Source: Paenibacillus sp. FSL R7-0345 (GTDB lineage Bacteria; Bacillota; Bacilli; Paenibacillales; Paenibacillaceae). From it: a stretch of DNA of 64,000 nucleotides. This document shows, piece by piece, positions 1 through 64,000 of this stretch (within the stretch, counting starts at the first letter, position 1; each line of letters begins with the position of its first letter). Made by a program: the position numbers and the translations under genes. Below the pieces are notes generated by a model. That model was given only the letters and a program-made list of their open reading frames with translations, had not been told where the DNA came from and did not search any database. The DNA lies in NCBI RefSeq assembly GCF_038595055.1, contig NZ_CP152002.1, positions 2,028,501 through 2,092,500 of the forward strand, given 5' to 3'.

Positions 1-1
1 G

Positions 2-808
2 ACGCAAGCCGAAGCCCGAAACTGGCAGGAGCTTGCCGGCAAGCATGCGGCAGATATCGGTGAGCTTGAAATGAGCCTGCTGGAAGCAGAAGATAAAGCA
101 GATTCGCTGCAGCGCGAGATTGAAGCTCTGCGCAATCAAGCTGGAGAAATGCATCAGAAGCTGGAACGCGAATCTGGTCTGCGGGCTGAAGCCGAGCTTG
201 AATCCGCTGCACAGCGTGAAGAGTCGGCGGAGGTGCGCAAGCAGCTGGAAGCACTGCGCAGCCGCTACGAGGATATGATCGCACAGTATGATGAGCTGCT
301 GCAGGATAAGGAACAGCTGGAGGAAAGATACGGCCTGCTGGAGGCAGAAGCCGAGGAATCTGCACGGCGTCTGGAAGAGCTGTCCGAGGCAGCGCGTGAA
401 GCTGCGGCGGCGGTAGCCGAGCAGCAGGAAATTATCCGTGAAGCCCGCGAGACTGAGGCTTCCTGGAAGCAGCGGTATGACGAGCTGCAGCAGCGGGAAG
501 TGCAGTGGAGCGGTGCGGAAGCCGCGCTCCGAGAGGAGATTGAAATCTGGCAGCAGGAAGCCGGAGAAGCAGAGGCGCAGGCCAAAGCGTTAAGTGAAGC
601 CCAGCGCGAAGTGCAGCAGCAGCTGAGCGAAATCGGTGAGAATTTCGAACTGGCCCAGGGCCAGCTGCGGCTGATGCAGGCCCAGTCCGAGGTTCGCGAA
701 GGTGAACTTGAGAAAATAGCCAAGGAACACCGCGAGCTCCAGGCGGAATATGCCAAGCTGCAGAATGAATATAATGAATGGATTCAACTGATCGAACAGG
801 ATAGTTGA
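2..808 (+). CDS. Coiled-coil protein, 5' end outside the window
   Basis: The reading frame is open from base 2, so the first ATG at 71 is probably internal and the gene begins upstream of the window. The visible ~268 residues are almost entirely charged helix rich in Glu, Ala, Gln, Leu and Arg in heptad-like spacing. This indicates one long coiled coil ending in [12 protein letters not shown] just before the stop. No enzymatic motif, signal peptide or membrane segment is visible in this part. It could be the tail of an SMC-like, cell-division or structural protein, but the family cannot be named without the N-terminus. A terminator hairpin follows directly, so it is the last gene of its transcript. 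Confidence 0.75.
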
Positions 809-825
809 ATAACGGATGCAAGGCA

Positions 826-863
826 AAGCGGATGCTGTCCCTTACGGGCGGCATCCGCTTTTG
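826..863 (+). terminator. Rho-independent terminator of the coiled-coil gene, abutted by the intron
   Basis: A 10-bp perfect stem (AAGCGGATGC / GCATCCGCTT) carries an inner CCC/GGG pairing and is followed by only a short T-rich tract. The group II intron begins three bases after this tract, so the original downstream flank is displaced by 1.9 kb. Confidence 0.85.
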
Positions 864-1154
864 TAGTGCGCCCGGCATGGGCGATAACTAGGCGGTGAAA
901 GTCCGCTACAGGCTTGGCAGTAGGAACTGTTAGCCAAAGGCAAGGGTGTCCGCCGCGAGGCGGAATCTGAAGGAAGCCGGAGGCAAACCCTCGGTCTGAC
1001 GAACAGAAATCACATAGAAGGCATACTGGGACGGACGAGCTTGCTACATAAAGCGAAGTCCAATACTGCCCGAATCCCAGCATGTAAATGTGGCAGATAG
1101 ATGAGGGGAAGGTTATCGCTCTTACCCGGGGAGGTCTCACAGACGTCCGGTAGG

Positions 1155-1237
1155 AAAAAAAAAATCCGAACGACGGAGTAAAGCTTGCTGTGAGAAGTCA
1201 GCAGAAGCCATAGTACCGGGAAACTTTTTTTTTTTTT
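1155..1237 (+). repeat. Facing A10 and T13 homopolymers inside the intron RNA
   Basis: A run of ten A (1155-1164) and a run of thirteen T (1225-1237) lie 60 bases apart in the untranslated part of the intron. In RNA they could pair as a long A-U helix. They are also sites where slippage or sequencing error would be expected. Confidence 0.6.
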
Positions 1238-1298
1238 CTCGCGGGAAGGGCCGAACAATCGTAAGTCTCGAGTACAGACCGGAAGGAGAGCTGGCGCG

Positions 1299-2699
1299 AT
1301 GAAAGCAGAATACCGAAAGGGCTGCCCGCAAAGGGATAGCGTGGAACGCGAAGAGTATGCGGGAGTGCGGAGTGCCGGCATTCGGGAACGTAGAGAAAGA
1401 GGCGGTGCAATGGACCTGCTCGAGCAGATTCTGGACAGAGATAATCTGAACAGAGCCTACAAGCAGGTCAGACGCAACCATGGCGCGCCAGGAATCGACG
1501 GAATGACCGTCGAAGAGGCGCTGCCCTGGCTGCAGGAACACAAGGACGAGCTTTTGCAAAGCATCCGGGAGGGCCGGTACAAGCCTAGCCCGGTACGGCG
1601 CAAAGAAATCCCCAAACCAGATGGAAGTGGAGTGCGGAAGCTTGGCATCCCTACGGTGATAGACCGCGTGATTCAACAGGCGATTGCCCAGCAGCTACAG
1701 CCCTTGTTTGAGCCGCTCTTCGCAGACGGAAGTTACGGCTACCGCCCCGGGCGGAGTGCGCAGCAAGCCATCCGCAAGGTGAAAGATTACGCACAGCAAG
1801 GCTATAGCCACGCAGTCGAAATCGACCTCTCTAAATATTTTGACACCCTGAACCATGAACTGCTAATGAATCTGCTACGTAAGCAAATCCCGGATCACCG
1901 TGTAACCGAGCTGATTAAGAAGTATCTGAAAAGTGGAGTTATGGAGAACGGGGTGCATAGCAAAACAGAGGAAGGTTCTCCGCAAGGAGGCCCCTTATCT
2001 CCACTGCTTGCGAATATTTACCTGAATGAATTCGACCAGGAAATGAACAGCCGTGGAGTGAACGTGATTCGGTATGCAGATGACATCGTGGTACTAGCGA
2101 AAAGCAAACGGGCAGCGACGCGGCTTCTGGAATCCTGCCGGAAGTACCTGGAGAACAAACTAAAACTCCAGATGAACACGGAGAAGAGTAAGGTCGTGAG
2201 CGTAGTGGCGCGGAAGCATTTCAAGTTTCTTGGCTTTGCCTTGGGGAAGAACAGGGATGGGGCATATATCCGGGCCCATAGTCAATCTCTCGCCAAAGCA
2301 AAGAAAAAATTGAAAGAACTGACGAGTCGCAGTCAGGGCAGGAAGGTCAGGGAAGTGATGGAGAAGGTGAAAGTCTACATTCGCGGCTGGATTGGCTACT
2401 TTTATGTAGCCGATATAAAGCGAATTTTGCAAAGCTGGAGTCAATGGCTGCGTAGAAGACTGCGGATGTATATCTGGAAGCAGTGGAAAAAGCCCAAAAC
2501 AAAGGTACAAAACCTACGGAAACTGGGAATACCGGAGTGGCAGGCCTACCAATGGGGGAACTCCCGCCTGGGTTACTGGCGAGTAGCCGGAAGCCCGGTA
2601 CTGTCCCGTACGATAACAAATGAAAAGCTCGCACAGGCCGGGTATTATGACTTCCCGGCACAGTACGAGCATTTACGAAAATTGCACTTAAGCGGTTGA
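1299..2699 (+). CDS. ltrA: Group II intron reverse transcriptase/maturase
   Basis: This is the intron-encoded protein that helps the intron RNA splice and reverse-transcribes it at new sites. Conserved reverse transcriptase blocks are visible: GAPGIDGMT near the N-terminus, the fingers/palm region with YGYRPGRSAQQAI, and the catalytic YADD box in VIRYADDIVVLAK. A maturase (X) region follows (RGWIGYFYVAD and later). No C-terminal HNH endonuclease Cys cluster is seen, as expected for class C. The ATG at 1299 has a strong AAGGAGAG site upstream and gives a 466-residue protein. An internal ATG at 1410, preceded by AAAGAGG, begins at MDLLEQILDRDN and is an alternative start. The frame is unbroken. 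Confidence 0.95.
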   Translation: MKAEYRKGCPQRDSVEREEYAGVRSAGIRERRERGGAMDLLEQILDRDNLNRAYKQVRRNHGAPGIDGMTVEEALPWLQEHKDELLQSIREGRYKPSPVRRKEIPKPDGSGVRKLGIPTVIDRVIQQAIAQQLQPLFEPLFADGSYGYRPGRSAQQAIRKVKDYAQQGYSHAVEIDLSKYFDTLNHELLMNLLRKQIPDHRVTELIKKYLKSGVMENGVHSKTEEGSPQGGPLSPLLANIYLNEFDQEMNSRGVNVIRYADDIVVLAKSKRAATRLLESCRKYLENKLKLQMNTEKSKVVSVVARKHFKFLGFALGKNRDGAYIRAHSQSLAKAKKKLKELTSRSQGRKVREVMEKVKVYIRGWIGYFYVADIKRILQSWSQWLRRRLRMYIWKQWKKPKTKVQNLRKLGIPEWQAYQWGNSRLGYWRVAGSPVLSRTITNEKLAQAGYYDFPAQYEHLRKLHLSG

Positions 2700-2775
2700 A
2701 CCGCCGTATACCGAACGGTACGTACGGTGGTGTGAGAGGTCGGCTGCTCAGTTAATGAGCAGCCTCCTACTCGAT

Positions 2776-3140
2776 TACTTATGGTCCAACTTTATGCGGC
2801 AGCTCCCAATCATACATGTGAGCAGGCCAGTTCGGATTGATTCCAGGGGAATGTTGGAACTAGAGGGTATGCTAAGTGGAAATTCGTCATCTATTTGTAG
2901 TGGAACTAACTAGAAAATGAGATATAGGTGGAAAAACGACACTTAGTTTTACGGTTTTCACGCTTAGACGGATGACCGGCCAACATTAGATGTCGATTTT
3001 CCAAATAATCTTTATAAAGGATGAGATAAGACGGAAATAAGTGCCGAAAATCCAATTGTATTTATTTTCAAGAAAAGCATAATTCAGAGCCATAAGCTGT
3101 CTGCAGATTTCCACCGCATAGACTTCATCCGTTAACTCTA
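2776..3140. other. Gene-free, AT-rich 3' flank of the intron
   Basis: There is no convincing ORF, RNA or promoter in these 365 bases. Short, loosely repeated phrases (GTGGAAATTCGTCATCTATTT near 2877 and GTGGAAAAACGACACTTAGTTT near 2930) resemble degenerate intergenic repeats, but I cannot support a named element. The stretch was presumably contiguous with base 865 before the intron arrived. Confidence 0.5.
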
Positions 3141-3524
3141 TTACTCTACTATCACCTTAGCACTCATGCCGCTGTGGCCGGAGCCGCACATGATCGCACA
3201 GGTCATCTCATACGTACCCGCTTCTTCGGGGATAATGACCTGTGAGGAGGTTTTTGCGTCCAGGCGCAATTCCAGCTCAGGTACGAGTATACCATGGTTG
3301 CCGCTTTCATTTTTGAAAATGATTTTAACCGGCACTCCCTTCTTCAGATGATATTCTTCCTGGTCAAAGCTGTAGTTTGTTGCCGTAATCGTAATCTCTT
3401 CTTCCGCAGCAATAGCGTTGTCGGCTGATCCGCCGGAGGCGGAGGAGTTCTCCTTCCCGCTGGTGCAGGCGGATAGCAGGAGAAGGCAGAGAATGGACAG
3501 CAATAAGGCCTGTTTTTTGAACAT
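3141..3524 (-). CDS. Cupredoxin-domain lipoprotein with a CuA-type site
   Basis: A 127-residue exported lipoprotein. The N-terminus MFKKQALLLSILCLLLLSAC is a lipoprotein signal ending in a lipobox (LSAC). The rest is one cupredoxin domain like the extracytoplasmic domain of cytochrome oxidase subunit II. The C-terminal CAIMCGSGHSGM supplies the C-x3-C, His and Met ligands of a binuclear CuA centre, and the upstream GNHGI supplies the other His. The Glu usually found between the two Cys is not conserved. The start is the ATG at 3524, which sits 6 bases after AGGAGG; the ATG at 3530 abuts that site and is too close. It may be a copper carrier or electron-transfer lipoprotein, since there is no membrane anchor or oxidase operon nearby. 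It is divergent from the diguanylate cyclase. Confidence 0.85.
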   Translation of the reverse strand: MFKKQALLLSILCLLLLSACTSGKENSSASGGSADNAIAAEEEITITATNYSFDQEEYHLKKGVPVKIIFKNESGNHGILVPELELRLDAKTSSQVIIPEEAGTYEMTCAIMCGSGHSGMSAKVIVE

Positions 3525-3630
3525 GGACATCCTCCTCAGAGTATAATTCTTCCATAGCATAGCTTACTTTTTGCTGGAAGTCTTTCATAAACTTTGAAAA
3601 AATGTTGGGTGGCAGAGAAACGTCGTTGTT

Positions 3631-3637
3631 TGTCGAA
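3631..3637 (+). promoter_or_regulatory. Candidate Spo0A box (TGTCGAA)
   Basis: A perfect match to the Spo0A box TGTCGAA sits in the 190-bp divergent region between the cupredoxin lipoprotein and the diguanylate cyclase gene. It lies about 40 bases upstream of the likely -10 of the latter. A single 7-mer can occur by chance, so this is only a candidate. Confidence 0.35.
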
Positions 3638-3652
3638 TTTTGCAAATAATTG

Positions 3653-3681
3653 GTGCAAAGATAATTTAAATTCATTATAAT
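3653..3681 (+). promoter_or_regulatory. Possible sigma-A promoter of the diguanylate cyclase gene
   Basis: A perfect -10 (TATAAT, 3676-3681) lies 17 bases after a poor -35 (GTGCAA, 3653-3658). The weak -35 and the nearby Spo0A box would suit an activator-dependent promoter. Confidence 0.4.
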
Positions 3682-3752
3682 AAAAGCTATTATATATCGG
3701 TTAGAAGTAGGGGATCTACATTAATATCGCTATTGATAATGAGACTGCGGAT

Positions 3753-4850
3753 TTGTGGCACCGCAGAATATTAAACGGGTACTGGGCCCTGGTGCTGGTG
3801 ATGCTGGCAGCCCAGCTGGTGTTTGTGTTATCCAACCATATGCCTGAGGTAAAGTCGGCCATCCTGCCGGGCAAAGGACATTTATTCATTGCCTGCAATA
3901 TTATGATTGTTATCGCGATGGTGCTGGCTGAAATGTGGCTGCGTACTGCCGTTCAATATCACAAACAGGTTGTAGTCGGCTGCGGGTTTATCGTCTCCTA
4001 TTTAATGTATTTTGTGCTGGAGCCGTTTGTGGATGGTGCACAAATGACGCTGATGATGCCGATTATGATCGCACTGATCTACTTTCACCAGAAGCTTCTG
4101 CATTATCTGGGGCTGTTCAGTATTGTTTTCTATGCTGTTGTATACTTCGGACTGGAACGTATATTGCTGGATAAACCGCTGCTGGAATTTTTCATGGTGG
4201 AGTGTGTGTTTGTCGTCTTTGTGGTCATGGGCCGCATGGTTATTATCCGCGCGCGTGAGGTCCGTGACCATCTGGAGCAGCTGACCAAGTCGGAGCAGGA
4301 GCTGATGGTAGAACGGGCTATTTCGGACAAGCTGCTCAAAATTGATGCGCTGACCGGCCTGTATAATCATAAAACCTTTCACGAATACCTTGATTCACTG
4401 CTCGAGCAGTGTGAAAGCAACGGTCTGCAGCTGCAGCTGGCCTTATTTGATATCGATAATTTCAAGCGTGTAAATGATACTTACGGCCACTGGGTCGGTG
4501 ATCTTGTGCTGAAGGAGGTCGCGGCTAAGGTGAAGGGAATGATCGGACTGAACGATTTTGCTGCCAGATATGGCGGGGAGGAGTTCGCGGTTATTTTCAC
4601 CGACAAAAATTTTCACGAGGCGTATGCAGCTGTTGAGGAGATGCGTCTGGCGATCAGCCGGATGGAGCATCCGTATGCCGGAGGGAAGCCGATTACCGTC
4701 AGTATCGGATTGTGCGATTATCAGCTGGGCGACGGTAAAGAGCTGCTGTTCCGTAAAACGGATAACGCTTTGTACGCAGCCAAGCATGGCGGCAAAAACG
4801 CAGTCATCACAGCCTCCCATTCGACCAGGGAAGGTACAGTTTATGCCTGA
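3753..4850 (+). CDS. Membrane-bound diguanylate cyclase (GGDEF)
   Basis: Makes cyclic di-GMP. The first ~170 residues form about six hydrophobic segments, followed by a short helical linker (residues 175-200) and a GGDEF domain. DALTGLYNHKTFHEYL opens the domain, the LFDIDNFKRVNDTYGH metal and GTP region is intact, and the active-site loop is RYGGEEF, so it should be active. The product-inhibition site (RxxD five residues before the loop) is degenerate: the position reads GLND, suggesting weak feedback inhibition. The start is uncertain. TTG at 3753 is used here, but the frame is open back to 3711, and an ATT at 3720 lies 5 bases behind AGGGGA, so translation may start 11 codons earlier at a rare codon. 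Confidence 0.9.
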   Translation: MWHRRILNGYWALVLVMLAAQLVFVLSNHMPEVKSAILPGKGHLFIACNIMIVIAMVLAEMWLRTAVQYHKQVVVGCGFIVSYLMYFVLEPFVDGAQMTLMMPIMIALIYFHQKLLHYLGLFSIVFYAVVYFGLERILLDKPLLEFFMVECVFVVFVVMGRMVIIRAREVRDHLEQLTKSEQELMVERAISDKLLKIDALTGLYNHKTFHEYLDSLLEQCESNGLQLQLALFDIDNFKRVNDTYGHWVGDLVLKEVAAKVKGMIGLNDFAARYGGEEFAVIFTDKNFHEAYAAVEEMRLAISRMEHPYAGGKPITVSIGLCDYQLGDGKELLFRKTDNALYAAKHGGKNAVITASHSTREGTVYA

Positions 4851-4863
4851 AATCAATACAATT

Positions 4864-4902
4864 AACCCCCTGTATCCGGATTAAGCCGGAGATAGGGGGT
4901 TT
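4864..4902. terminator. Bidirectional terminator between convergent genes
   Basis: AACCCCC and GGGGGTTT arms with an inner TCCGG/CCGGA stem form a hairpin flanked by A-rich and T-rich ends. It is shared by the diguanylate cyclase gene and the convergent membrane protein gene. Confidence 0.75.
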
Positions 4903-4932
4903 CGTTGTCTGCATACCGCAGGCGGGCCGAGC

Positions 4933-5280
4933 TTATTTGCCGGCTTCGAACGGAGTGGATACGGGCAGGAACAAATCAATGATCCCGATGACCAGTGCTG
5001 CCAGCAGGGCGCCGAGAATAGTAACACTGACTCCGCTCACAATGAACTGGGCGATCCAGATGACCAGCGCGCTAACCAGAAAGCCGACGATCCCGCGGCC
5101 GAACGGGGTTGCTTTTTTGCCGAAAATCCCTTCAACCACCCAGCCGAGCAGTGCGATAACCAGAGCCAGAATCAGTGCGCTCCAGAACCCGCCAACCGTA
5201 AACTGCGGTACAATCCAGCCGACAACGAGCAGCACGAGGGCTGCCACCACGAAACGGACTACATGACCTAAAAATCTCAC
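4933..5280 (-). CDS. Small membrane protein, phage-holin-4/YvlD-like family
   Basis: A 115-residue, very hydrophobic protein with four predicted membrane segments separated by short loops (GKKATPFGRG is the main cytoplasmic loop). The pattern resembles the YvlD/phage holin family 4 proteins of Bacillales, which are often linked to envelope stress, though their biochemical role is unclear. The start is GTG at 5280 with AAAGGAGGT 7-8 bases upstream; a longer reading from 5307 would ignore this strong site. It is a single gene, convergent with the diguanylate cyclase gene and divergent from mutS2. Confidence 0.75.
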   Translation of the reverse strand: MRFLGHVVRFVVAALVLLVVGWIVPQFTVGGFWSALILALVIALLGWVVEGIFGKKATPFGRGIVGFLVSALVIWIAQFIVSGVSVTILGALLAALVIGIIDLFLPVSTPFEAGK

Positions 5281-5422
5281 TGGATAAACCTCCTTTGGCC
5301 TTCGCATAAGGATATGTGCAGTTGTTATTGTAGCCTTGGACCGGCTTTTCTATGCCCCAAATAGCGCAAATGGGCCGAATTAGGTATAATGTAAACATCT
5401 ATGAAGGGAGCTGTGACTGTAA

Positions 5423-7786
5423 TTGGACGACAAAATTTTGCATACGCTTGAATATCGCAAGATTTTAAATAAATTGATGCAATATACGCAGACCCCGATG
5501 GGGAAGCATGCAGCAGAAGAGCTGAAGCCTTCCGGTGATTTTGAAGGGGTGAAAAATCTGCTTCAGGCCACGGACGAGGCGGTTAATGTGGACCGGCTCA
5601 AGGGGATTCCATCCTTCGGCGGAGTGAGTGATATCCGGCCTGCACTGAAGCGCGCATCAATTGGAGGAATGCTCGGAACGTCCGAGCTGCTCTCCGTAGG
5701 CAATACCATCGGCGGGGCACGCAGGGTCAAGCGGTTCCTGGCTGCCATGCACGAGGATGAGAAAATCAATATGCTCTTTGCCCTGAGCGATCTGCTCTCC
5801 GAGCAGAAGCATGTAGAGGATGCCATCCGTGCCTGCATCGATGAGGACGCGAATGTACTTGATTCGGCAAGCCCGGAGCTGGCTAATATCCGCCGGGAGC
5901 TGCGGGGCGGTGAAGCGCGGATCCGTGAGAAGCTCGATTCCATGATCCGTTCGTCTTCTGTAGCCAAGATGCTCCAGGACCAGCTTGTGACGATCCGCGG
6001 TGACCGGTTCGTCATTCCGGTCAAAGCGGAATACCGCTCGCATTTCGGCGGAATTGTGCATGACCAGTCCGGTTCAGGGGCTACGCTGTTCATCGAGCCG
6101 GAATCGATTGTAGCGATGAACAACAAGCTGCGTGAGACCCGGCTGCGCGAGGAGCGGGAAATTGAAATCATTCTCCACAGGCTGACTGATATGGTTGGCA
6201 GCATTGCCGAGGAGATGGCTTACGATATCGATATCCTCGGCCAGCTGGACTTTATTTTTGCCAAAGCGCGGATTGCCCGGGAAATGAAGGCAACCCAGCC
6301 GCGGATGAATGACCGTGGTTATATCAAGCTGCGCAAAGGCCGCCATCCGCTGATTCCTGCGGAGCACGTAGTGCCGCTCGATGTTGAGCTGGGCAATCAG
6401 TACAGCTCGATTATCGTGACCGGTCCCAATACCGGCGGTAAGACCGTTACCTTGAAGACAGTCGGGCTCCTCAGCCTGATGTCGATGTCAGGCTTGTTCA
6501 TTCCGGCAGAGGAAGGCAGCCAGATGTGTGTCTTTGATGCCATCTATGCGGACATCGGGGATGAGCAGAGCATTGAGCAGAGCCTCAGTACCTTTTCCAG
6601 CCATATGACCAATATTGTCTCCATTCTGAAGCGGATGACTCCCAAGAGTCTTATTCTGTTGGATGAGGTTGGTGCCGGAACAGACCCGGCAGAAGGCTCT
6701 GCACTGGCCATCGCCATACTGGAGCATATTCACCGTACGGAATGCCGGATGATTGCTACAACGCACTACAGCGAGCTGAAGGCTTACGCTTATGAACGCA
6801 AAGGCGTCATTAACGCCAGTATGGAATTTGATGTACAGACCCTAAGCCCGACCTACCGGCTGCTGATCGGTGTGCCGGGACGAAGCAACGCTTTTGCAAT
6901 TGCTGAACGGCTTGGCCTGCCTGGTGCTATTCTGGAGCATGCCCGCGGTGAAGTGAAGGAAGAGGATATGCGCGTCGAGCATATGATTGCTTCCCTGGAA
7001 GAGAACCGGCTTACAGCAGAACAGGAGCGCGAACGGGCTGAGATCAGCCGCCGCGAAGCCGAGGAATTCCGCAAGCGGCAGCAGCTTGAGCTGGAGAAGC
7101 TGGAAAGCCAGCGCGACAAGCGGCTGGAGAAGGCTGAGAAGGATGCCAGCGCGATTCTCGACAAGGCGCGCAAGGAAGCCGAAGAGATTATCAGCGACCT
7201 GCGCCGGCTGGCCATGGAGGAAGGGGCTTCCGTCAAGGAGCATAAGCTGATCGAAGCGCGCCGCCGCCTGGATGAAGCGGAGCCGGCACCGCGCAAGAAG
7301 GCGGTTACCCGCACCACCAAGGCACCGCGTCCGCTGCAGCCGGGTGATGAGGTAAAGCTGCCGAGCGTGAACCAGAAGGGTTATATCGTTGAGCTGAGCG
7401 GATCCAAAGAGGCGGTTGTCCAGTTCGGGATCATGAAAATGAAGGTCAATGTGAGTGATCTTGAGTTCCTGGCTTCTGCACCGGATCAGCCTGCACCTGC
7501 TCTGCGCAAGGCCACGACCGTCAAGCGTACACGTGATGAGAATATCCGCAGTGAGCTGGATCTGCGCGGTGCCAACCTTGAGGAAGCGATCATGGAGACA
7601 GACCGTTTTATTGATGAGGCCTTCCTGGGCAATCTTGGACAGATTTATATTATCCACGGTAAGGGGACCGGCGTACTGCGGACCGGTATCCAGGAGTATC
7701 TGCGCAAGCATAGACATGTCAAAAGCTACCGGCTTGGAAATTACAACGAAGGCGGCGCGGGTGTAACCGTAGCCGAGCTTGAGTAG
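5423..7786 (+). CDS. mutS2: MutS2 family ATPase/endonuclease
   Basis: A MutS paralogue without the mismatch-recognition domain, known for acting on branched DNA or on collided ribosomes in Bacillales. In order: N-terminal MutS core/lever region (1-320), ATPase with Walker A TGPNTGGKT (about 333) and Walker B LILLDEVGAGTD (about 409), a long charged coiled coil (about 520-630), a KOW-like segment, and a C-terminal Smr nuclease domain with LDLRGANLEEA (about 711) and the HGKGTGVLR motif (about 746). The 787-residue length is normal for the family. It starts at TTG 5423, with AAGGGAG somewhat far upstream. The DUF350 gene follows after about 30 bases and may be co-transcribed. Confidence 0.97.
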   Translation: MDDKILHTLEYRKILNKLMQYTQTPMGKHAAEELKPSGDFEGVKNLLQATDEAVNVDRLKGIPSFGGVSDIRPALKRASIGGMLGTSELLSVGNTIGGARRVKRFLAAMHEDEKINMLFALSDLLSEQKHVEDAIRACIDEDANVLDSASPELANIRRELRGGEARIREKLDSMIRSSSVAKMLQDQLVTIRGDRFVIPVKAEYRSHFGGIVHDQSGSGATLFIEPESIVAMNNKLRETRLREEREIEIILHRLTDMVGSIAEEMAYDIDILGQLDFIFAKARIAREMKATQPRMNDRGYIKLRKGRHPLIPAEHVVPLDVELGNQYSSIIVTGPNTGGKTVTLKTVGLLSLMSMSGLFIPAEEGSQMCVFDAIYADIGDEQSIEQSLSTFSSHMTNIVSILKRMTPKSLILLDEVGAGTDPAEGSALAIAILEHIHRTECRMIATTHYSELKAYAYERKGVINASMEFDVQTLSPTYRLLIGVPGRSNAFAIAERLGLPGAILEHARGEVKEEDMRVEHMIASLEENRLTAEQERERAEISRREAEEFRKRQQLELEKLESQRDKRLEKAEKDASAILDKARKEAEEIISDLRRLAMEEGASVKEHKLIEARRRLDEAEPAPRKKAVTRTTKAPRPLQPGDEVKLPSVNQKGYIVELSGSKEAVVQFGIMKMKVNVSDLEFLASAPDQPAPALRKATTVKRTRDENIRSELDLRGANLEEAIMETDRFIDEAFLGNLGQIYIIHGKGTGVLRTGIQEYLRKHRHVKSYRLGNYNEGGAGVTVAELE

Positions 7787-7815
7787 CGGGGAAGCCCGGC
7801 AGAAAGAGGGGTATT

Positions 7816-8235
7816 ATGCAAGGGAATATTGATCTTTTGCTGGATCATCCGCTGGGCGCGCTGCTCGGTTATTTCACTGTAGCCATTCTGGGTCTGGTAG
7901 TCTTCCTGTCCTTCTTTGAAATGGTGACCAAGTATAACTGCTGGGAAGAAATCCGCAAGGGGAATCTGGCAGTGGCGATGGCCACCGGCGGCAAAATATT
8001 CGGGATCTGTAACATTCTGCGCTTCAGCATTCAGGCGGGAGCCTCGATTTACGAGACGATGAAATGGTCGCTGGTCGGATTTTTACTGCTGCTGCTCGCT
8101 TATTTCCTGTTCGAGTTTCTGACTCCTGTATTTTCCATTGATGATGAAATTGCCGCGGATAACCGGGCTGTCGGGTTTACAGCATTGCTGATCTCGGTCT
8201 CGCTGTCCTATGTGATCGGCGCCGCGATATACTGA
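7816..8235 (+). CDS. DUF350 family membrane protein
   Basis: A 139-residue protein with four predicted membrane segments arranged as two pairs, separated by KYNCWEEIRKGNLAVAMATGGKIFG. That conserved stretch is typical of the DUF350 family, whose role is not established, although members often sit near envelope or stress genes. ATG at 7816 follows AAAGAGGGG. It is followed closely by a 26-codon membrane peptide and a zinc-ribbon gene, which suggests an operon behind mutS2. Confidence 0.85.
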   Translation: MQGNIDLLLDHPLGALLGYFTVAILGLVVFLSFFEMVTKYNCWEEIRKGNLAVAMATGGKIFGICNILRFSIQAGASIYETMKWSLVGFLLLLLAYFLFEFLTPVFSIDDEIAADNRAVGFTALLISVSLSYVIGAAIY

Positions 8236-8251
8236 CTTAGGAGTAGAACTG

Positions 8252-8332
8252 ATGAAAATTCTGATCCGGGTGCTGTTTATCTCTGCTGCAGCTTTTTTAG
8301 CCGCCGGTATTCTATATCTGGTAATTAACTGA
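8252..8332 (+). CDS. 26-residue single-pass membrane peptide
   Basis: ATG at 8252 has AGGAG about 8 bases upstream and opens a 26-codon frame: a short basic start (MKILIR) followed by one hydrophobic helix and a TGA stop. It lies in the 130-base gap between the DUF350 and zinc-ribbon genes, in the same direction and with normal operon spacing. The good ribosome site and the positive-then-hydrophobic pattern support translation. No family is recognised, and its small size leaves a real chance that it is fortuitous. Confidence 0.6.
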   Translation: MKILIRVLFISAAAFLAAGILYLVIN

Positions 8333-8364
8333 TTTTTTATATGTGAGGTAAGAAGGAGATTGTG

Positions 8365-8910
8365 ATGATGGAAACAACTGTATGCCCGTGGTGTCACACC
8401 GAAATTGTCTGGGATGAGGAGTTCGGCCCTGAAGAGACCTGTCCCCACTGTAATAATGAGCTTAGCGGCTACCGCACGATTACTGTAGGCGTGGATGATC
8501 TTGAGGATGAAGAGCCGGATGCCGTGGAAGAAGCGGAGCCGGAAGATGAGATCAGCAACGATAATCTGTGGGATGATGATGACAAAGAAAGCGTAGTTCC
8601 AATCTATAATACGCTTAGCCAGTTCGGTGAAGATTATGACCTGCAGCAATATGAGCAGAGTGTGGCTGCGGTTTTGGCTGCACAGCTGGAAGCACCGGAA
8701 TGCCCGCAGTGTCATGAACTGCTGGTTCTGGCGGGCAAGCAGCAGGTAACCAGCTTTGAGCCTGCCGCTTCCGAAGCGTTGACAGGTTCTGTGCTAAAAG
8801 CACCATTTTCGCTGAATATGTATGTGTGTCCTTCGTGTTTCCATGTACAGCAGAGCCTGGCGCAGGAAGACCGGATTCAGTTTGTCCGCAACCTGAGCAG
8901 CGGTAAATAA
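8365..8910 (+). CDS. Double zinc-ribbon acidic protein
   Basis: About 181 residues, cytoplasmic. It has an N-terminal zinc-ribbon (CPWC then CPHC about 22 residues on), a very acidic middle (residues 50-85), and a second knuckle pair (CPQC near 115 and CPSC near 155). Two complete Cys4 sites can therefore be formed. No enzymatic motif is seen. The start is ATG at 8365 (or 8368), 6-9 bases after AAGGAG; a GTG at 8362 is also in frame. Its function is unknown. Its position after DUF350 and the small membrane peptide suggests a shared process. Confidence 0.7.
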   Translation: MMETTVCPWCHTEIVWDEEFGPEETCPHCNNELSGYRTITVGVDDLEDEEPDAVEEAEPEDEISNDNLWDDDDKESVVPIYNTLSQFGEDYDLQQYEQSVAAVLAAQLEAPECPQCHELLVLAGKQQVTSFEPAASEALTGSVLKAPFSLNMYVCPSCFHVQQSLAQEDRIQFVRNLSSGK

Positions 8911-8993
8911 CAGGCGCGGTTCATAATCTGTCCTCCTTCCGGACAAGCTAAAACGGATTGGTTACAGAATCCAGATGGCAGGAGGGCGTTACA

Positions 8994-10205
8994 TTGAAAA
9001 AAACACCGGAAAACCAGGCGGCTCTGCTGCTTGCGGTGAACGGATTGTATCTGCTGGCCAGTGTGCTGGCAGGTACTTTTTTGAATGTGTATTTGTGGAA
9101 AGCCCGGCAGGATTACAGCATGATCGGCTGGTTTGCGTTCAGTCAGCAGGTGGCGGTGGGCCTCAGCTTCTGGCTGGCCGGCAAATGGGTAAAAGAACAT
9201 TACAAAATGAATGCCCTGCGGCTGGGAATTGCCGTTTCGGGCATTTTTTATTTGCTGGTGCTGTGGATCGGGGAAAATGCCGCAAGCTATATCTGGCCGC
9301 TCGGCCTGACGCTGGGCGTATCCATCGGTCTATTCTGGCTGGCCTATAATATTATCTATTTCGAAATTACAGATGCCCGGAACCGCGATCATTACAACGG
9401 CTGGATGGGACTGCTTGGTTCACTGACCGGGATTGTCGGCCCTTTTCTATCCGGCTGGCTGATCTCCAGACTGGAGGGCCAGCGCGGATACCGGGTGGTG
9501 TTCATTGTCTCGCTCAGTATCTATGCAGCTGCAGCTGTGCTGAGCTTCTTCCTGAAGAAACGCAAAAGCGAAGGAGCTTATTTGTGGCTGGAGCCGTGGA
9601 GGGAGCTGCGGCGCAGCGGCAGCGGCTGGCGTCCGGTTGCCGGGGCCTTGCTGTTTCAGGGCATACGGGAAGGCGTATTCTCCTTTCTCATTGGGCTGCT
9701 GGTGTACATTGCGGCGCAGACGGAGAGCAAGCTCGGACAGTTCGCTCTGATTACTTCAGCGGTATCGCTCGTCAGCTATTATGCAGCCGGAAAATGGTTT
9801 AAGCCTCGCTACCGTTCCTCAGGCATGCTGATAGGCGGAATTCTGCTGGTAGCTGTGATTATCCCGCTGCTCTGGAAGCTTAGCTACGGCACACTGCTGC
9901 TTATGGGGATCGGCACCTCCCTTTGCATTCCTCTATATATGCTGCCGATGACTTCAATCAGCTTTGATCTGATGGGTGAATCGGCGGAAAGTGCCAGTAA
10001 ACGGGTTGAATGGGTCGTGCTTCGTGAGCTTAGCCTGATGAGCGGACGGCTGCTGGGTATGCTTGTCTTCATTGGCGTGCTGTCAGTCAGCAGCTCTACG
10101 CTGGTTATTATTATTCTAATGCTGGCGCTGGGAGCGGCTCCGCTGGGAAGCTGGCTTGTACTCCGCCGCAGGCTTCAGCGCAGAGAGGCCGGCAATATGC
10201 CATAA
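8994..10205 (+). CDS. Major facilitator superfamily transporter
   Basis: A 403-residue protein with about twelve hydrophobic segments and a central basic loop (FFLKKRKSEG near residue 195), as in MFS permeases. The substrate cannot be read from sequence. TTG at 8994 is chosen because GGAGGG lies 7 bases upstream; the frame remains open to 8958, but without a ribosome site. It precedes the CitA-like kinase by only 36 bases, so the three genes probably form an operon, and the transporter may move the metabolite sensed by the kinase or be controlled by it. Confidence 0.85.
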   Translation: MKKTPENQAALLLAVNGLYLLASVLAGTFLNVYLWKARQDYSMIGWFAFSQQVAVGLSFWLAGKWVKEHYKMNALRLGIAVSGIFYLLVLWIGENAASYIWPLGLTLGVSIGLFWLAYNIIYFEITDARNRDHYNGWMGLLGSLTGIVGPFLSGWLISRLEGQRGYRVVFIVSLSIYAAAAVLSFFLKKRKSEGAYLWLEPWRELRRSGSGWRPVAGALLFQGIREGVFSFLIGLLVYIAAQTESKLGQFALITSAVSLVSYYAAGKWFKPRYRSSGMLIGGILLVAVIIPLLWKLSYGTLLLMGIGTSLCIPLYMLPMTSISFDLMGESAESASKRVEWVVLRELSLMSGRLLGMLVFIGVLSVSSSTLVIIILMLALGAAPLGSWLVLRRRLQRREAGNMP

Positions 10206-10241
10206 TGGGAGCAGGACCTGCCGGAGAGGACTTATGATGAT

Positions 10242-11861
10242 ATGGCCAGAAAAAAAGGGATCGGTTTAAGAACCAAAGTTGCTGTTATGGTATCGGCGGT
10301 TGTGCTGCTCGTGCTGCTGGTGCTTTATTTTATTTTTCGGAATCAGATCATTCCGCAGACGAGGCATGCACTGGAGGACAAAGCATATGCGATCGCCCGC
10401 ACCATTGCCCTGATCCCGCTTGTATCAGATGGTTTAAGCTCGGGCAGCAGCAAGGAGATCCAGGCCTATACCTCCAAAATCACCCGCCGCAATGATATTA
10501 TGTTTGTAGTTGTTATCGATATGAACAGTATCCGTTATTCACACCCCGATGCTGCGCTAATTGGCAAACCGTTTGCCGGGGGCGGCCAGCAAGCCGCTCT
10601 GCGTGGTGAGGAGAGCATCTCGGAGGGGGAGGGTATGCTGGGGCGTTCCCTGCGTGCTTTTGTCCCTGTGTATGCAGGCCAGGGGCATCAGGTAGGCGTT
10701 ATCGTTGTCGGGCTCTCGATGGAACGGGTGCAGAAGCTGGTGAGACAAAATGAATGGACACTCATTGCCATCCTGCTGTCCGGTGCGCTGCTTGGGGCTG
10801 GCGGAGCTTTCATTCTCGGGCTGAAGATTAAGCGTATGATCTTCGGCATGGAGCCAGCCGATATTACACAGCTGCTTCAGGAGCGCAGCGCCATGCTGCA
10901 ATCCATACGCGAAGGCATTATTGCAGTGGACGAGAAGGGTATTATTACGATGGTTAATGTAGAAGCTGAAAGGCTGCTGTTTAGAGCGGGGATTGCCGGC
11001 AACGGCATGACCCGGAAGATCAGCGGGTACTGGCCGGAGCTCAGGCTGGAGCAGGTGCTGATAAGCGGGGAAGCCTGGCAGGATCAGGAGCTTGAGCTCA
11101 ACGGCATCACATTGCTGGTCAGCCGGGTGCCGATCCGGGTGAACGGTGAGACGGCCGGGGCGATCGCTACCTTCCGCGACAAAACCGAGCTGGTTGTGCT
11201 GGCGGAACGCCTGTCAGGCATCGCGGTTTATGCGGATGCGCTGCGGGCAGGTGCACATGAGTTTATGAACAAGCTGCATGTCATTATGGGGATGACGCAT
11301 ATGGGCCTGTACGATGAGCTGCAGCAGTATATTTCAGGGACGGTCGGCAATTACCAGAACGAGATCGGCTCCATCGCCCGTCAGATCAAAGACCCGGTCA
11401 TGGCCGGATTTCTGCTGGGCAAGCTCAGCAGGGCGCGGGAAACCGGAACGGAGCTTGTACTGGCCGGAGACAGCTACCTGCCGGAGGCTGCTGATCCGCA
11501 GACGATCCATGAGCTGATTACAATTGCCGGCAACCTGCTGGACAATGCGATGGATGCGCTGGAAGGACAGGCGGCCAGAAAGATTAAACTTGCTATTTAT
11601 TATGAGCAGGGGACTCTGCGCTGCACGGTTCAGGATAACGGGCCAGGCATACCGGAGCGGCTGCAGCAGCAGATGTATGGCCAGGGCTTTTCCACTAAAG
11701 GGGAAGGGCGCGGATTCGGCCTTTATCTGGTGCGCAAAAGCGTAGAAAAGCTGGAAGGCAGGCTTACGGTCATTTCCCATGGAGTGGAGGAAACAGAGGG
11801 AACGGGAACTGCTTTTACCGTAGAAGTGCCGTATGCTGTAAAGGATGAGGAGATCTTATGA
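10242..11861 (+). CDS. CitA/DcuS-type sensor histidine kinase
   Basis: A 539-residue membrane kinase of the family that senses di- and tricarboxylates. A first membrane helix (about 15-36) is followed by an extracytoplasmic PDC-like sensor domain (about 37-175) and a second helix (about 178-198). A cytoplasmic PAS domain (about 215-320) comes next. The phospho-acceptor box has the family form AHEFMNKLHVI (His near 339). The ATPase has N box NLLDNAMDAL (near 430), DNGPGIP (near 465) and GRGFGLYLV (near 489). All catalytic boxes are intact. Its stop overlaps the start of the response regulator (ATGA). The ligand is not predictable here, but a fumarate-reductase-like gene lies 2.4 kb downstream. 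Confidence 0.93.
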   Translation: MARKKGIGLRTKVAVMVSAVVLLVLLVLYFIFRNQIIPQTRHALEDKAYAIARTIALIPLVSDGLSSGSSKEIQAYTSKITRRNDIMFVVVIDMNSIRYSHPDAALIGKPFAGGGQQAALRGEESISEGEGMLGRSLRAFVPVYAGQGHQVGVIVVGLSMERVQKLVRQNEWTLIAILLSGALLGAGGAFILGLKIKRMIFGMEPADITQLLQERSAMLQSIREGIIAVDEKGIITMVNVEAERLLFRAGIAGNGMTRKISGYWPELRLEQVLISGEAWQDQELELNGITLLVSRVPIRVNGETAGAIATFRDKTELVVLAERLSGIAVYADALRAGAHEFMNKLHVIMGMTHMGLYDELQQYISGTVGNYQNEIGSIARQIKDPVMAGFLLGKLSRARETGTELVLAGDSYLPEAADPQTIHELITIAGNLLDNAMDALEGQAARKIKLAIYYEQGTLRCTVQDNGPGIPERLQQQMYGQGFSTKGEGRGFGLYLVRKSVEKLEGRLTVISHGVEETEGTGTAFTVEVPYAVKDEEIL

Positions 11862-12607
11862 ATATAAAAGTGCTGATTGTTGAGGATGACCCGATGGTGG
11901 CCAAATTCAACCGTCATTATCTGGAGCAGGTGGAGGGCTTTGAGTTTGCGGGCTGGGTAAGCACAGGCACAGAGGCGGCCGGAGTGCTGGCAGAGCAGGA
12001 GATTGATCTGGTGCTGCTTGACATCTATATGCCCGGAACGAACGGCTTGCAGCTGCTGTCCTCCTTGCGTGAACAAGGCAGCACAGCCGACATTATTATT
12101 ATCTCTGCCGCCAGCGACAATGCCAGTATCCGCAAGGCGCTGCAGCATGGAGCCGTCGACTACCTGATCAAACCGTTCGAATTCGCCCGGTTCCATGCAG
12201 CGCTGACTGCGTATAAGGAAGATTATTATGCCCTGATGAAGCAGGAGGAGCCGCTGAGCCAGGAGCAGCTCGACAAGCTGCTGCGGCATTCCGGGGCGGG
12301 GGATGAGGACAAGGCGGCTGCCTTGCCGCTGCCCAAGGGTCTGACTGAAGCAACACTGGAGAGTATCTGGAGCATCATCCGGCAGCTGGACAGCCCCCTT
12401 TTCTCCACGGAGGATATCACTGCAGGTGCTCCCATATCGCGGATCTCAGTCCGCAAATATCTGGCTTTTCTCAAAGAGGCCGGGGTCCTGGGGATGGAGA
12501 TCAGCTACGGCGCGGTAGGCCGACCGGTCTATATGTACACAGTCACCCCTGCGGGAGATGAAATCATAAGTAAATATGTCAGCGGCATCAGCGGCGGCAA
12601 CCGGTAA
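11858..12607 (+). CDS. CitB/DcuR-type response regulator
   Basis: A 249-residue partner of the preceding kinase, overlapping it by four bases. The receiver domain has DD near residue 10, the phospho-acceptor Asp near 54 in LVLLDIYMPG, and the conserved Lys in YLIKPFEF near 108. The C-terminal region (about 165-240) contains a winged helix-type DNA-binding domain with RISVRKYLAFLKEAG, as in CitB and DcuR. A strong terminator follows at 12642. Targets cannot be assigned, but carboxylate transport or respiration genes are usual. Confidence 0.93.
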   Translation: MNIKVLIVEDDPMVAKFNRHYLEQVEGFEFAGWVSTGTEAAGVLAEQEIDLVLLDIYMPGTNGLQLLSSLREQGSTADIIIISAASDNASIRKALQHGAVDYLIKPFEFARFHAALTAYKEDYYALMKQEEPLSQEQLDKLLRHSGAGDEDKAAALPLPKGLTEATLESIWSIIRQLDSPLFSTEDITAGAPISRISVRKYLAFLKEAGVLGMEISYGAVGRPVYMYTVTPAGDEIISKYVSGISGGNR

Positions 12608-12641
12608 AGGTGCTGTGAAAGCTATGAATACTGTGAAAGCC

Positions 12642-12667
12642 AAAAAGGACCCTTGGGGTCCTTTTTT
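12642..12667 (+). terminator. Rho-independent terminator of the MFS/two-component operon
   Basis: AAAAAGGACCC and GGGTCCTTTTTT arms enclose a TTG loop, a textbook terminator 35 bases after the response regulator stop. Confidence 0.92.
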
Positions 12668-12765
12668 AAACTCCAAAGTGGCTCGAACAGGCGCATTAGT
12701 GGGAAAAATCCCCCTAGCACCGCTTAGCTCCCCGGTACCGCGCCTGAGTAACCCCGCACAACTAC

Positions 12766-14070
12766 TCAACCCGTCACTTGAGTCAGAGTGACCTTGATTT
12801 TGCGGATCCACCGCTGGCCTACCTCCTGAACGGCAAAGGTGTACCTGCCATAGACAAATTCCGGCTTCTCCTGGGAAGAAGGAATCCGGCCGATCTGGCC
12901 GATTACAAAGCCGCTGACCGTATCGTAGTGTTCCACCGGCAATTTGGCGGTTAGCACCTGCTGCACCTCACGGAGGCTCATGGTTCCGTTGAATAAGTAA
13001 GAGTGATCGTCAAGCTGTGTGTACTCCTCCTCGTGCTCGTCATATTCATCATAAATATTACCGACAATCTCCTCGAGCAGATCCTCCATCGTCACGATTC
13101 CGGCGGTCCCGCCATATTCATCCACCACTACGGCAAAATGCACCCGGTTCTGCTGCAGCTCCTCAAACAGCTCATGCGTCTTTTTCGAAGTTGGGACAAA
13201 GTACGGCCGGCGGGCCAATTCGCGCAGATTCCATGAACCGCCGCTGCCCCCGCTCACAAACCGGATCAGGTCCTTGCTGTGCAGAATGCCTACAATATTA
13301 TCAATATGGCTGTCATACAGCGGAAAACGGCTGTAGCCTTCCTGCTCGGCAGTCCGGGCCACCTCTTCCGGTGTATCCAGAACAGAAAGCGCCACAATAT
13401 CGGTACGGTGCGTCATAATATCGGACACCTGCTTATTGTCAAAATCAAAGATATTGTTTATCATCAGCTTCTCCGCCGCCTGAATCGTTCCCATTTGGGC
13501 CCCGCTGTCCAGCATCATCCGGATTTCTTCTTCGGACACTTCCTCGTCCTTTTCATTAGGATCCACGCCGAACAGCCGGACCAGAAGATTAGTTGAAGCG
13601 GTTAATAATTTCACAAAAGGAGCGGCCACTTTAGACAGCAGATTAAGCGGTGCAGCAACGAACATGGCGATGCCGTCAGCTTTTTTCATGGCTACCCGTT
13701 TTGGCACAAGCTCCCCCAGCACAAGTGTGACGTAAGAGAGAATCAGGGTGATAAAGATCAGGGAAATGGTATCCAGAATGTTAGCCGCGACCGGAACACC
13801 GAGTGATACGAGCAGGGAAGACAGGTCTCCGGCAAAATTTTCGGCAGCAAAGGCGCTGGCCATAAACCCGGCAAGGGTGATTCCGATCTGAATCGTTGCC
13901 AGAAAGCGGCTAGGTTCCTCAAGCAATTCTTTCAGCAGCTTCGCTTTTGCGTTGCCTTCCTGTGCCATCAGGCGGATTTTATTGTCGTTCAGTGAGATTA
14001 GAGCCATTTCTGAAGCTGCAAAAAAAGCGTTAACGAAGATCAGCAATAAAACAACGACTAGCTCAATCAA
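12766..14070 (-). CDS. CNNM/CorC-HlyC family membrane protein with CBS domains
   Basis: A 434-residue member of the hemolysin-C/CorC-like family, implicated in Mg2+ or other cation efflux and homeostasis. An N-terminal CNNM (DUF21) domain with three to four membrane segments covers about 1-190, opening with a hydrophobic helix and the FFAASEMALISLN motif. A pair of CBS domains follows (about 205-330, including MTHRTDIVALS and DEYGGTAGIVTMEDLLEEIVG). A C-terminal CorC_HlyC domain completes it. The start is TTG at 14070 with GGGAGG about 10 bases upstream. It stands alone, convergent with the two-component operon. Confidence 0.93.
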   Translation of the reverse strand: MIELVVVLLLIFVNAFFAASEMALISLNDNKIRLMAQEGNAKAKLLKELLEEPSRFLATIQIGITLAGFMASAFAAENFAGDLSSLLVSLGVPVAANILDTISLIFITLILSYVTLVLGELVPKRVAMKKADGIAMFVAAPLNLLSKVAAPFVKLLTASTNLLVRLFGVDPNEKDEEVSEEEIRMMLDSGAQMGTIQAAEKLMINNIFDFDNKQVSDIMTHRTDIVALSVLDTPEEVARTAEQEGYSRFPLYDSHIDNIVGILHSKDLIRFVSGGSGGSWNLRELARRPYFVPTSKKTHELFEELQQNRVHFAVVVDEYGGTAGIVTMEDLLEEIVGNIYDEYDEHEEEYTQLDDHSYLFNGTMSLREVQQVLTAKLPVEHYDTVSGFVIGQIGRIPSSQEKPEFVYGRYTFAVQEVGQRWIRKIKVTLTQVTG

Positions 14071-14279
14071 ATTTCAAGCACCTCCCGGTATTGTGAAAAA
14101 AAGCCCCTGCGGACTTTATCTCATAATATATACTTAACCTGAATAGGCTCCGGACATTCCAAAAGGTTAATCCACTTACTTTAGTTACAAAACAGTTTCT
14201 TTAATTACGTAAGCTTCCAAAGACGCCCCCGCCCAGGCTATGATTATTGTGAAAATATGCACAAGGGGGCAAGTTACAG

Positions 14280-15839
14280 ATGAAAAAGAAACCAGCAGCC
14301 GCACTACTTCTTATTCTCTCCGTTATTCTGGTGATCGCGGGATGCGGTAACGGAAACAACAGCACTAATGCGGGCAATAACACAAATGAGAGCAAGAGCA
14401 CAAATAGCCCGGCAAGCGCAACGGAAGCGCCTAAGGCAACCGAAGCTGTATCCGGGGCATCAGTAGCGAGCTATACACCACTGGATCAGTTAAAAGAGAG
14501 CTACGACATTATCATTGTCGGTGCGGGCGGTGCCGGTATGACCGCTGCGCTTGAAGCGAAAGCCAAGGGGCTGAGCCCTGTTATTTTTGAAAAAATGCCC
14601 GTAGCCGGAGGTAACACAACAAAATCCTCTTCCGGGATGAACGCATCAGAGACCAAGTTCCAGAAGGAGCAGGGCATCGAGGACAACAACGATTTATTTT
14701 ATGAGCAGACCCTGAAAGGCGGGCACGATACCAACGACACAGAAATGCTCCGTTTCTTCGTTGACAATTCTGCAGCAGCAATTGACTGGCTGGATTCAAT
14801 CGGTATCCGGCTGAACAATATCACCATAACCGGCGGTATGAATGAGAAGCGTACACATCGTCCGGAAGACGGCTCGGCGATCGGGCAGTATCTGGTAAAA
14901 GGGCTTGTACAGAATGTTCAGGAGCAGGGAATTCCGTTATTCGTTAACGCTGATGTCAAAGAAATTACACAGCAGGACGGGAAGGCTAACGGCGTGAAAG
15001 TCCTATTTAACCAGGTTGATGAAAAAACAATTACAGGTAAAGCTGTCGTTGTTACCACCGGCGGTTTCGGCTCCAATATGGAGATGATTACTGAAGTCAG
15101 ACCTGATCTGGAAGGGTATGTGACCACAAATCAGGTGGGCAGCACCGGTGACGGCATCAAAATGATTCTGGCGATGGGCGGGATGACTGTTGACATGGAT
15201 CAGATCCAGGTTCACCCGACTGTACAGCAGGAAAAGTCTTACCTGATCGGCGAAGCGGTCCGCGGTGAAGGCGGTCTTCTAGTTTCAAATGAAGGCACAC
15301 GGTTCACCAATGAACTGGACACCCGTGATAAAGTAACTGCAGCCATCAACGGCCTGCCTGAAAAAGCAGCCTATCTGATATTCGATTCCGGCGTGAAGTC
15401 CCGCGTCAAAGCCATTGAGCAGTATGAAAAAATGGGCTTTGTCATCCAGGGCGACTCGGTCCAGGCGTTGGCTGAAGCGATGGAGGTTCCTGCCGATAAG
15501 CTGCAGGCAACAGTAGACACCTGGAACACTGCGGTTGCTAATAAACAGGATGCCGGGTTCGGCAGAACAACCGGGATGGACAATGATCTGTCCGCAGGGC
15601 CTTTCTATGCGATAAAAATTGCACCGGGGATCCACTACACCATGGGCGGCGTAAAAATCAACACGAACACCGAAGTGCTGAATAAAGATGGCCAGCCGAT
15701 CGCCGGCCTGTATGCTGCCGGTGAAGTGACAGGCGGACTGCACGGGCAGAACCGGATTGGCGGTAACTCCGTTGCCGAAATTATTATCTTCGGCCGTCAG
15801 GCCGGTATTAAGTCTGCCGAGTATGTGCAGGCGCAATAA
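14280..15839 (+). CDS. Lipoprotein flavoprotein, fumarate/urocanate reductase-like
   Basis: A 519-residue secreted flavoenzyme. The N-terminus is a lipoprotein signal with Cys at residue 22 (VIAGC), then a Ser/Asn/Thr-rich linker to about 60. The FAD-binding motif is IIIVGAGGAGMTAALEAKA (about 75). Residues equivalent to the fumarate-reducing site of flavocytochrome c are present: HPT (about 311), ELDTRDK (Arg about 349), HYTMGG (about 451) and HGQNRIGGNS (Arg about 491). The haem domain of Shewanella-type enzymes and an FMN-binding domain are both absent, so the electron donor is unclear. It could reduce fumarate, urocanate or another unsaturated acid. GGGGG lies about 9 bases before the ATG. 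A bidirectional terminator follows. Confidence 0.9.
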   Translation: MKKKPAAALLLILSVILVIAGCGNGNNSTNAGNNTNESKSTNSPASATEAPKATEAVSGASVASYTPLDQLKESYDIIIVGAGGAGMTAALEAKAKGLSPVIFEKMPVAGGNTTKSSSGMNASETKFQKEQGIEDNNDLFYEQTLKGGHDTNDTEMLRFFVDNSAAAIDWLDSIGIRLNNITITGGMNEKRTHRPEDGSAIGQYLVKGLVQNVQEQGIPLFVNADVKEITQQDGKANGVKVLFNQVDEKTITGKAVVVTTGGFGSNMEMITEVRPDLEGYVTTNQVGSTGDGIKMILAMGGMTVDMDQIQVHPTVQQEKSYLIGEAVRGEGGLLVSNEGTRFTNELDTRDKVTAAINGLPEKAAYLIFDSGVKSRVKAIEQYEKMGFVIQGDSVQALAEAMEVPADKLQATVDTWNTAVANKQDAGFGRTTGMDNDLSAGPFYAIKIAPGIHYTMGGVKINTNTEVLNKDGQPIAGLYAAGEVTGGLHGQNRIGGNSVAEIIIFGRQAGIKSAEYVQAQ

Positions 15840-15884
15840 GGTGTGCTATATACATCTGCCGGCTTAGAAGCGGCAGACAGCAAG

Positions 15885-15921
15885 CAGCAGCCCCGGCTCA
15901 CATGAGCCGGGGCTGCTGTTG
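15885..15921. terminator. Bidirectional terminator
   Basis: A near-perfect 16-bp stem (CAGCAGCCCCGGCTCA with TGAGCCGGGGCTGCTG) with a two-base loop lies between convergent genes, the reductase-like flavoprotein and the DAO-family oxidase. Confidence 0.85.
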
Positions 15922-15955
15922 TTTCATACACTACACTGCTGTCCTCCAGCATCAG

Positions 15956-17194
15956 CTACGCCTCTACAGCAGGAGCCGGCACCGGCTTCGCGCTACGGGA
16001 GAGCGAGAACAGCTCCAGCTCCGGGCGGTTTCGGCCAGCAAGCGTATCAGCCAGCAGCTCAGCTGCAATCATGCTGTAGGCCGTTCCGTTGCCTCCGTAG
16101 CCTTCAATGAAATAGCAATGCGGATAATCCGGATGCGGGCCCATATAAGGCAGACCGTCCCGGGTAGTGCCGAATACAGCCCCCCAGCAATATTCTGCCC
16201 CGATACCTTTAACCTCCGGAAACAGTGCCTCGACCTCCTCAAGCAGCTGCTGGCACTGGGAAAGCACCCGGACCTCACGCCGCTCCGGATCGGTAAGCTG
16301 TTCGTCTCTACCGCCGGCAATAATACAGTTGTCACGAGTGGTGCGGAAGTACAGATAAGGCCTTGCTGTCTCCCACAGCAGGCTCCGCTCATGCCATTTA
16401 GGCAGCTTGGCCAGCGGCCGGGTTTTGATGGCATACGTGTTGATAAGCTCTGCCCCCCGGTCTTTTTTCATCTCCTGCGTCTCATAGCCCATAGCAAAGA
16501 CTACATGCTTTGCAAAAATCCGGCCATGCTCGGTGTAACAGGTAACCCCGTCAGCATGGTACTCATAATGAGTGGCCCGGGTGTGCTCATATATACGGAC
16601 ACCGCCGGAATGCGCCTTGTCGATCAGACTATGGACCATCCGGAACGGGTTCGTTTCAGCATCCCCCTTGGAGTACAGAGCTGCCGGTTTGGAGAATGAA
16701 TAATGGGCCCGGACCTTGTCCTCATCCCAAAATTCCGAGTGAAACCCGTGGGCGTTCAGCGTTTCGTGCTCTTGCCGGAGCAGCGCAACATCTTCCGGTG
16801 TGCTGGCATAGAGCAGGCTGCTGCGCGGGATGATCTGGGTATCAATATCGAGCTTTGTAGGCAGCTCCAGAATTTTGCCGAGAGCTTCTTGGCACAGCTT
16901 ATAAAACAATACTCCGTTTGCTTCACCGAATGTATTAATGCATGAGGTCAGTGTTTTATCATTGGCGATTTGCAGCAGGCCGGTATTGGCGTGGGAGCTC
17001 CCTCCGGCGATGTCCCGTTTTTCGATCAGGACAGTTGAAGCACCGCTGAGCGATAAACGGTAGGCCATCGAGGCACCGCCCATGCCTCCGCCGACAATCA
17101 GGCAGTCGCAGGATATATCTCCCTCCAATGAAGGATATACCGGATGGCTGGTATAAGTGGCTTCCCATGGCATCTTTCCGCTGTTAAGTTTCAT
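15956..17194 (-). CDS. DAO-family FAD-dependent oxidoreductase
   Basis: A 412-residue, cytoplasmic flavoprotein of the D-amino-acid/glycine oxidase (DAO) superfamily. The dinucleotide-binding motif is CLIVGGGMGGASMAYRL (about 31-47), followed by the FAD ribose-binding IEKRDIAGGSSHANTGLLQ. The C-terminal FAD-contact region has TRDGLPYMGPHP and EGYGGNGTAYS. Overall it resembles PuuB-like or sarcosine/glycine oxidase-like enzymes that oxidise secondary or primary amines, but the substrate is not determined. ATG at 17194 follows AAGGAGAG. It is monocistronic, facing away from the spore-coat genes. Confidence 0.88.
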   Translation of the reverse strand: MKLNSGKMPWEATYTSHPVYPSLEGDISCDCLIVGGGMGGASMAYRLSLSGASTVLIEKRDIAGGSSHANTGLLQIANDKTLTSCINTFGEANGVLFYKLCQEALGKILELPTKLDIDTQIIPRSSLLYASTPEDVALLRQEHETLNAHGFHSEFWDEDKVRAHYSFSKPAALYSKGDAETNPFRMVHSLIDKAHSGGVRIYEHTRATHYEYHADGVTCYTEHGRIFAKHVVFAMGYETQEMKKDRGAELINTYAIKTRPLAKLPKWHERSLLWETARPYLYFRTTRDNCIIAGGRDEQLTDPERREVRVLSQCQQLLEEVEALFPEVKGIGAEYCWGAVFGTTRDGLPYMGPHPDYPHCYFIEGYGGNGTAYSMIAAELLADTLAGRNRPELELFSLSRSAKPVPAPAVEA

Positions 17195-17369
17195 ATGTCT
17201 CTCTCCTTAGTGAGATTCCGATAGGGTAGTATTGGCAGTCCTGCTTGTACTGATACACGGCAGCAGGACCATTTTATTCTGCAGGATATTGTTGTAACAG
17301 CTACATAAACGGTAAGCGGCGACGGCATAATAAGGACTGCTTGTACATCAAGAAGGAGGGAATTACGAA

Positions 17370-17603
17370 ATGCACTCAACCCAAATGCAGGCACTAAGCG
17401 GCAAGGAACTGGAATACATCGCCGACTCCATCTCCAATGAAGATCTGCTCATCAAGCAGCTGGCTGCAACGGCAGGTACAACCCAGAACCAGACGGTACA
17501 GCAGATTTGCGTACAGCAGATCCAGAGTCACAGCCAGCACATGAATTCGCTGATCCAGCTGATGCAGCAGCATCAGCAATATGCACCGACACAGCCGCAA
17601 TAA
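17370..17603 (+). CDS. Small Gln-rich protein, probable spore-coat type
   Basis: A 77-residue hydrophilic protein. Its N-terminal MHSTQMQALSGKELEYIADS and the helical QQICVQQIQSHSQHMNSLIQLMQQHQQ resemble short partners encoded next to CotF-like proteins in Paenibacillus and related genera. AAGGAGGG precedes the ATG by about 9 bases. The next gene, 58 bases later, is a clear CotF-like protein, so both are probably expressed in the mother cell late in sporulation. The assignment rests on context and composition. Confidence 0.7.
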   Translation: MHSTQMQALSGKELEYIADSISNEDLLIKQLAATAGTTQNQTVQQICVQQIQSHSQHMNSLIQLMQQHQQYAPTQPQ

Positions 17604-17661
17604 TGATATGTGATTGCTTTTTTGCCGAGAATCTATAAACAAACAACAGGAGGTAATGCTA

Positions 17662-18054
17662 GTGTACGCACAAAACGGAACCGCATTTATGGCAGACGAG
17701 GATTTGCTCAATACTGTTCTGGCGGATTTAAAGCGCACGGTTCGTGAATATACGACCGCTGCAACGGAGTCGAATTGTCCGACAGTCCGCCGGGTCTTCA
17801 ATGACCTGACCATGGATACGCTGCGGCTGCAGGGGGATTTGTATAACCAGATGTCACAGCTGAACATGTACACTGCACCGGGAAAAGCGCTGCGTCAGGA
17901 TGTGGATAAGCAGATCCAGACCGCTCATCAGACGCAGGCCAAATGCCAGCAGTTTGTGCAGCAGAAAACTGGGGGCGCCGGAGCATACAATCAGGCTGCG
18001 GGAGTACCGGTGCATCAGCCGAATGTACAAAGTCATAACCCTTACTATATGTAA
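17662..18054 (+). CDS. CotF-like spore coat protein
   Basis: A 130-residue protein with the two-helix CotF/ferritin-like pattern: DEDLLNTVLADLKRTVREYTTAATES, then TVRRVFNDLTMDTLRLQGDLYNQMSQL, and a Gln- and Asn-rich C-terminus ending in HNPYYM. Such proteins are laid down in the inner spore coat. GTG at 17662 is chosen because AGGAGG lies 8 bases upstream, whereas the ATG at 17656 is only two bases from it. A strong terminator follows. Confidence 0.85.
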   Translation: MYAQNGTAFMADEDLLNTVLADLKRTVREYTTAATESNCPTVRRVFNDLTMDTLRLQGDLYNQMSQLNMYTAPGKALRQDVDKQIQTAHQTQAKCQQFVQQKTGGAGAYNQAAGVPVHQPNVQSHNPYYM

Positions 18055-18112
18055 ACCTGCCCAGCAGGAGATGAAGCACAGCATATGCTGCTGCTGATTC
18101 CGGGTAGTATCC

Positions 18113-18153
18113 AGTCCGTTCACACCGGGTTTCCCGGCTGAACGGGCTTTTTT
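18113..18153 (+). terminator. Rho-independent terminator of the coat-protein pair
   Basis: AGTCCGTTCA and TGAACGGGCT arms enclose an inner CCGGG/CCCGG stem and are followed by six T. Confidence 0.88.
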
Positions 18154-18231
18154 GCTGCTGCGGATAATGGCTGAGCCTAAATATGAATAAGCTGTACAAT
18201 CAGCGGTTGAGCTGCTGCGGGGTTATTTTGT

Positions 18232-18259
18232 TTGCAGAGCAGACATTTTCATGTAATAT
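18232..18259 (+). promoter_or_regulatory. Likely sigma-A promoter of alaR-alaT
   Basis: TTGCAG (18232-18237), a 16-base spacer and TAATAT (18254-18259) lie about 70 bases upstream of alaR. Confidence 0.5.
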
Positions 18260-18331
18260 TAGTATTAAACTCTTTTCGCTGGTGCCGCGCTGAAGACGCA
18301 AGGCGGCACGCGAACTATCCGGGGGGAAGGC

Positions 18332-18832
18332 ATGAAGGAAATGGACGAATTAAAGAGGAAAGTGCTGGAACTGCTCAAGGAGGACGCCCGGAGCTCTGCG
18401 GCGCTGATGGCGACCCTGCTTGGAGCGGAGGAAGAAGATGTCAAGACAGCGATTGAGCAGATGGAAAAGGATCACGTCATCGTCAAATATGCGACGGTCG
18501 TGAACTGGGATAAAGTGAGCGACGAGCGGGTAACCGCACTGATCGAAGTGCAGATTACACCTGAGCGCGGACGCGGCTTTGAAGGTATAGCTGAGCGTAT
18601 TTATCTGTATCCGCAGGTTAAATCGGTCTATCTGATGTCAGGTGCGTATGATCTGCTGGTCGAAGTAGAGGGACGTAACCTCCGCGAGGTCGCCAATTTT
18701 GTATCCGAGAAGCTCTCGCCGATTGATTCGGTGCTTTCAACCAAAACCAACTTTACACTCAAAAAATACAAACAGGACGGTATCATCTTTGAAGAGCATG
18801 AAGAAGACAATCGCCTGCTGATATCTCCGTAA
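18332..18832 (+). CDS. alaR: Lrp/AsnC family regulator, AlaR-like
   Basis: A 166-residue transcription factor. The N-terminal winged helix-turn-helix spans about 5-55 (KVLELLKEDARSSAALMATLL then VKTAIEQMEKDHVIVKY). The C-terminal RAM ligand-binding domain spans about 65-145. It sits 13 bases before an alanine-type aminotransferase, the same order as yugG-yugH (alaR-alaT) in Bacillus subtilis. It therefore probably senses an amino acid and controls its own operon. ATG at 18332 follows GGGGGGAAGG. Confidence 0.9.
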   Translation: MKEMDELKRKVLELLKEDARSSAALMATLLGAEEEDVKTAIEQMEKDHVIVKYATVVNWDKVSDERVTALIEVQITPERGRGFEGIAERIYLYPQVKSVYLMSGAYDLLVEVEGRNLREVANFVSEKLSPIDSVLSTKTNFTLKKYKQDGIIFEEHEEDNRLLISP

Positions 18833-18845
18833 AGGAAGTAATCAT

Positions 18846-20066
18846 ATGATCACGAATAATCAGAAGCAGACCGGAGAATCAGATAAATCTATGAATTCCT
18901 ATCTGGCGCCGCTGGTTCAGCAGATCCAGCCGTCAGGTATCCGCAAGTTTTTTGATCTGGCCGCAGGCAGCAAGGATATTATTTCACTTGGTGTCGGCGA
19001 ACCCGATTTCAAGACTCCATGGCATGTCAGGGAAGCGTGCGTTTATTCCCTGGAGAGAGGCTTTACCGGTTATACCTCTAATGCCGGAATGCCGGAGCTG
19101 CGTGAAGGAATTGCGAATTACCTGCATTCCCGGTTTGCAGTAACCTATAATCCAGCTGACCAGATTATAGCAACGGTAGGCGGCAGTGAAGCAATCGATC
19201 TGGCGCTCCGCGCCCTGATTGCACCGGGAGATGAAATTCTGATTCCGGAGCCGTGCTACATTTCTTATTCACCGATTACCGCGATTGGCGGCGGAATACC
19301 GGTCGGAATTGAAACCTTCGGCGAGAATAACTTCAAGCTGACAGCTGCAGATCTTGAGGCCAAGATTACACCGCGCTCCAAGATTCTGATCCTCTGTTAT
19401 CCGAGCAACCCGACAGGTGCAATTATGACCCGTGAGGACTGGGAACCGATTGCCAAGGTCGTCGAGAAGCATGATTTGATCGTTATTTCCGATGAGATCT
19501 ATGCCGAACTGACCTATGGAAGCAATCACGTAAGCTTCCCGTCGCTGCCCGGCATGATGGACCGGACTATTCTGGTTAGCGGCTTCTCCAAAGCCTTCGC
19601 CATGACTGGCTGGCGGATGGGCTATGCCTGCGGTCATCCCGATCTGATCGCCGCGATGCTGAAGATCCATCAGTACACCGTGATGTGTGCACCATCCATG
19701 GGCCAGGTAGCTGCTCTGGAGGCGCTCACCAACGGGATGGAGGAGAAGGACCGGATGACCGACTCGTACAACCAGCGCCGCCGTTTGATCGTTAAGGGCC
19801 TGCGGGATGCCGGTCTGGATTGTCATGAGCCGCAAGGGGCGTTTTATGCTTTTCCAAGCATTCAGCGAACCGGTCTTACCTCCGATCAGTTTGCCCAGCG
19901 GCTGCTGATGGAGTACAAAGTAGCGGCAGTGCCGGGCAGCGTGTTCGGTCTCGGCGGGGAGGGCTATCTGCGCTGCTCGTACGCTACGTCTGTGGCCCAG
20001 CTGAATGAGGCGGTAGAACGGATTGGGGCATTTGTCCTGCAGCTTGAGAAAGAACGGACCGAATAA
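18846..20066 (+). CDS. alaT: Class I aminotransferase, AlaT-like
   Basis: A 406-residue PLP enzyme, fold type I, probably a pyruvate/alanine or aromatic aminotransferase of the alaT (YugH) type. The nucleotide-free PLP pocket motifs are present: YPSNPTGA (Asn near 190), SDEIYAELTY (Asp near 219) and SGFSKAFAMTGWRMG with the Schiff-base Lys at about 249. The substrate-carboxylate Arg is in LRCSYATS near the C-terminus. AAGGAAG precedes the ATG at 18846, and the ~15-residue polar N-terminus before MNSYLAPLVQQ is dispensable, so an internal start there is possible. It is co-transcribed with alaR. Confidence 0.92.
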   Translation: MITNNQKQTGESDKSMNSYLAPLVQQIQPSGIRKFFDLAAGSKDIISLGVGEPDFKTPWHVREACVYSLERGFTGYTSNAGMPELREGIANYLHSRFAVTYNPADQIIATVGGSEAIDLALRALIAPGDEILIPEPCYISYSPITAIGGGIPVGIETFGENNFKLTAADLEAKITPRSKILILCYPSNPTGAIMTREDWEPIAKVVEKHDLIVISDEIYAELTYGSNHVSFPSLPGMMDRTILVSGFSKAFAMTGWRMGYACGHPDLIAAMLKIHQYTVMCAPSMGQVAALEALTNGMEEKDRMTDSYNQRRRLIVKGLRDAGLDCHEPQGAFYAFPSIQRTGLTSDQFAQRLLMEYKVAAVPGSVFGLGGEGYLRCSYATSVAQLNEAVERIGAFVLQLEKERTE

Positions 20067-20163
20067 CCTTCAAGCCGTTTAGCATAAGCAACAGGGCTAT
20101 GGCACATCTTCTTATTGTATGGTATTATTTTACTTTAATCCATCTCATTAGGAGGAATGACTA

Positions 20164-20409
20164 ATGCTCATGGGCGATTGTTACTTACCTTCCTATGGAG
20201 GGGAGTGCTGTCCTCAGAGTGGATATTCAGTTACAGATGCTGCCGCACACAAGCAGTCACTGGAGGATGAAATTCTGAGTCTCCGCAGCAGAATGGAGCA
20301 GATTTTTGTGCAGGAGAAATCCTTTACTTCTGAGCTTGTAATCGAGATCAGCTGTCTGCTGGATCTCAAAATCAATGAGTACATGAAAGGAATCTACCGC
20401 AGAATCTGA
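20164..20409 (+). CDS. Spo0E-like aspartyl-phosphate phosphatase
   Basis: An 81-residue protein. Its C-terminal half forms two helices with the Spo0E signature S-x3-D-x2-I-x2-Y (ISCLLDLKINEYMK, about residues 60-74). Members remove phosphate from Spo0A or from related regulators and so delay sporulation. The N-terminal ~25 residues, with a Cys pair (GECCPQSG), are an extra not normal for the family. AGGAGG lies 8 bases upstream of the ATG. It is a single gene ending in a terminator. Confidence 0.8.
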   Translation: MLMGDCYLPSYGGECCPQSGYSVTDAAAHKQSLEDEILSLRSRMEQIFVQEKSFTSELVIEISCLLDLKINEYMKGIYRRI

Positions 20410-20432
20410 CTTGTGTGGCGTTCCTTATGATG

Positions 20433-20457
20433 AAGGGCCTTCGGGCCCTTTTTTTAT
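20433..20457 (+). terminator. Rho-independent terminator
   Basis: AAGGGCC TTC GGGCCC stem-loop followed by seven T, 24 bases after the Spo0E-like gene. Confidence 0.92.
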
Positions 20458-20586
20458 ATCCAAAAATAATGCTGAATCATCCTGAAAACTTCCTTATAAT
20501 GGAGAAGAGTTCCTTCTGCCGGGGTCGATGCTGCGTTTTAGGCGGAGAGAACGTTAAGCCATTTTATACATAAAGGTGGAATTGCC

Positions 20587-21492
20587 ATGGTTAGCGTTTT
20601 TAAAAATGAAGCCGGCAAAGAAAACGTGCTCCGATCCTATAATGAGCTTCTGCAGGGCTGGCATACGGAGTTCCGAGAGTTGGATATGGAGACCCCTTAC
20701 GGGATTACGCATTGTATTACGGCAGGAAATGCTGGCTTGCCTCCATTGCTGCTGTTTCACGGGGTGGGTGATAATTCGGCGGTGATGTGGCTGTTGAACA
20801 TCCGGGAGCTATCTCAGCATTTTTATTGTGTAGCAATTGATACCTTGGGCGGACCCGGCAAAAGCATTCCTGACACCAGGTTCAATAAGCAAACCTTTGA
20901 CCAGGTTCATTGGATTAACAGTGTTGCTGACGGGCTGGGACTTAAGCAGTTTTATGTTGCCGGTGTGTCGAACGGAGCTTATATGGCTTATAACTATACG
21001 GTTAACGAGCCGGGAAGAGTCCTGAGAGCCGTCTGTATGGAAGGGGGAATGGTCACTGCGCCGCTCAAATCCATGGTTCAGACGCTGCTGATGATGTTTC
21101 CGGAAATTTTGATGCCCACCCGCAAAAATCTGCTTAAGGTCGTTGCCAAGCTCAGCTCGCCGGAATCCCGTCTGACCGAGAAGCATCCGGAAGTTGCAGA
21201 ACATCTGGTGCTTCTAATGAAGAATCATAATCAGCAGGCGATGTTTGTCCATAAGCTTCAGCTTTACGATCAGGAGAAAGCAACGGCAGTAAGAGAGAAG
21301 CTGTATTTTCTGCTGGGCGATTACAACTTGCACCGCAAGAAGGATTTTACAAGCGTGCTGGACGGCGGGAATTTCCGCTACAAGGTCATTCCAGGCTCGG
21401 GCCATGGCATCAATCATGAGCAGCCGGAGCGCGTGCACCGGGAGATCATTGATTTTCTGCTTCAGCCTGATATGACGGCAATGATCCGCTGA
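20587..21492 (+). CDS. Alpha/beta hydrolase
   Basis: A 301-residue cytoplasmic alpha/beta-fold hydrolase. The oxyanion-hole segment is LLLFHGVGDN (about 59-68), the nucleophile Ser is in GVSNGAY (about 128), the acid residue is in LLGDYNLH, and the His is in GSGHGINHEQPER. The complete triad argues for an active esterase-like enzyme, but the substrate is unknown. AAGGTGG lies upstream of the ATG at 20587. It is convergent with the next gene, with only three bases between stops. Confidence 0.85.
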   Translation: MVSVFKNEAGKENVLRSYNELLQGWHTEFRELDMETPYGITHCITAGNAGLPPLLLFHGVGDNSAVMWLLNIRELSQHFYCVAIDTLGGPGKSIPDTRFNKQTFDQVHWINSVADGLGLKQFYVAGVSNGAYMAYNYTVNEPGRVLRAVCMEGGMVTAPLKSMVQTLLMMFPEILMPTRKNLLKVVAKLSSPESRLTEKHPEVAEHLVLLMKNHNQQAMFVHKLQLYDQEKATAVREKLYFLLGDYNLHRKKDFTSVLDGGNFRYKVIPGSGHGINHEQPERVHREIIDFLLQPDMTAMIR

Positions 21493-21495
21493 CCC

Positions 21496-22203
21496 TTATT
21501 TTCTGCCGCTGCGCGCAGCTCTTCGTCTTCCGGTAAAAAAGGCTACTCCAGCACCTACAGTGGTGAGGATAAAGAACAGAACATAATAGATAAGCTCCCG
21601 TCCCGGGTTGTCATAGTAATTAAAAAGGTTAGCCCCGATAAAGAGCAGCAGCAGAAGCACATCATTCCTCCGCTGTCTGGGCCGGTATTTGCCGGAAATT
21701 TCCTCACTAAAGCTCTTATAGCCGATATAATCCTGATGGGGAGCACCGTCCGACCGTGCGGTGTTCTCTTCACTGTGCTTGTACAGAAGGGAATGCAGCA
21801 GCGTTACATTCTTAAACTGGTTGCCTATAGTTATTCTCGGATGCCCGGGACTGTAGATCAAAAAAGCCCCTTCAATCAGTTCAACATAAATCTGGTCCAG
21901 GTCAAGTGTAATGATTTTATGGTACTCGCGGTAGCGCATCGTTTCATTGTCGATTTCTACAAAAGAATTGCTGATCTGAAAAATATAAATCAGGCTGAGT
22001 ACCAGAAACATTGTACCCAGGCCGGCCAGCATGAATAAAACGCCGGTGTCAGACTGGTATAATCCCGCTCCGATAAAAAACAGTGACATCAGAATGGTAA
22101 AGGCAGCTATCACATAATGCCATTTCGATATGCGGAAAACTAACGGATACTGCTGGTTCCCCGTATCGACTGATTCAATCTTGGGATTAAGTCTTGCATA
22201 CAT
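21496..22203 (-). CDS. Membrane protein of unknown function
   Basis: A 235-residue protein. Two membrane helices near residues 28-75, a ~90-residue PH-like cytoplasmic region (VEIDNETMRYREYHKIITLDLDQIYVELIEGAFLIYS), and two further helices near the C-terminus (about 175-230) end in a basic tail FTGRRRAARSGRK. The middle part resembles bacterial PH-like membrane proteins, but I do not recognise the family. The start is ATG at 22203, 9 bases after GAGGAGG. Confidence 0.7.
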   Translation of the reverse strand: MYARLNPKIESVDTGNQQYPLVFRISKWHYVIAAFTILMSLFFIGAGLYQSDTGVLFMLAGLGTMFLVLSLIYIFQISNSFVEIDNETMRYREYHKIITLDLDQIYVELIEGAFLIYSPGHPRITIGNQFKNVTLLHSLLYKHSEENTARSDGAPHQDYIGYKSFSEEISGKYRPRQRRNDVLLLLLFIGANLFNYYDNPGRELIYYVLFFILTTVGAGVAFFTGRRRAARSGRK

Positions 22204-22414
22204 CGCCTTCAGCCTCCTCAAGAGCTCATTTACAGCTTTATTAACCAGAATATTCCTGATTAATCCAGCTAGTAGCTTAAGGTGGCAAAATTGGAATCAG
22301 CTGTGCCAGGCAGTTATTTACATGGCAGAAATGCAGGGTCTGATTTGCCTAATCTGCATAAATGCGATTAAACTGTAATTATGTCATTGTGTGCCGAGGG
22401 AGAGGAAAAATAAT

Positions 22415-22978
22415 ATGGCGATTTATACGCGTACGGGGGATCAAGGGGAAACCTCAGTCATCGGCGGCCGGGTAGGCAAGGATGATGTCCGGGTCGAGGC
22501 CTACGGGACGATTGATGAGCTGAACAGCTTTGTCGGCCAGGCCCGCAGCCTGATGGACGACGACAGATTCAGCGATGTGCGGGAGCAGCTGCTGGAGATT
22601 CAGCACGAGCTGTTCGACTGCGGTACGGATCTGGCTTTTGTACAGCTGAGCGAGAGTAAATATCATGTTAAAAGCGAAATGGCTATCCGCCTCGAAGGCT
22701 GGATTGATCAGCTGCAGGCGGAGAATCCGCTGCTGGAGCGGTTCATCCTGCCGGGCGGCAGCCAGCTGTCCTCGGTGCTGCATGTCTGCCGCACCGTCTG
22801 CCGGCGGGCAGAGCGCCGGGCAGTGACGCTTGGACGCAGCGCGGATATTAATCCGGAAGCGGTCATCTACCTGAACCGGCTGTCGGACTATTTCTTTGCG
22901 CTGGCTCGGACGGCAAATACAAGGCTGGGGGTTGCTGACGTGGAGTATGTACGCAGCAAAAAGGTATTCCGCAACTAA
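22415..22978 (+). CDS. pduO: PduO-type cob(I)alamin adenosyltransferase
   Basis: A 187-residue enzyme that transfers the adenosyl group of ATP to cob(I)alamin, giving coenzyme B12. The N-terminal ATP motif YTRTGDQGETSVIGGRVGKDDVRVEAYG is intact. The VLHVCRTVCRRAERRAV helix and the NRLSDYFFALAR signature follow. ATG at 22415 follows GAGAGG by about 9 bases. The pseudouridine synthase start overlaps its stop by one base (TAATG), so the two are translationally coupled. No cobalamin genes are adjacent. Confidence 0.93.
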   Translation: MAIYTRTGDQGETSVIGGRVGKDDVRVEAYGTIDELNSFVGQARSLMDDDRFSDVREQLLEIQHELFDCGTDLAFVQLSESKYHVKSEMAIRLEGWIDQLQAENPLLERFILPGGSQLSSVLHVCRTVCRRAERRAVTLGRSADINPEAVIYLNRLSDYFFALARTANTRLGVADVEYVRSKKVFRN

Positions 22979-24012
22979 TGAGCAGCTACTATCCGCCGAT
23001 TACCTATATTGTGCCGCCGTCTGAGGACGGCTGGCTGCTCAAAACCATTCTGCAGAAGCGCATGGATGTTTCCCGTAAGCTTTTGTCAAGGCTGAAGATG
23101 ACCGAGCAGGGTATTATGCTGAACGGGGAAAGGGTCTACATCAGCGTTAAAGTCAGCAGCGGGGACCGGGTGGAGATCCGGATGGAGCGGGAAACGTCGG
23201 AGGATATTCTGCCGCAGGATATCCCCTTTGACATTCTCTATGAAGACGAGCACCTGCTGGTAGTCAACAAAGCGGCAGGCATTATTGTTCATCCGACACA
23301 CGGACACTATACCGATACGCTGGCCAACGGAGTGGTGCACTACTGGGCGGCCAAAGGAGAGCAGTACCGCTTCCGGCCGGTCCACCGGCTGGACCAGGAG
23401 ACCTCCGGCGTGCTGGTCATTGCCAAAAATCCCTACAGCCACCAGCATATCTCCGAGCAGATGATCGCCGGCACGGTGGACAAGCGGTATGCTGCCTTCG
23501 TGCATGGAGTTCCTGCTGCGCCGGCCGGTGATATCGATGGTCCCATAGACCGGGACCCTGCAGAGCCGCACCGGCGGATTGTGACGCCGGACGGCTACCC
23601 ATCCTTGACCCGGTATGAGGTCAAGGAAAGCTATAGCGGCCGTGCCGCCAGGGTCGAGCTGAAGCTGGAGACCGGCCGCACCCACCAGATCCGGGTGCAC
23701 ATGAGCTCGATCGGCTGTCCGCTGATCGGCGACGGCATGTACCGGCACCCGTTGTACCGGCATGTGCCGCCTGCAGCTGGCTGCGGGACACCTGATGCTG
23801 CCGGGCATGAGCTGCCGGCAGCATCAGGGCTGGCGCCGGAGCAAGCGGCGCAGCTCGCCGGCATAGCCGGGCTGGACGCAGCGATCCCGCGCCAGGCGCT
23901 GCATGCGGTGCGGCTGTCGTTCAAGCACCCGATCGGGCTCGCCGAACTGCTCTTTGAAGCGCCGCTGCCGCCGGATATGGCACTGCTGGAGCAGAAGCTG
24001 CGGCAAAAATAA
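22978..24012 (+). CDS. RluA family RNA pseudouridine synthase
   Basis: A 344-residue enzyme that isomerises uridine in rRNA or tRNA. An S4-like N-terminal domain (about 25-70, SRKLLSRLKMTEQGIMLNG) precedes the catalytic domain. The motif HRLDQETSGVLVIAK carries the catalytic Asp near residue 139. LETGRTHQIRVHM is also conserved. An Ala-, Pro- and Gly-rich insertion of about 45 residues (from about 260) lies before the last strand and is not typical. Its coding DNA is more GC-rich than its neighbours. It is coupled to pduO. Confidence 0.92.
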   Translation: MSSYYPPITYIVPPSEDGWLLKTILQKRMDVSRKLLSRLKMTEQGIMLNGERVYISVKVSSGDRVEIRMERETSEDILPQDIPFDILYEDEHLLVVNKAAGIIVHPTHGHYTDTLANGVVHYWAAKGEQYRFRPVHRLDQETSGVLVIAKNPYSHQHISEQMIAGTVDKRYAAFVHGVPAAPAGDIDGPIDRDPAEPHRRIVTPDGYPSLTRYEVKESYSGRAARVELKLETGRTHQIRVHMSSIGCPLIGDGMYRHPLYRHVPPAAGCGTPDAAGHELPAASGLAPEQAAQLAGIAGLDAAIPRQALHAVRLSFKHPIGLAELLFEAPLPPDMALLEQKLRQK

Positions 24013-24042
24013 TACATTTCATAGTCACCAAAGGAGTAACAC

Positions 24043-24408
24043 ATGAGTCACTTAAAAGTCTATCAATACCCGAAATGCAGTACCTGCCGCAGCGCGGTTA
24101 AATGGCTGAAGGAACAGGGGCATGAGCTTGAGCTGCAGCATATTGCCGAACAGCCGCCTACAGTGGAGGAGCTTCGCGTGCTTGTGGCGAACAGCGGGCT
24201 GCCGCTGAAAAAGTTTTTTAATACGAGTGGTGAAGTGTACAAAGAGCTTGGTTTGAAGGACAAGCTGGCCGGACTGAGCGAAGACGAGCAGCTGGAATTG
24301 CTGTCACAGCACGGAATGCTGATCAAGCGTCCCATAGTTACGGACGGCAAGAAGGTTACAGTCGGCTATAAAGAAGCGCAATACGGCGAAGCCTGGAGCA
24401 ACGCCTGA
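24043..24408 (+). CDS. ArsC/Spx family thioredoxin-fold protein, YusI-like
   Basis: A 121-residue protein of the arsenate reductase/Spx superfamily. A CxxC motif lies at Cys12 and Cys15 (PKCSTC), and the conserved KRPIV segment lies near residue 90. It is closer to the YusI/YffB type than to Spx itself, which needs the RNA-polymerase contact features that I cannot confirm. It is probably a redox protein or reductase of unknown target. AAAGGAG lies upstream of the ATG. It may be transcribed with the flanking genes, given gaps of only about 30 bases. Confidence 0.85.
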   Translation: MSHLKVYQYPKCSTCRSAVKWLKEQGHELELQHIAEQPPTVEELRVLVANSGLPLKKFFNTSGEVYKELGLKDKLAGLSEDEQLELLSQHGMLIKRPIVTDGKKVTVGYKEAQYGEAWSNA

Positions 24409-24437
24409 TTATAAACGGAAATAAGGAGAGGTTACAC

Positions 24438-25373
24438 ATGAGTTCAGAAACAACGGGCCGGGTAATGATCGTCGATGGAATGGCTCTGCTGTTCCGGGCC
24501 TTTTATGCGACCTCTTATGGAGGCTATATCCGCAAAACCAAGGCCGGGCTTCCGACCAATGCGGTGTACGGGTTTTTGCAGTATTTTTTCGACGCGGTAA
24601 GCACGTTTGAGCCTTCCCATGTGGTCTGCTGCTGGGATATGGGCAAAGGGACCTTCCGTACTGAGAAATATGACGGATACAAATCGAACCGGATCGATGC
24701 CCCGCTGGAGCTGATCCCGCAGTTTGATCTGGTCAAAGAAGTGGTGGCTGAGCTTGGCGTACCGAATATCGGACTGGCCGGCTACGAGGCAGATGACTGC
24801 ATCGGGACGCTGGCTGCCTGCTACGGCGATGAGTCCGAGGTTTATATTCTGACCGGTGACCACGATATGCTGCAGCTCGTCACGGATAACGTCAAGGTCA
24901 TTATTATGAAAAAAGGCCGTTCCAACTATAAAGTTTACGATCCGGCTGAGCTGCTGGAGGAAAAGGGCCTTACGCCGCGACAGGTTATCGACCTTAAGGG
25001 CTTCATGGGCGATACGAGCGACAATTATCCTGGTGTAAAAGGTATCGGGGAAAAAACAGCCCTCAAGCTGCTGGCCGAATACGGCAGTGTAGAGGGCGTA
25101 ATTGAGAATCTGGAAGCTCTGCCTAAGGGCGTCCGTTCCAAAATCGAAGCCGATCTCGATATGCTGCATCTCTCACGCGAGCTGGCAGAAATCCGCTGCG
25201 ATGTACCGATCGTCTGCACATTAGCAGAATGCCTCTGGGAGCTGCAGCGCGACACGGCAGTCCGCAAATTTCAGGAGCTGGAGTTCGGCAGCCTGATGCA
25301 TCTGATCGGCGGGATCGCCGAGGTGCGCGACGAACGCGGAATTGTGCAGATTGAGCTGGGGGATTTGGGTTAA
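24438..25373 (+). CDS. 5'-3' exonuclease, PolA N-terminal-like
   Basis: A 311-residue flap-nuclease relative equivalent to the N-terminal domain of DNA polymerase I encoded alone (YpcP type). Metal-binding Asp and Glu lie in MIVDGMALLFR, GYEADDCIGTLA and TGDHDMLQLV, and the helix-hairpin-helix region GDTSDNYPGVKGIGEKTA follows. It should remove RNA primers or flaps during replication and repair. ATAAGGAGAGG precedes the ATG. A bidirectional terminator follows immediately. Confidence 0.93.
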   Translation: MSSETTGRVMIVDGMALLFRAFYATSYGGYIRKTKAGLPTNAVYGFLQYFFDAVSTFEPSHVVCCWDMGKGTFRTEKYDGYKSNRIDAPLELIPQFDLVKEVVAELGVPNIGLAGYEADDCIGTLAACYGDESEVYILTGDHDMLQLVTDNVKVIIMKKGRSNYKVYDPAELLEEKGLTPRQVIDLKGFMGDTSDNYPGVKGIGEKTALKLLAEYGSVEGVIENLEALPKGVRSKIEADLDMLHLSRELAEIRCDVPIVCTLAECLWELQRDTAVRKFQELEFGSLMHLIGGIAEVRDERGIVQIELGDLG

Positions 25374-25382
25374 GCAGATACA

Positions 25383-25433
25383 CACCAAAAAGCGCCTTAG
25401 GACCGTTTCCGGTCTGCAGGCGCTTTTTGGTGT
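25383..25433. terminator. Bidirectional terminator
   Basis: CACCAAAAAGCGCCT and AGGCGCTTTTTGGTG arms with an inner GACCG/CGGTC stem lie between the convergent exonuclease and deformylase-like genes. Confidence 0.9.
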
Positions 25434-25445
25434 ACCTAATTCAGA

Positions 25446-25856
25446 CTAAATAATGATTCCCTCGCAGTGATCGACCTCATGCTGAATGATCTGCGCTGTG
25501 AAGTCGGTAAAGATCTGCTTGTGCTGCTTGAAGTTGCGGTCCAGGAATTCGACCTCAATGGACTCGTAACGCTTGGTTTGCCGTACGCCTTCAAGGGACA
25601 GGCAGCCTTCCTCTGTATCATAGGGGCGGTTACGTTTGGTAATGACCGGATTAATCATCCCAATGTTGACCGGCCCGATGCTGAAAGCAATAATCCGCTT
25701 GTTTACACCGATCATGTTCGCCGCCAGACCGACGCAACCGTCTGCATTGGCGCGCAGTGTATCCAGCAGGTCATCCAGCACCTGTACATCTTCCCTGGTA
25801 GCCGGAACGGACTTCCGGCTCAAAATGGCCATATCTTTGCAAATAGCTCTAATCAT
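25446..25856 (-). CDS. Short peptide deformylase-like protein
   Basis: A 136-residue zinc/iron hydrolase-like protein of the deformylase family, shorter than housekeeping Def (about 160-180). The metal-binding motifs EGCLS and QHEVDH are intact. The first motif, normally G-x-G-L-A-A-x-Q, reads CVGLAANM, so the usual Gln is Met. The same variant is, as far as I recall, common in short Clostridium-type homologues. It may deformylate a restricted substrate, or have another role. ATG at 25856 follows GGAG by 6 bases. It is monocistronic. Confidence 0.85.
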   Translation of the reverse strand: MIRAICKDMAILSRKSVPATREDVQVLDDLLDTLRANADGCVGLAANMIGVNKRIIAFSIGPVNIGMINPVITKRNRPYDTEEGCLSLEGVRQTKRYESIEVEFLDRNFKQHKQIFTDFTAQIIQHEVDHCEGIII

Positions 25857-25950
25857 AATATTCTCCATGTCTGCTTTATTTGGCTGTAAGCCGTCACTGC
25901 TATAATAGCACTTCAAGATTAGCCAGAACAATCGGGCTTTGATTTAAAGA

Positions 25951-25980
25951 TTGACGGAAGGAACTGGCAATGCTTATAAT
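25951..25980 (+). promoter_or_regulatory. Sigma-A promoter of the GH51 gene
   Basis: TTGACG (25951-25956), an 18-base spacer and a perfect TATAAT (25975-25980) lie about 60 bases upstream of the arabinofuranosidase start. Confidence 0.8.
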
Positions 25981-26001
25981 ATTAATAAATCAGTTTAATA
26001 A

Positions 26002-26017
26002 TTAATATTTATATTAA
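26002..26017. promoter_or_regulatory. Palindromic operator candidate at the GH51 promoter
   Basis: A perfect 7-2-7 inverted repeat, TTAATAT-TT-ATATTAA, lies about 22 bases after the -10, in the early transcribed region. An AT-rich imperfect repeat with a similar look lies upstream of the ArsR-type regulator gene 3 kb away, so that protein is the leading candidate to bind both. Confidence 0.5.
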
Positions 26018-26038
26018 CTATTGAGGGGTGGCTTGTTC

Positions 26039-27535
26039 ATGGCTCAGCGTGCAGTACTGAATGCAGATATCCGCAAAAGCACAATTAACCGCAATATTTA
26101 CGGACATTTTTCCGAGCATCTGGGACGTTGTATTTACGAAGGCATCTGGGTAGGCGAAGATTCGCCGATTCCCAATACGAAGGGCATCCGCAATGATGTT
26201 GTGGAAGCGCTTAAAGAAATCAGTATTCCGGTGCTGCGCTGGCCGGGGGGATGTTTTGCAGATGAGTATCACTGGAAGGACGGCATCGGTCCGCGTGAAG
26301 GCCGCAAACGGATGATTAACACGCATTGGGGCGGCACGGTGGAGAACAACCATTTTGGAACCCATGAATTTATGGAATTGTGCGCTATGCTGGAATGCGA
26401 GCCGTACATTAACGGTAATGTGGGCAGCGGCACTGTTCAGGAAATGTCCGAATGGGTGGAGTACCTGACATTCAACGGGGTATCACCGATGGCGGAGCTG
26501 CGTAAGGAGCACGGGCGTGAGGAGCCGTGGAGCGTATCTTATTTTGGCGTGGGAAATGAGAACTGGGGCTGCGGCGGCAACATGCGTCCGGAATATTATG
26601 CTGATCTGTACCGCCGTTACCAGACTTATGTACGCAATTACGGGGATAACAAAATCCACCGGATCGCCTGCGGGGCGAATGTGGATGACTATAACTGGAC
26701 GGAAGTGCTTATGCGTGAAGCGACCCGCTTTATGGATTCACTGACCCTGCACTATTACACAATTCCGACTGGAGAATGGCACAACAAGGGGGCGGCTACC
26801 GGTTTTGAAGCCAAAGAGTGGTTCTCCACACTGAAAGCGGCGCTCCGCATGGATGAGCTGGTTGCCCGTCATAGCGTTATTATGGACAAATACGATCCGG
26901 AGAAGCGTGTCGGCCTGATCGTCGATGAATGGGGTACCTGGTATGATGTGGAGCCGGGCACGAATCCGGGCTTCCTGTATCAGCAGAATTCGATCCGCGA
27001 TGCGCTGGTGGCCGGACTGACGCTGAATATTTTCCACAAGCACAGCGACCGGGTGCGGATGGCGAACATTGCCCAGACAATTAACGTGCTGCAGGCTGTC
27101 ATTCTGACCGAAGGCGAGAAAATGGTTCTTACTCCTACGTACCATGTATTCAACATGTACAAAGTGCATCAGGACGCTCAGCTGCTGGATCTGGCTTTGG
27201 AGAGCGGAGCATACAGCTTCGAAGGCAGCGAAATTCCGGAAGTATCCGCGTCTGCTTCTGTCAATGCTGAGGGTGTCATTCATGTCAGCCTGTGCAACCT
27301 GAACCATGCTGCTGCTGCCAAGCTTCCGCTGGAGCTGCGCGGACTGGCCGGCCGGGAAGTTGATATTACCGGTACTACGCTGGCCGGAGCGTCTATTGAT
27401 GCTCATAATACCTTCAGTAATCCTGAAGCGGTAGCACCGCAGGCATTCACTGCCTTCAGCCTGGAAGACGGCATAATCAGTCTGGAGCTGGCTCCGATGT
27501 CGGTTACCGTGCTGGCCATTAAGCCGAAAGCCTAA
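26039..27535 (+). CDS. abfA: Alpha-N-arabinofuranosidase, GH51
   Basis: A 498-residue intracellular retaining enzyme that removes L-arabinose from arabinan or arabinoxylan fragments. The GH51 signature [23 protein letters not shown] lies near 70, the acid/base Glu lies in [13 protein letters not shown] (about 174), and the nucleophile Glu lies in [10 protein letters not shown] (about 296). No signal peptide is seen, as is usual for the family. ATG at 26039 follows AGGGGTGG. A small Cys-rich gene follows after 15 bases in the same transcript. The promoter has a palindrome suggestive of local repression. Confidence 0.96.
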
Positions 27536-27549
27536 GAAGGAGAATCAGG

Positions 27550-27837
27550 ATGAGCACAGCTTCCGCCTGCAAAGGCTGCCGGGATGAGTACAAGGTAACG
27601 GAAGCACAGATTGCCCGGATTCTGGCTTCCTCGATGTTTAATCCGGATAATACCGCTCCGGAGGAGGTATATGCTGCCCGTTATGCCCTGTGCTCAGGTT
27701 GTCCCAAGCTGCAGGATGGGGTGACCTGCACCGCCTGCGGCTGTATCATCCCGGTCGTCGCCCGCCTGAAAGCACGCGGCTGCCCGTTGCCGGGAGGCGG
27801 GCTGTGGCAGCCTATGCCAGCCTCTGCGGCGGAATAA
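27550..27837 (+). CDS. Small Cys-rich protein, possibly DUF6171
   Basis: A 95-residue cytoplasmic protein with Cys in CKGCRDEY, LCSGCPKL and TCTACGC, seven or eight in all, enough for one or two zinc sites. I think it is of the DUF6171 type, but this is from memory of the pattern. AAGGAG lies upstream of the ATG, 15 bases after abfA, so it is co-transcribed. Its function is unknown. Confidence 0.72.
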   Translation: MSTASACKGCRDEYKVTEAQIARILASSMFNPDNTAPEEVYAARYALCSGCPKLQDGVTCTACGCIIPVVARLKARGCPLPGGGLWQPMPASAAE

Positions 27838-27906
27838 GCTGCCCCGGGCGGTACACGGACTCACGGGCAAAGACCTGAACATGCGGGCCGGGAACCCGCA
27901 TAATGC

Positions 27907-27959
27907 AAAACAGCGGCAGTCATGGACGAGGGTAATGTCCGTGGCTGCCGCTGTTTTTT
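27907..27959. terminator. Terminator between convergent genes
   Basis: AAAACAGCGGCAG and CTGCCGCTGTTTTTT arms enclose an inner GGAC/GTCC stem. It serves the abfA transcript and, read backwards, the regulator gene. Confidence 0.82.
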
Positions 27960-27993
27960 CGTCAGTCCGGCTGCAGCCGGGCCGCAGCGGGTG

Positions 27994-28926
27994 TTACTCC
28001 GCCGGCTCCGCCGGAGCCGCGCCGTCCGTGTAGAACAGCTCAACAACGAGATCGTCGTTGTAGTTGCCGAAGCCCTTACCGAACAGGGTAAGCCCGCCGA
28101 TATGCTCGGCGTCCTCCTCAACCGAGAGGCGGAAGGTCCATTGCTTGTCACGGATGCCGACTTGATCAAGTGTAATATCAGAGAGCTTGAGGCCGTCCAT
28201 AAAGGTTCCCTTTGGCGTTATCCGCAGCTGCTTCAGCAGCCCGTACTGGTTAGTAAGCGCCGGCCACCAGGAAGGCGTATACTTGCCGCGGCTGTCACCG
28301 TAATCACCGGGACTCGTCCAGAAGCCGAGCGCAGTACCATTTAGGGTAAAGGTAATATCCGAAGGCCAGTTGTTGTTAATCGAAGGGGCTTCGGAGGCGA
28401 TTTCCATTGTAATCACAAGCTCCTCCGGCTGCTGGCTGGATAGCAGGAAATTCGGAATCTTGTATTCGACAAACCCTTTGCCGAACCAGAGAATGCCGGC
28501 ATTCATCCGCTCCATATCCCAGAAGTAGCGCGGATCGTCGAAGCTGCCGATCACCTGCGTGGTAGTGGCAAGGCCGCAGGTCGGCTCAATCTGGAAGTCG
28601 GAGTAATGCCCGACAGGGATTTCTTTGCGGTGGGCTTTGCGTTCTGCTTTGTCCGGGGCAGGGAAAATAATCTCCGCCCGCTCGGCGGCCAGGGAGCAAA
28701 TTTTCTGCAGCCCGCTTTTGCCGGGAGCCATATGAGTGGTGATCAGTCCGGCCGCTTCCAGCTTCCGGACATGCATCGTCATAATGGCGCTGCTGAGATT
28801 CACGGCGCCGGCCAGCTCCTTGACGTTCATCGGCTGTACCGCCAGCAGCCGGAGCATATGCAGGCGGACAGTGCTTGATAATGCTTCATAGACCGGCAGA
28901 GAATCTTCAGTAAGATCTAATTTCAT
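27994..28926 (-). CDS. ArsR-type regulator with a C-terminal sensory-like domain
   Basis: A 310-residue protein. The N-terminal winged helix-turn-helix (about 8-85) has HMLRLLAVQPMNVKELAGAVNLSSAIMTMHVRKLEAAGLI, the ArsR/HTH_20 pattern. The ~220-residue remainder is a beta-rich domain with no metal-binding Cys cluster, and contains WPSDITFTLNGTALGFWTSPGDYGDSRG, which has the look of a carbohydrate-binding or cupin-like fold. This kind of protein is often found next to glycosidases. ATG at 28926 follows GGAGG by 6 bases. It is likely to repress itself and the adjacent GH51 gene. Confidence 0.8.
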   Translation of the reverse strand: MKLDLTEDSLPVYEALSSTVRLHMLRLLAVQPMNVKELAGAVNLSSAIMTMHVRKLEAAGLITTHMAPGKSGLQKICSLAAERAEIIFPAPDKAERKAHRKEIPVGHYSDFQIEPTCGLATTTQVIGSFDDPRYFWDMERMNAGILWFGKGFVEYKIPNFLLSSQQPEELVITMEIASEAPSINNNWPSDITFTLNGTALGFWTSPGDYGDSRGKYTPSWWPALTNQYGLLKQLRITPKGTFMDGLKLSDITLDQVGIRDKQWTFRLSVEEDAEHIGGLTLFGKGFGNYNDDLVVELFYTDGAAPAEPAE

Positions 28927-28953
28927 GGTGAGCCTCCGATACATATTAATTAA

Positions 28954-28973
28954 TTAACAATTATATTAGTTAA
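28954..28973. promoter_or_regulatory. Imperfect inverted repeat upstream of the regulator gene
   Basis: TTAAC and GTTAA arms in a 20-base AT-rich segment, adjacent to TTAATTAATTAA, lie 28 bases upstream of the regulator start. It is similar in composition to the palindrome at the GH51 promoter. Confidence 0.4.
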
Positions 28974-29055
28974 AAAGGTTTTACACAAGCTAAATCCCGA
29001 AAAGCCGTCTTTTTACTTATAGCGCTGATTAAAATTATTGGTATATGTCAACCGC

Positions 29056-29084
29056 TTGTCATACTGCCGGCAGGCACGTATAAT
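29056..29084 (+). promoter_or_regulatory. Sigma-A promoter of the fructokinase gene
   Basis: TTGTCA (29056-29061), a 17-base spacer and TATAAT (29079-29084) lie 94 bases upstream of the start. Confidence 0.75.
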
Positions 29085-29177
29085 TATTTTAAGAGAGCGT
29101 TTTATTTTTATATCCGGATTATATACAGACCGGGCCGGAAGCCGGCTTGTGCTTATTTTAGAAGGGAGACTGCTGCT

Positions 29178-30059
29178 GTGAGAGTGCTTGGAGCAATTGA
29201 AGCCGGGGGAACCAAATTTGTATGCGGAATCGGACATGAGGACGGATCGGTAGTCGACCGGGTAAGCTTCCCGACGACAACGCCTGAGGAAACAATGGGA
29301 CTGGTGCTGGACTATTTTTCCGATAAAAAGGTTGAAGCAATCGGAATCGGCTCATTCGGGCCGATCGACCCTGTATTGGGCAGTCCTACATACGGCCATA
29401 TCACTACTACACCTAAGCCTCACTGGGGAGGATATAATGTGGTTGGTGCGGTTGCGGCGCAGTTTGATGTGCCGGTCCGCTTTGATACCGATGTTAACGG
29501 GGCTGCTCTTGGTGAATCTACCTGGGGAGCTGCCCAGGGTCTGGACAGCTGTCTGTATATTACTGTAGGTACAGGCATTGGAGCCGGTGCGGTTATCGGC
29601 GGTCAGCTGATTCACGGCCTGTCCCATCCGGAAATGGGGCATATTCTGGTGCCGCGCCATCCGGAGGACACCTACAGCGGATTCTGCCCGTACCATGGGG
29701 ATTGCCTCGAAGGCCTGGCGGCGGGTCCTGCAATCGGCAGCCGCTGGGGCAAGCCTGCCGGCGAGCTGGCTGCAGATCATCCGGCCTGGGCGATGGAAGC
29801 CCACTACCTGGCTCATGCACTGATGAACTATGTGCTGGTGCTGTCGCCGCAGAAGATCGTTATGGGCGGCGGCGTTATGAAGCAGAGCCAGCTGTTCCCG
29901 CTAATTCAGTCCAAGCTGCAGGAGCTGCTCGGCGGCTATGTCCAGCATCCTGCGCTGAACCAGGAAATCGGCAGCTACATTGTTCCGCCGCAGCTTGGCG
30001 ACAATGCCGGACTGGTGGGAGCACTCGGACTTGCTAAACTGGCGCTTGCCGGAGCCTGA
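29178..30059 (+). CDS. ROK-family fructokinase
   Basis: A 293-residue ATP-dependent sugar kinase, ScrK/GmuE-like, that phosphorylates fructose. The N-terminal phosphate motif GAIEAGGTKFVCGIG, the sugar-binding DTDVNGAALGE, the adenosine-phosphate loop VGTGIGAGAVI, and the zinc-binding segment with HPEMGH and CPYHGDCLEG are all present. GTG at 29178 is preceded by GAAGGGAG. It is monocistronic, with its own promoter and a terminator. The neighbouring sugar genes (GH51) suggest plant-sugar use, but co-regulation is not shown. Confidence 0.93.
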   Translation: MRVLGAIEAGGTKFVCGIGHEDGSVVDRVSFPTTTPEETMGLVLDYFSDKKVEAIGIGSFGPIDPVLGSPTYGHITTTPKPHWGGYNVVGAVAAQFDVPVRFDTDVNGAALGESTWGAAQGLDSCLYITVGTGIGAGAVIGGQLIHGLSHPEMGHILVPRHPEDTYSGFCPYHGDCLEGLAAGPAIGSRWGKPAGELAADHPAWAMEAHYLAHALMNYVLVLSPQKIVMGGGVMKQSQLFPLIQSKLQELLGGYVQHPALNQEIGSYIVPPQLGDNAGLVGALGLAKLALAGA

Positions 30060-30127
30060 TTCAAAAAGAGATTGACTGTACGGAAATATATGGTATTGTA
30101 GTTTCTAACAGTATAGCATTTACGAGG

Positions 30128-30170
30128 AAGCACCTCTTTCACGATTTTCGTGGGGGAGGTGCTTTTTTTT
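30128..30170 (+). terminator. Rho-independent terminator of the fructokinase gene
   Basis: AAGCACCTC and GAGGTGCTT arms with an inner CACGA/TCGTG stem are followed by eight T. Confidence 0.9.
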
Positions 30171-30223
30171 GCGTTATGCGTTATGCGAATGCGTGCTGTA
30201 TGACGACGAAAGTAGGGATTCCT

Positions 30224-31243
30224 ATGCAGATTGTATTTTTAAACCGGTTATCGAGAATGTCCGGAGCGGATCAGGAGGTTTATGCCCAGCTCTGGATCGG
30301 CGAGGAGGAGGGGGTCTGGCGGATCGGATGGCGGGATTTCTCCGGCAGCCATGAAATTGACGAGCATATCTGGTATGAGGGCGGCTCGTGGACCGAAATG
30401 CTGTGCGTCTACAGGCATGAACTGGCAGTGAAGATGGGCGACGGCTACCGTCCGCTGATTGACGGGGCTTTTCATGAAGAGGAAACGCTGGCTGGGCGTA
30501 ACCGGGAGCAGCTGAAGCTGCAGTATTACAGTGAACATCACGGAAATCAGGCTGTTTATGATGAGCTTTGCGCCTGGCGGCGGGGTAAAGCCTCCAGTGA
30601 GCGGAAGGCACCGTATATTCTCGCCAGCAACCGTCTGCTGCGCATGCTCAGCGCCTATCTGCCGCATACGGAAACGGAGCTGCTGCAGATACCGGGAATA
30701 GGGGAAGGCAAGGTTTCGCAGCATGGCAGCGACTGGCTCAGTATTACTGCCGCTATTCCGCGCGAGCACAGCTATCCGCTGAACTGGGTGCATGAGGCAG
30801 TGGAGGAGGAGGCATTCTCGTCCTGGCTTTACAAGCAGAAGGAAATCAAGTACAAGAAGCAGCTTGAACGGCTGCGGCTGCGCCGTATCCTGCTGCAGGG
30901 GATCGAGAACGGACTTGGCATGGAGCAATTGCAGGCCACCGGCGGAATCAGCCGGCGTGAAGTGCTGGAAGCTGTAGAAGAGCTGGAGAAGGAGGGGTAT
31001 TCTGTTGAGAAGCTGATCGAGAATGAGCTGAAGGAGGTTTCAGCCGAGGAGCAGAACAGCATCTGGATGGCTTATGAGCTGATGGGTGATACCTTTTTGA
31101 AGCCGGCGCTGTACAAGGCGTATGGGGATAACTTCTCCCCGGCAGAGGGGCTGGATCTTTATTATGAACGCCTGCGGCTGATCCGCATCCGCTTCCGGCG
31201 GGACCGCCAGCTGCAGACAATCGGCGAAGCTGTGAGCTATTAG
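30224..31243 (+). CDS. HRDC-domain protein with C-terminal helical region
   Basis: A 339-residue protein of unknown role. After an N-terminal ~100-residue domain (MQIVFLNRLSRMSGADQEVYAQLWIG and following), an HRDC-type domain covers about 125-195 (YILASNRLLRMLSAYLP, then ELLQIPGIGEGKVSQHGSDWL), as in RecQ helicases and RNase D. The C-terminal part (about 215-330) is helical and includes a helix-turn-helix-like stretch (ATGGISRREVLEAVEELEKEG) resembling the HTH_40 region of helicases. There is no helicase or nuclease motif, so it probably binds nucleic acid as an accessory factor. The ATG at 30224 has a TAGGGA upstream; an in-frame extension to 30176 lacks a site. Confidence 0.82.
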   Translation: MQIVFLNRLSRMSGADQEVYAQLWIGEEEGVWRIGWRDFSGSHEIDEHIWYEGGSWTEMLCVYRHELAVKMGDGYRPLIDGAFHEEETLAGRNREQLKLQYYSEHHGNQAVYDELCAWRRGKASSERKAPYILASNRLLRMLSAYLPHTETELLQIPGIGEGKVSQHGSDWLSITAAIPREHSYPLNWVHEAVEEEAFSSWLYKQKEIKYKKQLERLRLRRILLQGIENGLGMEQLQATGGISRREVLEAVEELEKEGYSVEKLIENELKEVSAEEQNSIWMAYELMGDTFLKPALYKAYGDNFSPAEGLDLYYERLRLIRIRFRRDRQLQTIGEAVSY

Positions 31244-31253
31244 AAATACAAAA

Positions 31254-31296
31254 GGCGAAGGTTCCCCCATACTTTACAGTAGCGGTAGCCTTCGCC
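31254..31296. terminator. Possible weak terminator between convergent genes
   Basis: GGCGAAGG and CCTTCGCC arms with a 27-base loop lie between the HRDC gene and corA stops. There is no good T tract on either strand. Confidence 0.35.
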
Positions 31297-31319
31297 GTAG
31301 CGTATTCGTCCGTTATCGT

Positions 31320-32255
31320 TCATAGCCAATCCTTCTTGCGGAAGATCACCAGCATTCCGCAGCCGAGCGTAACCATCACAGCAATTACGCCGTAGTAGCC
31401 GTATTGCGAATGGGTTTCAGGTATATTGTCAAAGTTCATCCCGTAGATACCGGTAATGACGGTAAGTGGCATAAATATGGTAGTTATTGCAGTAAATACT
31501 CTCATAATTTCGTTGGCACGGTTAGCAATACTGGACTGGTAAGCTTCGCGTAAGTTGCCCATGAGGTCGCGGTAGGTCTCAAAGGTTTCAGAGATCTTGA
31601 CCGCATTTTCATAAATATCGCTGAAATACTTCTGCAGTTGGTCATCGATCAGTCGCAGGTCCTTTTTGTTCAGGGTGTTGATAACTTCCTTCTGCGGCCC
31701 GAGCATCTTCTTCAGCCACAGAATTTCACTGCGCAGACCGATAATCTCGCTCAGATGCGATTTCTTGGTATGCATCAGGATATCTTCCTCAAGCTTCTCA
31801 ATCCGCGCTTCAATCCGGTCACCGACAGAGAAGTAATTGTCTACAACGATGTCGATCAGGTGGTAGAGGAAGCGGTCAGGCTCGCTGACCTCCTGCTCCC
31901 ACAGGATGGGCTTCAGGACGCGCAGCTCATGAATTTTTTGTTTGGTGACAGTAATAATGTAATGTCTGCCCAGGAATACGTTCAGTGCCCGGAGGAAAAT
32001 TTCCTCGTCATCAAACCGGATGCTGTTAACTACAATAAAATAATGGCTCTCATAAATTTCAATCTTTGGCCGCTGCTCCTCTTCACTGAGGCAGTCCTCT
32101 ACCGCCAGATCATGCAGATTGAACAGGGGCTGGAGCAGCTCCAGATCCTCATCATCAGCGTCGATCCAGTAGAATCCCTCTGCGGGGGCAGTCAGTGTTG
32201 CTTCAATATCATCGATCGGGGTAAAAACCCCTGCGTTTACCAGCCGGATTTTCAT
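31320..32255 (-). CDS. corA: CorA-type Mg2+/Co2+ channel
   Basis: A 311-residue member of the CorA-MIT family, which forms pentameric Mg2+ channels. A large cytoplasmic alpha/beta domain (about 1-240) is followed by two C-terminal membrane helices. The channel signature YGMNF is at the end of the first helix and is followed by an acidic loop FDNIPETHSQYGY. The tail RKKDWL is basic, as usual. ATG at 32255 is 8 bases after AAGGAG; a GTG at 32264 overlaps that site. The gene is preceded by a 257-base leader with an upstream ORF and a terminator-like hairpin, suggesting attenuation. Confidence 0.96.
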   Translation of the reverse strand: MKIRLVNAGVFTPIDDIEATLTAPAEGFYWIDADDEDLELLQPLFNLHDLAVEDCLSEEEQRPKIEIYESHYFIVVNSIRFDDEEIFLRALNVFLGRHYIITVTKQKIHELRVLKPILWEQEVSEPDRFLYHLIDIVVDNYFSVGDRIEARIEKLEEDILMHTKKSHLSEIIGLRSEILWLKKMLGPQKEVINTLNKKDLRLIDDQLQKYFSDIYENAVKISETFETYRDLMGNLREAYQSSIANRANEIMRVFTAITTIFMPLTVITGIYGMNFDNIPETHSQYGYYGVIAVMVTLGCGMLVIFRKKDWL

Positions 32256-32313
32256 CTGATTCACTCCTTATGTCCCCGGTCTTCTCCAGGGTTATGCTAA
32301 TTAAAGCACACGG

Positions 32314-32409
32314 AAAAAATCAGCTTGGCCAGCGGTACAATCAATGAACGGGCCAAAATGACGTTTCGAGAGCATGAAGAAATAGTGCTCCCGCCGCCGG
32401 CAAGCTGAT
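32314..32409 (-). terminator. Attenuator-like terminator in the corA leader
   Basis: On the minus strand, ATCAGCTTG+CCGGCGG (32409-32394) can pair with CCGCTGGC+CAAGCTGAT (32335-32319), giving 9 bp, one bulged base, then 7 bp including a G-U pair. A run of T follows (32319-32314). The ~58-base loop contains a smaller GAGCA/TGCTC hairpin. The 5' arm lies inside the upstream ORF and the 3' arm begins a few bases after its stop. It ends 58 bases before corA, so it would stop transcription into corA when formed. Confidence 0.7.
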
Positions 32410-32469
32410 GCTAATCCTGTGTGGTTGCTCACTTTGCACGCTTAACTGCGTACCCGGGTCGCCTTCCAT
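32341..32469 (-). CDS. 42-residue leader peptide upstream of corA
   Basis: A 43-codon frame (ATG to TGA) with a good site, AGAGGTG, 9 bases before the ATG, starting about 43 bases after the predicted transcript start. The peptide begins MEGDPGTQLSVQSEQPHRIS and ends LETSFWPVH, and its middle is SISLPAAGALFLHA. Its reading frame carries the 5' arm of the terminator stem, and its TGA is 5 bases before the 3' arm. A ribosome stopped at or near the end would block the hairpin. Known analogues in concept are corL and mgtL of Salmonella; this one is a separate sequence. Translation is inferred. Confidence 0.6.
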   Translation of the reverse strand: MEGDPGTQLSVQSEQPHRISISLPAAGALFLHALETSFWPVH

Positions 32470-32518
32470 TCTTCTCTCACCTCTGTTCTTCGTCACTTGT
32501 GCCTTGAAACACTTGTCT

Positions 32519-32547
32519 AGTATAACGCCGGGGTATGCCTCTTTCAA
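32519..32547 (-). promoter_or_regulatory. corA: Sigma-A promoter of the corA leader transcript
   Basis: Read on the minus strand: TTGAAA (32547-32542), a 17-base spacer and TATACT (32524-32519). The expected start is near 32512, giving a 257-base leader before corA. Confidence 0.75.
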
Positions 32548-32591
32548 GCAAAATTCTTTACATTTTAAGGGCTCTTCAGCATTGTATGGAC

Positions 32592-32620
32592 TTGACGAAA
32601 AGCAGGTTCATGATTTAAAG
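32592..32620 (+). promoter_or_regulatory. Likely promoter of the metA riboswitch transcript
   Basis: TTGACG (32592-32597), a 17-base spacer and a poor -10 TTAAAG (32615-32620), about 35 bases upstream of the SAM riboswitch. Confidence 0.45.
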
Positions 32621-32654
32621 TGAATTTTAAGAAAAAAATTGAATACAGCTTAAT

Positions 32655-32836
32655 CTTATCAAGAGCAGGTGGAGGGACTAGCCCTATGAAACCCGGCAAC
32701 CGGCGTGTATACGCACGGTGCTAATTCTTGCGGAAGCTATGCAGGGCATGCAGCCCGGCACTGGCTCTGGCAGATGAGAGAGGCGCATATGACTGAACCT
32801 ATATGACCTTTCTCGCGTGCGGGAAAGGTCATTTTT
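32655..32836 (+). promoter_or_regulatory. SAM-I riboswitch (S box) with terminator
   Basis: The leader has the S-box core: CTTATCAAGAGCAGGTGGAG, then GGGACTAGCCCTATGAAACC, the CGGCAACC core, GGTGCTAATTC and GGCAGATGAGAG at the closing helix. A terminator hairpin (TGACCTTTC and GAAAGGTCA followed by five T, 32804-32836) follows at once. When SAM is bound, transcription stops before metA, so the operon is expressed when methionine/SAM is low. The regulator is well known and its core is intact here. Confidence 0.96.
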
Positions 32837-32891
32837 GCATAGAATTCAGTTCAAACTCAGGTACTAATTCGAATAAGGAGTGGACACAGCA

Positions 32892-33809
32892 ATGCCAATC
32901 AAAATCCCTGACAGTTTACCGGCCAAAGAAGTATTATCCGGAGAAAATATCTTTGTAATGGATGAAAGCCAGGCTTTTCACCAGGATATCCGTCCGCTGC
33001 GGATCGCCATCCTGAATTTGATGCCTACCAAGGAAACGACCGAAACGCAGCTGCTGCGCCTGATCGGTAACTCTCCGCTCCAGGTCGATGTAGTCCTGCT
33101 TCATCCCAGCTCCCATACCTCCAAGAATACTTCTGCGGAGCATTTGAAGAGCTTCTATACAACCTTTGATGAAATCAGCCACCGCCGCTTTGACGGCCTG
33201 ATTGTAACCGGAGCTCCGGTAGAGCAGCTTGAGTTCGAGGATGTGAATTACTGGGAAGAGCTGCAGCAGATTTTTGAATGGAGCAAACATAACGTTACAT
33301 CGACTATGCACATCTGTTGGGCGGCCCAAGCTGGCCTGTACCACCACTTCGGAGTGCGCAAGGTAAGTCTTGACGAAAAATGCTTTGGAGTGTTCTCGCA
33401 CACGGTGAGCCATAATAATGTTAAGCTGCTGCGCGGCTTTGACGAAGTGTTCCATGTTCCGCATTCCCGCCACACCGATGTATCGCGTGAGGATATTGAA
33501 GCTAATCCGGAGCTGCAGATTCTGGCTGAATCGGAGGAAGCCGGAGTATATCTTGTGGCGACCCATGACGGCAAGCAGATTTTTGTAACCGGGCATTCCG
33601 AATATGATCCGTTCTCGTTAAAATGGGAGTATGACCGTGACGTCGCCAAGGGTATGGAAGTTGCGCTGCCTAAGCACTATTACCCTAAGGATGACCCGCA
33701 GCGGACACCGCCGGCGATATGGCGGGCCCATGCCAACTTATTGTTTGCCAATTGGCTCAATTACTATGTATACCAGGAGACACCCTACGACATTGGCCCT
33801 ATCATTTAA
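32892..33809 (+). CDS. metA: Homoserine O-acetyltransferase, MetA type
   Basis: A 305-residue enzyme that activates homoserine for methionine synthesis. The catalytic residues fall at the family's usual positions: Cys142 in HICWAAQAG, His235 and Glu237 in GHSEYDP. The acyl-selectivity motif reads [10 protein letters not shown], with Glu where succinyl-CoA users of the E. coli type have Gly. In characterised MetA enzymes this Glu marks acetyl-CoA use, so acetylation is predicted. ATG at 32892 is used (AAGGAG 11 bases upstream); GTG at 32880 overlaps that site. It is under the SAM riboswitch and is followed by metI in one operon. Confidence 0.95.
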
Positions 33810-33857
33810 TAAATAGAAGCAAACCAATTTTCACCACCACATTTAGGAGGCTCACCG

Positions 33858-35042
33858 ATGGACGAGAAACTGAGGATTGAAAGCAGACTTGCGCAAATAG
33901 GCTCACAGGAAGATCCCGCTACCGGAGCAGTTAATTACCCGATTTATAATGCAACGGCATTCCGCCACCCGAGACTTGGACAAAGCACCGGCTTTGACTA
34001 TATCCGTACCAAAAACCCGACCCGGTCCGTGCTGGAAACGGCTGCGGCTGAGCTGGAGTCCGGTGATGCCGGCTTTGCCTGCAGCTCCGGCATGGCTGCA
34101 CTGACCACGGTGTTTGCCTTATTCGGACAGGGGGATCACCTGGTCGTTTCCCTTGACCTTTATGGCGGGACCTACCGTCTGCTGGAACGGATTTTGTCCA
34201 AGTACGGTATTACAGCCTCCTATGTGGATACCAATGACCTTGACGGACTGGAAGCAGCCCGCCGTCCGGAGACAAAGGCAGTGTTCATCGAGACGCCGAC
34301 CAATCCGCTGATGATGATTACTGACATCCAGGCAGTGTGTACATGGGCAGGCCATCACGGGCTGCTGACGATTGTAGACAATACGCTGCTTACCCCGTTC
34401 TTCCAGCGCCCGCTGGAGCTGGGAGCGGATATCATTGTGCACAGCGCGACTAAATACCTGGGCGGCCACAATGATGTGCTTGCCGGCCTGATCATAACCA
34501 AAGGTGCTGAGCTGTCTGCTGAAATGGCCGTTCTGCATAACTCCCTTGGAGCCGTGCTTGCACCTAATGACAGCTACCAGCTGATGAAGGGCATGAAGAC
34601 GCTGGCTCTGCGCATGGAACGTCATGAGAGCAATGCGCTGGCCCTTGCCCATTATCTGCTGGAGCATCCGGCCGTGGCAGAGGTGTTCCATCCGGGTCTG
34701 CCGGATCATCCGGGATATGAAATTCAGAATCGCCAATCCTCAGGCAACACAGGCATCTTCTCCTTTAAGGTAAAAGATGCCCGTTACGTGGAGCCGCTGC
34801 TCCGCCACATCCGGCTGATCGCTTTTGCCGAGAGTCTGGGCGGGGTTGAGTCCCTTATGACTTATCCGGCCGTACAGACTCATGCCGACATTCCGGTAGA
34901 GATTCGCGATGCTGTCGGGGTAGATGACCGGCTGCTGCGCTTCTCCGTCGGCATTGAGCACGTGAACGACCTGATTGCCGACCTCGGCCAGGCGCTGGAG
35001 GCAGCCCGTGTGGAGCTGGAGCAAGCAGTGACAGCTGAATAA
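33858..35042 (+). CDS. metI: Cystathionine gamma-synthase/O-acetylhomoserine thiolyase
   Basis: A 394-residue PLP enzyme that joins O-acetylhomoserine with cysteine (or sulfide). The Cys/Met-metabolism signature is present: YIRTKNPTRSVLETAAAELE, SSGMAA, and the Schiff-base region DIIVHSATKYLGGHNDVLAG with Lys near 199. C-terminal SLGGVESLMTYPA and LLRFSVGIEH are conserved. AGGAGG lies upstream of the ATG. It lies 48 bases after metA and is thus under the same SAM riboswitch, as in MetI of Bacillus. A terminator follows. Confidence 0.94.
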   Translation: MDEKLRIESRLAQIGSQEDPATGAVNYPIYNATAFRHPRLGQSTGFDYIRTKNPTRSVLETAAAELESGDAGFACSSGMAALTTVFALFGQGDHLVVSLDLYGGTYRLLERILSKYGITASYVDTNDLDGLEAARRPETKAVFIETPTNPLMMITDIQAVCTWAGHHGLLTIVDNTLLTPFFQRPLELGADIIVHSATKYLGGHNDVLAGLIITKGAELSAEMAVLHNSLGAVLAPNDSYQLMKGMKTLALRMERHESNALALAHYLLEHPAVAEVFHPGLPDHPGYEIQNRQSSGNTGIFSFKVKDARYVEPLLRHIRLIAFAESLGGVESLMTYPAVQTHADIPVEIRDAVGVDDRLLRFSVGIEHVNDLIADLGQALEAARVELEQAVTAE

Positions 35043-35052
35043 TTATACAAAG

Positions 35053-35090
35053 GAGACGGCAGCGCGTTTGATGCGCGGCCGTCTCTTTTT
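35053..35090 (+). terminator. Rho-independent terminator of metA-metI
   Basis: AGACGGC and GCCGTCT arms with an inner GCGCG/TGCGC stem are followed by five T. Confidence 0.9.
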
Positions 35091-35230
35091 CACGGAGCCG
35101 GAATCCTGGCATCAAAAGATTTCTCAAGCCGCCGGGATTGTGTTACGATGAATGGATGAATGCTTTATGTATTTACTCTTTAAAATTTTATCAACCATAA
35201 TGTATGGAAATATGAAGGAGGCTGCGAACG

Positions 35231-36367
35231 ATGAGTGCGATAGATCTTATTCTGGATAAGACGCTGAAAGGCGAACGCCTCGGGCTGGAAGACACCATCC
35301 GGTTGTTCGAGAGCAACGAAATTGAAAAAATGGGCGCAGCTGCAGATGTGATCATGAAGCGCTGGCACCCCGATCCGCTGGCTACATTTGTCATTGGGCG
35401 CAATATTAACTATACCAACGTCTGTGATGTGTACTGCCGTTTTTGCGCATTTTACCGCAGACCCGGATCAGATGAAGGTTATGTGCTTCCTGATGAAACC
35501 ATCTACCAGAAGATCGCTGAGACGATTGCTGTAAATGGTACGGAAATTCTGATGCAGGGCGGAACGAATCCGAACCTTCCGTTCAGCTATTATACGGATA
35601 TTCTCCGCGGGATCAAACAGCGGTTCCCTGAGATCACGATGCATTCCTTTTCTCCGGCGGAGATTATGAAGATGGTCGAAGTATCCGGCTTGCCGCTGGA
35701 GCAGGTGATGCGCGATATTCATGCTGCCGGCCTTGACTCGCTGCCGGGCGGCGGGGCAGAGATCCTCGACGACCGTACCCGCCGCAAGATCAGCCGGCTC
35801 AAGGGCTCCTGGGTGGACTGGATGAATGTTATGAAGACCGCGCACAAAATTGGTATGAATACAACCGCTACGATGGTTATCGGTCTTGGCGAGAGTATGG
35901 AGGAACGCGCGCTGCATCTGCTGCGGGTTCGTGAAGCTCAGGATGAGTGCATTGCGAACAAATATGACTCTGAGGGCTTCCTGGCCTTCATCTCCTGGAC
36001 GTTCCAGCCGGATAACACCAATCTCAAGCTGGACAGACAGACTCCGGAGGAATATCTGAAGACGGTAGCAATCAGCCGTCTGGTGCTCGACAACATCAAG
36101 AACTTCCAATCCTCATGGGTAACGATGGGGCCTGAGGTCGGCAAGCTGTCCCTGCAATACGGCTGTAATGACTTCGGCAGCACAATGATCGAAGAGAACG
36201 TAGTCTCCTCGGCAGGGGCGACTTACAAGGTTAACATTGAGTCGATTACCCAGCTGATCCGTGAAGCAGGCAAGATCCCGGCACAGCGCAACACGCGTTA
36301 TGACATTTTGCGTACCTTCGAAGATGCGAATATGAAGATCGATAATGATTTTGTAATGCAGAACTAA
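35231..36367 (+). CDS. mqnC: Cyclic dehypoxanthinyl futalosine synthase
   Basis: A 378-residue radical SAM enzyme of the futalosine menaquinone route, which cyclises dehypoxanthine futalosine. The [4Fe-4S] motif is C-x3-C-x2-C at Cys65, Cys69 and Cys72 (CDVYCRFC), and the Gly-rich MQGGTNPNL and SLPGGGAEILDD segments are characteristic of the MqnC/CofH family. AAGGAGG precedes the ATG. It stands alone here, so the other mqn genes lie elsewhere. Presence of this pathway fits Paenibacillus, where both routes are known. Confidence 0.95.
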   Translation: MSAIDLILDKTLKGERLGLEDTIRLFESNEIEKMGAAADVIMKRWHPDPLATFVIGRNINYTNVCDVYCRFCAFYRRPGSDEGYVLPDETIYQKIAETIAVNGTEILMQGGTNPNLPFSYYTDILRGIKQRFPEITMHSFSPAEIMKMVEVSGLPLEQVMRDIHAAGLDSLPGGGAEILDDRTRRKISRLKGSWVDWMNVMKTAHKIGMNTTATMVIGLGESMEERALHLLRVREAQDECIANKYDSEGFLAFISWTFQPDNTNLKLDRQTPEEYLKTVAISRLVLDNIKNFQSSWVTMGPEVGKLSLQYGCNDFGSTMIEENVVSSAGATYKVNIESITQLIREAGKIPAQRNTRYDILRTFEDANMKIDNDFVMQN

Positions 36368-36387
36368 TTCTTTAGTAATCTATCTAT

Positions 36388-36433
36388 AAAAAGAACCCGT
36401 CCGGCAGTTTACGCTGCTTGGCGGGTTCTTTTT
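36388..36433 (+). terminator. Rho-independent terminator of mqnC
   Basis: AAAAAGAACCCG and CGGGTTCTTTTT arms form a long hairpin with an inner GCAG/CTGC stem. Confidence 0.9.
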
Positions 36434-36781
36434 CGTGCATAATGAAGCATGTCAGGATTTCTCTGATGAATGTTTTTGTATAAATATAGAAAAATATAGT
36501 TTTTATTAGGTTGATTGAGTTAACCCCTATATACAATTAAATATTTATATATATGTCACTTGTTTATGTGTCAAAAGCTTACATAGTTTTTCGTACTATA
36601 TTTCGCATTATGTCAAGTTTTGGATTTTACATAAGGCATAATGACTAAATTTACGCTAATATATATGATATTTTACACAACTATTGACTCTATTTGATGT
36701 TTTTTGCTAGATTCAAATATTCGCTTGTGGTACAATTCTCCTCGGTCACTAATAGAGAAAAACTGGGAGGATTATTCACTT
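36434..36781. other. AT-rich upstream region of the nucleotidase gene
   Basis: There is no gene in these 348 bases. It holds an inverted repeat CATTATG (36606-36612) / CATAATG (36637-36643). It also has three TTTACA or TTTACG hexamers (36626, 36650, 36672) and possible promoter parts, TTGACT at 36683 and TACAAT at 36731. The spacing does not fit PhoP boxes. Its length and AT content suggest a regulatory region. Confidence 0.5.
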
Positions 36782-39700
36782 ATGGGAGAAAGACGATGGA
36801 ACAAGCCGGTAGCTTCAATTCTGGCAACCACAGTTCTGACTGCACAGGTTTTTGGGGGTGTGCTGGTAGGTTCGGTTCTCGGGGCTGATAAAGCTGAAGC
36901 CGCTCCGGCACCTGGAGTGACAGTAGATCTGCGTCTGATGAGCACTACTGATGTGCACACCAATGTCTACGGCTGGGATTATTTCAAGAATGCCGCCTCG
37001 GCGACAGTGGGTCTCGACAAAACAGCTACTTTGGTTAAAGAAGCCAGAGAGCAGAACGGCAACAATCTTTTGCTTGATAACGGTGATTTGATTCAAGGAA
37101 CTCCGCTGGGAACGTACATGGCAACCAAGTCGGATATCAGAACCAACAATGACCGGATTCATCCTATGATCGCAGCAATGAACGTTATGGGCTATGACGC
37201 GGCCACCTTCGGCAACCATGAATTTAACTATGGTCTGGAGTATCTGGAGCGTACAGTTAACGGAAGTGCTAACAATAAAGAAAATACAGATGCTAACTTT
37301 AAGTATGTAAATGCTAACATTTACAACATTGACGGTGTAACAAATGCGTACAAGCCATATGAAATTATTGATAAACAGGTTAAAGGCTCCGACGGCCAGA
37401 TGCATACAGTAAAAGTGGGCTTGCTGGGTCTTGTTACTCCGCAGATTATGGAGTGGGATAAGGTCAACCTCGAAGGCAAGTTTGTGGTAAAAGATATCAG
37501 CGAAACAGCTGCGAAATTTGTTCCTCTAATGGAAGCAGACGGGGCAGAGGTCATTGTCGCCATGGCTCATACCGGCTTTGATGCTGCTGCTGCCTCAGAG
37601 CTGTCAGGTGCAGAAAACGACATAAATCAACTGAGTAAGGTAGAAGGCATTGATGCCATCACATTCTCGCATACACATAAAGTATTCCCTACCAACGGTG
37701 TGGATTCATCGCTTGATGCTTCTTTCAAAGATCCGGCCACCAAAGCTCCATACAATAGCGATGTTGCCAAAATCGACAACGTAAACGGCCATATCAATGG
37801 CACGCCTGCGGTACAGGCTGGTTATGGCGGCGGCTACCTTGGTCTGGTCGATCTGAAGATCGTTCAGGACGGTAACGGCTGGAAGGTGGACAAAGCGGCT
37901 TCCAAATCATCCACCGTGTCCATTTCCGGTAAAGCGGCTGATCCGGCGGTAGATGCTGTAACCGGTGCTGCTCATGCGGCAACTATCGAATACACCGGCC
38001 AGAAGCTGGGCGAAACAACTGCCTCAATGAACAGCTTCTTCGCCATGGTGCAGGACGATCCGACGGTTCAGATCGTAACCTATGCCCAGCAGCGTTATGT
38101 ATCGAATCTGATTAACACAGATCCGGCTCTGGCTGACTACAAGGAGCTCCCGATTCTTAGTGTGGGTGCACCGTTCAAAGCTGGACGTAACGGATTCGAA
38201 GAGTATACCGAGATCAGCAAAGGCGATCTGACGATCCGCAGCGCCAGCGACCTCTACCTGTATGACAATACGCTGAAAGCGATTGTTGTAAAGGGCTCTA
38301 CTGTAAAAGAATGGATTGAAATGAGTGCGGGTGCATTCAACCGGATTAAAACGGGCATTTCGACAGCCCAGCCGCTGCTGAATTCCGCATTTGCAGTATA
38401 CAACTTCGACGTCATTGACGGTGTTCAGTACACGATCGACGTTACCAAGAATGCTAAATACAAGCCGGACGGTTCGATTAACGATGCCTCCTCCAGCCGT
38501 GTAACCAGCGTTACTTACGGCGGCGCGCCGCTTGATCTGAATCAGGACTTCGTTGTAGTTACCAACAACTACCGTGCAAGCGGCGGCGGTAACTTCCCTG
38601 GCGTAAAAGCCGGCAAAATGATCATCGATTCCCAGATGGAGAACCGCCAGGTACTGATGGATTACATCAGTGAAGCCGGTGTGGTTGACCCGACTGCAGA
38701 CGGCAACTGGTCCATTGCACCAATTAAAGGCAATGTAACAGTGACCTTCCCGTCTTCACCAAAAGCAGCTGAAGTGCTGCCGGCCAACATCAAGGACACG
38801 GAAACCAAAGATGTTAAAGGCTTCAGCATTTATACACTTGACCTGAAAGAAGAGGCAACTGCACCAACTGCAGATGTTGAAGTTCACCTGATCGGCATCA
38901 ACGACTTCCACGGCCAGCTGGACACTACTTCTGTAGTAAGCGGCAAGAACGTGGGTACTGCTGCTGTTTTGGCAACTTACCTGAAGCAGGCCCGTGCGAA
39001 GTATGACAATTCCCTGCTCTTCCATAACGGGGACTCCGTAGGCGCATCTGCTCCGGTATCCTCACTTGAACGTGATGAGCCGACACATGAGTGGATGAAT
39101 CTGATGAAATTCGACGTCGGAACACTGGGCAACCATGAGTTTGACCAGGGCGTTGCGGCACTCAAGACACAAATTTTTGGCGGTGTTGATCCGAAGAACA
39201 GCAGTGTAAACCATGCTGGTGCTGATTTTGATTACATCAACGCCAACGTAATTGACGTTGCAACCAATGAGCCAATCATTAACCCTTATGTAATTAAAGA
39301 AGTGGGCGGCGTAAAAATCGGATTTATCGGTGTTGTAACTAAAGCAACGCCTGATAAAGTAGCTCCTTCCGGACTTGTAGGCGTTAAATTCCTGTCTGCC
39401 ACTGAAGAAGTAGCCGCTATCGAGAAGTATGCAAAAGAGCTTCAGGATAAAGGTGTAGAAACAATCATCGTGCTGGCACATGACCCTGCAACTACAAAGG
39501 GTGACGCGGCAAGCGGTTATGTTACTACAGGTGAAGCTGCAGATCTGGCAAAAGCCCTGCCGGCTAACTCGCCGGTTGACGTTATCGTTGCCGGGGATAA
39601 CCACGGCTACGCGAACGACATCGTAAACGGCAAGCTCGTTGTTCAGGCTTACTCTTACGGTACTGCTTTTGAAGATATTAAGCTGGTCATTGACCATAAG

Positions 39701-41098
39701 ACAGGCGATGTGAAAACAAAGTCTGCAACAGTAACATCGACGTTCCAGGAAGGGGTAACACCTGATCCTGAAACGGTTGCCCTGGTTAACAAGTATCTGG
39801 CTAAGCACCCTGAGTTGACTCAGCCGGTAGGTACTACTGACGGTACAATTACCCGTACAGATGTTTACAACAATGAAGCTCCGCTGGGTAACCTGATTGC
39901 CGATGCTATGCGTGCGGCTGATTTCGGTGACGGGGCAGCGGCTGATTTCGCCTTCATGAACCCGGGCGGTATCCGCGCTGACCTTCCTAAGGGCAATGTA
40001 TCCTTCGGAGATCTGGCTAAGATCCAGCCGTTTGGCAATACGCTGGTGAAGCTGACCCTTACCGGTGAGCAGATCAAAACCCTGCTGCAGCAGCAATGGG
40101 CAGTAAAAGCTGACGGAACAGCTGATATCAAAACACTGCAGATTTCCGGCCTGAAGTACACGGCTGACATGTATCTGCCGGTTAAGGACCGTATCTCCAG
40201 CCTGACCAAAGCTGACGGTACGCCAATCGAAATGAACAAGAGCTATAATGCAGTGGTGAATAACTTTATGGCTGCAGGCGGCGACAACTACACTGTACTG
40301 ACCAAAGCCAGCGCTTCTGTGCCTGGTCCGATCGATCTGGATGTATTCTATGATTACATCGTAGACACATTCAAAGGCGGGGCGATTACAGCCAAGGTTG
40401 AAGGCCGTATTATCAATAACGCTAAGGCTCCGGCAGCTATTCCGGGCGGAATTCCTGCTCCGGCAGTAACACCGGCACCTTCTGCAACACCAGTTCCATC
40501 GGCAACACCGGCACCATCCGCAACCCCTGCCCCTTCGGCAGCGCCGGGCACTTTCACTGATCTGGGTAATGTGGCCTGGGCTCAGGAAGCGATCACTTCC
40601 CTTGCAGAGAAAGGGATTGTGAAGGGTCTTGAGAACGGCCAGTTCGCACCAACCAAAACAGTAACCCGTGCTGAATTCGTAACGATGCTTGTGCGTGCAT
40701 TGAACCTGAGTGCTCCTGCAACAGGCACGGCCTTCAATGATGTGAAGCAGGGCGTATGGTATACCGATTCGATCGCTGCTGCTGTTAACGCAGGTATTGT
40801 GAAAGGCTCGGGTAACGGCAAATTCGAACCGGGCCGCGAGATTACCCGCGAGGAAATGGCAATTATGATCGTGAATGCTCTTGCCGGCCAACTGGAGCCT
40901 GTTAATACTTCTGCAGCTCTCGGCGAATTTGCTGACAAAAACACCATTGCTCCTTACGCCCAGGAAGCTGTTGCACAGCTGACTCAGCTGGGAATCGTAA
41001 ATGGGGTTGAAGGCGGCAAGTTTGCACCAAAAGCAATGGCAAACCGTGCTCAGGCTGCAGTAATCATTTACCGCATGCTTGAAAACAAAGCTTCTTAA
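36782..41098 (+). CDS. yfkN: Surface-anchored double nucleotidase with SLH domains (YfkN-like)
   Basis: A 1438-residue exported enzyme. A signal peptide covers about 1-42 (ending DKAEAAPAP). The first metallophosphoesterase/nucleotidase module (about 47-680) begins LRLMSTTDVHTNVYGWDYF, with GNHEFNYG, like 2',3'-cyclic phosphodiesterase/3'-nucleotidases. The second (about 698-1210) begins VHLIGINDFHGQLD, with LGNHEFDQG, like 5'-nucleotidases. A Pro/Ala/Ser linker follows. Three SLH repeats (about 1257-1438) anchor it to the cell-wall S-layer polymer, replacing the LPXTG end of B. subtilis YfkN. It probably recovers nucleosides and phosphate outside the cell. ATG at 36782 follows GGGAGG; an upstream in-frame extension to 36704 is not a good start. 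Confidence 0.94.
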   Translation: MGERRWNKPVASILATTVLTAQVFGGVLVGSVLGADKAEAAPAPGVTVDLRLMSTTDVHTNVYGWDYFKNAASATVGLDKTATLVKEAREQNGNNLLLDNGDLIQGTPLGTYMATKSDIRTNNDRIHPMIAAMNVMGYDAATFGNHEFNYGLEYLERTVNGSANNKENTDANFKYVNANIYNIDGVTNAYKPYEIIDKQVKGSDGQMHTVKVGLLGLVTPQIMEWDKVNLEGKFVVKDISETAAKFVPLMEADGAEVIVAMAHTGFDAAAASELSGAENDINQLSKVEGIDAITFSHTHKVFPTNGVDSSLDASFKDPATKAPYNSDVAKIDNVNGHINGTPAVQAGYGGGYLGLVDLKIVQDGNGWKVDKAASKSSTVSISGKAADPAVDAVTGAAHAATIEYTGQKLGETTASMNSFFAMVQDDPTVQIVTYAQQRYVSNLINTDPALADYKELPILSVGAPFKAGRNGFEEYTEISKGDLTIRSASDLYLYDNTLKAIVVKGSTVKEWIEMSAGAFNRIKTGISTAQPLLNSAFAVYNFDVIDGVQYTIDVTKNAKYKPDGSINDASSSRVTSVTYGGAPLDLNQDFVVVTNNYRASGGGNFPGVKAGKMIIDSQMENRQVLMDYISEAGVVDPTADGNWSIAPIKGNVTVTFPSSPKAAEVLPANIKDTETKDVKGFSIYTLDLKEEATAPTADVEVHLIGINDFHGQLDTTSVVSGKNVGTAAVLATYLKQARAKYDNSLLFHNGDSVGASAPVSSLERDEPTHEWMNLMKFDVGTLGNHEFDQGVAALKTQIFGGVDPKNSSVNHAGADFDYINANVIDVATNEPIINPYVIKEVGGVKIGFIGVVTKATPDKVAPSGLVGVKFLSATEEVAAIEKYAKELQDKGVETIIVLAHDPATTKGDAASGYVTTGEAADLAKALPANSPVDVIVAGDNHGYANDIVNGKLVVQAYSYGTAFEDIKLVIDHKTGDVKTKSATVTSTFQEGVTPDPETVALVNKYLAKHPELTQPVGTTDGTITRTDVYNNEAPLGNLIADAMRAADFGDGAAADFAFMNPGGIRADLPKGNVSFGDLAKIQPFGNTLVKLTLTGEQIKTLLQQQWAVKADGTADIKTLQISGLKYTADMYLPVKDRISSLTKADGTPIEMNKSYNAVVNNFMAAGGDNYTVLTKASASVPGPIDLDVFYDYIVDTFKGGAITAKVEGRIINNAKAPAAIPGGIPAPAVTPAPSATPVPSATPAPSATPAPSAAPGTFTDLGNVAWAQEAITSLAEKGIVKGLENGQFAPTKTVTRAEFVTMLVRALNLSAPATGTAFNDVKQGVWYTDSIAAAVNAGIVKGSGNGKFEPGREITREEMAIMIVNALAGQLEPVNTSAALGEFADKNTIAPYAQEAVAQLTQLGIVNGVEGGKFAPKAMANRAQAAVIIYRMLENKAS

Positions 41099-41110
41099 TT
41101 CGGATTCTAT

Positions 41111-41163
41111 AAAAAAGATGCCCTCTGTCGTCTACGGATGACGGCGGGCATCTTTTCTTTTTG
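41111..41163 (+). terminator. Rho-independent terminator of the nucleotidase gene
   Basis: GATGCCC and GGGCATC arms with an inner GTCGTC/GACG stem are followed by a T-rich tract (TTTTCTTTTTG). Confidence 0.85.
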
Positions 41164-41236
41164 TTTATACATTTTATTCTTCATAAAAACAGGCCTATGC
41201 GTATTCTGCATGGGCCTGTCCAACTCAGTCTGGTCT

Positions 41237-41419
41237 TTATTTTACAGCAGCTTCCCACTTGCAGCGCACAGGGGACACAATGGCATTTTCCTTCTTCAGC
41301 TCAGTAAAAGCTTTGTCTACCGCCTTGCGTTCCAGTCCGGAGAGCTTCTCGACCTCACCAGCGCTGAGCGGTGTTGCCGATGCTTTGATAATGTCCAGCA
41401 CTTGTTCTTTTACGCTCAT
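41237..41419 (-). CDS. Small winged-helix-like protein
   Basis: A 60-residue protein resembling a lone winged helix-turn-helix domain: VLDIIKASATPLSAGEVEKLSGLERKAVDKAFTELKKENAIVSPVRCKWE. The pattern is that of the DNA-binding half of MarR/ArsR-type regulators or RQC-like domains. The start is ATG at 41419, 10 bases after AAGGA; a TTG-based extension to 41440 is possible. It is a single gene between two others, and its target is unknown. Confidence 0.72.
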   Translation of the reverse strand: MSVKEQVLDIIKASATPLSAGEVEKLSGLERKAVDKAFTELKKENAIVSPVRCKWEAAVK

Positions 41420-41544
41420 GAATGCCACGTCCTTATTCAATATTTTAGTTGAAAGAATGACTTCTTAGATTTGTAGTATAGAAGAGGCGGGAGAGAAGTG
41501 CAGTGACTTTTATCGAATCAGGCGGTTATTTTTATATAAATAGA

Positions 41545-41573
41545 TTTACAGTAGTATCCAAAAGTGATATCAT
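41545..41573 (+). promoter_or_regulatory. Sigma-A promoter of the SPFH gene
   Basis: TTTACA (41545-41550), a 17-base spacer and TATCAT (41568-41573) lie 37 bases upstream of the SPFH start. Confidence 0.65.
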
Positions 41574-41583
41574 AATTATATCA
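41565..41583. promoter_or_regulatory. Palindrome on the -10 of the SPFH promoter
   Basis: TGATAT and ATATCA arms with a seven-base spacer overlap the -10 hexamer. It is a candidate operator, possibly for the ribbon-helix-helix protein encoded in the same operon. Confidence 0.45.
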
Positions 41584-41609
41584 AATACATATCTTGTGGA
41601 GGTGCTTTT

Positions 41610-42452
41610 ATGAAGGAGAAAATTTTGCGTCCGGTAAGCGGGTTTTGGGTCATTGCACTGATTGTGGTCTGTCTGGCAGGCGGGATCTACGGGGGAGCCC
41701 AGGAATATGTTGCAGTGCCGGTTCTTCTTTTCTTAGTTGCCGCTGTTCTGTGCACAAGCATCACGATCGTCCAGCCCAATAAGTCGGTTGTGGTTACTTT
41801 CTTTGGGCAATATGTCGGAACGATTGTAAAAAGCGGGATGTATGCGGTTATTCCGTTCAGTATCCGTAAAACCGTGTCGCTGCGGGTACGTAACTTCAAC
41901 AGCGTCAAGCTAAAGGTAAATGATGTGGAAGGGAATCCGATCGAAATTGCGGCAGTAATTGTATTCAAGGTTATCAATTCTGCCAAGGCACTGTTTGATG
42001 TAGATAAATATATGGCGTTTGTGGAAATTCAGAGTGAGACGGCGCTCCGTCATGTAGCAAGCAAATACCCTTATGATAATTTTAATGAATCAGGGATGTC
42101 ACTGCGGGCTAATGCCGACGAGATTGCCAAAGAGCTGGCTGTAGAGTTGCAGGAGCGACTGTCCTTGTCCGGGGTGGAAGTCATTGAGGCACGGCTGACC
42201 CATCTGGCGTATTCTACAGAGATTGCCAGCACAATGCTCCAGCGCCAGCAGGCTTCGGCGATTCTTTCAGCACGGCAGATCATTGTAGAAGGTGCTGTCG
42301 GCATGGTGGACATGGCGATCCGCCAGCTTAAAGAAAACGGCGTGGTTGAGCTTGATGAAGAACGCAAGGCGGCAATGATCAATAATCTGATGGTGGCCAT
42401 TGTGTCGGAGCGCGGAGCGAGCCCGGTTATTAACGCCGGATCGTTGTACTAG
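41610..42452 (+). CDS. SPFH/Band 7 domain membrane protein
   Basis: A 280-residue protein. Two N-terminal membrane segments (about 12-55) are followed by an SPFH (stomatin/prohibitin-like) domain of about 190 residues, with [24 protein letters not shown] and the helical [40 protein letters not shown]. It is of the kind that forms membrane microdomains, but the bacterial function is not known. GGAGG lies upstream of the ATG. The ribbon-helix-helix gene follows at 42466, 13 bases on, in one operon. Confidence 0.9.
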
Positions 42453-42465
42453 GGGATGATAAATC

Positions 42466-42639
42466 ATGGCGGCCAAAAAGAGCTTTCCGCTGCGGATTGA
42501 TCCGGAGCTGTATGAAGCGCTGGAGCGTTGGGCGGGAGAGGAATTTCGCAGCGTAAACGGACACATTGAATATTTGCTGCGTGAGTCTTTGAAGCGCGCG
42601 GGCCGCTTGCCGGGAAAAAAACGCCGGGAAGAGGAGTAA
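42466..42639 (+). CDS. Arc-like ribbon-helix-helix protein
   Basis: A 57-residue basic protein. An [24 protein letters not shown] start is the strand-helix of an Arc/MetJ-type DNA-binding fold, and [18 protein letters not shown] is the second helix. A charged tail ends KKRREEE. AGGGGAT precedes the ATG, 13 bases after the SPFH stop. The pairing of an RHH protein with a membrane-associated SPFH protein is frequently seen in Bacillales. It may regulate its own operon through the palindrome at 41565. Confidence 0.8.
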
Positions 42640-42699
42640 TCGGGCTGGAGGCTTGACTGAAGCAGCACACAGCTTTATAATTACTGCATAATTCACGTT

Positions 42700-42971
42700 A
42701 ACAGCGTCGACAAAGATATGGATCGTTGATTCAGGACCGCTTCAGAGAGAGGGAACTCAGGCTGCAATTTCCTCCGGTATCCGGCTTCCGATTTACCCCT
42801 TTGTAGCTGCGGTTATGAACTCCCGGCCGGCTCTGCGCCAGTCACGGGATAGTAAGCACCGCCGGTTCATGGCCGTTATTCCCATGCTGATGAAGGATTC
42901 TTGTCTTAGAATCGAATTTGGGTGGAACCACGGGTGCAATCACTCGTCCCTATGCGGGACGGGTGTTTTTT
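42700..42971 (+). promoter_or_regulatory. T-box leader of thrS
   Basis: A tRNA-sensing leader. The T-box sequence TTTGGGTGGAACCACGGG is at 42917-42934, and the terminator (CACTCGTCCC/GGGACGGGTG then six T) at 42941-42971. Stem I covers roughly 42720-42860, with CAGAGAG and a GAGGGAA/TTTCCTC hairpin. The UGGA bulge implies pairing with a tRNA with U before CCA. The specifier triplet cannot be assigned firmly; ACT at 42819-42821 is a candidate that would fit tRNA-Thr. The boundaries are approximate. Confidence 0.9.
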
Positions 42972-43046
42972 GTATGCGTGAATGATTCCCGTCCGCCATT
43001 CAAACGCCCTGAGCGGGCCAGCTACCAACCAATAGGAGGAACAACA

Positions 43047-44984
43047 ATGTCAGTTAGTATTAAGCTTCCGGACGGATCGGTCCGGGAATATGAGAATGGA
43101 AGCACGATCGACGATGTAGCGGCATCGATCAGCAGCGGCCTGCGCAAGAATGCAGCGGCAGGCAAGCTGAACGGGATTGTCGTTGACCTGTCGACAGCGC
43201 TTGAGGAAGGCGCACTCATCGAGATCGTTACGCTGGATTCGCCGGAAGGTCTGGAGGTTATGCGTCACAGTACAGCCCACCTGATGGCTCAGGCGACCAG
43301 ACGTTTGTTCGGCGCCAAGGAAGTCAAGCTGGGTGTCGGTCCGGTTATTGAGGATGGCTTCTACTATGATATGGATCTGGAGCACCCGCTCAATCCCGAG
43401 GATCTGCTGAAGATCGAGAAGGAAATGGAACGTATCATTAATGAGAACCTGCCGATTGTCCGCAAGGAGGTCAGCCGCAAGGAAGCGCTGGATATTTTCG
43501 GTGAGCTCGGTGATCCGTACAAGCTGGAGCTGATCGAGGCTCTGCCGGAAGACAGCGTGATTTCGATCTATGAACAGGGAGAATTCTTTGACCTGTGCCG
43601 TGGTCCGCATGTGCCGTCCACTTCCAAGATCAAAGTATTCAAGCTGATGAATGTTGCCGGCGCTTACTGGCGCGGTGACAGCAAGAACAAGATGCTGCAG
43701 CGCGTATACGGTACTGCCTGGATCAAGAAGGCCCAGCTGGACGAACATCTCCGTCTCCTGGAGGAAGCGAAGAAGCGCGATCACCGGAAGCTTGGGAAAG
43801 AGCTGGAAATCTTCACCTTCAATCAGCTGGTTGGACAAGGCCTGCCGATCTGGCTGCCTAAGGGAGCCAAGCTGCGCAGCATTCTGGAGCGTTATATTGT
43901 CGATCTGGAAGCCAGCCTCGGCTACCAGCATGTATACACTCCTGTGCTTGGTAACGTAGAGCTGTACAAAACCTCGGGTCACTGGGAGCACTATCAGGAA
44001 GACATGTTCCCTAAGATGGTTATCGATACTGAAGAATTCGTATTGCGCCCGATGAACTGTCCGCATCACATGATGATCTATAAGAGCTCGATGCACAGCT
44101 ACCGCGACCTGCCGATCCGTATTGCCGAGCTCGGCACCATGCACCGCTATGAAATGTCCGGCGCATTGACCGGTCTGCACCGTGTGCGTTCCATGACGCT
44201 GAATGATTCTCATATCTTCTGCCGTCTGGACCAGATCAAGAGCGAATTCAAACGCGTGCTAGAGCTGATCAAGCAGGTGTACAGCGACTTCGGAATTCAT
44301 GATTACCGTTTCCGACTGTCCTACCGTGATCCGCAGGATACTGAAAAATACTTCCAGAACGATGAAATGTGGGAGACTGCACAGCGTATGCTGCGCGAGG
44401 TAGCGGAAGAAGCCGGTCTGCCGTTCTTTGAAGCGGAGGGCGAAGCAGCATTCTACGGACCTAAGCTGGATGTGCAGATCCGTACCGCGCTTGGCAAAGA
44501 AGAAACGCTGTCCACTGTACAGATCGACTTCCTGCTGCCTGAACGCTTCGAGCTGGAGTATGTCGGAGACGATGGAAACAAGCACCGTCCGGTTGTACTA
44601 CACCGCGGTATTCTGGGTACGATGGAACGTTTCGTAGCGTTCCTGCTGGAGAACTTTGCCGGCTCCCTTCCACTGTGGCTGTCGCCGCAGCAGGTTAAGA
44701 TTATTCCTGTATCGTCCGCTTTTGATGATTATGCCAAGGATGTTGAAGCGAAGCTGCAGAGAAGCGGAATCCGCGCTGAAGTCGATCTGCGTAACGAGAA
44801 GCTCGGCTATAAGATCCGTGAAGCCCAGCTGGAGAAGCTTCCGTATATGTTTGTAGTCGGCGAGAATGAGATGAATGCCGGCACCGTATCGGTCCGCAAA
44901 CGCGGAGAAGGCGATATTGGTGCTAAGCCGCTCGAAGAAGTAGTAGAGCTGCTCAGCAAGGAAATTTCCGGCCGCGTTATTTAA
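43047..44984 (+). CDS. thrS: Threonyl-tRNA synthetase
   Basis: A 645-residue class II synthetase. A TGS domain (about 1-62), a tRNA editing-like SAD domain (about 65-225), the catalytic core (about 265-540) and an anticodon-binding domain (about 545-640) follow in order. The zinc ligand Cys is in [10 protein letters not shown] near 337, and the class II motif 3 region is [14 protein letters not shown] near 515. ATG at 43047 follows AGGAGG. The T-box leader upstream increases expression when uncharged tRNA-Thr accumulates. Confidence 0.98.
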
Positions 44985-45099
44985 TGTAAAGCCTGACCTG
45001 ATAGCCTCTGACATATGCCGCGTGAAGCTGTACACCAACACTTCATGTATAAAATTTTGTGAAACGGGAAACCTTCGCTAATAGGGGGAGGTTTATCAA

Positions 45100-45969
45100 A
45101 TGAACAAAATGGGCTTATGCCAGAGGTTTTGGTGTCTTATGGTAACGGTAGTGCTTGTATCGACAGTAGCGGGTATCTATCCGGACAACCGGACCGGGTC
45201 CGCCCGGGCCAGCGGAATTATGGACATTGCAGGCCAGCTAAACAACGGCACAATAAAGGCAGATGAATTTCAAAATAAACAAGGCGCGTCCTTTTTTACA
45301 GGCATCAGCGGAAATACTCAGCCGGAGGTGCAGACCACCGGACGGGCCATCGTATATTCCCAGGAAGCTTACTTTACAGGAGCGTCCCAGCTCGGAGGTA
45401 CTTCCCGGTCGAAGCAGCCGGTGAAAGCGCCAGTGCCGCAGGCCACGGCTGCACCACAGGCAACAGAAGCACCGGCCGCCAAGAAACCGGACACAGCTGT
45501 TAAGCAGACAGCCTCGGTTCCTGTCGCAGCACCGGCGCCGGAGCAGATCATCACTTCAATGAAGGTTACAGCGACCGGCTATACGGCAGGTTACGAATCG
45601 ACAGGCAAGACAGCCAAGCATCCGCAATACGGCATTACTTACTCAGGCGTTAAAGTGCGCAGGGACAAAAATGCGGTATCCACCATTGCCGCAGACCCGA
45701 AGGTTCTGCCGCTGGGCAGCATACTCTACATTCCTGGTTACGGTTATGCGGTCGTTGCTGACACAGGCTCTGCCATCAAAGGACGTAAAATTGACTTGTA
45801 TTTTGCCACCACCAAGCAGGTGTACAAGGAGTGGGGTAAAAAGACGGTTACGGTTCAGCTGATCAAACGCGGTAACGGAAAATGTACGGAGAGCATGCTG
45901 AAGGATTTGGGCAAGGCGATTCAGACCTACAAGACGGTTCCGCAGGACCTGCTGGAGGAAATAATCTAA
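45100..45969 (+). CDS. Secreted 3D-domain protein
   Basis: A 289-residue protein with an N-terminal membrane-spanning signal (about 10-30). It has a Pro/Ala/Thr/Gln-rich linker (about 105-150) and a C-terminal 3D domain (about 155-255). [12 protein letters not shown], the [21 protein letters not shown] core and [10 protein letters not shown] give the three Asp that name the domain. 3D domains belong to MltA-like lytic transglycosylase folds, so a cell-wall role is likely. No G5 or LysM domain is present. AGGGGGAGG lies upstream of the ATG. Confidence 0.88.
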
Positions 45970-46102
45970 GGCCGGCTTCAGCCGGCATGAATGTTTGAAA
46001 TGTTTTTCACTTGCAGATGCATAATACAGTCCCTCACCTGCCATAATATCGACTGGGGTACATCGAGTGCCCTTAACGATAACATTCAGGAGGTGACATC
46101 CA

Positions 46103-46237
46103 GTGGCTAAAAAACCAAAGGTAGTAGAAAACTACAAAACACCGAATGAAAAATACAATGCTGAGTTTGCTGTTGAAAATGACGGCGCAGCAAAGCAGGG
46201 TACGGTTGTAAAACCGGTACAGAAACCGCAGCAGTAA
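46103..46237 (+). CDS. 44-residue hydrophilic protein
   Basis: A 44-codon frame beginning at GTG, 7 bases after AGGAGGTGA, and ending with a TAA. It begins MAKKPKVVENYKTPNEKYN and ends VVKPVQKPQQ, and is Lys-, Asn-, Val- and Gln-rich with no Cys or hydrophobic segment. The composition is compatible with a small spore protein, but I do not recognise a family. It is followed by a strong terminator, which supports it as a real, single-gene transcript. Confidence 0.7.
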   Translation: MAKKPKVVENYKTPNEKYNAEFAVENDGAAKQGTVVKPVQKPQQ

Positions 46238-46277
46238 TGCTGTGAATATTCAGGAAACACCGATATGCTAACAAACT

Positions 46278-46332
46278 GGACTGTTCCGATTTGCCCGGAT
46301 AATGGGCGCCGGAGCAGTCCTTTTTCTTTTTT
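46278..46332 (+). terminator. Rho-independent terminator of the 44-codon gene
   Basis: GGACTGTTCCG and CGGAGCAGTCC arms are followed by a T-rich tract. Confidence 0.85.
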
Positions 46333-46442
46333 ACCTTAAATGGATCATTCGGACTTTAATTCCTTATAATTCCAGAAGGCTCGGTCCAGAGACTGAGATC
46401 ACTTTCCTTCCCGCGCCGCTGTCCTGCGTCTCTTCAATACTG

Positions 46443-46455
46443 TAGACTGAGTCTA
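46443..46455. promoter_or_regulatory. Palindrome upstream of liaFSR
   Basis: TAGACT-G-AGTCTA, a perfect 13-base palindrome, lies 49 bases before liaF. It could be a LiaR or other operator, but its match to a LiaR consensus is not established here. Confidence 0.4.
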
Positions 46456-46503
46456 TAAGCTATACATGAAGGCGACTACGACAACATAAAGGGGAAATGA
46501 ATC

Positions 46504-47544
46504 ATGAAAAGAAGGTTCACCAGCCAGGTTTTAGGCGGACTGATCCTGATCGGGCTCGGGGGAATGTTCCTGCTTAGGCAGATGGGGTATACCGATTTCA
46601 GTATAGGCTCGCTTATTTCAGATTATTGGCCGGTTGTTCTGATCTGGATGGGGCTGCAAAATTTTCTGACGACTAATGACAACAGTTCAAAAGGTTCGTC
46701 AGCGTTCTGGGGATTTTTCTTCCTGGCGCTTGGCACGTATTTCCTGGGACGGAATCTGGATTGGTTCGATGTATCGCCAGGCGACTTTTTCAAGCTGCTC
46801 TTTCCTGTAATGCTGATCGGCGGCGGACTGTATGTTATCTTCCGGCCGCGCGGCCGCAATATCCCGCCTGTTCCTCCGGCACCCTCCTCACCGCCTGACT
46901 TTTATCCGCCCGGACCAGGCACACACGAGCCTGTAGCTCCGCCTAAGCCGCTGGAATCCACTCTGGATGAACAGTTTGAGCAAAAGTTCGGCAAGCCTGC
47001 CGGGGAGCGCAGCTGGGATGACTATCTTTCCAAAAACGATGAGGGTACCCAGGAGCAGCATGATCCATCTCGTCATGAGCGCCGGCGCCAGGAGCGCAAG
47101 GAACGTCATGCCCACAGACACGGAGAGTGGCATGAGGAATTCCATGAGACGCATAATCATAAGGAAACGACCCAACGTTCGGCGTTTATCGGCGACGTGC
47201 ATATGGGCAAGGAGCATTTTCAGCTGAAGCACACCAATGTTTCACAGTTCATCGGAGATACGGTGCTTGATCTGACCAATGCGCAGATTCCTTACGGCGA
47301 AACCAAGATTAACATTTCTGCTTTTGTCGGCGACATCAAAGTATATATCCCGGATGATATGGATCTGGGGGTTTCGGTCAACAGCAGCTCCTTTATCGGT
47401 GATATGCAGGTGCTGGAGCAGACGCGCAGCGGATTTATGAGCAGTGTGCAATGCAAAACGCCTTATTACAAGGAAGCGGGCAAAAAAGTCCGGATTAACG
47501 TCAGTGCTTTTATCGGCGATATCAAGGTTAAAACGGTAGGTTAA
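46504..47544 (+). CDS. liaF: LiaF-like envelope-stress membrane protein
   Basis: A 346-residue regulator. Four N-terminal membrane segments (about 8-115) are followed by a Pro-rich segment (about 118-150) and a very charged, His-rich stretch (about 188-222, including HAHRHGEWHEEFHETHNH). The C-terminal LiaF domain (about 225-346) has FIGDV-type repeats: SAFIGDVHMG, SQFIGDTVLD, SAFVGDIKVYI, SSFIGDMQV and SAFIGDIKVK. LiaF inhibits the kinase LiaS until cell-wall stress such as lipid II-binding antibiotics. The His-rich linker is an unusual addition. liaS starts two bases after its stop. Confidence 0.9.
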   Translation: MKRRFTSQVLGGLILIGLGGMFLLRQMGYTDFSIGSLISDYWPVVLIWMGLQNFLTTNDNSSKGSSAFWGFFFLALGTYFLGRNLDWFDVSPGDFFKLLFPVMLIGGGLYVIFRPRGRNIPPVPPAPSSPPDFYPPGPGTHEPVAPPKPLESTLDEQFEQKFGKPAGERSWDDYLSKNDEGTQEQHDPSRHERRRQERKERHAHRHGEWHEEFHETHNHKETTQRSAFIGDVHMGKEHFQLKHTNVSQFIGDTVLDLTNAQIPYGETKINISAFVGDIKVYIPDDMDLGVSVNSSSFIGDMQVLEQTRSGFMSSVQCKTPYYKEAGKKVRINVSAFIGDIKVKTVG

Positions 47545-47546
47545 GG

Positions 47547-48569
47547 ATGGGGACGATCTTCAGCAATACCAAATGGCTGCTGCTGTTGTATTTTCTTCTA
47601 AGCGGAGGCGTCGCTGCCGGACTCGTCTACGCAGGGACATGCCTGGGCTACATTGAGATTGTGGATTACCGGATGTGGCTGTATCTTATTCTGGGGATTG
47701 TATTGTTTAACGTGGTGGTCGGTTACATATCCGGACAGCGTATCCAGCGGCGGATCGACCATCTGGATCTGAACATGCTTCAGGTGGCCAAAGGCAATCT
47801 TTCTGTGCGGATGCCGGAGAGTGACGACCAGTCTTTTGCGAGAGTGTACCACGAGTTCAATATAATGATGGATACGGTTGAAAATAAAATGCAGATTCTG
47901 CAGCGGCTCGGCGAGCAGGAAGTGATTGAGAAGGAAAAGGCAGCGGAGAGTGCGGTACTGGAGGAACGGCGAAGGATGGCCCGTGATTTGCATGACACGG
48001 TGAGCCAGCAGCTGTTCGCGATCCATATGTCCGCCTCTTCGCTGCCTAAAGTGCTGGAACGCAATGAGCAGCAGGGAATAACCGTTATGCACCAGCTCAT
48101 TACGATGTCGCAGATGGCGCAGAAGCAGATGAGGGCACTGATTGCCCAGCTGCGTCCGGTTGAGCTGGAAGGCCGCAATCTGTTTGAGGCGCTGGAAAAG
48201 TGGTTCCCGGATTACTGCCGGCAGAACGGGCTTAAGGGTGTCAAGGAGATGGAGCAGCAGGGAGAGCTGTCTGAGGCGATTGAGCACCAGCTGTTCCTGA
48301 TCATCCAGGAATCCATGGCCAATATCGTCAAGCATGCCGGAGCGCGTGTCGTCAGCCTGTCGCTGCGTGAAGGCCCGAGACAGGTCGTGCTGAGTATCAG
48401 CGACGATGGTCAGGGATTTGAGAATGTCCAGCATAAGCAGGGATCGTATGGATTGACCACAATGCGTGAGCGTGCGGAGAAGCTGGGCGGCCAGGTGGAG
48501 ATCATCAGCCGCAAAGGAGCGGGGACAACAATCCGCGTACATATACCAAAGTTTGTTCAAGGCAATTAG
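47547..48569 (+). CDS. liaS: LiaS-like histidine kinase
   Basis: A 340-residue intramembrane-sensing kinase. Two membrane helices with a very short outer loop (about 8-65) are followed by a HAMP segment (about 65-120). The HisKA_3 domain has RRRMARDLHDTVSQQLFAIH with the phospho-acceptor His at about 149. A Bergerat-fold ATPase follows, with the N box ESMANIVKHAGA, DDGQGF and GLTTMRERAEKLGG. LiaF and LiaR are encoded directly on either side. It should phosphorylate LiaR under cell-envelope stress. Confidence 0.94.
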   Translation: MGTIFSNTKWLLLLYFLLSGGVAAGLVYAGTCLGYIEIVDYRMWLYLILGIVLFNVVVGYISGQRIQRRIDHLDLNMLQVAKGNLSVRMPESDDQSFARVYHEFNIMMDTVENKMQILQRLGEQEVIEKEKAAESAVLEERRRMARDLHDTVSQQLFAIHMSASSLPKVLERNEQQGITVMHQLITMSQMAQKQMRALIAQLRPVELEGRNLFEALEKWFPDYCRQNGLKGVKEMEQQGELSEAIEHQLFLIIQESMANIVKHAGARVVSLSLREGPRQVVLSISDDGQGFENVQHKQGSYGLTTMRERAEKLGGQVEIISRKGAGTTIRVHIPKFVQGN

Positions 48570-48586
48570 GAACAGGAGGAATAGAC

Positions 48587-49240
48587 ATGAGTGTCATAAA
48601 AATATTGCTGGTTGATGATCATGACATGGTACGGATGGGCCTCAAAACGTATCTGATGCTGGACCCGATGTTCGAGGTCATCGGCGAAGCCGGAAACGGT
48701 GAAGAAGCCCTTAATATGTTGCGTGACTGGGGGCAGGAGCATCTGCCCGATCTGGTGCTGATGGATCTGATGATGCCGGTGATGAACGGCGCGGAAACGA
48801 CAAAGGCGGTGCTGGCCGAGTTCCCGGGCCTTAAGATCGTGATCCTGACCAGCTTTCTCGAGGATGATCTGGTCGTTGATGCCATAGAGGCCGGAGCGGT
48901 TAGCTATGTGCTTAAGACCGTTTCTGCCGAGGAGCTGATATATGCCCTGCAAGGCGCTTACCGCGGTATGCCGGTCATGACCGGAGATGTCTCGCAGGCT
49001 TTAACCCGCGGCATCCGCCAGCGGACGGTTCAAGGTGATTCGTCCGGTCTTACCGAACGGGAGAAGGAGGTGCTGCTCCTGATTGCTGAAGGCAAGACCA
49101 ACAAGGATATCGGCGAGGAGCTGCACATCAGCATCAAGACGGTCAAGACGCATGTCAGCAACCTGCTGATGAAATGCGAGCTGGATGACCGCACCCAGCT
49201 GGCCATATACGCCCACCGCAAGGGCTGGGCCCAGGGGTAG
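48587..49240 (+). CDS. liaR: LiaR-like NarL-type response regulator
   Basis: A 217-residue regulator. The receiver domain has the phospho-acceptor Asp near 59 in LVLMDLMMPVMNG and the Lys in YVLKTVSAEE near 109. The LuxR/NarL-type helix-turn-helix at the C-terminus is LTEREKEVLLLIAEGKTNKDIGEELHISIKTVKTHV. AGGAGG lies upstream of the ATG. It is the last gene of liaFSR, before a terminator. Confidence 0.94.
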   Translation: MSVIKILLVDDHDMVRMGLKTYLMLDPMFEVIGEAGNGEEALNMLRDWGQEHLPDLVLMDLMMPVMNGAETTKAVLAEFPGLKIVILTSFLEDDLVVDAIEAGAVSYVLKTVSAEELIYALQGAYRGMPVMTGDVSQALTRGIRQRTVQGDSSGLTEREKEVLLLIAEGKTNKDIGEELHISIKTVKTHVSNLLMKCELDDRTQLAIYAHRKGWAQG

Positions 49241-49277
49241 GCCGTAGAGCTTGCTAATCATATAAAAATCCAAATTT

Positions 49278-49316
49278 GGCCCCAGTGCATCTGTGCACCG
49301 GGGATTTTTTTATTTT
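49278..49316 (+). terminator. Rho-independent terminator of liaFSR
   Basis: CCCCAGTGCA and TGCACCGGGG arms are followed by seven T. Confidence 0.88.
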
Positions 49317-49453
49317 ATAGAGTAATTTCTATCATCTTTTATCTCTGATTAAATTGTTTTTAATGTAGTGTTAAGGTTTAAAGTACAAAATAAGAACAAG
49401 AAGAAAACACAATACTCCTTGTCAGACAGACAAGGCACGGGAGGAAAGCAAAC

Positions 49454-51112
49454 ATGGAAGACAACAAAAACAACTTCAATAACTTTAATCGTGATAACGA
49501 CCCTGCTAACAGCACTAATAATGATAATGCAGAGAACGCCAGCCAAGCCCAATCTTCAGAATCCGGTTCATCCTATTACTACTCGTACGGACCTTTTAAA
49601 TCGATCAACAACGAAGAAGCTAATCAGGATAACGGAGAGCATTACAACCGCCGCGAGCCTGAGCGTGTAGAGGTTACCGCTCCGCAGCCGGTCAAGCAGC
49701 TTCCTTACAGCACATCGCTCCGCACCAACGGTTATGACGGGAACGGCGGACGCGGGAATAGCGGCGGAAACGGTTCGGACGGCGGAAACGGCTGGCAGTA
49801 CAACAGCAAGCCTAAGAAGCCTGTCAAAGCAGTACTGGTTTCCTTCCTCGCCGGGATGATCGTATTATCCGGTTCGATGTTCGCGGCTGACCGGGGCAAC
49901 TGGTTCACTGGCGGCCAGGCAACAACGGCATCGGTGGCAAGTACAACAGCCAAAACGGCTGTCGGCAGCGCAAGTGTAACACCTTCAACTTCCACAACCT
50001 CATTGCTCACTGGTACAACGGATGTATCCAATGTAGTTGACTCGGTTGGACCGGCTGTAGTGAAAATTGAAACACTGGTGAAAAGCTCCAGCAGAAGCTC
50101 ATCATCCACAAATCCGAATATGAGTGACCCGTTCTCGCAATTCTTTTTCGGTGACCAGTTCGGGGGCAGCGGTTCTTCCGGAACAGACCGTAACTCGCAG
50201 TCGGAGTCAGACAGCAGTTCAGATTCCCAGCTCACTCCTTATGGAATCGGAACAGGCTTTATTTATGAATCCTCCGGTTATATTTTAACTAACCAGCACG
50301 TTATCGACGGTGCAGACGTGATTCAGGTTACCGTTGACGGAACTACCAAGCCATACGAAGCAAAGCTGCTGGGCTCCAGCAAAGATCTGGATCTTGCCGT
50401 TCTGAAAATTGAAGGTGCTGACTTCCCTACAGTAGCACTGGGCGATTCCGACAGCATCAAGGTCGGCTCTGAAGTTGTAGCGATCGGTAACCCGCAGGGC
50501 TTTGATCACACGGTTACTGCTGGTGTACTGAGTGCGAAGGACCGCAGCATTGACATTAACGAAGAAGACGGCAGCGGCACACGCAATTACAAAAACCTGC
50601 TGCAGACCGATGCTTCAATCAATCCGGGGAACTCCGGCGGCCCGCTGCTTAACCTGAACGGTGAAGTAATCGGGATGAATGTGGCGGTAAGCACGGATTC
50701 ACAGGGTATCGGCTTTGCGATCGCAGTGAACACCATTAAAGAGGTTGTAGACAAACTGGAAGCCAACCAGGAAATTCCTAAGGAGCCGGTTCCGTTCATT
50801 GGCGCATCGCTGATGACGATTACTGACCAGGTTGCACAGCAGATGGGTACTGATATTAAAGAAGGCTCCGTAGTTGCAGAGATTGTCTTCAAATCTCCAG
50901 CTTACACAGCAGACCTGCGCCCTTACGATATCATTACAGGTGTGAACGGCACGAAGTATGCGACCAGCCAGGAGCTGATCACTTATATCCAATCTCTGAA
51001 GGTCGGTGACCAGGCTACCCTGAATGTTGTCCGCGACGGCAAAACACTGGACCTGCCAGTGACAATCGGTAACAAAAATGATTTTGATACTACCCAAACC
51101 CAAAAGCAATAA
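49454..51112 (+). CDS. HtrA/DegP-like membrane serine protease
   Basis: A 552-residue protease. The cytoplasmic N-terminus (about 1-120) is disordered and rich in Asn, Asp, Ser, Gly and Tyr, including an NSGGNGSDGGNGW tract. One membrane helix (about 125-145) follows. The trypsin-like domain has His in LTNQHVIDGAD (about 283), Asp in KDLDLAVLK (about 313) and Ser in NPGNSGGPLLN (about 394). A C-terminal PDZ domain (about 435-535) completes it. It degrades or refolds misfolded envelope proteins. GGGAGG lies upstream of the ATG. The adjacent OmpR-type pair may regulate it, as CssRS does in Bacillus. Confidence 0.94.
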   Translation: MEDNKNNFNNFNRDNDPANSTNNDNAENASQAQSSESGSSYYYSYGPFKSINNEEANQDNGEHYNRREPERVEVTAPQPVKQLPYSTSLRTNGYDGNGGRGNSGGNGSDGGNGWQYNSKPKKPVKAVLVSFLAGMIVLSGSMFAADRGNWFTGGQATTASVASTTAKTAVGSASVTPSTSTTSLLTGTTDVSNVVDSVGPAVVKIETLVKSSSRSSSSTNPNMSDPFSQFFFGDQFGGSGSSGTDRNSQSESDSSSDSQLTPYGIGTGFIYESSGYILTNQHVIDGADVIQVTVDGTTKPYEAKLLGSSKDLDLAVLKIEGADFPTVALGDSDSIKVGSEVVAIGNPQGFDHTVTAGVLSAKDRSIDINEEDGSGTRNYKNLLQTDASINPGNSGGPLLNLNGEVIGMNVAVSTDSQGIGFAIAVNTIKEVVDKLEANQEIPKEPVPFIGASLMTITDQVAQQMGTDIKEGSVVAEIVFKSPAYTADLRPYDIITGVNGTKYATSQELITYIQSLKVGDQATLNVVRDGKTLDLPVTIGNKNDFDTTQTQKQ

Positions 51113-51234
51113 TCACACCGGACGGTAAGAGCAGACGGAAGGGGCAACCCTTCCGTTTGTGCTGCCGCTGGACGTGAAACCGTACATTCATGCTACAATA
51201 GAGAGAAAATGATCTGGACAATGGGGGCTGTTTG

Positions 51235-51921
51235 ATGCGACCGAATATTTTAATTATTGATGATGATGAGAAGATTACTTCCATGCTGCGGCGCGGACTT
51301 GCCTTTGAAGGCTATGACGTAAAAACGGCATCCAATGGTGCGGACGGGCTGCGCGCGATTTTGAACAGTGATCCCGATGTCGTTGTTCTGGATGTGATGA
51401 TGCCCCAGGTGGACGGCTTTGAGGTGTGCCGGCGTCTGCGTGAGGGTGGCAGTACAGTTCCGGTTCTAATGCTGACGGCTAAGGATGAAATTGAGCACCG
51501 TGTCAAAGGGCTTGATCTCGGAGCGGACGATTATCTCGTGAAGCCGTTTGCGCTGGAAGAGCTGCTTGCACGTGTGCGGGCGCTGCTGCGCCGTAAGAGC
51601 GAGCAGGGCGGAACACCGGATCAGACAGTAAACTATGAGGATATCACACTGGATGTGGACTCGCGCGAGGTGACCCGTGCCGGCAAACGGCTGGAGCTGA
51701 CTGCGAAGGAGTTCGAGCTGCTGCACCTGTTCATGCAGAATCCGAAGCGCGTCCTGTCCCGTGACCTGATTATGGATAAAATCTGGGGTTATGACTACAG
51801 CGGGGAATCCAATGTGCTTGAGGTATATATTGCCATGCTGCGCCAGAAGACGGAGGAGCACGGCGGCAAACGGTTAATTCAGACGATCCGGGGAGCCGGT
51901 TACATTCTAAGAGGTGACTAA
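51235..51921 (+). CDS. OmpR-family response regulator
   Basis: A 228-residue regulator. Receiver domain with DDDE near residues 9-12, the phospho-acceptor Asp in VVVLDVMMP (about 53) and Lys in YLVKPFALEE (about 103). The OmpR/PhoB winged helix follows (about 130-225; RVLSRDLIMDKIWGYDYSGESNVLEVYIAMLR). ATG at 51235 is used; the TTG at 51232 is also possible. The kinase gene follows almost at once. Its position directly downstream of htrA suggests a CssR-like role, but YkoG-type regulators look the same at this level. Confidence 0.92.
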   Translation: MRPNILIIDDDEKITSMLRRGLAFEGYDVKTASNGADGLRAILNSDPDVVVLDVMMPQVDGFEVCRRLREGGSTVPVLMLTAKDEIEHRVKGLDLGADDYLVKPFALEELLARVRALLRRKSEQGGTPDQTVNYEDITLDVDSREVTRAGKRLELTAKEFELLHLFMQNPKRVLSRDLIMDKIWGYDYSGESNVLEVYIAMLRQKTEEHGGKRLIQTIRGAGYILRGD

Positions 51922-51922
51922 C

Positions 51923-53374
51923 ATGTCTATCAAATTGCGGCTGACAGCCTGGTATTCAGGGATTTTGGCCGTTATGCTGCTGGCCTTATCAGCCGCAATT
52001 TACGGTTTTGTCTATTTTAATACGTTTGGGGATCTGAAGGACCGGTTAGTAAAACAGGCATCGCAGGTTGAACCGAAGGTTGGCTTGACCAATGATGGTA
52101 CTCTTCAGCAGATCCTGGGAGGTCCGGCAGGGCAGAGCCTGTTCGGCCAGCTCTATATTTATGATCTGAATAAGATGATTCCCAGTCCAAATATGACGGA
52201 GATTCAGCTTCAATTTAAAATACCGCCAAAGGGCAGTATGGAGAATCAGAAGCAGGAGTTTCTGCAGGCAGAATACAACGGCAACCCTTTTCTGATTTTT
52301 CAACAGGGAGTAAATGTGGCTACAAATAACGGTAATTTAGCTGGAGTACTGCAAGTAGCAGTGTATACAGGTGAACAGGTCACGATGCTGAACCGGCTCA
52401 AAAACATTCTGCTCGTCGGCTCCTTTGCGACGCTGATTGCCGCGTTTACGTTCGGGCTCTTCCTGGCACGCAAATCGATGAGTCCGATCGGGATGGTTAT
52501 TGAGGCAGCCAACGGGATTCAGACCGGTAATGACCTTAGTTCACGGATTGAATATAATGGGCCTCCGGATGAAATAGGACGGCTAATCGAGACGGTGAAC
52601 AGTATGCTTGGGCGGATGGAAGGCTTTTATAAAGACCTTGAGGACTCCTATGCCACCCAGCGGCGGTTCGTTTCAGATGCTTCGCACGAGCTGCGGACAC
52701 CGCTTACAACGATCCGCGGCAATATTGATCTGCTGCAGAAGGTCTGGGAAATGGACCCTGGCCAGAGCCGGATGAGTGAGGCGGAAATCCGCCAGCTGTC
52801 GATTGAGTCAGTCAAGGATATTGCTGATGAGTCGAAGCGGATGAGCCGGCTTGTGGGCGACATGCTCTCCCTGGCGCGTGCCGATACCGGACGCACCTTT
52901 GACAAGGAGCCGGTCGCGCTTGAGCCGCTGATGACCGAGGTTGCCCGCAGGGCTTCATTCCTGCCGCGCCAGTCGGAGTGGTCTATAGGTGATTTGAGCC
53001 AGATGAACGGCAAATATATCGTCGGCAACAAGGATTACCTGCAGCAGATGCTGTTTATTTTCATCGACAATGCTTTTAAATACACGCCTGCCGGTGAAGT
53101 TACAATGGATGCTGTATTCTATCAGAATCAGGTCGGTATCCGGATCAAGGATACGGGGATCGGGATGGACAAGGACGAGGTTCCGCACATCTTTGACCGT
53201 TTCTACCGGGCGGATGAATCACGCGGAATGACCGAAGGAATCGGTCTTGGACTGTCGATTGCCAAATGGATTATCGATGAGCACGGAGGCTCCGTCGAGG
53301 TGGTTACCCGCCAGGGCGAGGGAACGACGTTTATCATCTGGCTGCCGCTTCTCTTTGCGCCGCCGCTGGAATAG
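51923..53374 (+). CDS. HAMP-containing sensor histidine kinase
   Basis: A 483-residue membrane kinase. Two membrane helices (about 8-30 and 158-178) flank an extracytoplasmic domain of about 125 residues. A HAMP domain, the dimerisation domain with RFVSDASHELRTPLTTIRGN (His near 256) and the HATPase domain (DNAFKYTP, IKDTGIGM, GIGLGLSIA) follow. ATG at 51923 has AGAGGTGA 5 bases upstream and begins one base after the regulator stop; a GTG at 51914 overlaps the regulator. The gene pair is next to htrA, so envelope-protein stress is a sensible signal, unproven. Confidence 0.92.
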   Translation: MSIKLRLTAWYSGILAVMLLALSAAIYGFVYFNTFGDLKDRLVKQASQVEPKVGLTNDGTLQQILGGPAGQSLFGQLYIYDLNKMIPSPNMTEIQLQFKIPPKGSMENQKQEFLQAEYNGNPFLIFQQGVNVATNNGNLAGVLQVAVYTGEQVTMLNRLKNILLVGSFATLIAAFTFGLFLARKSMSPIGMVIEAANGIQTGNDLSSRIEYNGPPDEIGRLIETVNSMLGRMEGFYKDLEDSYATQRRFVSDASHELRTPLTTIRGNIDLLQKVWEMDPGQSRMSEAEIRQLSIESVKDIADESKRMSRLVGDMLSLARADTGRTFDKEPVALEPLMTEVARRASFLPRQSEWSIGDLSQMNGKYIVGNKDYLQQMLFIFIDNAFKYTPAGEVTMDAVFYQNQVGIRIKDTGIGMDKDEVPHIFDRFYRADESRGMTEGIGLGLSIAKWIIDEHGGSVEVVTRQGEGTTFIIWLPLLFAPPLE

Positions 53375-53433
53375 GGTATAATAGACTGGTCCTATTACAG
53401 CCGTCATTGACAGCAGAAAGCCGGTGAACATAT

Positions 53434-54390
53434 ATGGAAGTCATCAAAATTTCTCCCCGGGGCTATTGCTATGGTGTCGTAGATGCCATGGTAATGGCGC
53501 GGCAGGCCGCCCAGAATCTCGACCTGCCCCGGCCGATTTATATACTTGGCATGATTGTACATAACAGTCATGTTACGAATTCTTTTGAGGACGATGGAAT
53601 CATTACGCTTGACGGGCATAACCGTCTGGATATTCTTGATAAGGTCGACAGCGGCACGGTTATCTTTACCGCACACGGGGTTTCGCCTGAGGTCCGCAAG
53701 CTGGCCCGCGCCAAGGGGCTGACTACAGTCGATGCTACCTGCCCGGATGTGACGAAGACGCATGACCTGATTAAAGAGAAGGTAGAGGAAGGCTGCGAGA
53801 TTATTTATATCGGCAAAAAAGGCCATCCGGAGCCGGAAGGCGCCGTCGGTATTGCGCCGGAGCATGTCCATCTGATCGAGAAGGAAGAGGAGATTGCCAG
53901 CCTGAATGTGCCGCCCGGCCGGATCGTTATTACGAATCAGACCACGATGAGCCAATGGGATATCAAGCACATTATGAAAAAGCTGCTGGCAACCTATCCC
54001 GGAGCAGAAGTGCATAATGAGATCTGTATGGCTACTCAGGTGCGGCAAGAGGCTGTGGCGGAGCAGGCCGGCCAATGCGACCTGGTCATTGTCGTCGGCG
54101 ATCCGCGCAGCAATAACTCCAACCGTCTGGCACAGGTATCAGAAGAGATTGCCGGTACGCCGGCCCACCGGATTGCGGATGTGTCTGAGCTGAACATAGA
54201 ATGGCTGCAAGGGGTTAACAAGGTAGGGGTAACCTCAGGGGCATCCACGCCTACCCCAATTACCAAAGAGCTTATTAACTATCTGGAGCAGTACGATCCG
54301 GCAAATCCCGAGACCTGGGAAATCAAGCGTACGGTGAACATGGCGAAGCTGCTGCCGCCGGTCAAGAATAAGACTATCAGCGCTACCTGA
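53434..54390 (+). CDS. ispH: 4-hydroxy-3-methylbut-2-enyl diphosphate reductase
   Basis: A 318-residue iron-sulfur enzyme making IPP and DMAPP, the last step of the MEP isoprenoid pathway. The cluster ligands are the three conserved Cys: Cys12 in SPRGYCYGV, one in VDATCPDV (about 103) and one in [11 protein letters not shown] (about 198). TNQTTMS and the substrate-binding SSN-type motif [10 protein letters not shown] are present. GTGA lies before the ATG. It is a single gene ending at a terminator. Confidence 0.97.
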
Positions 54391-54440
54391 CGGAAAATGT
54401 AGACCTGATCTTATTCGTTATCTATTTCACATGCCTGTGC

Positions 54441-54482
54441 AGGCACCTGTTTTCCCGTTTTCCGGGGAACAGGTGCCTTTTT
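54441..54482 (+). terminator. Rho-independent terminator of ispH
   Basis: AGGCACCTGTT and AACAGGTGCCT arms with an inner CCCG/CGGGG stem are followed by five T. Confidence 0.92.
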
Positions 54483-54584
54483 ATTTGGAAGCATCATCCT
54501 TATTTTCCCTTGGCAAGGCCTTTGGCGAATAATACCAGTCTGGTAATTAATGGGGTAATCGGCGTTTTCAACCGGAATAATAAG

Positions 54585-54613
54585 TTGACGGATGCTGATA
54601 TATGCGGTAAAAT
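54585..54613 (+). promoter_or_regulatory. Sigma-A promoter of aroF
   Basis: TTGACG (54585-54590), a 17-base spacer and TAAAAT (54608-54613), about 100 bases upstream of the start. Confidence 0.65.
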
Positions 54614-54713
54614 CACTTTAGCGCTTAAAAGCACACACGCGTCGTAGCGTAATAGTATTTGCAGCTGATGACAAAAATATAACCAGGAATATCCTACAAA
54701 GGGGAGCTATAAT

Positions 54714-55760
54714 ATGATCGTTATTACGTCTAATCAGACACCGCAGGAACAGGTAAATGATATTATTGCCGTTATTGAGAAAGAGGGCCTGCAGGTTCAT
54801 CTGTCACGCGGTGCGGATCATACCGTAATCGGCCTGATCGGCGGCGTTACACCGAGCCTTGCCGAGCATCTGCGGCAGATGAAGGGCGTGCAGAATGTTG
54901 TGAAGATTACCAAATCCTACAAGCTGGCCAGCCGTGATTTCCATCCGGAGGACACCATCATCGATATCCGCGGCGTGAAGATCGGCGGGGAAAATCTCGT
55001 TGTTATGGGCGGTCCATGTGCGGTGGAATCCCCTGAGCAGATTGATGAAATCGCCCGGCTTGTCAAAACCTCAGGCGGGCAGGTACTGCGCGGCGGCGCT
55101 TTTAAGCCGCGTACAGGTCCGTACAGCTTCCAGGGTGTTGGCGTTGAAGGCCTGACCATGATGGCTGAAGCCGGCAAGAAGCATGGCCTGCTGACCATTA
55201 CCGAGGTTATGACTCCGGAGTACGTGGATATTTGTGCAGAGCATGCGGACATTCTGCAGGTAGGTACACGTAATATGCAGAACTTCGATCTGCTGCGCAA
55301 GCTAGGCACCTGCGGCCGCCCTGTGCTGCTTAAGCGCGGCTTCAGTGCAACCTATGATGAGCTTCTGAACGCGGCCGAGTACATCCTGGCCGGCGGCAAC
55401 CGTGATGTTATGCTGTGCGAGCGCGGCATCCGTACCTTTGAGACCTACACCCGCAATACACTCGACCTGTCGGCAATTCCTGTACTGCAGAGCCTGAGCC
55501 ATCTGCCGGTTATTTCTGACCCTAGCCACGGCACCGGCCGCCGCGAGCTGGTAGAACCGATGGCTAAAGCATCTGTTGCAGCCGGAGCTAACGGCCTGAT
55601 TATTGAAATGCATACAGATCCTGACAATTCTATGACGGGTGACGGGGTACAATCCCTGTTCCCGGATCAGTTCGATAAGCTGCTGAGAGATCTGGAGAAG
55701 CTTGCTCCGCTGGTAGGACGCAAATTCTCTGAATCACTTGAAGCTGCACCCATTGCCTGA
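54714..55760 (+). CDS. aroF: 3-deoxy-7-phosphoheptulonate synthase, type I-beta
   Basis: A 348-residue enzyme joining PEP and erythrose 4-phosphate, the first step of the shikimate pathway. An N-terminal ferredoxin-like/ACT-like regulatory domain (about 1-70) comes before the KDO8P-synthase-like barrel, with GGPCAVES (about 99), RGGAFKPRTGPYSFQG (about 124) and DPSHGTGRRE (about 265). This form lacks the C-terminal chorismate mutase fusion of some Bacillus enzymes. It starts at ATG 54714, after AAAGGGGAG. It has no shikimate neighbours here. Confidence 0.95.
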   Translation: MIVITSNQTPQEQVNDIIAVIEKEGLQVHLSRGADHTVIGLIGGVTPSLAEHLRQMKGVQNVVKITKSYKLASRDFHPEDTIIDIRGVKIGGENLVVMGGPCAVESPEQIDEIARLVKTSGGQVLRGGAFKPRTGPYSFQGVGVEGLTMMAEAGKKHGLLTITEVMTPEYVDICAEHADILQVGTRNMQNFDLLRKLGTCGRPVLLKRGFSATYDELLNAAEYILAGGNRDVMLCERGIRTFETYTRNTLDLSAIPVLQSLSHLPVISDPSHGTGRRELVEPMAKASVAAGANGLIIEMHTDPDNSMTGDGVQSLFPDQFDKLLRDLEKLAPLVGRKFSESLEAAPIA

Positions 55761-55882
55761 TCAACCTGAAAGAACCTGCTAACCATAGCCTTCTTTCCCG
55801 CTGCTGGCCGGGGGAGGGGGCTGTTTTCTATTTTGGCGCTATTCACGAAAGCGTCAGAATATCTTACATTGTAATTAAAAAT

Positions 55883-55911
55883 ACCTGACATAAGCATTGA
55901 CGATGTTAGGT
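55883..55911. promoter_or_regulatory. Inverted repeat over the glnA -35
   Basis: ACCTGACAT and ATGTTAGGT arms (8 of 9 complementary) with an 11-base spacer cover the -35 of the glnA promoter. It is a candidate repressor site, not matching GlnR/TnrA spacing (TGTNA-N7-TNACA). Confidence 0.5.
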
Positions 55912-55925
55912 ATGAGTTTTATAAT
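55897..55925 (+). promoter_or_regulatory. Sigma-A promoter of glnA
   Basis: TTGACG (55897-55902), a 17-base spacer and TATAAT (55920-55925), about 80 bases upstream of glnA. Confidence 0.8.
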
Positions 55926-56005
55926 GACGACAGTAAAAAAAATAAAAACAAGAACATTTGATACTGAGAGCGGGTTAATGTTCGGAACTTGGGGAGGAAT
56001 TATTC

Positions 56006-57430
56006 ATGTCGGTTGAAAAAGTGTTGCAAACGATCAAGGAAAACAATATCGAGTGGGTGGATTTTCGCTTTGTAGATTTAGGTGGGCGTGCTCATCATAT
56101 CTCATTGCCTGCATCTGCAGTTGAGGAAGAAACATTTGAAAATGGTGTGGCGTTTGACGGTTCTTCCATCAAGGGGTTCCGCGGTATTGAAGAATCGGAC
56201 ATGGTTATGATGCCTGATCCGAGCACTATTTACATTGATCCTTTTACAGCTCATCCGACGCTGAATATCATGTGTGACATCTTCACTCCTGATGGCGAAC
56301 GTTACGAGCGTGACCCGCGTGGTATCGCAGTAAAAGCTGAAGAGTTCCTGCAGGCAAGCGGTGTAGGTACAGCAGCATTCTTCGCCCCTGAGTCCGAATT
56401 CTTCATCTTTGACGATGTTCGTTACGAAACTACAATGCACAGCTCTTCCTTCTCCGTAGATTCCGAAGAAGCAGCATGGAACACAAACCGCAAGGAAGAA
56501 GGCGGTAACCTGGGCTTCAAAATTGGCGTAAAGGGCGGATATGTTCCGGTAGCGCCAGTGGATTCCCAACAGGATATCCGCAGTGAAATGTGCCGTCTGC
56601 TCGGCGAAGCAGGTCTTGAAATCGAACGTCACCACCATGAAGTGGCGACTGCGGGACAAGCGGAAATCAACTTCCGTTTCGATACCCTGAAGAAAACAGC
56701 TGACAATCTCCTGACTTACAAATATATTGTGCAGAACACTGCACGCCAGTACGGCAAGGTTGCAACCTTCATGCCAAAACCGCTGTTCGGTGACAATGGT
56801 AGCGGGATGCACGTTCACCAGTCGATCTTCAACGGCAGCGAGCCTTTGTTCTACGAAAAAGGCGCTTATGCCAACCTGAGTGAAATGGCTCTGCACTACA
56901 TCGGCGGTATCCTGTACCATGCTCCGGCACTGATCGCGCTGACTAACCCAAGCACCAACTCGTTCAAACGTCTGGTACCTGGTTACGAAGCACCGGTTAA
57001 CCTGGTTTACTCCAAAGGTAACCGTTCCGCTGCTGTCCGCATCCCGGTAGCTGCTGTAACACCTAAGGGCTGTCGTATTGAATTCCGTACACCTGACTCC
57101 ACTGCTAACCCTTATCTGGCATTCTCGGCTATGCTGATGGCTGGTCTGGACGGAATCAAGAAGAAGATCAACCCTGAAGAAATGGGTTACGGCCCGCTGG
57201 ACAAGAACATCTACGAATTGTCCGATGCCGACAAAGAAAAAATCCGCAGCGTACCAGGCAGCCTGAACGAAGCGCTTGACGCTCTGGAAGCTGACTACGA
57301 GTTCCTTACAGAAGGCGGCGTATTCACTAAGGACTTCATCGATAACTACATCGCTCTCAAACGCGGTGAAGCACAAGAGGTTGCCATTCGCGTTCATCCG
57401 CACGAATATGCCCTGTACTTCGACGTATAG
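56006..57430 (+). CDS. glnA: Glutamine synthetase, type I (beta-like length)
   Basis: A 474-residue enzyme that makes glutamine from glutamate, ammonia and ATP. The beta-grasp N-domain has VDFRFVDLGGRAHHISLPA and the GFRGIEESDMVMMPDP segment; the catalytic domain has FAPESEFFIFD, NNGSGMHVHQS-type motif FGDNGSGMHVHQS, and the ATP loop KGNRSAAVRIP. Its length and the KNIYELSDADKEKIRSVPGS region resemble the GSI-beta type with an adenylylation-type Tyr, rather than the 444-residue GlnR-linked type of B. subtilis. No glnR gene is adjacent, so this could be a second synthetase. GGGAGG lies upstream of the ATG. Confidence 0.95.
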   Translation: MSVEKVLQTIKENNIEWVDFRFVDLGGRAHHISLPASAVEEETFENGVAFDGSSIKGFRGIEESDMVMMPDPSTIYIDPFTAHPTLNIMCDIFTPDGERYERDPRGIAVKAEEFLQASGVGTAAFFAPESEFFIFDDVRYETTMHSSSFSVDSEEAAWNTNRKEEGGNLGFKIGVKGGYVPVAPVDSQQDIRSEMCRLLGEAGLEIERHHHEVATAGQAEINFRFDTLKKTADNLLTYKYIVQNTARQYGKVATFMPKPLFGDNGSGMHVHQSIFNGSEPLFYEKGAYANLSEMALHYIGGILYHAPALIALTNPSTNSFKRLVPGYEAPVNLVYSKGNRSAAVRIPVAAVTPKGCRIEFRTPDSTANPYLAFSAMLMAGLDGIKKKINPEEMGYGPLDKNIYELSDADKEKIRSVPGSLNEALDALEADYEFLTEGGVFTKDFIDNYIALKRGEAQEVAIRVHPHEYALYFDV

Positions 57431-57472
57431 GATCAGCTGAATATCCTTTAAGCTTTGCTCTGAAGCCCCCGG

Positions 57473-57495
57473 GTTAATCCCCGGGGGCTTTTTTG
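57473..57495 (+). terminator. Rho-independent terminator of glnA
   Basis: AAGCCCCCGGG and CCCGGGGGCTT arms with a TTAATC-type loop are followed by six T. Confidence 0.94.
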
Positions 57496-57819
57496 CGGTC
57501 TTTTTGGAAGAAAATTTAGGACGATAATGTTTTCGTGAATTTTCGTAAATGTATTAAAAAAACAAGAATATTCTATTATTAATAGAAAAGAATGTGCTTA
57601 CTTTAATTGATGAGACTACAATTCTAGCCCTTTTTTAGTTAATCTGAAGGTATTTTAAATAAAAAAGAGGTCGCATTTTCGGACTGGTTTTCGTCAGGTT
57701 CTGGTTCGCATATGTGCTTGAAAAGTGTAGGATACCTCAGGAGAAGCTTGTTATTATAAGAATTTAACTGGCATATCTGACTTGGTTTATACATATTCAG
57801 GAAAGGATTTAAAAATCTC
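57496..57819. other. AT-rich gene-free stretch with a perfect palindrome
   Basis: No gene is seen here. The stretch includes the perfect palindrome TTCTATTA-T-TAATAGAA at 57571-57587 of unknown significance, otherwise AT-rich DNA upstream of the phosphorylase promoter. Confidence 0.5.
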
Positions 57820-57848
57820 TTTACAATATTTTTTGACAGTGCAATAAT
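57820..57848 (+). promoter_or_regulatory. Likely promoter of the GH94-like gene
   Basis: TTTACA (57820-57825), a 17-base spacer and AATAAT (57843-57848), directly before an operator-like palindrome. Confidence 0.55.
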
Positions 57849-57849
57849 A

Positions 57850-57865
57850 AAACCGAAATCGGTTT
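57850..57865. promoter_or_regulatory. Operator-like palindrome at the GH94-like gene start
   Basis: A perfect 7-2-7 inverted repeat, AAACCGA-AA-TCGGTTT, sits where the transcript should begin. It has the CG-containing form of LacI-family operators, so catabolic repression or induction by the sugar is likely. No LacI gene is in this window. Confidence 0.6.
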
Positions 57866-57894
57866 CGTAAATTGGTTCTGGAAGGATGAATCTA

Positions 57895-60633
57895 TTGAAG
57901 CATAAAAGAATAGCAAACTGGCAGTTTACCGGGCAGAATGGCGAGTTCCGCCTGGAACAGCCTGACCGGAGCAGCTTTTTGTATTTCCCGCTGGTTAATG
58001 AAGGCGGTATGATGTCGTCGGTCACTCCGCAGCTTCACGGGCAGGTAACCTCGGGACATAATACCTTTCTGACACCGCCGCTCTCTGTAGAGGATCTGCA
58101 TACTTCACGGGCATCGCGCAATTTCTGGGTCTACATAGACGGTAAAGGTGCCTGGTCGGCAGCCGGGAATTCAGCCCGCCAGCATGCAGAGGCTTATTCG
58201 GAGACTGCAGATAATTCTATGCTGGAAGCAGGGCTGTTATGGCATAAGGTCACAAGGGAAAACCGGCAGCTGGGTATTAAGGCCGAAGTGACCAGCCTCG
58301 TTCCTGCGGGGAATGACAAGGCAGAGCTGATGAAGGTAGTACTGACGAATACGGGAGCAGAGGGTATCAAAATAACACCGACTGCAGCTATTCCGCTGTA
58401 TGCGCGTTCAGCAGACGATCTGCGGGATCACCGGCATGTCACTTCGCTGCTGAACCGCATTTACACTTCCGCTTATGGTGTTGAGGTTCAGCCGGCGCTG
58501 TCTTTTGACGAACGGGGCCACCGGGTGAATCATACTGCTTACGGTGTATTCGGCGTGGATGGAGAGGGGGGGCAGCCTGTTGGTTTCTTCCCTGTGCAAG
58601 AAGAGTTTACCGGCGAAGGCGGCAATCTCGACTGGCCTGAAGCAGTAGTACTAAATGCTGAGCCGCAGCCTGGACAGAACGGAGCTGTGCATAGTGAAGG
58701 TTATGAAGCGCTGGGAGGATTAAGGTTCGCAACAGCTGAGGTGCTGCCCGGTGAGAGCCGTTCGTATGTAGTCGTGATGGCCATCGGGAATGAGCGGATG
58801 GATGTTACCGGGCTGATGGCGAAGTACGGCTCTGCCGCTGCCTTTGATGCCCGGCTGGAAGCAAACAAGCAGTTCTGGGCGGACAAGGTAAATACCGTAT
58901 CCTTCCGCACCGGGGATGAGCGCGTAGACCAGTGGATGAAGTGGGTTACCCTGCAGCCTGTGCTGCGCAGACTGTACGGGAACTCATTCCTGCCCTATCA
59001 CGATTATGGCCGCGGCGGACGGGGCTGGCGTGATTTATGGCAGGATTGTCTGGCTCTGCTGATCATGGAGCCGGATGATGTACGCAGCCTGCTGCTGAAC
59101 AATTATGCGGGGGTGAGAATAGACGGCAGCAATGCGACCATCATCGGACAACAGCCCGGAGAATTCATCGCTGACCGCAATAACATCCCGCGGGTATGGA
59201 TGGATCATGGGGCCTGGCCGTTTATGACTACATTGCTGTATCTGAATCAGAGCGGTGACCTGGATTTCCTGCTGCAGGAGCAGACGTATTTCCGGGATTC
59301 CTTCATGGGCCGCTGCCGTGAACGCGACAGCTCCTGGGAGCCTGCAGCAGGAAACAGCCTGCGCACCCGTACTGGAGAGGTTTATACAGGAACGATTCTG
59401 GAGCATATTTTGCTGCAGAATCTGGTTCCCTTCTTCAATGTAGGCGAGCACAATAATATTCTGCTGGAGGGTGCGGACTGGAATGACGGGCTGGATATGG
59501 CGGCCCAGCGGGGGGAGAGTGTGACCTTTACCGCCTTCTATGGTGATAATCTCTACGAGCTTTCCGGTCTGCTGCGCACTTTGAAAGAGCGGACCGGAAA
59601 CAATAAACTGGAGCTGGCGGAAGAGCTGGTGCTGCTGCTGGACTCTTTGGGTGAAAGTGTGGATTATGCTTCGGTATCCGCGAAACAGGAGCGGCTAAGC
59701 CGGTATTACGCCGCTGCACCGAACGCGGTGAGCGGAATCCGCGCAGAGCTGGAGCTTGAGCAGGTGGCGGATGATCTGACCCTTAAGGCAGAGTGGATTT
59801 TCAACCACCTGCGCAGCAATGAATGGGTGGAAAGTACTCACGGCGGAGGCTGGTTTAACGGCTATTACAATAACGACGGTGAACAGGTTGAAGGAGAGAC
59901 GGCCGGCGGTGCCCGCATGACCCTCACGGGACAGGTGTTTTCGCTGCTTGGCCACGCTGCAGCCGATGAGCAGATTCCGCACATGATTGCATCCGTGGAA
60001 AGAAACCTGTTCGATGCCAAAATCGGCTACCGGCTGAACTCGGATTTTGGCGGCATCCAGCAGAATCTGGGCCGTGCCTTCGGGTTTGCTTTTGGCCATA
60101 AAGAGAACGGGGCAATGTTCAGCCATATGACCGTAATGTACGGGAATGCGCTGTATAAACGGGGATTTGTCCGTGAAGGCTACAAGGTGCTTGAATCGCT
60201 GTACAGCCTGAGTGAGAATTTTGAGCTGAGCCGGATGTATCCGGGGATTCCGGAGTATATCAATGAAAAAGGCCGGGGAATGTATACGTATCTGACCGGC
60301 TCGGCCAGCTGGCTGCTGCTGACGATGGTTACGGAAGTGTTCGGTGTTAAGGGGCGGCTGGGCGACCTGCTGCTGGCGCCGAAGCTGGTCAAGGAGCAGT
60401 TTGATGCCGAGGGAAAAGCTTCGGTTAAGACGATTTTTGCCGGACGTGAGCTGGAGGTGGCCTATTCGTCCACAGGAAGCGCCGGGTACGGGGAGTACCA
60501 AATACACGGAATCACGCTGAACGGCGCTGTGGTGACGCTTCAGCGCGTCTCAGAGGGTGTGCTGATCCCGCGGGACGTACTGGAGGCATTGCCGGAAGGC
60601 CGGGTTCATGAATTGAAGGTTGAGCTTGCCTGA
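57895..60633 (+). CDS. GH94-like glycoside phosphorylase
   Basis: A 912-residue intracellular enzyme of the cellobiose phosphorylase superfamily, cleaving beta-glucosides with phosphate. An N-terminal beta-sandwich (about 1-330) is followed by an (alpha/alpha)6 barrel. The catalytic Asp motif is EGADWNDGLDMA (about residue 528). The phosphate- and sugar-binding DYGRGGRGWRDLWQDC region (about 367) also matches. At 912 residues it is longer than cellobiose phosphorylases (about 810), and the substrate could be cellobiose, laminaribiose or another disaccharide. TTG at 57895, 9 bases after GGAAGG, is preferred to ATG 57886, which abuts that site. A mutarotase-like gene lies downstream. Confidence 0.88.
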   Translation: MKHKRIANWQFTGQNGEFRLEQPDRSSFLYFPLVNEGGMMSSVTPQLHGQVTSGHNTFLTPPLSVEDLHTSRASRNFWVYIDGKGAWSAAGNSARQHAEAYSETADNSMLEAGLLWHKVTRENRQLGIKAEVTSLVPAGNDKAELMKVVLTNTGAEGIKITPTAAIPLYARSADDLRDHRHVTSLLNRIYTSAYGVEVQPALSFDERGHRVNHTAYGVFGVDGEGGQPVGFFPVQEEFTGEGGNLDWPEAVVLNAEPQPGQNGAVHSEGYEALGGLRFATAEVLPGESRSYVVVMAIGNERMDVTGLMAKYGSAAAFDARLEANKQFWADKVNTVSFRTGDERVDQWMKWVTLQPVLRRLYGNSFLPYHDYGRGGRGWRDLWQDCLALLIMEPDDVRSLLLNNYAGVRIDGSNATIIGQQPGEFIADRNNIPRVWMDHGAWPFMTTLLYLNQSGDLDFLLQEQTYFRDSFMGRCRERDSSWEPAAGNSLRTRTGEVYTGTILEHILLQNLVPFFNVGEHNNILLEGADWNDGLDMAAQRGESVTFTAFYGDNLYELSGLLRTLKERTGNNKLELAEELVLLLDSLGESVDYASVSAKQERLSRYYAAAPNAVSGIRAELELEQVADDLTLKAEWIFNHLRSNEWVESTHGGGWFNGYYNNDGEQVEGETAGGARMTLTGQVFSLLGHAAADEQIPHMIASVERNLFDAKIGYRLNSDFGGIQQNLGRAFGFAFGHKENGAMFSHMTVMYGNALYKRGFVREGYKVLESLYSLSENFELSRMYPGIPEYINEKGRGMYTYLTGSASWLLLTMVTEVFGVKGRLGDLLLAPKLVKEQFDAEGKASVKTIFAGRELEVAYSSTGSAGYGEYQIHGITLNGAVVTLQRVSEGVLIPRDVLEALPEGRVHELKVELA

Positions 60634-60655
60634 TTTATATGAATAATGAAGGATT

Positions 60656-60694
60656 GCCTGCGCTGCCTGTTTAGGTGCCGCAGGCGTTTTTTTG
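60656..60694 (+). terminator. Rho-independent terminator of the GH94-like gene
   Basis: GCCTGCG and CGCAGGC arms are followed by GTTTTTTT. Confidence 0.9.
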
Positions 60695-60743
60695 ATAAAC
60701 TCAGGAGTATAAAGAATCAGCTGTACTGAAAGGATGGGGGATA

Positions 60744-61628
60744 ATGGCACACCAGCTCTCAAATGGAATTCTCACTGTAGATATTGCAGAGCCCGGCGAC
60801 TACAAGGGCACCAGGTTCGACTGGACCGGATTTATTACACAGGTCACACTGGAGGAAGGAATGCACACCTTTTGTGTTCCGGAGAGTCTGCAGGCAGGAC
60901 ACGGCAGCGGCGGAATCGGGCTGTGCAACGAATTTGGCATTTCCCGGCCAATCGGCTATGCGGAAGCGGCTGCCGGAGAATGGTTTCCGAAGCCTGGAGT
61001 AGGACTGCTGCAGAAGCTTGCAGAGGTTCCCTATGATTTTTTCGGAACCTATCCGCTAATCTCCTCTCAGATTACGGTGGACAGCAGCAGGGAGGAAATA
61101 GTCTATAAGGTAGAGTCTGCAGAATGCCGGGGATATAGCTTTCTTTTGACCAAACGAATTTCACTAGACGGGGACCGGCTCACAATTGCCTATTCGCTGG
61201 AGAATACCGGGACCAAACCGCTGCATACTGAAGAATACAATCATAATTTCATTGGAATCAACCGGGCGCCAGCCGGGGAAGAATACGAGTTGAGACTGCC
61301 GGGAGAAGCCGTAATCCATGAGCCTGAATCCTCCTATACTTCTGGACTGCTGCGCGTATCCGGAGACCGGATCAGCTGGAATGCGCGGCCTGACCGCCCA
61401 TTCTACTGCCGGCTGGGCGGCTCTAAGAAGGAGAATGCGCAGTGGTATTGGGAACTGGTCCATAAGCCGAGCGGAGCCGGGATGCGTGAGAGCGGAAGCT
61501 TCACTCCGGAGCGGATGGCTCTATGGGGGGAGCGGCACGTTATTTCTGCCGAGGTTTTTGCGGACATCAGCATTTTACCGCGTCACAGCAAGGATTGGAG
61601 CCGCAGCTATCAGTTTTTCACCTTCTGA
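60744..61628 (+). CDS. Aldose 1-epimerase-like protein
   Basis: A 294-residue protein of the galactose-mutarotase-like fold (beta-sandwich), opening MAHQLSNGILTVDIAEPGD. Residues typical of the fold, such as GTRFDWTGFITQVT and EEYNHNFIGI, are seen, but the canonical mutarotase His/Glu pairs are not obvious, so it may be a non-canonical aldose-1-epimerase-like protein. It follows the phosphorylase with its own ribosome site (GGGGGAT) after a terminator. A role in converting released sugar anomers is plausible, not proven. Confidence 0.75.
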   Translation: MAHQLSNGILTVDIAEPGDYKGTRFDWTGFITQVTLEEGMHTFCVPESLQAGHGSGGIGLCNEFGISRPIGYAEAAAGEWFPKPGVGLLQKLAEVPYDFFGTYPLISSQITVDSSREEIVYKVESAECRGYSFLLTKRISLDGDRLTIAYSLENTGTKPLHTEEYNHNFIGINRAPAGEEYELRLPGEAVIHEPESSYTSGLLRVSGDRISWNARPDRPFYCRLGGSKKENAQWYWELVHKPSGAGMRESGSFTPERMALWGERHVISAEVFADISILPRHSKDWSRSYQFFTF

Positions 61629-61724
61629 CGCCTGATCATCTTACGCCACATGTGAATAATTATACTTGCTGGCGTGTTGGAATGCTGCTATCATAGCGAT
61701 ATCCATATTCGTAGGAGAGAAAGG

Positions 61725-62825
61725 ATGGGGGCAATTTTGAGCAAGAGAGCATACAATTTCAATGCAGGACCGGCGGCGCTGCCGCTTGAAGTACTGGAAC
61801 GCGCACAGGCGGAGTTTGTTGAATTCCGGGAGAGCGGAATGTCTATTATGGAGATGTCGCACCGCGGGGCAATATACGAATCCGTGCATAACGAAGCGCA
61901 GGAGCGTCTGCTTTCCCTGCTCGGTAATCCTGAGGGCTACAAAGTATTGTTTGTACAGGGCGGAGCCAGCACGCAGTTCGCCATGATCCCGATGAACCTC
62001 ATCTCCAGCGGCCAGGCCGGCAGCTATGTAATGACAGGAAGCTGGGCGGACAAGGCACTCAAGGAAGCGAAGCTGGTTGGAGAAGCGCATGTTGCCGCAT
62101 CCTCAGAGGACAAGAAGTTCCTGGCTATTCCTGAGCTGAGCAGCATCAAACCGGCTGACAATGCAGCGTACCTGCATATTACTTCCAATGAGACGATTGA
62201 AGGTACACAATATGCAGAATATCCGGATACAGGCTCGCTGCCGCTGATTGCCGATATGTCCAGTGACATTCTGAGCCGCTCGATTGATGTCAATAAATTC
62301 GGACTGATCTACGCCGGCGCGCAGAAGAATCTTGGACCTTCCGGGGTGACTGTGGTCATTGCCAAGGAAGAGCTGATTGCCAAATCACCTGCGAACATTC
62401 CGACGATCCTGCGCTACGATACACATTATAAGAACAACTCTCTATATAATACGCCGCCATCCTTCTCTGTATATATGGTCAATGAAGTGTTAAAATGGAT
62501 TGAGGAGCAAGGCGGGCTTGCCGGCATCGAATCCAAAAACCGCGACAAAGCCGGTCTGCTGTATGATCACATCGATGGCAGCGACGGTTTCTACCGCGGA
62601 GTAGCGGAAACAGGCAGCCGTTCCATTATGAACGTTACCTTCCGGATGCAGTCCGAGGAACTGGAGAAGCAGTTCGTCAAGGCAGCCGAGCAGGAAGGCT
62701 TCATCGGCCTCAAAGGACACCGCAGCGTCGGAGGCCTGCGTGCCTCCATCTATAACGCCGTTCCTTATGAGAGCGTTAAGGCGCTTACTGATTTCATGAA
62801 TCATTTCCGGCAGACTCAAGGCTAA
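61725..62825 (+). CDS. serC: Phosphoserine aminotransferase
   Basis: A 366-residue PLP enzyme of serine synthesis (3-phosphohydroxypyruvate to phosphoserine). RAYNFNAGPAALPLEVLE opens it, SHRGAIYESVHNEAQERL follows, and the Schiff-base Lys lies in IYAGAQKNLGPSGVTVV (about 201). The C-terminal GLKGHRSVGGLRASIYNAV is diagnostic. ATG at 61725 has AGGAG 7 bases upstream; TTG at 61737, with GGGGG upstream, is an alternative. No serA is adjacent. Confidence 0.96.
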   Translation: MGAILSKRAYNFNAGPAALPLEVLERAQAEFVEFRESGMSIMEMSHRGAIYESVHNEAQERLLSLLGNPEGYKVLFVQGGASTQFAMIPMNLISSGQAGSYVMTGSWADKALKEAKLVGEAHVAASSEDKKFLAIPELSSIKPADNAAYLHITSNETIEGTQYAEYPDTGSLPLIADMSSDILSRSIDVNKFGLIYAGAQKNLGPSGVTVVIAKEELIAKSPANIPTILRYDTHYKNNSLYNTPPSFSVYMVNEVLKWIEEQGGLAGIESKNRDKAGLLYDHIDGSDGFYRGVAETGSRSIMNVTFRMQSEELEKQFVKAAEQEGFIGLKGHRSVGGLRASIYNAVPYESVKALTDFMNHFRQTQG

Positions 62826-62840
62826 TGAATGAAATTTCCG

Positions 62841-62870
62841 GACCTTCCGCTATTCAGGCGGAAGGTCTTC
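62841..62870 (+). terminator. Probable terminator of serC
   Basis: A perfect 10-bp stem GACCTTCCGC/GCGGAAGGTC with a short TTC-rich tail. Confidence 0.7.
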
Positions 62871-62964
62871 TGCTTGTATTGAACCGGCCCGTCTGTCATC
62901 CCAGAGCTTTATGTTTACTCACAACACAGGGCTAATGCAGCCTACAGAGAGGAAGTTTATCATT

Positions 62965-63429
62965 ATGGCATTACACATTGTGCTCGTTGAACCGGAAATT
63001 CCGGCGAATACCGGCAATATTGCCCGTACCTGTGCAGCAACAGGTACCCATCTCCATCTGGTCCGGCCGCTGGGCTTCCGCACCGATGATGCGACGCTGA
63101 AGCGGGCGGGGCTGGATTACTGGCATGCTGTCACGATTGAATATCACGATTCGTTCGCTGAGGTGCTGGAAAAATACAGCGATGGACGTTTTTTCTACGC
63201 TACCACCAAAGCAGAGAAGCGTTATACCGACTTTACGTTCCAGGACGGGGATTTCTTTGTCTTCGGTAAAGAAACCAAGGGCCTGTCGCCTGAGATTCTG
63301 GAGGCAGGTAAGGAAACCGCGATGCGCATGCCGATGGGACAGGCGGTCAGATCGCTGAATTTGTCCAATTCGGCAGCAATTATCGTGTATGAAGCACTCC
63401 GTCAGCTGGACTTTCCGGAACTTTTTTAA
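62965..63429 (+). CDS. trmL: tRNA (cytidine/uridine-2'-O-)-methyltransferase TrmL
   Basis: A 154-residue SPOUT methyltransferase that modifies the wobble position 34 of tRNA-Leu. IVLVEPEIPANTGNIARTCAATG opens it, and the trefoil-knot SAM site has FVFGKETKGLSPEIL and the MPMGQAVRSLNLSNSAAIIVYEALRQ segment. ATG at 62965 follows GAGAGGAAG. It has no obvious functional link to its neighbours. Confidence 0.95.
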   Translation: MALHIVLVEPEIPANTGNIARTCAATGTHLHLVRPLGFRTDDATLKRAGLDYWHAVTIEYHDSFAEVLEKYSDGRFFYATTKAEKRYTDFTFQDGDFFVFGKETKGLSPEILEAGKETAMRMPMGQAVRSLNLSNSAAIIVYEALRQLDFPELF

Positions 63430-63462
63430 AAGTAGTCACTTTTTTTATTTTTTTCAGCAGGA

Positions 63463-63502
63463 TTCGACAATAAGAATCACGAAATAGAAGAATACTGCCG
63501 AA
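63463..63502 (+). promoter_or_regulatory. abrB: Two Spo0A boxes upstream of abrB
   Basis: TTCGACA (63463-63469) and TGCCGAA (63496-63502), in opposite orientation and 26 bases apart, match the Spo0A box TGNCGAA on either strand. They lie 51-90 bases before abrB, as expected for its repression by Spo0A-P in Bacillus. Confidence 0.7.
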
Positions 63503-63552
63503 AAAAGTAGTAACTACTATTAATAGTTGAACAGGAGAGGTGTACGTAAGAT

Positions 63553-63807
63553 ATGAAACCTGCTGGCGTAGTTCGTAAAGTAGATCAGCTGGGTAGAATT
63601 GTTCTGCCTAAGTCTCTGCGTAAAAGGTACCAAATGAATGAAGGAGACCCGGTAGAAATTCTTGTGCAGGGAGACCACATCATTTTGGAGCGCTATCGTC
63701 CCAAATGTGTATTTTGCGGATCGATGGAAGGCGTAAGCGAGTATAAAGAGCGTTATATCTGTGCGGATTGTCTTACAGAAATGACACAATTGCCTAGACA
63801 CGCTTAG
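63553..63807 (+). CDS. abrB: AbrB-like transition-state regulator with a zinc-ribbon tail
   Basis: An 84-residue dimeric DNA-binding protein. The N-terminal SpoVT/AbrB swapped-hairpin domain is MKPAGVVRKVDQLGRIVLPKSLRKRYQMNEGDPVEILVQGDHIILERY. The C-terminal part, which in B. subtilis AbrB is a second dimerisation domain, is instead CVFCGSMEGVSEYKERYICADC, two CxxC pairs that could bind zinc. It should control transition-phase genes and is likely repressed by Spo0A. ATG at 63553 follows AGGAGAGG. Confidence 0.92.
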   Translation: MKPAGVVRKVDQLGRIVLPKSLRKRYQMNEGDPVEILVQGDHIILERYRPKCVFCGSMEGVSEYKERYICADCLTEMTQLPRHA

Positions 63808-63889
63808 TTATCTCCCCTTCCTTTCGGGAAAGTGGTAAGCAGTATTCTTACATAGTACGGTACTGCGGTGTACCCCGCAGGCCAACGCT

Positions 63890-63922
63890 AAAAAAACGCC
63901 GCACATTGTGCGGCGTTTTTTT
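63890..63922. terminator. Bidirectional terminator after abrB
   Basis: AAAAAAACGCCGCAC and GTGCGGCGTTTTTTT arms close around a short ATT loop. A and T tracts on both sides suit convergent genes. Confidence 0.9.
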
Positions 63923-63930
63923 GGGCTTGG

Positions 63931-63950
63931 AGCAGCAGCAGCAGCAGCAG
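63931..63950 (+). repeat. Short AGC trinucleotide repeat
   Basis: About six AGC units in the noncoding gap after the terminator, of unknown significance. Confidence 0.7.
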
Positions 63951-63965
63951 TTCAGCTTCCGTCCG

Positions 63966-64000
63966 TTATAAGCCCTTGGTCTTATCGTCGTTGTAGGCAG
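63966..64000 (-). CDS. Possible C-terminus of a gene entering from the right
   Basis: On the minus strand a frame open at the window edge reads ...AYNDDKTKGL and stops at 63966. A hydrophilic tail followed by a bidirectional terminator fits the end of a convergent gene, but ten codons are too few to identify it. Confidence 0.3.
   Translation of the reverse strand, partial: AYNDDKTKGL

What the first reader, a model, noticed from the sequence alone, without database searches (positions are those of the whole stretch)
32314..32547. corA leader combines a 42-residue upstream ORF with an overlapping terminator
Seen: a good sigma-A promoter (TTGAAA-17-TATACT), a 257-base leader, a 43-codon ORF with its own AGAGGTG site, and a 16-bp terminator stem with a U run 58 bases before corA. 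The stem's 5' arm is coding sequence of the ORF and its TGA lies 5 bases before the 3' arm. Known: leader ORFs (corL, mgtL) control Mg2+ transporter genes of Salmonella by coupling translation to termination. Inferred: ribosome position decides whether the terminator forms here, possibly sensing Mg2+, in a Gram-positive not known to me to use this. It does not look like an M-box.
Basis: partly seen in the sequence, partly recalled or inferred. Interest (0 to 1): 0.72.

Follow-up and report, generated by a model that had tools for sequence, protein, structure and literature searches.

The report
Magnesium-sensing leader peptide before corA
In front of the magnesium-transporter gene corA, nearly all the Paenibacillus relatives examined carry a tiny gene that starts with the same spaced pair of acidic amino acids as E. 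coli's magnesium-sensing MgtL peptide, and it would likely let the ribosome itself detect low magnesium and turn corA on.

Summary
The promoter, 42-codon uORF, long hairpin and U-run are where the finding put them; comparison changes their meaning. (1) The uORF is real: 148 of 152 corA leaders have M-[D/E]-G-[D/E]; in a family held back as a check, 28 of 30 have M-[D/E]-x-[D/E]. In 66 genus leaders codons 2-5 show 0 changes at codon positions 1-2 and 9 at position 3; codons 6-9 show 40 and 31. The start matches MgtL's Glu2-x-Asp4-Pro. (2) The stop lies between the hairpin arms in 66 of 66. (3) The 3' arm can pair with the uORF arm or with corA's Shine-Dalgarno: 8.1 shared nucleotides versus 1.5 shuffled, 88 of 93; 25 of 28 held out. 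(4) Runs of 5 or more U: 25 of 66, but 51 of 66 are U-rich. Best reading: full uORF translation hides corA's ribosome site; early ribosome drop-off at low Mg2+ lets the hairpin form and exposes it. Translation, Mg2+ sensing and sign are inferred. In the window species the predicted switch is weak, and termination there is not excluded.

The parts
32519..32547 (-). sigma-A-type promoter TTGAAA-17-TATACT of the corA leader
   Evidence: -10 region recurs in relatives
32478..32484 (-). Shine-Dalgarno AGAGGTG of the uORF
   Evidence: sequence; 7 of 8 alignment columns 49-56 show no parsimony change in 66 genus leaders
32341..32469 (-). leader ORF, 42 aa MEGDPGTQLSVQSEQPHRISISLPAAGALFLHALETSFWPVH, stop TGA 32343-32341
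   Evidence: conserved start in 148 of 152 leaders, 79 of 80 loci of named records, M-[D/E]-x-[D/E] in 28 of 30 held-out leaders
32455..32469 (-). codons 1-5, M-E-G-D-P: predicted ribosome-destabilising, Mg2+-dependent element (acid-x-acid, then Pro)
   Evidence: 0 changes at codon positions 1-2 and 9 at position 3 in codons 2-5; residue 3 is V, I or S in 4 held-out leaders; spacing as Glu2/Asp4 of MgtL in PMC11282234 (passages)
32394..32422 (-). switch strand 1: arm inside the uORF (lower part ACACAGG, upper part AUCAGCUUGCCGGCGG)
   Evidence: P1 cells 91.9% paired in 66 leaders; arm read in two frames (59 and 7 leaders)
32306..32335 (-). switch strand 2: 3' arm and pyrimidine tail (includes U6 at 32314-32319); can pair with strand 1 or strand 3
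32256..32267 (-). switch strand 3: corA Shine-Dalgarno and spacer GGAGTGAATCAG, 11 of 12 positions can pair with CUGAUUUUUUCC (32323-32312)
   Evidence: P2 cells 92.1% paired in 66 leaders; 11 of 12 formed in the MFE with the uORF body blocked, 9 of 12 without blocking
31320..32255 (-). corA, Mg2+/Co2+ transporter, 311 aa
   Evidence: PF01544 E 5.4e-70; TIGR00383 255.5 bits over cutoff 200.75

Best explanation
The corA leader is predicted to be a ribosome-read Mg2+ switch: a conserved leader peptide starting M-[D/E]-x-[D/E]-(x)-P would likely make ribosomes fall off early when Mg2+ is low, and whether they fall off would decide which of two conserved, competing RNA pairings covers or frees corA's ribosome-binding site. 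SHOWN by sequence comparison: the acidic start, the spacing, the stop between the arms, the uORF-arm hairpin (P1), and the capacity of the same 3' strand to pair with corA's Shine-Dalgarno/start (P2). INFERRED: with ample Mg2+ the ribosome gets past codon 5, runs through the 5' arm and keeps P1 open, so P2 forms and corA translation is low; with scarce Mg2+ the ribosome is lost at codons 2-6, P1 forms and competes P2 away, and corA is translated. This is the sign expected for an Mg2+ importer. In the window's own clade the U-run inside the switch strand may add transcription termination; I judge this secondary.
For: uORF start in 148 of 152 leaders, 99 of 99 in the genus, 79 of 80 loci of named records, M-[D/E]-x-[D/E] in 28 of 30 leaders of a family represented until then by two leaders. 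Peptide-type constraint on codons 2-5, not 6-9; residue 3 can change, residues 2 and 4 stay acidic. MgtL has Glu2 and Asp4 in its destabilising EPDP; [quoted passage not shown] P1 and P2 are each about 92% paired and share columns 236-239 and 241. Same nucleotides able to serve both: 8.10 vs 1.47 shuffled, 88 of 93; held-out 6.91 vs 1.12, 25 of 28. Blocking the uORF body lowers mean predicted Shine-Dalgarno opening 0.267 to 0.163 in 93 leaders, while shuffled ones go 0.273 to 0.321. Tail x own corA start beats swapped starts in the genus (z -7.6), control z -1.2. In Salmonella mgtQ the acidic codons 2 and 5 lower mgtQ and raise mgtB translation (PMC8092293, section 10).
Against: No expression, Ribo-seq or Mg2+ data. 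Ribosome destabilisation by such a start is shown in the passages read for E. coli, suggested for Salmonella, and for no Gram-positive. The EttA paper says that two acidic residues alone are not enough and that a preceding Pro matters; MgtL has Pro between its acids, here residue 3 is mostly Gly. In the window species the unblocked MFE keeps 9 of 12 P2 positions beside P1, and Shine-Dalgarno opening is low in both states (0.189 free, 0.083 occupied). Over 148 leaders only 38 fall by more than 0.2 and 6 rise. The shared-nucleotide test blocks one partner at a time, so it shows capacity, not preference. Outside the genus the own-versus-swapped duplex test fails its control. No single branch carries a double change at P2 pair 242/324. 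51 of 66 tails have 5 U in 8 bases, and 25 have runs of 5-8, which fits a terminator. Helix H2 inside P2 has no covariation support. L152, L269 and L292 lack the uORF start.
Confidence: 0.5

Rival explanations
1. Ribosome-controlled transcription attenuation: P1 with its U-run is an intrinsic terminator, and a ribosome on the uORF prevents it, so uORF translation would raise corA.
For: Window hairpin 16 bp with U6, z -3.29. U-runs of 5 or more in 25 of 66 leaders, all with CorA at least 92% identical to the window's; 5 U in 8 bases in 51 of 66.
Against: No run of 5 in 41 of 66; 12 leaders have UAUC or UACC and keep P1. About 65 nt between the arms. A lower helix pairs beyond the U-run. The sign would shut the importer off when ribosomes drop off (inference). 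The 3' arm's second partner is left unexplained.
Confidence: 0.25
2. The peptide start causes pausing (Asp-Pro, relieved by EF-P or an ABC-F factor) and not drop-off, so the leader reads translation-factor activity or general translation stress, with Mg2+ only one input.
For: Pro at codon 5 directly after the acid in 123 of 148; in B. subtilis, YfmR resolves stalls on Asp-Pro motifs when EF-P is missing (PMC11381351, passages).
Against: 25 of 148 lack Pro at codon 5 (19 of these have it at codon 6), while acidic residues 2 and 4 are kept in nearly all. The conserved part is too short for a classical tunnel-arrest peptide (inference).
Confidence: 0.14
3. Direct metal-binding RNA switch: the leader RNA itself senses Mg2+ or Co2+, and the uORF is only a passenger.
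For: Conserved two-way pairing in front of corA.
Against: No Rfam family matches in the leader; the peptide start is under codon-aware constraint; the stop is between the arms in 66 of 66; the distance from uORF start to corA varies from 119 to 372 nt.
Confidence: 0.07
4. An ordinary constitutive leader with a decoy ORF, without regulation.
For: No functional data; L152, L269 and L292 lack the uORF start.
Against: Conservation across an order and the repeat of the switch test in another family.
Confidence: 0.04

Closest known systems
MgtL leader of E. coli/Salmonella mgtA (intrinsic ribosome destabilisation)
   Same: Short uORF before an Mg2+ transporter; acidic residues 2 and 4 and Pro 5; uORF translation inverse to the transporter; ribosome loss at low Mg2+ shown for MgtL, predicted here (PMC11282234 and PMC11552253 passages).
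   Different: MgtL has Pro3, here mostly Gly3. MgtL output is Rho-dependent termination; here the conserved feature found is pairing with corA's ribosome site. Found in a Gram-positive order.
mgtQ-mgtB of Salmonella
   Same: Acidic codons early in a small ORF lower its translation and raise translation of the transporter gene through alternative stems; the authors suggest ribosome destabilisation but say it was not demonstrated there (PMC8092293 section 10).
   Different: mgtQ lies between genes, acidic residues at 2 and 5, more strands; here a 5' leader, residues 2 and 4, three strands.
corL-corA of Salmonella/E. coli and the gammaproteobacterial corA motif
   Same: uORF in a corA leader, inverse relation of uORF and corA expression (PMC11552253 passages).
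   Different: E. coli corL starts with UUG and has fewer acidic or Pro residues; Rho involved; the corA motif is reported from Gammaproteobacteria and metagenomes, 325 examples (PMC6429828 passages); no Rfam match here.
M. tuberculosis pe20 M-box translational platform
   Same: SD, anti-SD and anti-anti-SD strands compete next to uORFs in a leader tied to Mg2+ (PMC12810186 passages).
   Different: The sensor there is the M-box aptamer; none here.

Membership tests
Ribosome-destabilising (IRD) Mg2+ leader peptides, MgtL type | Two acidic residues adjacent or one apart at the very start | tested here: met
   148 of 152; of the 4 misses L109 has it with a TTG start and L108 as MDAEP, L112 (MDAGP) and L152 do not; 28 of 30 held out
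Ribosome-destabilising (IRD) Mg2+ leader peptides, MgtL type | Pro before or between the acidic residues (favoured in PMC11282234) | tested here: not met
   residue 3 is Gly in at least 148 of 152; Pro follows the second acid at codon 5 in 123 and at codon 6 in 19 of 148. A favoured, not a required, feature in that paper
Ribosome-destabilising (IRD) Mg2+ leader peptides, MgtL type | Constraint acts on the peptide, not only the RNA | tested here: met
   Codons 2-5: 0 changes at positions 1-2, 9 at position 3; codons 6-9: 40 and 31
Ribosome-destabilising (IRD) Mg2+ leader peptides, MgtL type | Lies before an Mg2+ transporter gene | tested here: met
   corA, PF01544 and TIGR00383
Ribosome-destabilising (IRD) Mg2+ leader peptides, MgtL type | Mg2+-dependent abortion of translation | not testable with these tools
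   needs in vitro translation or toeprinting
Ribosome-destabilising (IRD) Mg2+ leader peptides, MgtL type | Rho-dependent termination as output (mgtA, corA of enterics) | not tested
   no Rho-site analysis was done
Leader ORF with alternative stems that mask the ribosome site (mgtQ type) | Competing pairings, one arm in the uORF, one covering the downstream SD | tested here: met
   in the window species the predicted competition is weak
Intrinsic-terminator attenuator | Stem directly followed by a conserved U-run | tested here: inconclusive
   runs of 5 or more in 25 of 66, 4 or more in 34 of 66, but 5 U in 8 bases in 51 of 66; met in the window itself
M-box or other Rfam riboswitch | Covariance-model match | tested here: not met
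   nothing inside the leader; nearest is the SAM riboswitch on the + strand

The most novel reading that the evidence does not exclude
Gram-positive bacteria of the Paenibacillus order independently evolved a MgtL-like code, M-[D/E]-x-[D/E]-(x)-P, in which the ribosome's own stability is the Mg2+ sensor, and read it out through a three-strand translational switch in which a stretch of the uORF mimics corA's ribosome-binding site, a route different from the Rho-dependent one of enteric bacteria.
Probability: 0.47. Interest if true: 0.85.

Novelty: new variant of a known kind. Interest (0 to 1): 0.72.

Why it matters
Ribosome destabilisation by acidic nascent chains as an Mg2+ sensor is known, in the passages read here, from enteric bacteria. 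A conserved acid-x-acid start before corA across a Gram-positive order would show that the principle is general and has arisen with a different output. It would explain how these bacteria could regulate corA without an M-box, and gives a natural series (181 genomes examined: 152 plus 29 new in the held-out family) with a fixed start and a variable body for testing which nascent-chain features destabilise a Bacillus-type ribosome.

Tried and rejected
Rfam search of the window and of 32000-32800 at relaxed threshold: nothing inside the leader. Plain terminator reading: tested by U counts; runs are not general, the looser U-rich measure is (51 of 66), so it is kept as a rival. Swap test of tail against corA start beyond the genus: own pairs beat permutation, but so did a control window inside corA (0 of 5000 permutations as good outside the genus, 2 of 5000 over all 93), so I do not use it there; within the genus the control is negative (571 of 5000). 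Branch-wise co-change counts in the genus: P1 one each at 119/252, 121/250, 135/232 and 137/230, the last two not ending in a standard pair, none at 122/249, 138/228, 139/227; P2 one at 241/326, not ending in a standard pair, none at 236/330 and 242/324. The pair counts therefore rest largely on differences between clades. Helix H2 (UGUGCU:AGCAUA) inside P2: 80.3% of cells paired, covariation score reached by 184 of 500 shuffles. Class-wide search: orthologues outside the order were seen in one family (f31); 0 of 12 of its leaders and 0 of 8 leaders of paralogous corA genes of other Bacilli show the motif. Own genome: 5 pattern hits against 2 for the reversed pattern; of the other four, three open frames run 206 codons or more and one 22. 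Literature: no paper on this leader seen in the searches (open-licence PMC only).

Choice of leaders: searches list far more corA places than I fetched, and the list was cut. The 152 are the 99 genus leaders I could get (100 genus genomes, one without a match at the threshold) plus 53 of the order: 13 and 40 picked by me, one to several per genus, fetched after I had seen the uORF in the first 30 loci but before it was checked elsewhere. Ten duplicate loci (L116-L125) and three paralogue loci (L113-L115) were dropped before counting. The held-out family gave 56 matches in 59 genomes, of which the tool supplied 30 loci; L294 repeats the genome of L026. In one search a scan of 300 nt gave 20 of 30; one search widened it to 600 nt and allowed any residue 3. 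The regular expression fixes codon positions 1-2, so the wobble counts hold for matching leaders only. The named set of 80 overlaps the 152. Seeds are not reproducible.

Full report
What is there. On the - strand, 32547 to 32255, the window holds a sigma-A-like promoter, a leader of about 257 nt and corA (corA by PF01544 and TIGR00383). The leader contains a 42-aa ORF (32469-32341) with its own AGAGGTG, and a long hairpin whose 5' arm is coding sequence of that ORF and whose 3' arm follows the stop and runs into U6 (32319-32314). The 106-nt hairpin region folds better than 199 of 200 shuffles (z -3.29); the whole leader does not stand out. Divergent to it lies a SAM riboswitch before a metA-like gene (name recalled from the sequence).

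The ORF is under selection at its start. I collected 152 corA leaders from the window's order (named members are mostly Paenibacillus and Cohnella): 99 from its genus and 53 others. 148 of 152 have ATG-GA[N]-GG[N]-GA. Of the four misses, read by eye, L109 has the same start with TTG (MDGDRPKP), L108 reads MDAEP, L112 MDAGP, and L152 has none. Wobble bases vary (codon 2 GAA 103, GAC 33, GAT 10, GAG 2; codon 3 GGC 122, GGT 18, GGA 6, GGG 2; codon 4 GAC 134, GAT 10, GAA 3, GAG 1) and Glu and Asp exchange. Pro sits at codon 5 in 123 of 148 and at codon 6 in 19 of the other 25 (MEGDRPRP, MEGDHPRP, MEGDNPRP, MEGEGPKP). On a tree of 66 genus leaders, codons 2-5 have 0 changes at positions 1-2 and 9 at position 3; codons 6-9 have 40 and 31. 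Loci of named records, which overlap this set, give 79 of 80.

A held-out test. The family called f6 had been represented by two leaders. I searched it separately (30 loci supplied of 56 matches): 20 of 30 leaders match the strict pattern within 300 nt, 4 more match farther upstream, and 4 have another third residue, MDVDRPGP twice, MDIDRS and MDSDPRS. So 28 of 30 carry M-[D/E]-x-[D/E]; L287 (MDGADP, by eye) and L292 do not. L294 repeats a genome already counted. The third residue can change and the two acidic ones stay. This fits the published feature of early ribosome destabilisation: acidic residues adjacent or one apart near the start, as Glu2 and Asp4 in MgtL's EPDP. The same paper says that two acidic residues alone are not enough, and that Pro before the acids matters (PMC11282234, passages); here the Pro comes after the second acid.

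Beyond the order it was not found. In the class Bacilli, orthologues at 57-63% identity were seen in one more family (f31); 0 of 12 of its leaders and 0 of 8 leaders of paralogous corA genes show the motif.

The RNA allows two states. In 66 genus leaders (alignment A1) the hairpin P1 has a lower and an upper helix, 91.9% of cells paired against 30-40% when slid, with 41 cells changed on both sides against 16.2 in shuffles. The 3' arm has a second partner, corA's Shine-Dalgarno and spacer. In the window CUGAUUUUUUCC (32323-32312) faces GGAGUGAAUCAG (32267-32256) with 11 of 12 positions able to pair. This P2 is 92.1% paired against 24-52% slid, with 16 both-side cells against 4.4. P1 and P2 share columns 236-239 and 241. 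The ORF stop lies between the two P1 arms in 66 of 66, 30-60 nt after the first and 0-43 nt before the second, and the first arm is read in frame 0 in 59 and frame 2 in 7, so its conservation is at RNA level.

Tests of the switch. For 93 non-redundant leaders I computed which nucleotides after the stop pair with the ORF when the corA start is blocked, and which pair with the corA start when the ORF body is blocked. On average 8.10 nucleotides serve both, against 1.47 with a shuffled middle; 88 of 93 exceed their shuffles, 40 of 44 outside the genus. In the held-out family it is 6.91 against 1.12, 25 of 28. This shows capacity for two partners, not which one wins. Blocking the ORF body lowers predicted opening of the Shine-Dalgarno from 0.267 to 0.163, while shuffled leaders rise from 0.273 to 0.321; 32 of 93 fall by more than 0.15 and 5 rise. 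Within the genus the tail binds its own corA start better than swapped ones (z -7.6; control with corA codons 2-8 z -1.2). Outside the genus that test fails its control. In the window itself the blocked fold has P2 at 11 of 12 positions, but the free fold already has 9 of 12 beside P1, and opening is 0.189 free and 0.083 blocked: the predicted switch is weak there. The sequences are related, so p-values are not independent evidence.

The terminator. Runs of 5 or more U after the stem occur in 25 of 66, of 4 or more in 34; 12 leaders have UAUC or UACC and still keep P1 and P2. By 5 U in 8 bases 51 of 66 pass. About 65 nt lie between the arms in the window. I read the pyrimidine tail mainly as anti-Shine-Dalgarno, and termination as possible in the window's clade.

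How it most likely works. Inferred steps: with ample Mg2+ ribosomes get past codon 5, cross the 5' arm, P1 stays open and P2 hides corA's ribosome site. With little Mg2+ ribosomes are lost at the acidic start, before reaching P1 (46-47 nt downstream in 63 of 66); P1 then forms and takes the switch strand from corA, and corA translation rises. The sign equals that of corL and MgtL (uORF translation inverse to the transporter; PMC11552253 passages), and the read-out resembles mgtQ-mgtB, where acidic codons 2 and 5 raise mgtB translation (PMC8092293 section 10).

Known and new. Known: uORFs before mgtA, corA and mgtB in enteric bacteria. New here, as far as the searches can tell: the motif before corA throughout the sampled part of a Gram-positive order, and its three-strand pairing with corA's ribosome site. 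Acidic stretches and, without EF-P, Asp-Pro motifs slow B. subtilis ribosomes (PMC11381351 passages), which makes the inference reasonable but does not prove it.

Noticed in passing
L171, L172, L174, L175, L177, L178, L179 (upstream of corA, family f31): 7 of 12 corA leaders of family f31 carry a different, longer ORF with a shared stretch like PPSREALRSAYELILTxIWPR; it reads past corA's start codon in another frame. It may be a separate leader-ORF control.
   Followed up: partly
window 32653-32780 (+): SAM riboswitch (RF00162, 69.5 bits) with a terminator-like hairpin at 32803-32832 before a metA-like gene (name recalled); ordinary, divergent from corA.
   Followed up: no
window 949-2775 (+): Group II intron matches (RF02001, RF01998, RF00029).
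   Followed up: no
L152, L269 (Paenibacillus alkaliterrae), L292: Natural leaders without the uORF start. L152 still shows CAGTCTCCTGC facing GAGAGGAG before corA (by eye), so a masking hairpin may remain without its sensor.
   Followed up: partly
Possibly misnamed.
   Followed up: no
L170 (own genome, G000:C1 near 6478002): A 22-codon frame starting MDGDINLF behind GGAG, the only other short hit of the motif pattern in this genome; context not read.
   Followed up: no
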